21,165 nt of DNA. Source: a virus. A program made the translations under genes and the position numbers. Below are positions 1 through 21,165 of the stretch, one piece after another (the stretch's first letter is position 1; every line of letters begins with the position of its first letter). Location: positions 1-21,165 of IMG/VR virus record IMGVR_UViG_3300029787_000401, one strand, 5' to 3'. The notes below the pieces were generated by a model. It ran no database searches and had not been told where the DNA came from. It saw nothing but the letters and a program-made list of their open reading frames with translations.

Positions 1-1
1 A

Positions 2-298
2 GTTAAAAGTGAGAGGTCTTGGTGGAGAAAAACTGGTAACATAGCAATAGAGTATGAGTATAGAGGTAAGCCAAGTGGTATCTATAAAACTGAAAGTGAT
101 TACTGGTTTCATAGATTAGAATTAAAAGAGGGAGAGTTCTGTACTCTTGTGTTTCCAACAAAGGTATTGAAAGGTATTGTAGATAAATACAAAGGTAAAC
201 TCACAAAGAATGTAGGGGATAACAAAGCCTCTAAGTGTGTACTAATACCTATCAAAGAAATATTTAATGAAACATTTTATAGTATGTCAGATGAATAA
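2..298 (+). CDS. Partial conserved phage protein, C-terminal 98 aa
   Basis: The reading frame is open from the left window edge to TAA at 296-298, so the start lies outside. The visible part has a block around IAIEYEYRGKPSGI, then a TESDYW segment and alternating charged and hydrophobic strands. That look (acidic residues, R-x-KPSGI, then DYW) reminds me of small nuclease-like PD-(D/E)XK proteins in T7-type phages, but I cannot confirm the family from 98 residues. The next tiny gene starts at 291 inside this one, so the two are translationally coupled. Real coding is supported by the length of the open frame and the tight packing. Function is a weak guess. Confidence 0.65.
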   Translation, partial: VKSERSWWRKTGNIAIEYEYRGKPSGIYKTESDYWFHRLELKEGEFCTLVFPTKVLKGIVDKYKGKLTKNVGDNKASKCVLIPIKEIFNETFYSMSDE

Positions 299-371
299 AG
301 AAGATATAAAGATATTAATATTAGCAGTAATTTTTATACTGAATGTAGTAGTAATAGGGGAAATGTTATGA
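291..371 (+). CDS. 26-aa single-pass membrane peptide
   Basis: ATG at 291 overlaps the last codons of the preceding partial gene, and TGA ends at 371. The product has a short charged start (MNKEDIK) followed by an uninterrupted hydrophobic stretch, LILAVIFILNVVVIG, long enough for one membrane pass. There is no strong ribosome binding site, so expression would depend on coupling to the upstream gene. The next peptide gene overlaps it by 4 bases (ATGTTATGA). It has no recognisable family. The reading rests on composition and on its fit in a gapless chain of genes. Confidence 0.45.
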   Translation: MNKEDIKILILAVIFILNVVVIGEML

Positions 372-448
372 AGTTTGAATTATTTATTATAGGTACGAGT
401 GTAGGAATAAGTTTATTTATTTGTACAGTAGTCTTTAATTTATTATAA
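368..448 (+). CDS. 26-aa single-pass membrane peptide
   Basis: ATG at 368 is preceded by an AGGGG Shine-Dalgarno run at about 7 bases. The stop TAA (446-448) touches the ATG of the next gene at 449. The product starts MKFE and is then almost wholly hydrophobic (LFIIGTSVGISLFICTVVFNLL), a likely single transmembrane helix. Its size matches the preceding peptide exactly and the two overlap by 4 bases, so they look like a co-translated pair. No function can be assigned. Such peptides in early phage regions are sometimes inhibitors of host membrane processes, which is only a possibility here. Confidence 0.5.
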   Translation: MKFELFIIGTSVGISLFICTVVFNLL

Positions 449-643
449 ATGGACTCATACAAAATATTATTTGGTAAAGACTTTGAAGATTTTGTTAGTG
501 AATATATATCAAGTTCACTAAAAGAAAAAGATATTGTTGTACAAAGAAGAACAGTAAAAAAATTATTAAGAGAAGCCCAAACATATTGGACTTTAATAAA
601 AAGAGGGGAGCGACTACATGACTACGATAACAAAGGAAGCTAG
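449..643 (+). CDS. Hypothetical protein, 64 aa
   Basis: The ATG directly follows the stop of the preceding membrane peptide and the 3' end overlaps the next gene by 26 bases. The product is soluble and highly charged, with predicted helix throughout. It has a lysine/arginine-rich middle (VQRRTVKKLLREAQ) followed by YWTLIKRGE. No family is recognised. Its position in the chain of small genes just before the SSB promoter region suggests an early phage protein. Confidence 0.6.
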   Translation: MDSYKILFGKDFEDFVSEYISSSLKEKDIVVQRRTVKKLLREAQTYWTLIKRGERLHDYDNKGS

Positions 644-857
644 AGATTTATTTCATGTTTTAATTAAGGGTGATTTAAATGAAGAGAGTATTGTTTGGTA
701 TATACAAACAGTATGGGATTGTTTACCTCAAGTAAAAATCAAGGATATTCAATACCTTAACTACCTTAAAGAACAAAACAAGAACATAAAACAAAGAAAC
801 CATTTACGAATTGTGGATAACAATAAAAAAGTTCTTGACAATGAAAACGAATCGTGA
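618..857 (+). CDS. Hypothetical protein, 79 aa
   Basis: The start at 618 has a good GAGGGGAG ribosome binding site just upstream. The product is mostly helical, with aromatic residues (VWYIQTVWDCL) in the first half and a polar, Asn/Lys-rich tail. No family is recognised. The last codons overlap the -35 box and spacer of a consensus promoter (835-863), so the end of the gene doubles as regulatory DNA. It is the last gene before the AT-rich control region. Confidence 0.65.
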   Translation: MTTITKEARDLFHVLIKGDLNEESIVWYIQTVWDCLPQVKIKDIQYLNYLKEQNKNIKQRNHLRIVDNNKKVLDNENES

Positions 858-863
858 TATAAT
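835..863 (+). promoter_or_regulatory. Consensus sigma70 promoter P1
   Basis: TTGACA (835-840), a 17-base spacer, then TATAAT (858-863), with TG at 855-856 forming an extended -10. All twelve hexamer bases match consensus and spacing is optimal. Transcription would start near 870 and read into the SSB and replication genes. The -35 box and spacer lie inside the end of the preceding gene. Confidence 0.85.
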
Positions 864-978
864 CTATATAGATTTTTAAAGAGTTATTATTTTAATTATA
901 ATAAAAACAATAATAACATTTTAAAATATTTTTAAATAGGATTTTTATATCTTGTTTTTAAATAACCGCATTATGTTG
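864..978. other. AT-rich inter-promoter region, possible origin
   Basis: This stretch separates two consensus promoters and holds no ORF. Only 16 of 115 bases are G or C. It contains an inverted repeat, GTTATTATT (883-891) and AATAATAAC (909-917), around a 17-base loop, and the palindrome ATTTTAAAAT soon after. A T7-like phage may place its origin in such an easily melted, transcribed region next to the SSB gene. That role is inferred from composition and position only. The hairpin is too AT-rich and lacks a following T-run, so it is not called a terminator. Confidence 0.4.
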
Positions 979-1007
979 TTGACAAATAAAAAGTTATATG
1001 GTATAAT
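979..1007 (+). promoter_or_regulatory. Consensus sigma70 promoter P2 (SSB promoter)
   Basis: TTGACA (979-984), a 17-base spacer and TATAAT (1002-1007), with TG at 999-1000 as extended -10. Transcription would start near 1014, giving a leader of about 40 bases before the SSB start at 1054. This is the second perfect promoter in 170 bp and the more direct one for the replication operon. Confidence 0.88.
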
Positions 1008-1010
1008 GCA

Positions 1011-1054
1011 AACATTATAATAACATTAACAAATAACATTAGGAGAAAACATTA
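1011..1054 (+). repeat. Four AACATTA repeats in the SSB leader
   Basis: AACATTA occurs at 1011-1017, 1022-1028, 1035-1041 and 1048-1054, with start-to-start spacings of 11, 13 and 13 bases. The repeats fill nearly the whole 5' leader downstream of P2, and the Shine-Dalgarno (AGGAG) sits between the third and fourth. The leader should be unstructured RNA. Repeats like this could be a binding site for the SSB itself or for another regulator. That is inference. Confidence 0.55.
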
Positions 1055-1482
1055 TGGCTACAGTTCAAGGAAAAGCATATTGGGCATCTATCACTAGACC
1101 CAACACAACTTTCGACCCTGTTTATCAGATTGACTTAGCAGTTGATGATGATGTTGCTAAAGACTTTAGTAGCAAAGGCATTACTGTTAAAGAAGATGAG
1201 CGAGGTAAGATTGTTAAATTCAAACGAAGAGTTAATCGTGCAGATGGTACGAGTAACCCTGCTCCAAAGCTAGTAGACTCTGCTAAGAATGCGATTGATG
1301 TTCTTGTAGGTAACGGTTCACAAGTGAAAGTTATGTACAAAGAATACGATTGGAATTATGCAGGTAAAGCTGGTGTAGGTTTAGACTTACAAGCAGTTCA
1401 AGTTATCGACTTAATCCCTTACGGTGAAGAGTTCGATAAGGTTGATGGCTTTGTTGCAACAGATTCCGTTGATGAATTTTAA
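1054..1482 (+). CDS. Single-stranded DNA-binding protein, T7 gp2.5-like
   Basis: The 142-aa product is read as the phage SSB that coats unwound DNA and coordinates polymerase and helicase at the fork. The N-terminus (GKAYWASITRPNT) leads into an OB-fold-like pattern of beta strands. The middle carries basic patches (KFKRRVNR) and an aromatic YKEYDWNY segment followed by DLQAVQVIDL. The C-terminus is strongly acidic and ends in DSVDEF. An acidic tail with a final Phe is the hallmark of gp2.5-type proteins and contacts the polymerase and helicase. The gene has an AGGAG site and its own consensus promoter. The position before primase-helicase and polymerase matches the role. Confidence 0.85.
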   Translation: MATVQGKAYWASITRPNTTFDPVYQIDLAVDDDVAKDFSSKGITVKEDERGKIVKFKRRVNRADGTSNPAPKLVDSAKNAIDVLVGNGSQVKVMYKEYDWNYAGKAGVGLDLQAVQVIDLIPYGEEFDKVDGFVATDSVDEF

Positions 1483-1499
1483 TTAAGTTAAAATGATTG

Positions 1500-1513
1500 G
1501 GGCGACACAATGG
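1500..1513 (+). repeat. Duplicated initiation sequence, copy 1 (at primase-helicase start)
   Basis: GGGCGACACAATGG surrounds the ATG at 1510 and recurs exactly at 1653-1666 around an in-frame internal ATG. The polymerase start at 3177 has a related GGGCGA at about the same distance. The conserved GGGCGA appears to serve as the ribosome binding element of these genes. Confidence 0.6.
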
Positions 1514-3162
1514 ATAACAACAACTTTGTTAAGTATCACATAGCTTGTGATAAGTGTGGGAGTAGTGACGCAAGGAGTGTTAATAAAAACGGTAGTTCTT
1601 ACTGTTTCTCTTGCAACACTTACTTCCCACCAGAACAAACAAATATAAATGAGGGCGACACAATGGGCATACAAGCAGTTCAAACAAAACCAATAATAAT
1701 AGAAAACAACGCAGGTACTTTTAGTGCTATCGGCGATAGATGTATCAACGAAGACACAGTTAAAAAGTATGGGGTCAAGGTTATCAGCGACGCAAGTGGC
1801 ACGATAGACAGACACATCTACCCATACTATGACTCGACTGGTTCTCTTCTAGCTACCAAGACTAGGTATGTGAAGAATAAACAATTCTCGATAAAGGGTT
1901 CAACCTCTGACTCTGGATTGTTCGGTCAGCAGTTATACAATGGTGGTAAATATGTTACCATAACAGAGGGTGAGATTGATGCGTTGTCGGTCTATCAATT
2001 ACTTGGTTCAAAGTATGCAGTAGTAAGCATTAAGAATGGTGTAGCTTCCGCCCTCAAAGATATAAAGAAAAGCTATGATTGGTTAGACCAATTCGATAAC
2101 ATTGTTATTAACTTTGATAATGATGATGTCGGTAGAGAAGCAAGTAAGAAAGTTGCTGAGTTGTTCGCCCCATCAAAAGTTAAGATATTAAAACTACCAG
2201 AGGGATACAAAGATGCTAACGATTTACTTAAAGCAAACAAGTATCAAGAGTACATTAAGTCTTGGTGGAATGCACCTACCTATGCACCAGATGGTATCAT
2301 TAAAGGTGAGTCATTACTAGAAGAAGTTCTTGCTCCAGTCGTAAGGTCAACAGTTAATTATGGTTGGCAAGGACTAGACGAGATGACTTATGGTATTCGT
2401 AGTGGTGAGTTAGTTACATTCACTGCAGGTACAGGACTTGGTAAAACTTCTATCATAAAAGAATTAGTATACAATCTATTCAAGAATACAGAAGAAAAGA
2501 TTGGTATGATTATGCTTGAGGAAAGTCCTAAGATTACCGCACTAGATATCATGAGTGTTGAAGCTAATCTACCTTTGCGTAGACCAGACATTCACATGAG
2601 TGATGATGATAAAAGAAGATACTTTGACTCTACTGTTGGTACTGGTAGATTCTATTTCTATAAACACTTTGGTTCTAATTCAGTAGATAACATTGTATCT
2701 AGAGTTAGGTACATGGCTAAAGCATTAGATTGTAGATACATTGTACTTGACCATGTTAGTATGGTCGTATCATCTCAAGAGTATGGAGATGAAAGAAAAG
2801 CACTTGATGAGATTATGACAAAGCTAAGAACACTTGTTGAAGAAACAGATATAGCTTTAATACTTATCTCTCACTTGCGTAGACCAGACGGTAAAGGACA
2901 CGAAGAGGGAGCAGCGACTTCACTATCACAACTAAGAGGTTCAGCTTCTATTGGTCAGTTATCTGATATGGTTATTGGTCTTGAAAGAGATGCACAGAAT
3001 GATAGTCCTACTCTAAGGAATACAACTTGCGTAAGAGTATTAAAGAATAGGTTCATAGGTATGACTGGTCCAGCTACATATCTATACTATGATAAAGAAA
3101 CTGGTAGACTACATGAGACCGAGAAGCCAACTGGCGAAGAGTTTGAAGATGAAACATTATAA
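1510..3162 (+). CDS. Primase-helicase, T7 gp4 / Twinkle type
   Basis: The 550-aa bifunctional replication protein primes lagging-strand synthesis and unwinds DNA 5' to 3' as a hexamer. In order it has a zinc ribbon with Cys 13, 16, 32 and 35, then a TOPRIM domain with the acidic TEGE motif (about 152-155) and the DNDD motif (about 203-206). A RecA-like helicase domain follows, with Walker A GTGLGKTS (307-314), catalytic Glu in MLEES (about 337), and Walker B ending in Asp 415 (YIVLDH). It ends with the ISHLRR and SLSQLRGSASIGQLSD motifs (about 453-487) and an acidic tail. All catalytic elements are present. An internal Met at residue 52 shares its 14-base initiation sequence with the main start, so a zinc-less helicase isoform is likely, as with T7 gp4A/4B. 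SSB lies upstream and polymerase follows after 14 bases. Confidence 0.93.
   Translation: MDNNNFVKYHIACDKCGSSDARSVNKNGSSYCFSCNTYFPPEQTNINEGDTMGIQAVQTKPIIIENNAGTFSAIGDRCINEDTVKKYGVKVISDASGTIDRHIYPYYDSTGSLLATKTRYVKNKQFSIKGSTSDSGLFGQQLYNGGKYVTITEGEIDALSVYQLLGSKYAVVSIKNGVASALKDIKKSYDWLDQFDNIVINFDNDDVGREASKKVAELFAPSKVKILKLPEGYKDANDLLKANKYQEYIKSWWNAPTYAPDGIIKGESLLEEVLAPVVRSTVNYGWQGLDEMTYGIRSGELVTFTAGTGLGKTSIIKELVYNLFKNTEEKIGMIMLEESPKITALDIMSVEANLPLRRPDIHMSDDDKRRYFDSTVGTGRFYFYKHFGSNSVDNIVSRVRYMAKALDCRYIVLDHVSMVVSSQEYGDERKALDEIMTKLRTLVEETDIALILISHLRRPDGKGHEEGAATSLSQLRGSASIGQLSDMVIGLERDAQNDSPTLRNTTCVRVLKNRFIGMTGPATYLYYDKETGRLHETEKPTGEEFEDETL
1653..1666 (+). promoter_or_regulatory. Internal translation start for a zinc-less helicase form
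   Basis: This is the second exact copy of GGGCGACACAATGG, with ATG at 1663-1665 in frame at codon 52, just after the zinc ribbon. A start here would give a 499-aa protein with TOPRIM and helicase domains but no zinc domain, comparable to T7 gp4B. Confidence 0.55.
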
Positions 3163-3176
3163 CAAGGGCGAGATTG

Positions 3177-4904
3177 ATGCGAGTATTTTTAGATGTTGAA
3201 ACAACTGTTATTACAGATATACTACCAGATAGAATTTTTCTTATTGTATGTAAAGACGACAAACAAATCACATACTTTAAGGAAGATGAGCTTGATAAGT
3301 TTGGTGCTTATATTGATAGGTATGATGAGTTCGTTGGGCATAACATTATAGGATTTGATGCACCAGTTATTAAAAAGATTATCGGTATTGACCTACATGA
3401 TAAAGGTAAAGTCATTGATACTTTAGTTTTATCAAGATTGTTTAATCCTTCTAGAGAGGGTGGACATTCTTTAAAATCTTTCGGAGAGAGATTAAAGTTT
3501 GGAAAGTTAGACTTTAAAAATTTCTCTGAATACTCTGATGAGATGCTTGAGTATTGTATCAGAGATGTAGAGCTTACGGAAAGAGTTCTTGGTTATTTGA
3601 TTAAACATAACCCAGACTTTTCTAGTGAGGCGATTAGACTAGAGCATGATATAGCTAGGATAATCACACGACAAGAGAACAATGGTTTTCTTTTTGATGT
3701 AGTTAAGGCAGACCTTTTGTTAGGTAAGTTAAGAGAGAAGATAAATGAAATTGAACAAAAGGTTAGAAAAAGATTTATACCACTGCCTACTTTCGTTAAG
3801 ATAGTAAAACCTCGTTATCGTAAAGATGGTTCTCTAAGTACGGTTGGACTAACTAGTCTGGGAGAGGGGTGGGTCAATGTTGTGGGAGATATTTCTCTCA
3901 TAGAAATGAAAGAGTTTAATCTAGGTAGTCGTCAACAGATTGCAAGATGGCTAAGACATTTTGGTTGGAAGCCGAGTAAGTTTACTGAACACGGACAACC
4001 AATAGTAGATGAGAAAGTTCTACAAGGTATTAAAGATATACCAGAGGCAGAACTTATAAAAGAATTTCTTCTACTGCAGAAACGAATTGCTCAAGTTGAA
4101 TCTTGGGTAGAAGCAGTAGCAAGAGATGGGAGAGTACACGGAAGAGTGATAACCAATGGTGCTATCACTGGTAGAATGAGCCATCAGTCGCCCAATATGG
4201 CTCAAGTTCCTGCAGTGTATTCTCCCTACGGTAAAGAATGCAGAGAACTTTGGGTAGTACCAGAAGGCTACAAACTAGTGGGAGTAGATGCTTCTGGTCT
4301 TGAGTTAAGAATATTGTCCCACTACATGAACGATAAGGAATATATAGATGCTATCATTAATGGAGATATACACACAACAAATCAAAATCTTGCAGGTCTT
4401 AGCAGTAGAGACCAAGCAAAGACTTTCATCTATGCCTTCATTTATGGGGCAGGTGACGAAAAACTCGGAGCTATCTGCGGTGGGTCTAGAAATCATGGCA
4501 AGGCGATTAAAGACAGATTTCTTAGAGGTACTCCAGCCCTTGCAAACTTTAGAAAGCGAGTGGACAAAGCTACTGGAAAAGGTTGGCTCAGAGGAATCGA
4601 CGGAAGAAAACTTAGAATCCGAAACCGACACTCCGCCCTCAACACATTAATACAAGGCGGTGGTGCTATCGTAATGAAGAAAGCTTTGATTCTTTTAGAA
4701 GAACAAGTTAGTAAACATAAACTAAAAGCAAGACCAGTCGCTAATGTACACGACGAGTTTCAATATGAAGTTCTTGAATCTCAAGCAGAAGACTTTGGTA
4801 GTCTTGCAGTTGATTCTATTATCAATGCAGGTAAAGAATTAGGAATTAGATGTCCTTTAAATGGAGAATATAAATATGGAAACAACTGGCAAGAAACACA
4901 CTAA
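3177..4904 (+). CDS. DNA polymerase, family A (T7 gp5 type)
   Basis: The replicative polymerase is 575 aa from the ATG at 3177. A TTG at 3174 is also possible but fits the GGGCGA site less well. The N-terminal 3'-5' proofreading domain is intact: Exo I FLDVET (Asp 6, Glu 8), Exo II GHNIIGFD (Asn 56, Asp 61) and Exo III YCIRD (Tyr 126, Asp 130). The polymerase domain has motif A VDASGLELR (Asp 371), motif B RDQAKTFIYAFIYGAG (Arg 411, Lys 415, Tyr 419) and motif C VHDEF (Asp 526). Tyr 419 is at the position of E. coli Pol I Phe 762, as in T7. The protein is shorter than T7 gp5 (704 aa), so the large thioredoxin-binding loop is probably absent. The gene overlaps the exonuclease gene downstream. 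Confidence 0.94.
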   Translation: MRVFLDVETTVITDILPDRIFLIVCKDDKQITYFKEDELDKFGAYIDRYDEFVGHNIIGFDAPVIKKIIGIDLHDKGKVIDTLVLSRLFNPSREGGHSLKSFGERLKFGKLDFKNFSEYSDEMLEYCIRDVELTERVLGYLIKHNPDFSSEAIRLEHDIARIITRQENNGFLFDVVKADLLLGKLREKINEIEQKVRKRFIPLPTFVKIVKPRYRKDGSLSTVGLTSLGEGWVNVVGDISLIEMKEFNLGSRQQIARWLRHFGWKPSKFTEHGQPIVDEKVLQGIKDIPEAELIKEFLLLQKRIAQVESWVEAVARDGRVHGRVITNGAITGRMSHQSPNMAQVPAVYSPYGKECRELWVVPEGYKLVGVDASGLELRILSHYMNDKEYIDAIINGDIHTTNQNLAGLSSRDQAKTFIYAFIYGAGDEKLGAICGGSRNHGKAIKDRFLRGTPALANFRKRVDKATGKGWLRGIDGRKLRIRNRHSALNTLIQGGGAIVMKKALILLEEQVSKHKLKARPVANVHDEFQYEVLESQAEDFGSLAVDSIINAGKELGIRCPLNGEYKYGNNWQETH

Positions 4905-5766
4905 AAAACTAGACACTTTAATTGATGACATGAATGGTATACTATCTGGTATATCAAGTGGTAAAGCACCAAAAGTTAAAGAAGAACAGATAGATAAGTT
5001 CTTAAACAATACTAAACTTGCTTTATTAGATTGGTTACAACCAAGAAAAAGTTCTGGTAAAGGTTTACGAATGTCTGTTATTGGTAGACCTGCTCGTCAA
5101 CTTTGGTATGATAATCATATCGAAAGAAAACAAGAGATACATGACCCATCAACACAACTAAAGTTTTTGTATGGTCATGTTCTTGAACATCTATTACTAT
5201 TTCTTGTTGAAATATCTGGACATACAGTTACTGCTCAACAAAAGAAAGTACAAGTAGAAGATGTCAATGGTCATATGGATTGTAAGATTGATGGTGAAGT
5301 AGTTGATGTTAAGTCTGCTTCTGCTATGTCATTTAAAAAATTTAAGAATGGTACTCTTTATGAAGATGACCCATTCGGATACATTGCACAGTTAGCAGGG
5401 TACGAACATAACGAAGGTACTACTAATGGCGGACTACTTGCAGTAAACAAATCGTCTGGAGAGATTGCATTGTTTAGACCAGATGAATTAATGAAACCCA
5501 ATGCGAAAGACTTAATTAATAACTTAAAGGAGAAACTAACACAGAATGAACCGCCTGAAAAATGTTATCAGCCGATACCTCATGACAAAACTGGCAACCT
5601 TAAACTTCCTGTTGGGTGCGTCTACTGTCCTCATAAGTTTATTTGTCATGCTGATTCTAATGATGGCGATGGACTCAGAGTGTTCAAGTATGCAAATTCC
5701 AATGTATTTATGACTAAGGTAATCAGTCAACCAAAGGTAGAAGAAATAACATCACAGTATGAATAG
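4876..5766 (+). CDS. PD-(D/E)XK exonuclease, RecB/Cas4-like, with Cys cluster
   Basis: This is a probable DNA exonuclease taking the place of T7 gp6 in recombination, host DNA breakdown and primer removal. From the ATG at 4876 it has 296 aa. The nuclease core shows FLYGHVLEH (about 96-104), GHMDCKIDGE with Asp 135, DVKSAS with Asp 144 and Lys 146, and the YIAQLAGYE helix with Gln 172, the order expected of RecB-family nucleases. Four Cys (230, 248, 251, 257) near the C-terminus could hold an Fe-S or zinc cluster, as in Cas4/AddB relatives. I prefer 4876 because GGAG lies 9 bases upstream. An ATG at 4861 would add five residues. The 5' end overlaps the polymerase gene. Confidence 0.8.
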   Translation: METTGKKHTKKLDTLIDDMNGILSGISSGKAPKVKEEQIDKFLNNTKLALLDWLQPRKSSGKGLRMSVIGRPARQLWYDNHIERKQEIHDPSTQLKFLYGHVLEHLLLFLVEISGHTVTAQQKKVQVEDVNGHMDCKIDGEVVDVKSASAMSFKKFKNGTLYEDDPFGYIAQLAGYEHNEGTTNGGLLAVNKSSGEIALFRPDELMKPNAKDLINNLKEKLTQNEPPEKCYQPIPHDKTGNLKLPVGCVYCPHKFICHADSNDGDGLRVFKYANSNVFMTKVISQPKVEEITSQYE

Positions 5767-6070
5767 AAAGAAAATAAAAGTATTAAGACGCAGAGCCAAA
5801 GAGTTTTTAGTTTTGTGGTTGAAGTCTTTGCTTCCAGAAGAAGAACAAAAGAAAGTTAATATAAATAATATATTAAGTTTAATGCCTAAGCAAACTCATT
5901 ACATGCATAACTTTCAATTATATTTAAGTGCTTGGTCTTTTAAATGGGTAATGAAAAGATTAAAACGAAATCCACATTGGGCATTTGAAGACTTACAACA
6001 AAGTTCTGTGCCTAGTGCCAGACAATTAAGAAGAGAGAAGATGATAGATGAAGGTCCGATATCGCTCTAA
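5759..6070 (+). CDS. Hypothetical basic protein, 103 aa
   Basis: The gene overlaps the exonuclease end by 8 bases and the resolvase start by 23 bases, so it belongs to the replication operon. The product opens with a very basic helix (NRKKIKVLRRRAKEF), then a hydrophobic LVLWLKSLL stretch, an aromatic middle and a basic tail (SARQLRREKM). This suggests nucleic-acid contact. No family is recognised. The placement between an exonuclease and a junction resolvase hints at a recombination or packaging accessory, which is inference only. Confidence 0.65.
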   Translation: MNRKKIKVLRRRAKEFLVLWLKSLLPEEEQKKVNINNILSLMPKQTHYMHNFQLYLSAWSFKWVMKRLKRNPHWAFEDLQQSSVPSARQLRREKMIDEGPISL

Positions 6071-6416
6071 GTTCGAAGAGAACATTGTTAACGAGATTAA
6101 AAAGAAAAAGATAAAGTATAAGTATGAAGAGTATGAGATTGATTATACTCAACCTGCTATTGATAGAACTTATTTACCAGACTTATACTTTCCTAAGACA
6201 AACATATTCGTTGAGTTAAAAGGAAGATTAACTATCGAAGATAGAAAGAAACATTTATGGATACAAGACCAAACAGATTTTGATATTCGTTTTTGTTTTA
6301 TGAATGCAAACAATAAAATAAGAAAGGGTTCTAAAACTAAGTATAGTGATTGGTGTGAAGCTAATAATTTTATTTGGTGTGATAAGAATATACCTTTAGA
6401 TTGGATGAAACAATGA
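6048..6416 (+). CDS. Holliday junction resolvase, T7 endonuclease I (gp3)-like
   Basis: This 122-aa nuclease resolves branched DNA before packaging and helps degrade host DNA. Its sequence follows the T7 gp3 pattern closely: YRSKFE with Glu 10, YLPDLYFP with Asp 45, and FVELKGR with Glu 56 and Lys 58. These correspond to the catalytic Glu 20, Asp 55, Glu 65 and Lys 67 of T7. The later DRKKHL, DIRFCF, KGSKTKYSDWC and IPLDWMKQ blocks also match the family. The T7 protein is 149 aa, so this one lacks the basic extension at the C-terminus. The start overlaps the upstream gene and the stop overlaps the next start (ATGA). Confidence 0.92.
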   Translation: MKVRYRSKFEENIVNEIKKKKIKYKYEEYEIDYTQPAIDRTYLPDLYFPKTNIFVELKGRLTIEDRKKHLWIQDQTDFDIRFCFMNANNKIRKGSKTKYSDWCEANNFIWCDKNIPLDWMKQ

Positions 6417-6661
6417 AGATAACTAAAGAAAAAGCTTACATAATACTAACACCTAACACACCCAGAGAAGGCGATGTAGGATTAGAAATGATAAACTATA
6501 CTGAAGACCCATCAGTTGATACTATATCATATGGTATTCGTTGGTTGGTAAGCAATAACCCAGAGCTTTTATATTACATAGGAGCTAGAGAAATGGAAAT
6601 GGAATTAATAAATAATTTAGCGAAAGGAAAAACAAAAGATGAAGACCCAAGCTTACATTGA
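6413..6661 (+). CDS. Hypothetical protein, 82 aa
   Basis: The start ATG at 6413 overlaps the resolvase stop by 4 bases (ATGA), with GGATGAAA as a modest ribosome site. An upstream in-frame ATG at 6401 would add four residues. The product is small and acidic, with LTPNTPREGDVGLEMINYTE and a helical YYIGAREMEMELINNL segment. The first part, with its beta-strand feel, could be a small nucleotide-metabolism accessory, but no family is recognised. It overlaps the next gene by 23 bases. Confidence 0.65.
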   Translation: MKITKEKAYIILTPNTPREGDVGLEMINYTEDPSVDTISYGIRWLVSNNPELLYYIGAREMEMELINNLAKGKTKDEDPSLH

Positions 6662-6914
6662 TAAAGCAAAAGATATTGTCTCTACTGATAGAGAAAAAAC
6701 ACACGGTAACAAAAAAATAAACCACGATAATATTGCAAAGATGTGGTCAGCTTATCTTGACTTTGACATTAGCGGTCGTGATGTCGCATTGATGATGGTA
6801 TTATTAAAGGTTGCTAGAACTAAAGCAGGTTCACATAACACAGATGATTATGTTGACATGGTAGGCTATAGTTCTATTGCAGGTGAATTAGCGGAAGGAG
6901 AAACAAATGACTAA
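6639..6914 (+). CDS. DUF6378-like phage protein
   Basis: The 91-aa all-helical protein has the pattern REKTHGN, then NHDNIAKMWSAYL, then DVALMMVLLKVARTKAGS, then DDYVDMVGYSSIAGEL. I recognise this as a widespread small phage family (DUF6378 as I recall it). The conserved acidic and His residues and helical layout recall the all-alpha NTP pyrophosphatase (MazG-like) fold. The activity of the family is unproven to my knowledge. It overlaps the reductase start by 8 bases, and that coupling is consistent with a role in nucleotide supply. Confidence 0.75.
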   Translation: MKTQAYIDKAKDIVSTDREKTHGNKKINHDNIAKMWSAYLDFDISGRDVALMMVLLKVARTKAGSHNTDDYVDMVGYSSIAGELAEGETND

Positions 6915-8841
6915 TAACAACTATCTACCAACGACCTATCAACAATTTATACATGCATCTAGGTATGCAAGATTTGTTGAATCAGAAAAACGAAGAGAGA
7001 CTTGGGATGAAACTGTATCAAGATACTTTGACTTCATGCAAGAACATTTAAAAAGTAATAACAAATATAGTTTACCAAAAGATTTAAGACATGAATTAGA
7101 AAACGCAGTTCTTAGTTTAAGTATTATGCCTTCAATGAGAGCACTTATGACAGCAGGTAATGCGTTAGTTAAAGACCATACTGCTGGTTATAATTGTAGT
7201 TATATGCCTATCAATGATGTAAGAAGTTTTGATGAGATAATGTATATACTTATGTGTGGCACTGGTGTTGGTTTTTCTGTTGAAAGAGATTATGTAGAAC
7301 AACTCCCTACTATTGCTGAAGAGTTTGAGGATAGTGATACTGTTGTTGTAGTACAAGATAGTAGAACTGGCTGGGCAAAATCTTTAAGAGAACTACTTGG
7401 TATGTTATATGGTGGTCAAGTTCCAAAGATAGATGTAACAAGAGTAAGACCTGCAGGTGCTAGACTTAAAACATTTGGTGGTCGTGCAAGTGGTCCACAA
7501 CCTCTTGTAGATTTGTTTGACTTTGCAATCACCACATTTAAAAACGCTTCTGGTAGAAAACTTGACGCTCTTGAATGTCATGATTTAGTTTGTAAGATTG
7601 GAGAAGTTGTTGTTGTAGGTGGTGTTCGTAGGTCAGCTTTGATATCACTTAGTAACATACAAGATGATAGACTTCGTAATGCTAAGAGTGGTTCTTGGTG
7701 GTTAGATAATGGACAAAGAGCATTAGCTAATAACTCTGCTTGTTATGCAAGACGACCAGACATGGCTTTATTTATGTCTGAATGGAAAGCTTTATACGAT
7801 AGTAAGTCTGGTGAAAGAGGTATCTTTAATAGACAAGCGGCGATTAACAAAGCTAAAGAAAATGGAAGACGAGATAGTGAACATGAGTTTGGAACTAATC
7901 CTTGTTCAGAAATTATATTAAGACCATATCAATTTTGTAACCTTACAGAAGTTGTTGTTCGTAGTCCCGATACTAATAAGATACTAAAAGAAAAAGTTAG
8001 ATTAGCTACAATACTTGGTACATTTCAATCTACACTTACTGACTTTAAATACATTCGTAAGATATGGAAACAAAACACAGAAGATGAAAGACTACTTGGT
8101 GTATCTCTTACTGGTATCATGGATAGTAAACTTACTAACAATCCAGACAAAGGATTCTTAGCTGAGTTAAAACAAGTTGCTGTAGATACTAACAAAGAGT
8201 TTGCTAAACGATTAAAGATAAATCAATCTACTGCTATTACTTGTGTAAAGCCTAGTGGTACAGTAAGTCAGTTAGTTGATAGTGCTTCTGGTATTCACAC
8301 TAGACATAATCCTTATTATATAAGAACAGTTAGATGTGATAAGAAAGACCCACTGACTCAACTTATGATTGACCAAGGAGTTCCTAACGAACCAGATATA
8401 ACTAAACCAGATTCAGTTACGGTGTTTTCTTTTCCTACTTTATCTCCCCCAGGTTCAGTAACTAGAAATGATATGTCAGCTTTACAACAATTAGAATTGT
8501 GGTTAAAGTATCAAAGAGAATGGTGTGAACATAAACCATCTGTTACTATTAGTGTTAGAGAAGATGAGTGGATGGAAGTAGGTGCTTGGGTATACAAGTA
8601 CTTTGATGAGGTTTCTGGTATTAGTTTCTTACCTTACACTGACCACATATATAAACAAGCTCCTTATCAAGACATAGAAAGAAAAGAATATCTTGAGTTA
8701 AAAAAAGAGATGCCTACTACTATAGACTTTGGTAAGCTTGTTGATTATGAATCAGAAGATAATACTACAGGTTCTCAAGAACTTGCATGTACTGGTGGTG
8801 TCTGTGAGTTAGTTGATGTAACTTCACCACAAGAGGATTAA
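6907..8841 (+). CDS. Class II (adenosylcobalamin-dependent) ribonucleoside-triphosphate reductase
   Basis: The enzyme makes deoxynucleotides from ribonucleotides for phage DNA synthesis. The 644-aa sequence follows the monomeric Lactobacillus-type reductase: AGYNCSYMP with Cys 97, MCGTGVGFSVER, NPCSEI with Cys 333 and Glu 335 (thiyl radical Cys and catalytic Glu), and QFCNLTEVV with Cys 344 (partner of Cys 97). VKPSGTVSQLVDSASGIH is the phosphate-binding region. The tail ACTGGVCEL carries the reducible pair Cys 628 and Cys 633. There is no separate radical-generating subunit or glycyl-radical loop, in line with B12 use. It is shorter than the 739-aa bacterial enzyme but all catalytic Cys are present. 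A GGAG site precedes the ATG, inside the end of the previous gene. Confidence 0.9.
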   Translation: MTNNNYLPTTYQQFIHASRYARFVESEKRRETWDETVSRYFDFMQEHLKSNNKYSLPKDLRHELENAVLSLSIMPSMRALMTAGNALVKDHTAGYNCSYMPINDVRSFDEIMYILMCGTGVGFSVERDYVEQLPTIAEEFEDSDTVVVVQDSRTGWAKSLRELLGMLYGGQVPKIDVTRVRPAGARLKTFGGRASGPQPLVDLFDFAITTFKNASGRKLDALECHDLVCKIGEVVVVGGVRRSALISLSNIQDDRLRNAKSGSWWLDNGQRALANNSACYARRPDMALFMSEWKALYDSKSGERGIFNRQAAINKAKENGRRDSEHEFGTNPCSEIILRPYQFCNLTEVVVRSPDTNKILKEKVRLATILGTFQSTLTDFKYIRKIWKQNTEDERLLGVSLTGIMDSKLTNNPDKGFLAELKQVAVDTNKEFAKRLKINQSTAITCVKPSGTVSQLVDSASGIHTRHNPYYIRTVRCDKKDPLTQLMIDQGVPNEPDITKPDSVTVFSFPTLSPPGSVTRNDMSALQQLELWLKYQREWCEHKPSVTISVREDEWMEVGAWVYKYFDEVSGISFLPYTDHIYKQAPYQDIERKEYLELKKEMPTTIDFGKLVDYESEDNTTGSQELACTGGVCELVDVTSPQED

Positions 8842-8842
8842 A

Positions 8843-9079
8843 ATGACAAAGAAAAAGAAAGAAGGAGTTATCGCTAGTTATAGTGTTATAGTTAACACTG
8901 ATGGACAGTTGATATCAGAAGTGTCAGCTCTTCCAGAAGATGAAGCAGACATTATGAATGAAACATTTAAAAGGAGTGAAGAAGAAAAACATTTCTATGT
9001 TGGCCTTGTAAAAGAACTTAAATTAAAATTTAAAGAACTAGAACAATGGATTCAAAAATATGTTTCATCTATTAACTAA
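8843..9079 (+). CDS. Hypothetical protein, 78 aa
   Basis: The gene starts one base after the reductase stop, with AGAGGA in the end of the reductase gene as ribosome site. The product has a Lys-rich start, an SVIVNTDGQLISEVSALP beta segment and a long charged helix, likely coiled coil (EEEKHFYVGLVKELKLKF onward). No family is recognised. Its stop TAA shares one base with the start of the cyclotransferase gene (TAATG). Co-transcription with the reductase is clear, and a functional link is a guess. Confidence 0.7.
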   Translation: MTKKKKEGVIASYSVIVNTDGQLISEVSALPEDEADIMNETFKRSEEEKHFYVGLVKELKLKFKELEQWIQKYVSSIN

Positions 9080-9459
9080 TGATATATTTTGTATACGGAA
9101 CATTAAAGAAGAACCACAGACTAAACTGGATTTTAGAGGAGTCTGAATTTGTAGGTGAGTGTGAAACTTTACACAGTAACTTTGATATAAAAGATTTTTC
9201 TCAAGGTTGTTTTCCTATTGTATATAGGAGAGAACCTGGATATAGAATTAAAGGTGAAGCTTATAAATTAAAAGGGGATGTTGAACGAAGTGTTCATCTG
9301 TTAGAGATAGGAGCAGGATATAAACCTGCAGAAATAAAAATAGATAAAGATGTAAGTGAGAAATGTATTATGTTTGTATACCCAAAAGAACCAACAATGG
9401 CTATCTCTGATAGTTTTATATCTACCAGAGATAACACAAAAGAGTGGTTAAATCCTTAA
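9079..9459 (+). CDS. Gamma-glutamylcyclotransferase (AIG2/GGCT)-like protein
   Basis: The 126-aa product starts with MIYFVYGTLKK, the YGTLK glycine loop that binds the gamma-glutamyl group in this fold. It continues with the expected GECETL, FPIVYR, RIKGEAYKL and LLEIGAGY segments. The Glu in LLEIGAGY is probably the catalytic acid. Enzymes of this fold release 5-oxoproline from gamma-glutamyl peptides or amines, but the substrate cannot be read from the sequence. It is the last plus-strand gene. Its TAA (9457-9459) overlaps the stop of the convergent minus-strand gene. In a phage it may act on host glutathione or on modified proteins, which is inference. Confidence 0.8.
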   Translation: MIYFVYGTLKKNHRLNWILEESEFVGECETLHSNFDIKDFSQGCFPIVYRREPGYRIKGEAYKLKGDVERSVHLLEIGAGYKPAEIKIDKDVSEKCIMFVYPKEPTMAISDSFISTRDNTKEWLNP

Positions 9460-9683
9460 ACTTCTTCTAGCTTTCTGTTTTCACAGAAGAAAGCCCAAGT
9501 CTGTAAAGACTTTCCATTATCCATTCCATGAGCTATAGCTAATTCAGTTACTATCTTAGCTTTATTCATAAATAAATAAGTCTGACATTCTTCTCTTGAT
9601 TCAAAAACTTGAACATTATAATCTGAATATCTTGGTTTTTCTACATCTGTGTACCAGAGCATAGCAGTTAGAATCCAAATCAT
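9456..9683 (-). CDS. Small secreted Cys protein, 75 aa
   Basis: The product begins with a short hydrophobic segment (MIWILTAMLWY) that looks like a signal anchor. A small polar domain follows with QVFESREEC (Cys 33) and WAFFCENR (Cys 67), which could form one disulfide in the periplasm. Marine phages carry many such small proteins, but I know no function. It overlaps the holin-like gene by 4 bases (ATGA), which argues for a shared role in lysis or envelope change. It resembles the 75-aa gene at 20302-20529 in size and layout. Its stop overlaps the stop of the convergent cyclotransferase gene. Confidence 0.7.
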   Translation of the reverse strand: MIWILTAMLWYTDVEKPRYSDYNVQVFESREECQTYLFMNKAKIVTELAIAHGMDNGKSLQTWAFFCENRKLEEV

Positions 9684-10117
9684 TTCTTCACCAAACTTCC
9701 ACCAAAGTATAATCCTGTAATAGCCGCAACTAAATTAGTATCAAGAGGAGTAATTATTATACCTCTATGTGCCATAGGAATCCATTGCATTACTTCTTTA
9801 CCTTCAAAGAACAAGAAGCCAGGTTTAAATTCTAAGTAACCTACGATAACTTGTGCTTGTGGGTCTATCAATGGAAGTATCTTAGGTAGTACAACAATAG
9901 CAAAGATAGCAGTCAATGCTATGATTCTTCTAGTCCACTGGAATCCTACATTCTCATACTCTCTAGCTTCTTTAAAAGCTTTAGTCTGAACTTCTGCTCT
10001 TTGTAAAAGCATTTTTTGTTGAGCTTGTTTAGCTTTAATACTTTGAGACCATATACTCATAACCCCACCGAGTACAGTTGAACCCAGCATGGTTATCATT
10101 TCAAATGGAATACCCAT
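9680..10117 (-). CDS. Holin-like membrane protein, three hydrophobic segments
   Basis: The 145-aa protein has three likely membrane segments, about residues 7-24 (ITMLGSTVLGGVMSIWS), 64-86 (RRIIALTAIFAIVVLPKILP) and 127-143 (NLVAAITGLYFGGSLV). A charged amphipathic helix rich in Gln, Lys and Glu lies between the first two. The layout, the double arginine before the second helix and the C-terminal Lys pair fit a small phage holin, perhaps of the three-helix gene-transfer-agent type. AGGAG lies 6 bases before the ATG, inside the end of an upstream 18-aa ORF. Neighbours are that peptide and a small secreted protein, so this looks like a lysis cassette. A structural membrane protein is the alternative. 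Confidence 0.65.
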   Translation of the reverse strand: MGIPFEMITMLGSTVLGGVMSIWSQSIKAKQAQQKMLLQRAEVQTKAFKEAREYENVGFQWTRRIIALTAIFAIVVLPKILPLIDPQAQVIVGYLEFKPGFLFFEGKEVMQWIPMAHRGIIITPLDTNLVAAITGLYFGGSLVKK

Positions 10118-10118
10118 A

Positions 10119-10175
10119 TTATACTCCTAGTTTAGCTCTAATCTTTTTGATTAGTTCTTTTATCTTTTCTATCAT
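10119..10175 (-). CDS. 18-aa cationic amphipathic peptide
   Basis: A very strong ribosome site (AAGGAG, 5 bases before ATG) leads an ORF of 18 codons, MIEKIKELIKKIRAKLGV, that stops 1 base before the holin start. Its last codons contain the holin Shine-Dalgarno. Hydrophobic residues at 2, 5, 8, 9, 12 and 16 fall on one face of a helix and six basic residues on the other, so it should be a membrane-binding amphipathic helix. It is either a leader peptide coupling holin translation or a small lysis effector. No homologue is known to me. Confidence 0.55.
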   Translation of the reverse strand: MIEKIKELIKKIRAKLGV

Positions 10176-10299
10176 TTTATCTCCTTTTTAGGGGGGTGCT
10201 AGGGTACCAGACACCTCCGATTTGTTAATCCTCGTGCATCCTAGAGCGTTTTTTTTCGTCTAAAATGCACAAAAAATGCCTCCTGCCCCAAACACGAGG
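10176..10299. other. Structured, GC-richer spacer between Hsp20 and lysis genes
   Basis: This 124-base gap has much higher GC than its surroundings. A strong hairpin sits at 10192-10218: GGGGGTG pairs with CACCTCC with one G-U on the plus strand, continued by CT/AG and GG/CC around a GGTACC centre. Further on, CCTCGTG (10230-10236) can pair with CACGAGG (10293-10299). GTGCAT (10234-10239) can pair with ATGCAC (10265-10270). The two pairings share GTG and exclude each other. A T8 run is at 10249-10256. On the minus strand the hairpin ends 4 bases before the Shine-Dalgarno of the 18-aa peptide. It could be a terminator, processing site, translational switch or small RNA. Confidence 0.5.
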
Positions 10300-10737
10300 T
10301 TATTTTATTTTTATTGTTTTAGCTTTCTTTTCTTCTGGAAGATTAAGTTTCATCTTAATTAAAAGAATACCATCTTTCAATTCAGCATCCTTTACTTCAA
10401 GATGTTCTGCTAAAGTCCACTTACGAGTGAAAGACCTTTTAGCTATTCCTCTGTGAAGAAAACTATTCTCTTCATCTTTACCTTCTTTTGAAGCTGACAC
10501 AGTTAATGTGTCTTCTTTTACTTCTACATTGACATCACTCTTACTGAATCCAGCTAGAGCCATCTCAAGTTCGTAACCATCATTACCAATCTTACGAATA
10601 TTGTAAGGCGGATAACTCGGTGCTTCAAAGTCTGACAGTGAAGATAGTTGGTCGAATAAAGAATCGAATCCAACTGTTAAGTTTTTAAATGGGTCTGCGT
10701 TGAATACGAGACCTCTTCTATTTGTAGGTAGGTTCAT
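10300..10737 (-). CDS. Small heat shock protein, Hsp20 / alpha-crystallin family (IbpA-like)
   Basis: The 145-aa ATP-independent chaperone keeps unfolding proteins soluble. It shows the bacterial IbpA layout: an N-terminal FDSLFDQLSSL segment and a PPYNIRKIGNDGYELEMALAGF opening of the crystallin domain. The core follows (DVNVEVKEDTLTVSASKE, then FLHRGIAKRSFTRKW and DGILLIKMKLNLPEE), with a C-terminal IKIK tail giving the I-x-I motif used in oligomer assembly. Length is normal for the family. The gene has its own consensus promoter, a leader hairpin and an excellent AAAGGAG site, so it forms a separate unit within the minus-strand arm. Hsp20 genes are known in marine phages, where they may help capsid proteins fold. 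That role is inferred. Confidence 0.93.
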   Translation of the reverse strand: MNLPTNRRGLVFNADPFKNLTVGFDSLFDQLSSLSDFEAPSYPPYNIRKIGNDGYELEMALAGFSKSDVNVEVKEDTLTVSASKEGKDEENSFLHRGIAKRSFTRKWTLAEHLEVKDAELKDGILLIKMKLNLPEEKKAKTIKIK

Positions 10738-10784
10738 AATTAACTCCTTTCATTAAGCAAGTTATTGTTGTTATTGTTGTCATC

Positions 10785-10809
10785 TAGAGTGCTACCTATA
10801 GCCACTCTA
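10785..10809 (-). promoter_or_regulatory. 5' leader hairpin of the Hsp20 mRNA
   Basis: Read on the minus strand, TAGAGTG-G-CTA pairs with TAGCACTCTA around a TAGG loop, with one bulged G. It begins about 2 bases after the expected transcription start. Hairpins at the very 5' end protect phage and bacterial mRNAs from decay. An unstructured leader with a 9-base tandem repeat (ACAACAATA twice) and the ribosome site follow. Alternatively it could be thermosensitive, but it does not cover the ribosome site. Confidence 0.6.
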
Positions 10810-10817
10810 AATATTTT

Positions 10818-10846
10818 ATTATACCACAAAAATATTTAATTGTCAA
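10818..10846 (-). promoter_or_regulatory. Consensus sigma70 promoter P3 for Hsp20
   Basis: On the minus strand TTGACA (10846-10841), a 17-base spacer and TATAAT (10823-10818) are followed by a start near 10811. TG at the extended -10 position is present. The -35 box follows directly after the stop codon of the upstream gene (TAG then TTGACA). It makes Hsp20, and perhaps the lysis genes, independent of the virion operon. Confidence 0.87.
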
Positions 10847-12340
10847 CTATTTTTTAGAGCTTCTATCTAAAAGACCGCCCTTTTTAAAATTATACTTAAG
10901 TGTAAGTCCTGTTCCTGGACCTTCAAATTTATCTAGTTTAAATTGGTCTTGTTCACCAAATGTTGTTAAGTCTTTAGCTGTATCTACTATACTATCTATA
11001 ATACTTTCTTCTTTTAACTCACCACTATATTTATCTTCAGTATAATTTCCACCTAGTATTTCTTGTGTTTGACTGTAGTTTAAAGAACTATAACCAGCTC
11101 CATAGTATTCATTAAATTTTGGGTTATAAGTTGAAGATGTAGGGTCTAGATATGTTCCATAACCATACATACCTCCACTATACGTAGGACCAAAAGCTGC
11201 TTCTACTTGGGAAACAGTACTACCTGAAGCTTTTCTTTCTTTTCTAGCTTCTTTTCTAGCTTCTTCTTTAGCTTTTATTTCTCTTAGTCTTTTATTTTCT
11301 TCTTCAGTAGCTATCCTTGCTTGTTCTCTTCTATTAGCAGCTTCTTCATCAGCTTTTCTTTGTCTTTCTCTTTCTTTTATTTCACTGACTCTTCTGTTTT
11401 CTTCTTCAGTGGCTATTCTTGCTCGTTCTCGTCTGTCAGCTGCCTCTCTGTCTGCCTTTGCTTTTGCTTCTTTTTCTTTTCTTTGTCTTTCTTGTTCTCT
11501 TTTTTGTCTTTCTCTACCTCTTTTACCGCCATCTCCTGGACCACGACCACCCGTGTTACCACCAGAACCTGAACCACCACCACCGCCGTGAGAGTCAGTG
11601 TGTCCTCTATAACTAGGTATACCTGCTTCTGTTAATTCTCCGCTACCACCTGCATCCCTTAACATCTTTTCTTCTTGTGAATTAATATAAGCTAATCTTT
11701 CTCCCTCTGGTGCATCTTTATTTAAAACTTCTGCCATTTGTTTTTTAACAGAACCACCTTCATTCATTTGAGGTTTTTCCATATCACTTACATTATTTCC
11801 AAACTTAACTAAGTAATCAGAAAGTTTTGTTTCATTAGCATCACTAGGGTTATATTCTCCACCTGTTTCTAAAAACTTTCTCATGCCATACTTACCACCT
11901 AAGTGAGCTACAGCTACTAATCCGTCCATGGTAACAGGACTACCCTGTATTTCTTGCCCTATATATTTTTCTAATTTTCTATCTTTAATATAGTTTTTAA
12001 TATCATTTGTATGCCAAGCAAATACTTCTTCTTGTAGTTCTTTATTATTTAAAAATTCTTCTTTAGAAAAATCTTTATCTTTATCATCTTTAAAATCTTG
12101 TAATCTAGCTTCACCAAATTGATAAGCTCCCATGTATCCTTGAGGATTAACTGCTTGATAGTTTTTAGAACTTTCAGATTCTTTTAAAACTTCTTCAAAA
12201 ACAGGAGGGGCTTCTTCAATACTAGGTTGAGTTGGACGACGAACAGGTATGTTAGACACGTAAGTATCTTTAGAAGAGTTTTTGTTGAACAATCCTGATA
12301 GAAAGTCTGATAAAAATTTTTTGCTAGACATTGACATCAT
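10847..12340 (-). CDS. Virion-associated lytic (transglycosylase-like) protein with coiled-coil repeats
   Basis: The 497-aa protein has an N-terminal muralytic-type domain (about 45-180): EVLKESESSKNYQA, then NPQGYMGAYQFGEARL, later VAVAHLGGKYGMRKFL. Glu 54 or Glu 56 is the likely catalytic acid. A linker with NEGGSVKKQM and ERLAYINSQEEKMLRDAGGSG follows, the latter common in marine phage proteins as I recall. Next are a Gly-rich hinge (251-273) and a highly charged helix (about 274-372) with a 34-residue tandem repeat. The tail is Tyr-rich and ends in KGGLLDRSSKK. In T7 the cell-wall hydrolase is part of ejection protein gp16. Here it appears as a separate gene after the 1500-aa protein, and the two overlap by 17 bases. 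The role is probably to open the peptidoglycan during DNA ejection. Confidence 0.7.
   Translation of the reverse strand: MMSMSSKKFLSDFLSGLFNKNSSKDTYVSNIPVRRPTQPSIEEAPPVFEEVLKESESSKNYQAVNPQGYMGAYQFGEARLQDFKDDKDKDFSKEEFLNNKELQEEVFAWHTNDIKNYIKDRKLEKYIGQEIQGSPVTMDGLVAVAHLGGKYGMRKFLETGGEYNPSDANETKLSDYLVKFGNNVSDMEKPQMNEGGSVKKQMAEVLNKDAPEGERLAYINSQEEKMLRDAGGSGELTEAGIPSYRGHTDSHGGGGGSGSGGNTGGRGPGDGGKRGRERQKREQERQRKEKEAKAKADREAADRRERARIATEEENRRVSEIKERERQRKADEEAANRREQARIATEEENKRLREIKAKEEARKEARKERKASGSTVSQVEAAFGPTYSGGMYGYGTYLDPTSSTYNPKFNEYYGAGYSSLNYSQTQEILGGNYTEDKYSGELKEESIIDSIVDTAKDLTTFGEQDQFKLDKFEGPGTGLTLKYNFKKGGLLDRSSKK
11255..11458 (-). repeat. Two tandem 102-bp repeats encoding a 34-aa charged helix
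   Basis: Codons 295-328 and 329-362 of the lytic protein are tandem copies (11357-11458 and 11255-11356). Each begins KAD-x-EAA and contains RARIATEEEN or QARIATEEEN. Spacing is exactly 102 bases, and base differences are mostly synonymous or conservative. The flanking sequence is also rich in E, K, R and Q, giving a single long charged alpha-helix. Confidence 0.8.
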
Positions 12341-15300
12341 TACTTAAGTTCCTTTTTATTAATACATTAGAACCAGATATTTTATATCTATCTGGAACTT
12401 TAATTACATTGTATGAATCACCTAAAGTTTCTTGAACAAACTTAGTTAATTCTTTTTGAGAGAAAGGTTTTTGAAAAGTTATATTTTTATCACTTCCCAT
12501 TAAGAAACCATCTTTATATTTTTTAGTAGCACCACTAATAGCAGGTCTTGTATTTATGATAGCTATGCCTTCATCATCTAATAATGAAGCTATGTTCTTT
12601 ACTATTTGTGACCTTACTTTAACATCTTCAACTACATTTAATACAGCATGACTAACTATAGCATTAAATTTTGTTTTAGATTCTTTCTTTATTAAATCTT
12701 TTGTTTTTGTATAGTCAGGTAGTTTACCATTTAATTTATTTATTCTACTAGCATTAACATATGGTTCAAAACTTTTAACATCTCCAACCTCTCCTAAAAT
12801 TTTAGAACCTAATCCTAAACCAGAACCATAATCTAAAATATTAACAGCTTCATAATTTTTTTTATTTAAACCTACTTCATCTATTAAAGATGCATATTTA
12901 CCGTAAGTATTTGAAGTAGTTGTTATTTGAGTTTTAGCTGGGTCTCCAAGCAACACATCATCAGCAGATTTTTTAGCTACTTTTTTACCTACTTCAGTTA
13001 AAGTTTTACCAACTACTCCTCCTATATTAAATCCAAATGGTGTCATAACCTCATCACCAAACTGAAGACCAAAATCTCCAGGTTTAACATCAAAATCTCT
13101 ATCTACAAGTGGACTATAATTAAGCCACCATAAATCATCAGGATTTACTTTTACTATTAAATCTCTTATTTCTGGCGGTAATAACCATAAATTTAATTTA
13201 TCCATGTACTCTAACATGTAGTCTGAAAAAGCACCTTCTTCTCTAAAAGGTCTGCCACTTCCTAAATCTTTTGCTGCAGAAAAAGTATCTGATATAGCTT
13301 CATATCCTGGAAAAAAATTTAAAGGTTCTCTAGGATTATATGTTTTAAAACTATATAGTTGAGAAGCTAACCAACCAGGATTACCTGATAAAATTACTCC
13401 ATCTGCAAAAGCATCTACAGGTCTAGTATCTTCTGCCTCAAATCCATTTTTTATATATCTTCTAAGTTGATGTATAGCACTATAAATAGGAAGAGCCATA
13501 AGCATTCCTGTTGCTAACTTAGCATCTCCTTTTTCAATTCTCTGAAGTAATGCGTTTGTCTGAGAAGTTTTTGCTTGTGCCCAAGAACTAAACTGTCCTA
13601 TTAATCTTAGAAGAGGATTTCTAGTTTGAGTAAATAGTAAACGATTACCCACTGCAGGAATAATAGCATCTCTATCCATAGATGCTCTACCAGATTGATT
13701 CATTAATCTTAAACCAACCTCATCAAGTTTTGCTTCTCTCCAACTTTTAAAAGTAGCAAGTTTAGCTATCTCATCTAAATTAATTATTTTTCCTGTGCTA
13801 TCTACTTTAGCCATACCAGAGTCAGCTAATCTTGTATATAGTTTTCTAGCTTTTCTACCTGCAAAAGTTGAAGAACGTATTAAATCTTCTAAATTTTTTC
13901 CTTCTTTAGCAACTAATCTAGCCACATCTTTAGCTAAATTTATTCCATCAATAGCTCCAAAATTATAAGCAAATCTTCTACCTAATAAAGTAACATCTTC
14001 TAATCCTACAGCTTTAAAAAAATATTCATTACCTCTAGATATTGCTTTTAAAATTTTTCCTGGGTCAGCCTCTTGAACGAACGCAGAAGCTCCTAATTTA
14101 TTTAAAGCTTGTCGTGCTACATTATCATGTTGCATATATAAAATGTCAACAGGTTGGTCAGTTTGTTTTAAAGGAACCTTACTAAACGGTAATCTTCTTG
14201 GTAAAATTGGAGTAGCTGCAATACCCTTCATCCATGTACTAAAGTAATAACTATTACTAAAAGCTTGTACTATGTCACCTAAGTTTGCAAGAGCTACAGT
14301 TCCCATTAATCTTGTGTTAGTAAGAAAAGAAGTTAAACCTGCAACTGTTCTTGCAAAGTTTCCAGCTTCATCTCCATGTCTTCCAAATAAAGCATTAATA
14401 GAATTTTTAACTGCTTCTAAATCTGCTTTTTGATAACCAGAAAGAACATTTGGTTTAAATCCTTGTTTTACATATTGTTCAGATAAGTCATCCAAAATTA
14501 AACTTAACCCTCTACCATCAACACCAAAAACTTTAGCAAACTCTACTGATTTTGTAGATTTAGATACCATATTATTAAGAACAAAACTAATATCATTTAT
14601 GAAGTATTTACTGAGAGGTCCTTCTACTTCATCAAATGTTCCTTTTATTAATCTATCAAGCTCCACATGTTCACTTAATGGAAGTTTAAAACCTGCTATA
14701 GTTTTAGAACCTTTTGTTCCTGAAAGTAATCCTACGTCTTTTATTACATTATCGTAGTCTACTTTCATTAACTTATTAAATATATCTTGAGCTTCTTCTC
14801 TGTAAGTGGCTATGCCTCCCTTACCTTTATTTTTGTTTAATAAAACTTTAGCTACATCATCTATAAATGCATCTTGATTTTTTGCTATATAATTTAAATT
14901 ATAAACTCTAGGAAAATAATCAGTTAAAACTTCTTTTATATCAAAACCAGCATCTTCTAAATATTTTTTATGAACTCTTAAAAAAGACTTTGTTTTTTTA
15001 GCTACTTCCATAGCATCTTTAACTACAGTAGTGTTATTTAATTTGTCTTGTTTAATTAAATCTTTTATACTGACAGATTTAAAAGTTTTACCGCTATCTT
15101 CAGTTACTTGAAATACGCTATTTTTCTTTGCTCCTCTAACTATATTATTAGATACTTGTTGAACTAAAACATTACCATAAGTTCTTTCATCTAGTATACC
15201 ACCTTCAGCATATATTAAAGCTTTAAAAGCATCTTTAGTTTCACCAGCTTTTTGTTCTACACTTTTAGTTCCACCTTTAAAACTATGTAATAATAAATTA

Positions 15301-16826
15301 GAAAATCTTTTCATAACAGGACCACGAGATTCTACGGCTGTAGATGTAGTCATGCTTGTATATCTTTTTAAAATCCATAAACTATTATTTAATTTTTGAT
15401 TAATTATTTTATTAAATATTCCATCATTTACTTGTTTGGGTATTATATTTCGTTGTCCTATAAGTCTATAAGCTCCCATGATAGTAGCACCATAAAGTGC
15501 AGAAGATGCAGTATCATCATCAGCCTCTGACATTATTCCATAAGTAGCTCCAATAACTCCACCAAATGTAGGGTAAACAGTACTTGCTAAAATACCTCTC
15601 ATTATTCTGTCAGTAAGAGCTGCCGCACCACCCTTTTTATAAATTTCTTCTGTTATTGCTGCTATATATTCTGCGTTAGCTGATGTAAGAGCTTGTGTAG
15701 CTTTTCTATAGTTGTCAGCTATTTCTAATTTTATTTCTTTTTCTGCTTTTCCTAGAGTAATATTTGTTAGTTTAGTTATTTTACTAATAGAACTATTTTT
15801 AATTTTAACATTTAATAATTCTTCTATATCTGCTATTTCTTTTATAATATTAGCTCGTTCACTAAAAACTTTATAAGACCTAGCTTTATTAAGTGGAGTT
15901 TCTTTTAGTTTTTTTCGTAACTCTTTTAATGTTTGTTTATTTAAACCTACTTGGTCTAAAATTTTTGTAAGTTGTTGGTAATTTCTAAACTCAATAGTGT
16001 TATCTTGAATAGATTTTATTGCAGATTGAATGACTGGATTCTTAGCTATCTCAGAAAGTTTTTCAAAAGATAAATTAGAAGTTTTATTTCTTTTATTTAT
16101 TTCACCAAGAGATGTTTTTATTACATCATCTGCAATACTTTTATTAGAAAATAAAGTAGGAAATACTTTATTTATACCTGCTCTAGCACCTATTCCTAAA
16201 GCTGCAAATGCAGGAGAAAAAGCTGCACCTAATGCAGTTCCTGTAGCCCATTGTTTAGGGTCTATTCTTCCTTCTTGGTCTAACATTCTTAAACCTAAGT
16301 CAGCTCCTGCAGTTCCACCACCTAAAGCCGCTAAAGCTAATCCAGATTTACCTACACCTAAAGTAATATCAGTAGCACCTTTAATTTTTTGACCAGCAGC
16401 AAGAGCAGCTTGACCAGCTTTTACACTAACTTGTCCTGCTTTATAAGCTTTACCACCCCAACCTATCCAAGGAATCCAAAGAATAGGGTCAGCTATAACT
16501 GTGCCCATTTGACCAGCAAAAACAGAAGCGTCATTATCATAAGCACCACTTCTAAATTCAGGATAAGCTTCATAAACTTCTTCCATGTGTTGATTGTAAG
16601 CATCTTCACGACGTTTAGCAAATGTGTCACCTTCTGTGCCTAAACCAGTTCCAGCTTTAAACATTCTCCAAGCACTACCAAGAACCATTGTTTCTTTAGC
16701 AGCACCATATTTTGCTTTTCTAGATTCACTAGGTTCATAAGCTTGAACAAGAGGTTTCGGTATGTTATCTTCTTGTGTAGGAAGAGTTGTTAACTCTTCT
16801 TCAAAAGGTTGAATTTGTAGTACCAT
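12324..16826 (-). CDS. Giant internal virion (ejection) protein with C-terminal methyltransferase
   Basis: The 1500-aa product is the largest in the window and probably the T7 gp16 counterpart, an internal core protein ejected with the DNA. The first 220 residues have Gly/Ala-rich hydrophobic stretches (VFAGQMGTVIADPILWIPW, SGLALAALGGGTAGADLGL, GTALGAAFSPAFAALGIG) that could insert into membrane. The middle is long, helical and Lys-rich, with further hydrophobic stretches. From about residue 1310 a class I SAM methyltransferase follows: NILDYGSGLGLGS (motif I, about 1329-1341), an acidic residue after strand 2 in SFEPY, SHAVLNVVED, then GIAIINTR and a TFQKPFSQKEL segment. I recall this VLNVV and TFQ pattern from MTases tied to DNA modification and to phage polyvalent proteins. 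The 547-aa gene lies 1 base upstream. The ATG at 16826 has no clear ribosome site, so coupling is likely. Confidence 0.75.
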   Translation of the reverse strand: MVLQIQPFEEELTTLPTQEDNIPKPLVQAYEPSESRKAKYGAAKETMVLGSAWRMFKAGTGLGTEGDTFAKRREDAYNQHMEEVYEAYPEFRSGAYDNDASVFAGQMGTVIADPILWIPWIGWGGKAYKAGQVSVKAGQAALAAGQKIKGATDITLGVGKSGLALAALGGGTAGADLGLRMLDQEGRIDPKQWATGTALGAAFSPAFAALGIGARAGINKVFPTLFSNKSIADDVIKTSLGEINKRNKTSNLSFEKLSEIAKNPVIQSAIKSIQDNTIEFRNYQQLTKILDQVGLNKQTLKELRKKLKETPLNKARSYKVFSERANIIKEIADIEELLNVKIKNSSISKITKLTNITLGKAEKEIKLEIADNYRKATQALTSANAEYIAAITEEIYKKGGAAALTDRIMRGILASTVYPTFGGVIGATYGIMSEADDDTASSALYGATIMGAYRLIGQRNIIPKQVNDGIFNKIINQKLNNSLWILKRYTSMTTSTAVESRGPVMKRFSNLLLHSFKGGTKSVEQKAGETKDAFKALIYAEGGILDERTYGNVLVQQVSNNIVRGAKKNSVFQVTEDSGKTFKSVSIKDLIKQDKLNNTTVVKDAMEVAKKTKSFLRVHKKYLEDAGFDIKEVLTDYFPRVYNLNYIAKNQDAFIDDVAKVLLNKNKGKGGIATYREEAQDIFNKLMKVDYDNVIKDVGLLSGTKGSKTIAGFKLPLSEHVELDRLIKGTFDEVEGPLSKYFINDISFVLNNMVSKSTKSVEFAKVFGVDGRGLSLILDDLSEQYVKQGFKPNVLSGYQKADLEAVKNSINALFGRHGDEAGNFARTVAGLTSFLTNTRLMGTVALANLGDIVQAFSNSYYFSTWMKGIAATPILPRRLPFSKVPLKQTDQPVDILYMQHDNVARQALNKLGASAFVQEADPGKILKAISRGNEYFFKAVGLEDVTLLGRRFAYNFGAIDGINLAKDVARLVAKEGKNLEDLIRSSTFAGRKARKLYTRLADSGMAKVDSTGKIINLDEIAKLATFKSWREAKLDEVGLRLMNQSGRASMDRDAIIPAVGNRLLFTQTRNPLLRLIGQFSSWAQAKTSQTNALLQRIEKGDAKLATGMLMALPIYSAIHQLRRYIKNGFEAEDTRPVDAFADGVILSGNPGWLASQLYSFKTYNPREPLNFFPGYEAISDTFSAAKDLGSGRPFREEGAFSDYMLEYMDKLNLWLLPPEIRDLIVKVNPDDLWWLNYSPLVDRDFDVKPGDFGLQFGDEVMTPFGFNIGGVVGKTLTEVGKKVAKKSADDVLLGDPAKTQITTTSNTYGKYASLIDEVGLNKKNYEAVNILDYGSGLGLGSKILGEVGDVKSFEPYVNASRINKLNGKLPDYTKTKDLIKKESKTKFNAIVSHAVLNVVEDVKVRSQIVKNIASLLDDEGIAIINTRPAISGATKKYKDGFLMGSDKNITFQKPFSQKELTKFVQETLGDSYNVIKVPDRYKISGSNVLIKRNLSNDVNV

Positions 16827-16827
16827 G

Positions 16828-18471
16828 TTAGTCGCTGAAATTTGTTTTAAAATTATTTAAAAAATCTTGTTCATCAAGTAACCCACCTTTATTAAGTTGA
16901 GGTATATTATTTATATAATATTCATAAGCTTGTGGATAACTATTTTTTAACTCCTCTAAATTTTTAGGGTCTTTTAAACTTTCAAGGTCAATAGAACCTG
17001 GTTTACCATCAACTGACGGAATATCTCCACCTATTAATTTTCCATCTTGTATCGTAGGAGCTATAGTTGTTGGTGGGTCAATAACTTCTTCACCAGTGTC
17101 AATTGTCTCTTCTGTAGTAGTTCCAAGAAAAGTATTAGCTGTTGATTGAACTATTAATGGGAAAGTATTATTTATAAAGTTTTTCTTTTCTTCATCACTA
17201 ACACCTTTCCATGATTGTAAAGTTTTAAACTCTTCTTTTGTTTTTTCTTGTACAGCTGATTTAAACTCATCTAATTTTTGGTCATTAGCTAGTCCTATTA
17301 AATCTTCAGTTGAAACAATAGATTGAGGTATCATGTAAACTCTTAATTTATCTGAGCCAAAGATAGCTTTATAATCGTTAGCTCTAAAATCAATAGTTCT
17401 AGCTTTACCTATTGTTTCTGTTAAATTCATTACATAGTCTCTATCTATAAACGTTTGATAGGTATTATAGCTAGGATTTAAAGTAAAAGAAATGTCTGCT
17501 TTTTTATAAACTTCATCAAGTATAGGAGCAATAGAATTAAAGAACTTTCTACCCTCTAAAGTTAAACCTTTTCGTACTTGTTTTCCTTCAACAGTATCAA
17601 TTACAAATAGGTCATCTACTTCGTCTGTGCTTAACTGTAAAATATTTTGTAGTAATTGAGCATAAGCATTATAATCATCACTATTCATATTTACAATTCC
17701 TTGAAATTCTCGTTGCCATGTATCATAAGCACCTTCATAACCTGCTGATTTTAAAAACTCTTGTCTTAGTTCAAGGTCTTCAGCAGTAGGTTCACCAATA
17801 AGTTTTGATTCTATAGGATTAACATTAACACTTCTTGTTTCTGGGTCATTAAAGAAATTTTTATAATCCATAGTTTTAAGTTTAGTTTTTTCTGTAAACT
17901 CTTCTTGTATTTTTCCAAGGATTTCGTCTGTATTATTTGTTCTTCCTTTAATTCTGTTAGTTATATCTCCTCTAATATCTAAATCTTCTGTGGCTTTACT
18001 CATCGCTTGAGCATCATAGTAAGAAGATAAAAGAGGTTCAATAGGTTCTGGAACAGAATCTGTAAACTCTACTCTAACAGCATTATTTATATTATCTACT
18101 TTTTTACCATCAGCATCAAAACCCATAAAATTAGCTTTATAGTTGTTAATAATATTTCTTCTAGTTGATGGGCTTTCTATAGTTGTTAAATCATAACCAT
18201 CTAATAGAGCTAATTCTGAAGCTAAAGTATCAACATCTCCAGCATAGTTACTAGTTAAACTTTTTATTTTATTTTCTCTAGTTCTATAATTTTTTATATC
18301 ATCTTCATATATTGCAGTATCTCTATCGTACCTATTAAAAGCTTCTTGTCTCCAATATTTTCCTTCTTCAGCTAGTAACTCTTTAGCCTCAGCTGAGTTT
18401 ACTTCAAAACTGTCATTATCTATATCAGCTACAGTATATAATATATCTTTAAATAAATCTAGTTTACTCAT
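16828..18471 (-). CDS. Probable internal virion protein, 547 aa
   Basis: The protein is acidic, helical and polar, without signal peptide or membrane segment. It has no motif I can name. The C-terminus carries QLNKGGLLDEQDFL (528-533 is KGGLLD), a hexapeptide also found at the end of the 497-aa lytic protein. It lies directly upstream of the 1500-aa ejection protein (stop and start one base apart) and overlaps the 209-aa gene by 8 bases. By analogy with the T7 gp14-gp15-gp16 order it may be a core or ejection protein. A GAGG site precedes the ATG. The role is inferred from position and size. Confidence 0.6.
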   Translation of the reverse strand: MSKLDLFKDILYTVADIDNDSFEVNSAEAKELLAEEGKYWRQEAFNRYDRDTAIYEDDIKNYRTRENKIKSLTSNYAGDVDTLASELALLDGYDLTTIESPSTRRNIINNYKANFMGFDADGKKVDNINNAVRVEFTDSVPEPIEPLLSSYYDAQAMSKATEDLDIRGDITNRIKGRTNNTDEILGKIQEEFTEKTKLKTMDYKNFFNDPETRSVNVNPIESKLIGEPTAEDLELRQEFLKSAGYEGAYDTWQREFQGIVNMNSDDYNAYAQLLQNILQLSTDEVDDLFVIDTVEGKQVRKGLTLEGRKFFNSIAPILDEVYKKADISFTLNPSYNTYQTFIDRDYVMNLTETIGKARTIDFRANDYKAIFGSDKLRVYMIPQSIVSTEDLIGLANDQKLDEFKSAVQEKTKEEFKTLQSWKGVSDEEKKNFINNTFPLIVQSTANTFLGTTTEETIDTGEEVIDPPTTIAPTIQDGKLIGGDIPSVDGKPGSIDLESLKDPKNLEELKNSYPQAYEYYINNIPQLNKGGLLDEQDFLNNFKTNFSD

Positions 18472-19093
18472 CTAAATCCTCTTCACTTTCTTCTTGATTA
18501 TCTAACACTCCTGCTTCTTCAGCAGTTGGCAGCTCTTTTACTTTTGCAAGTAATGATGGAGCAACTGCAGAACTTGCTATGCCATTAGTTTTATTTTCAT
18601 TTAATTTTTTAGACTCTTGCATATATAAATCTTTAGCATCTTGAGGCATTTCAGAAAGTTCTTCGTCCTCACCTTCATACATTACAACCTCTAATTCAGC
18701 ATGTTCAGCTATAGCGATAATTAAATACATAACAGGTTCAATTAATAAAAGCATAAGGTCATTATTAATTTCTCCTTTAGACATTGCTCTATACAAAATA
18801 ACTTGAGTAATTTCTTCTACTGGTACTTTACTAATAAACAAACCTAATAAATTAATATAGTTTTCTTTTTCAATTAATTGTAAAAGTAAAGACTTCATAA
18901 AAGGTTCTACTTCAGAATGTCTAGGTGCTCTTTCCCAAGGAAACTTTTCATCAGGACTTTTAGTTAAACTTTCTCCTGGAGTTGGAGAACTAAAAGGGTC
19001 TACTTTAGTTCCATCACGCATAGTAAGCATACCAGACATTTTTTCTGGTACGTTATTATTTTCTATTGGTTGTGTGTTTTGTTCTTCTTCCAT
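18464..19093 (-). CDS. Conserved phage protein, 209 aa, acidic, probably structural
   Basis: The N-terminal 60 residues are disordered (Pro, Ser, Asn rich) and contain LTKSPDEKFPWERAPRHSEVEPF, a block I recall from other marine phage structural regions. A helical middle follows, with the hydrophobic stretch INNDLMLLLIEPVMYLIIAI (about 107-126) that could be a buried or membrane helix. The tail is strongly acidic (EESEEDLDE). No catalytic motif is visible. It overlaps the small charged protein upstream by 31 bases and the 547-aa gene downstream by 8. A virion or assembly role is inferred from context. Confidence 0.65.
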   Translation of the reverse strand: MEEEQNTQPIENNNVPEKMSGMLTMRDGTKVDPFSSPTPGESLTKSPDEKFPWERAPRHSEVEPFMKSLLLQLIEKENYINLLGLFISKVPVEEITQVILYRAMSKGEINNDLMLLLIEPVMYLIIAIAEHAELEVVMYEGEDEELSEMPQDAKDLYMQESKKLNENKTNGIASSAVAPSLLAKVKELPTAEEAGVLDNQEESEEDLDE

Positions 19094-19254
19094 GTATACT
19101 TGTCCTTTAATAATTCATCTAATGGGTTGTCTGGTAAGTTAAATTTTTTCTTTCTTTCTTTTTCTTTTTTCTTTTTAAGTTTTTCTAATTCAAACTCAAG
19201 TTGTTCTTCTGTATTGTCTGGTTTTTTTGGCGATTCGTTTTGGCTGCTTAACAT
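19063..19254 (-). CDS. Charged coiled-coil protein, 63 aa
   Basis: I place the start at the ATG at 19254 (MLSSQNESPKKP), with GGGAA some 6-10 bases upstream. An ATG at 19305 would add 17 residues but would extend deeper into the upstream conserved gene. The protein is dominated by E and K (LEFELEKLKKKKEKERKKKF), then LPDNPLDELLKDKYTW. It is a probable coiled coil or single charged helix. No family is recognised. Both ends overlap their neighbours (59 and 31 bases), typical of this cluster. Confidence 0.55.
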   Translation of the reverse strand: MLSSQNESPKKPDNTEEQLEFELEKLKKKKEKERKKKFNLPDNPLDELLKDKYTWKKNKTHNQ

Positions 19255-19444
19255 GTTGTTTTCCCTTTCGAGTTCCCTTACGTTTAGCTCTTGACGTTGC
19301 TGCATATTCTGCAGGTGTCAAAGCCTTTATAGCGGCAGACGGTAGGTATCTTTCTCCTGTCTCTGAAGATTTTTTACCTGACTTAGTTCTCCACTTTTGT
19401 TTAGTCCAAGACTTAAGACTTCTTTGACTTTTTTTTAGTGCCAT
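19196..19444 (-). CDS. DUF5872-like conserved phage protein, 82 aa
   Basis: The sequence opens MALKKSQRSLKSWTKQKWRT and continues KSGKKSSETGERYLPSAAIKAL, TPAEYAATSRAKRKGTRKGK and a QPKRIAKK tail. This is a strongly conserved small basic protein of marine phages and some bacteria, which I recall as DUF5872. It is rich in Lys, Arg, Trp and Ser and likely binds nucleic acid or a virion surface. Its function is unknown to me. It overlaps the neighbours on both sides by 32 and 59 bases. Confidence 0.8.
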   Translation of the reverse strand: MALKKSQRSLKSWTKQKWRTKSGKKSSETGERYLPSAAIKALTPAEYAATSRAKRKGTRKGKQHVKQPKRIAKKTRQYRRTT

Positions 19445-19727
19445 CGTGTTTCTTCTTTAAACTTTCTTTTGCTTTTTTTGCAATCCTTGCTTGTTCTGGT
19501 TTACCTCCAAACTTACTTCTTTGTTCCATAACCGTAAGTATCTGTATCTTTCGAGCATATGGTTTATTAATTCGTCTAACTTTTGCGACAGTAGCTCTAG
19601 CGTCCGCAGGTGTTGCATATTTTATTCTAACAGTATCCTTGGGGTTTTCGTCAGTATATAAACGACGACCACTACCTTTTGGTTTTTTTCCTGTTCCTAC
19701 TTTCGGGTCTTTTTTTCTTTTTGACAT
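19413..19727 (-). CDS. Conserved small basic phage protein, 104 aa
   Basis: The product begins MSKRKKDPKVGTGKKPKGSG and has a well-defined core, RRLYTDENPKDTVRIKYATP, ADARATVAKVRRINKPYARK, and ILTVMEQRSKFGG, before a Lys-rich tail. I recognise the pattern as common in marine phage genomes near structural genes, without a known function. The very high basic charge suggests DNA or RNA contact, perhaps with packaged DNA. It overlaps the downstream DUF5872-like gene by 32 bases and the upstream 57-aa gene by 56 bases. Confidence 0.8.
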   Translation of the reverse strand: MSKRKKDPKVGTGKKPKGSGRRLYTDENPKDTVRIKYATPADARATVAKVRRINKPYARKIQILTVMEQRSKFGGKPEQARIAKKAKESLKKKHDGTKKKSKKS

Positions 19728-19845
19728 AATCTGTTTTCTGGTCTTTTAATATTTTTAATAATATTTCTGCTTGACGAGCGTGAGTCTTAGAAGCTTTTTG
19801 TAAACCTTTAATTACTTTGTCTAATCTTTGTGTGTAGTGAGGCAT
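19672..19845 (-). CDS. Conserved small helical phage protein, 57 aa
   Basis: The ORF starts at the ATG at 19845 and ends with TAG at 19672. The product begins MPHYTQRLDKVIKGLQKASK, then THARQAEILLKILKD, and ends in a basic stretch read from the overlap with the next gene. The first 40 residues match a small family I have seen in other marine phages. Its start overlaps the stop of the upstream gene by one base (TAATG). The last 56 bases encode two proteins in different frames. No function is known. Confidence 0.7.
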   Translation of the reverse strand: MPHYTQRLDKVIKGLQKASKTHARQAEILLKILKDQKTDYVKKKKRPESRNRKKTKR

Positions 19846-19991
19846 TACTTAATTTCTTTTAATGGTTTTTTTGGTTTGTTAATAACAGCTCCACCTTTAT
19901 TGTAACCCATTCTAGCTACAACTTCTGGTTCTTTTTCTTTTAGTGCTCTTAGTCCAGCACCTTTTGGACCTTCTGGTATTTGATTAGCCAC
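19845..19991 (-). CDS. Conserved small phage protein with KGG motif, 48 aa
   Basis: The only good start is GTG at 19991, just after the GGAGG of GGAGGATACC, with normal spacing. The product reads ANQIPEGPKGAGLRALKEKE, then PEVVARMGYNKGGAVINKP and a Lys-rich end. The IPEGPKGAGLRAL and ARMGYNKGGAV blocks are typical of a tiny marine phage family. The start overlaps the upstream gene by 8 bases and the stop overlaps the next ATG by one. The KGG element recurs in two large virion proteins of this window. Confidence 0.7.
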   Translation of the reverse strand: MANQIPEGPKGAGLRALKEKEPEVVARMGYNKGGAVINKPKKPLKEIK

Positions 19992-20172
19992 GGTATCCTC
20001 CTCCTGCTTTCTTATAAGCTTTTGCTAACATTTGTGCTTTACGAGCTGACCATTGTCCTGGTCCGCCACCTTTACTACCTGCCTTTATTCTGGCAAATAT
20101 TCTTTTTCTTAAACCAGGCTTTGTATAATTACCTGCTTGATTTACTTTACTTTTAGATTTTTTTGCAGCCAT
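19984..20172 (-). CDS. Conserved small basic phage protein, 62 aa
   Basis: The ATG at 20172 has GGAGG 8 bases upstream and is preferred over a TTG 15 bases earlier. The product is MAAKKSKSKVNQAGNYTKPG, then LRKRIFARIKAGSKGGGPGQ and WSARKAQMLAKAYKKAGGGY. This is a recurrent marine phage family with a very basic, Gly-rich sequence, suited to nucleic-acid binding. Function is unknown. The upstream gene stops on the first base of its ATG (TAATG) and the downstream GTG start overlaps its end. Confidence 0.8.
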   Translation of the reverse strand: MAAKKSKSKVNQAGNYTKPGLRKRIFARIKAGSKGGGPGQWSARKAQMLAKAYKKAGGGYRG

Positions 20173-20321
20173 TAAATTAACCTCCAATATTCTGCTAGTT
20201 TTTCTTGAGAAGATTGTCTATGTTTTTCTAAGTCTTTCTTTTTATTTTTTATAACTTGAGACTTATATTTAGATGTTCTTAATTCTTTAGCCACAGGATT
20301 ATTATTTAATAATTTTTTCAC
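20172..20321 (-). CDS. Small basic phage protein with GTG start, 49 aa
   Basis: The frame runs from GTG at 20321 to TAA at 20174-20172, reading KKLLNNNPVAKELRTSKYK, then SQVIKNKKKDLEKHRQSSQE and KLAEYWRLI. The NPVAKELRTSKY block and basic KNKKKD segment are reminiscent of a small family found beside structural genes in marine phages. The GTG lies inside the end of the upstream secreted protein gene, and a second GTG (at 20294) is possible. Overlap with both neighbours and conservation-like sequence support it as real. No function is known. Confidence 0.6.
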   Translation of the reverse strand: MKKLLNNNPVAKELRTSKYKSQVIKNKKKDLEKHRQSSQEKLAEYWRLI

Positions 20322-20529
20322 AATGTTTTACACCAGTTTGGTCTATTGAAAATTCACATTTTTCTAGAGTGCAAGTATATTGTACTTGATTGCCAGAGTT
20401 TCTTTCGGCCGTGCGTTTGGCTGCGAGACATGTACTCAAATTATCCTGGTGATACCAACCTTCAATAGTTTTGTTGCCACCATCATAGACGTACAAACTA
20501 AGTATGATAACTGTTTCAATGATTCCCAT
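20302..20529 (-). CDS. Small secreted Cys-rich protein, 75 aa
   Basis: An N-terminal hydrophobic stretch (MGIIETVIILSLYVY) should act as a signal anchor or uncleaved signal. A small domain with four Cys (34, 53, 58, 70) follows, enough for two disulfides. It contains STCLAAKRTAERNSGNQVQY and TCTLEKCEF. The layout mirrors the 75-aa gene at 9456-9683. It overlaps the spanin-like gene by 14 bases. There is no lipobox Cys near a signal cleavage site, so it is not a classical outer-membrane spanin. A GAGGAACG site precedes the ATG. A periplasmic role is likely and function is unknown. Confidence 0.7.
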   Translation of the reverse strand: MGIIETVIILSLYVYDGGNKTIEGWYHQDNLSTCLAAKRTAERNSGNQVQYTCTLEKCEFSIDQTGVKHCEKIIK

Positions 20530-20890
20530 TCTTTCGTTCCTCTAAATCTATTAATCTTTCTTCATGAAACTGTATAATCATTTCATTCTTTAATATGAGT
20601 GGTATCTCAGCTTCCATTTGCTCTTTAAGTTTTTCTGTACTTTCAGCAAGATACTCAACTAACATATAGAGTTCTTGAACTTGTGGACTAACCATGTCTC
20701 CTTTAGGAACTCCATCAATAAAAGTATTTGCAGCATCTAAATCTTTTTCCATAAGCTGAAGTTTTGTTTCTATATTATTAAGCCGCTCAATGACTCCAAA
20801 CCCGAACCAAGCACCCACAACACAAGCACCAATAATGCTGATAAGATTACGAGCTGGCATTGAGATGGAGGTGTTTTCACTTATTTTCAT
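20516..20890 (-). CDS. Membrane-anchored coiled-coil protein, spanin-like
   Basis: The 124-aa protein has a polar N-terminus, a membrane segment at about 15-35 (LISIIGACVVGAWFGFGVIE) and then a long heptad-like helix (RLNNIETKLQLMEKDLDA and further). The last half is a charged helix (STEKLKEQMEAE, HEERLIDLEERK). One N-terminal membrane helix plus periplasmic coiled coil is the architecture of inner-membrane spanins such as lambda Rz. I recall similar proteins in marine phages as hypothetical. It overlaps the secreted Cys protein, which could be a partner, and follows the metallothionein-like ORF by 2 bases. A tail or core structural role remains possible. Confidence 0.65.
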   Translation of the reverse strand: MKISENTSISMPARNLISIIGACVVGAWFGFGVIERLNNIETKLQLMEKDLDAANTFIDGVPKGDMVSPQVQELYMLVEYLAESTEKLKEQMEAEIPLILKNEMIIQFHEERLIDLEERKNGNH

Positions 20891-20892
20891 TT

Positions 20893-20991
20893 TTAATCTT
20901 CATAACATTCACAGTTTAAACATCCACAATCTTCAATAGGACATTGACCACTATTACTACAATGACAACTATGTTCACAAGACTCACACAT
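20893..20991 (-). CDS. Metallothionein-like Cys-rich peptide, 32 aa
   Basis: The ORF of 33 codons encodes a peptide with nine Cys (2, 5, 9, 11, 17, 22, 24, 27, 29) and two His (7, 10). It starts MCESCEHSCHCS and ends CGCLNCECYED. The C-x-x-C, C-x-C, HC-H-C and C-x-x-C-x-C spacings are those of metallothioneins and other thiolate-cluster metal binders. There is no Lys or Arg and many acidic residues. Upstream it starts 4 bases past the stop of the previous gene, and downstream the next ATG is 2 bases away, so it sits in the operon without gaps. Nine Cys in 32 codons is very unlikely by chance. It probably binds Zn, Cu or Cd ions, free or in the virion. Its ribosome site is weak. Confidence 0.65.
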   Translation of the reverse strand: MCESCEHSCHCSNSGQCPIEDCGCLNCECYED

Positions 20992-20993
20992 AA

Positions 20994-21164
20994 TTACCAC
21001 TTAACTTTATCAGCCCAATAAGCTGCAGACATTTTACCTTTTGATATATTTTTTCTATGTCTAGCTTTAAATGATTTACGTTTAGCTTTCATTCTTGCTG
21101 ACTCTCCTGACTTAGGTTTACCTGCAGTACTAGCTCCTTGTTCTCCAAATCTTATAGTTTTAAC
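20994..21164 (-). CDS. Conserved small basic phage protein, C-terminal 56 aa
   Basis: The frame is open from the right window edge to TAA at 20996-20994, so the N-terminus is missing. The visible part reads TIRFGEQGASTAGKPKSGES, then ARMKAKRKSFKARHRKNISK and GKMSAAYWADKVKW. The SFKARHRKNI and SAAYWADKVKW segments match a protein type I recall from many T4-like and T7-like marine phages, usually located near head or tail genes. The basic charge suggests DNA contact. Function is unknown. Confidence 0.7.
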   Translation of the reverse strand, partial: VKTIRFGEQGASTAGKPKSGESARMKAKRKSFKARHRKNISKGKMSAAYWADKVKW

Positions 21165-21165
21165 T

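Follow-up and report, generated by a model that had tools for sequence, protein, structure and literature searches.

A 21,165-base IMG/VR virus record, analysed here over its whole length and referred to as the window, carries on its minus strand a very small, Cys-rich open reading frame (ORF), which raises the question of whether such an ORF is a gene and, if so, what its product might do. The Cys-rich ORF occupies positions 20893..20991 (-), starts with ATG and is translated as MCESCEHSCHCSNSGQCPIEDCGCLNCECYED, a peptide of 32 aa with 9 Cys (28%) at positions 2, 5, 9, 11, 17, 22, 24, 27 and 29 and 2 His at positions 7 and 10, arranged as C-x2-C-x-H-x-C-H-C-x5-C-x4-C-x-C-x2-C-x-C. The sole aromatic residue besides His is Tyr30, which lies outside the ligand core defined below. 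The ATG is located 2 nt past the stop codon of the upstream gene and the stop codon 2 nt ahead of the ATG of the downstream gene; the translation and these gaps confirm the preliminary description of a tiny minus-strand ORF with 9 Cys in 32 residues that fits tightly between two genes. A program-made ORF list contains a 35-aa GTG-start form, and the ATG at 20991 is the start consistent with the family. The window ORF lacks a clear Shine-Dalgarno sequence, and its translation would depend on coupling to the upstream gene.

The plus strand of the window encodes a T7-type primase-helicase, a family A DNA polymerase and a B12-dependent-type ribonucleotide reductase, and the minus strand encodes virion-type genes, including those of the block to which the Cys-rich ORF belongs. 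Upstream gene A (20994..21164, -) is cut by the contig end, leaving the C-terminal 56 aa of a basic protein of phrog_7595 (PHROG E=5e-26). Downstream lie gene B (20516..20890, -; 124 aa with an N-terminal hydrophobic segment; phrog_20984), which often adjoins the Cys-rich ORF in other phages, gene C (20302..20529, -; 75 aa; phrog_24646), which comes after B in pelagiphages, and gene E (19984..20187, -; phrog_17747), coding for a small basic protein and directly adjoining the Cys-rich ORF in other phages. Because the same strand block contains the gene for a large virion-type protein (12324..16826, -) with similarity to the internal virion protein phrog_342 (E=5e-8), the ORF is placed in the late or virion region, an assignment already made in the preliminary description and borne out by the same-strand virion genes as well as by late-module neighbours in other phages. 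Of 41 records with relatives of gene B, 37 are Pelagibacter phages, and hence the host of the window virus is likely of the SAR11 type. Three other products of the window deserve mention. The 1500-aa virion-type protein encoded at 12324-16826(-) matches phrog_342 at residues 741-858, and its C-terminal end is methyltransferase-like (Methyltransf_23, residues 1310-1466, E=1.1e-5, narrowly below the Pfam score threshold), which makes it a fusion of an unusual kind. A small heat-shock protein, HSP20, is encoded next to the virion block (10300-10737(-), E=2.6e-18), and a gamma-glutamyl cyclotransferase-like (GGACT) protein at 9079-9459(+) (E=1.6e-10).

When the window was simulated 150 times with a first-order Markov model, no 32-aa open stretch contained more than 8 Cys and the family motif had 0 occurrences. 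The decisive evidence for a real ORF, above the simulations, is the conservation of the putative ligand pattern. Six ORFs of the same design are present in 80 IMG/VR loci retrieved with gene B, and with their alignment as the query 119 encoding stretches were identified in IMG/VR. A DNA pattern scan of IMG/VR, fixed only on the first seven ligands (C-x2-C-x-H-x-C-H-C-x5-C), gave at least 119 matches, a set overlapping with that of the alignment search; among the pattern matches listed, 116 of 119 have a further three Cys and the last His or Cys at family spacing. In total, at least 190 loci, at least 158 of them distinct by local DNA, and at least 148 distinct proteins of 28-70 aa, each with 8-11 Cys, have been assigned to the family in IMG/VR. 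On this sequence evidence, the Cys-rich ORF is a member of a large, previously unannotated peptide family of marine phages.

The family pattern is C-x2-C-x-H-x-C-H-C-x5-C-x1-5-C-x-C-x2-C-x-[HC], an 11-ligand core of 26-28 residues to which the window peptide is an exact fit. Most relatives have 8 Cys and 3 His, where the window peptide has 9 and 2. None of the searches constrained the last ligand position; it is occupied by His in 119 and by Cys in 29 of the 148 distinct sequences and by no other residue, the window peptide being a Cys variant. C2, C5, H7, C9, H10, C11, C17, C22, C24 and C27 are invariant in an alignment of 56 diverse members, with the invariance of H7 and H10 being partly imposed by the search patterns. 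Many members, the window's included, scarcely exceed the core (28-36 aa), and 70 of the 148 have a conserved N[AP]LD[DE]F tail, which is absent from the window peptide; no other copy of the exact pattern of the window peptide's own C-terminus was found. As to individual members, one IMG/VR contig (G002, 73,595 bases) encodes two different ones, L312 and L204, 37 kb apart, and L289 is a pattern match with variant spacing, CKSCGHPCHCDGDGICKKCANDVCGYCKCE, possibly from a longer branch of the family. A subgroup comprising L179 (3935-4144), L192 (877-1077) and their relatives starts with MQLDLxL or similar, an N-terminus that we take to resemble the bacterial sliding-clamp binding motif.

At each ligand column, the two synonymous codons of the residue, Cys or His, are both in frequent use, which indicates conservation of the amino acid rather than of the DNA sequence. 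For sequence pairs that differ by less than 25%, the core has a pN/pS of 0.15 in the 26-residue class and 0.19 in the 28-residue class; omission of the ligand codons, which the search itself had constrained, gives 0.30 and 0.34, respectively. The peptide is under purifying selection, which reaches the codons between the ligands. A structured RNA in place of a protein was also considered and rejected (fold z=-0.8). A strong Shine-Dalgarno-like sequence is found ahead of 87 of 189 members.

Family members are generally transcribed with their neighbours' orientation: the longest neighbouring ORF is co-directional upstream in 115 of 125 cases and downstream in 122 of 135. The small late genes B, C, E, F and G of the window recur as neighbours, a tail/portal adaptor of the P22 gp4/Pam1 type adjoins the Cys-rich ORF in 21 loci, and other neighbours, assigned by eye, are portal-like, terminase-small-subunit-like and long virion-region proteins. 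The slot itself differs, being located before B, after B, beside E or after G, and the order A-ORF-B occurs in the window only. In the cultured phage HTVC026P the phrog_7595 gene overlaps B by 4 nt, giving the same neighbours without an insert, and in HTVC041P the phrog_7595 gene is followed by the Cys-rich ORF and then by the capsid gene. The preliminary description had proposed that loss of the ORF or its Cys residues from relatives sharing the flanking genes would speak against it. The ORF is indeed absent from most of these, a family member being present anywhere in the locus in 3 of the 94 loci that contain the upstream gene and 31 of the 106 that contain the downstream one, and in none of one set of relatives retrieved by the upstream gene; the ligands, on the other hand, are complete in nearly all of the pattern matches listed (the 116 of 119 above). 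The variable slots, the insert-free HTVC026P and the many relatives without the ORF point to an accessory gene that has been moved among late-region slots, and such a patchy gene is not essential.

Relatives have also been identified in cultured pelagiphages. Searches of annotated phages by tblastn with the 32-aa peptide or two longer relatives returned nothing useful, the low-complexity filter probably masking Cys-rich queries, and the relatives were recovered by profile searches of whole records and by using a less repetitive relative as the query. The members in HTVC041P (17805-17975, unannotated, E=2.8e-7), Gjalp (gp42, QLF88234.1, MSRKEKCKQCHHECHCKEELHSDKYGLCTCEECKCKKEFSNKDFWKVMSSRFNK, annotated as hypothetical) and the cultured pelagiphage Eyrgjafa form one branch. 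The HTVC023P ORF (29068-29163, E=4.9e-4), most of which is without an annotated gene while its start overlaps one, is a likely member, though a weaker one than that of HTVC041P, and HTVC106P gp36 (QGZ18079.1; L521, 853-1050; E=0.017), for which the spacing is the argument, is the weakest candidate. That the HTVC041P and HTVC023P relatives are likewise unannotated agrees with the earlier remark that the window ORF is too short for ordinary gene calling. Like the family, these small pelagiphage proteins have a C-x2-C-x-[HC]-x-C-H-C head and a C-x-C-x2-C end, and the HTVC041P and Gjalp members resemble that of the window in their late module position, with scaffold and capsid genes near. The Gjalp, HTVC041P and HTVC106P proteins differ from the family in having a longer loop and in the missing fifth Cys, near which a His is found, and this looks like a further Cys/His exchange. 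Unlike the window peptide, these three carry extra tails or an N-terminal segment: a related FWK-type tail is present in HTVC041P and Gjalp, and in HTVC106P gp36 the Cys domain is fused behind an N-terminal amphipathic-looking segment, MIDKIIYSFFGWLDKF. In HTVC034P, HTVC021P, HTVC048P and others, this segment is encoded by a small ORF of its own immediately upstream of gene B.

No relative was identified in 385 alphaproteobacterial genomes. A profile scan of genome contigs yielded no family member, and a DNA pattern scan of genome contigs gave, among the full-motif matches listed, only CCHCCH-type low-complexity repeats. Within the collections searched, the family is thus phage-restricted. A paper on phage metallothioneins was not found in a literature search whose coverage left out most subscription journals and bioRxiv.

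What, then, might the peptide do? The pattern strongly implies metal-thiolate binding, most likely of zinc. A metal-thiolate cluster fits because 11 ligands are packed into 26-28 residues with hardly any hydrophobic residues and with strict Cys/His exchange at one position, and zinc is the probable metal since His makes up roughly one in four of the ligands, a proportion that suits Zn better than Cu(I). The earlier idea of a probably metal-binding thiolate phage peptide is supported by ligand conservation across the family. The specific roles put forward with it, namely delivery of Zn to the primase-helicase, protection against copper and a place in the particle, are speculative. We hypothesize that the Cys-rich ORF is a late-region phage gene whose product is a minimal metallothionein-like peptide, which would form a Zn cluster and act as a late zinc buffer or donor, a reading to which we give about an even chance. 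The 11 Cys/His ligands would enclose several metal ions, 3-4 Zn(II) being the most likely load, in a thiolate cluster formed in the reducing cytoplasm; late in infection, as suggested by the placement in the late region, the peptide would catch zinc freed from dismantled host proteins and pass it on to late proteins of phage or host in a zinc-poor cell. A widespread phage-only metallothionein family, made late and controlling or removing a trace metal that is scarce for abundant ocean-bacterial hosts, is also conceivable and is put forward somewhat more tentatively.

For a pure metal buffer, the N[AP]LD[DE]F tail of about half of the members would be superfluous, and it is this tail, together with the helix predicted there with modest confidence, that makes a zinc-folded docking peptide the main rival, unlikely as we consider it on balance. 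A structural Cys/His zinc cluster would then present a short surface or a C-terminal helix to a late partner from host or phage, and storage would not be the point. Consistent with this are the tail and the constraint on non-ligand codons, the related tail of HTVC041P and Gjalp, the HTVC106P fusion and a C-terminal helix predicted at residues 47-67 of a long member, whose mean pLDDT is only 62. However, many members have little beyond the core, tails vary among groups, and 11 ligands in 26-28 residues is a density far above that of usual single-zinc folds. A virion component, packaged or located at the tail or capsid, whose metal cluster would stabilise or arm the particle, would agree with the adjacent adaptor in 21 loci and the close capsid genes of HTVC041P and Gjalp, but the position varies among phages, many close relatives lack the gene and packaging does not follow from a late location alone, making this improbable. 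Cys-rich peptides can serve in copper or cadmium defence or as a thiol sink, and members with 10-11 Cys could be read in this way; nevertheless, Zn is favoured by the two to three ligand positions with conserved His and by the strict Cys/His exchange, and a redox sink would not need the fixed spacing, so that such a role in late infection is more improbable still. The high Cys content alone would speak for a disulfide-bonded peptide or for a chance ORF, and both are scarcely credible, the former being rejected on the odd Cys counts (9 or 11 in 26 of 148 members) and conserved His, with no signal peptide seen, and the latter being excluded by the ligand pattern in about 158 distinct IMG/VR loci, by selection and by the Markov simulations.

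Phage trace-metal handling has mostly been discussed in terms of iron in tails. The peptides described here are the products of a compact gene family that escapes standard gene callers and domain libraries and keeps its 11-ligand core across numerous phage contigs with differing gene neighbourhoods. The family is present in cultured phages of Candidatus Pelagibacter and, should zinc binding be true, phage trace-metal control would be directly testable in cultivated SAR11 systems. In a pelagiphage transcriptome study, host zur is reported to be up-regulated in HTVC027P infection (PMC12753301), which serves as context only, as no family member was found when HTVC027P was searched for one.

How does a putative late zinc-binding peptide of this design compare to known metallothioneins? 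Five AlphaFold models of the window peptide have pLDDT values of 60-85, the best reaching 85, and a Foldseek search of the PDB with the metal-free model gave no match at E<=10; little weight is placed on the predicted structure, since metals are not modelled. At the level of domain models, Metallothio_Pro (SmtA) is absent from the Pfam matches of 56 members at E<=1, the other Pfam metallothionein models gave no significant match across members (Metallothio_2, best E=0.0017 in one; Metallothio_5, E>=0.029 in six), and PHROG and NCBIfam matches are scattered over one or two members only. Like metallothioneins in general, the peptides are small and very Cys-rich, with C-x-C and C-x2-C spacing, and the putative metal-binding part of the window peptide has no aromatics besides His. 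They share with SmtA/BmtA the small Cys-rich protein with His co-ligands, and the 9 Cys and 2 His of the window peptide equal the ligand count of SmtA, whose cluster is reported to be Zn4Cys9His2 (PMC10119931). In contrast, SmtA has 56 aa whereas the phage core has 26-28 residues, the order of the Cys residues differs, and the family is found in phages. The mammalian MT-1 beta domain (PDB 1dft) contains CSCSTGGSCTCTSSCACKNCKC, with a spacing nearly identical to that of the phage half C-x-C-x5-C-...-C-x-C-x2-C-x-[CH], and scores 11.8 bits against the family profile, as compared to 2.1 +/- 1.9 for Cys-keeping shuffles (0 of 500 as high). However, the E-value of MT-1 in the PDB search is 1.4, which is not significant and leaves homology unsupported, and the C-x2-C-x-H head and the conserved His in C-H-C are additional features of the phage family; the resemblance is likely due to convergence. 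Taken by their sequences, the phage peptides appear to form a new, phage-specific metallothionein-like family outside every curated metallothionein family.
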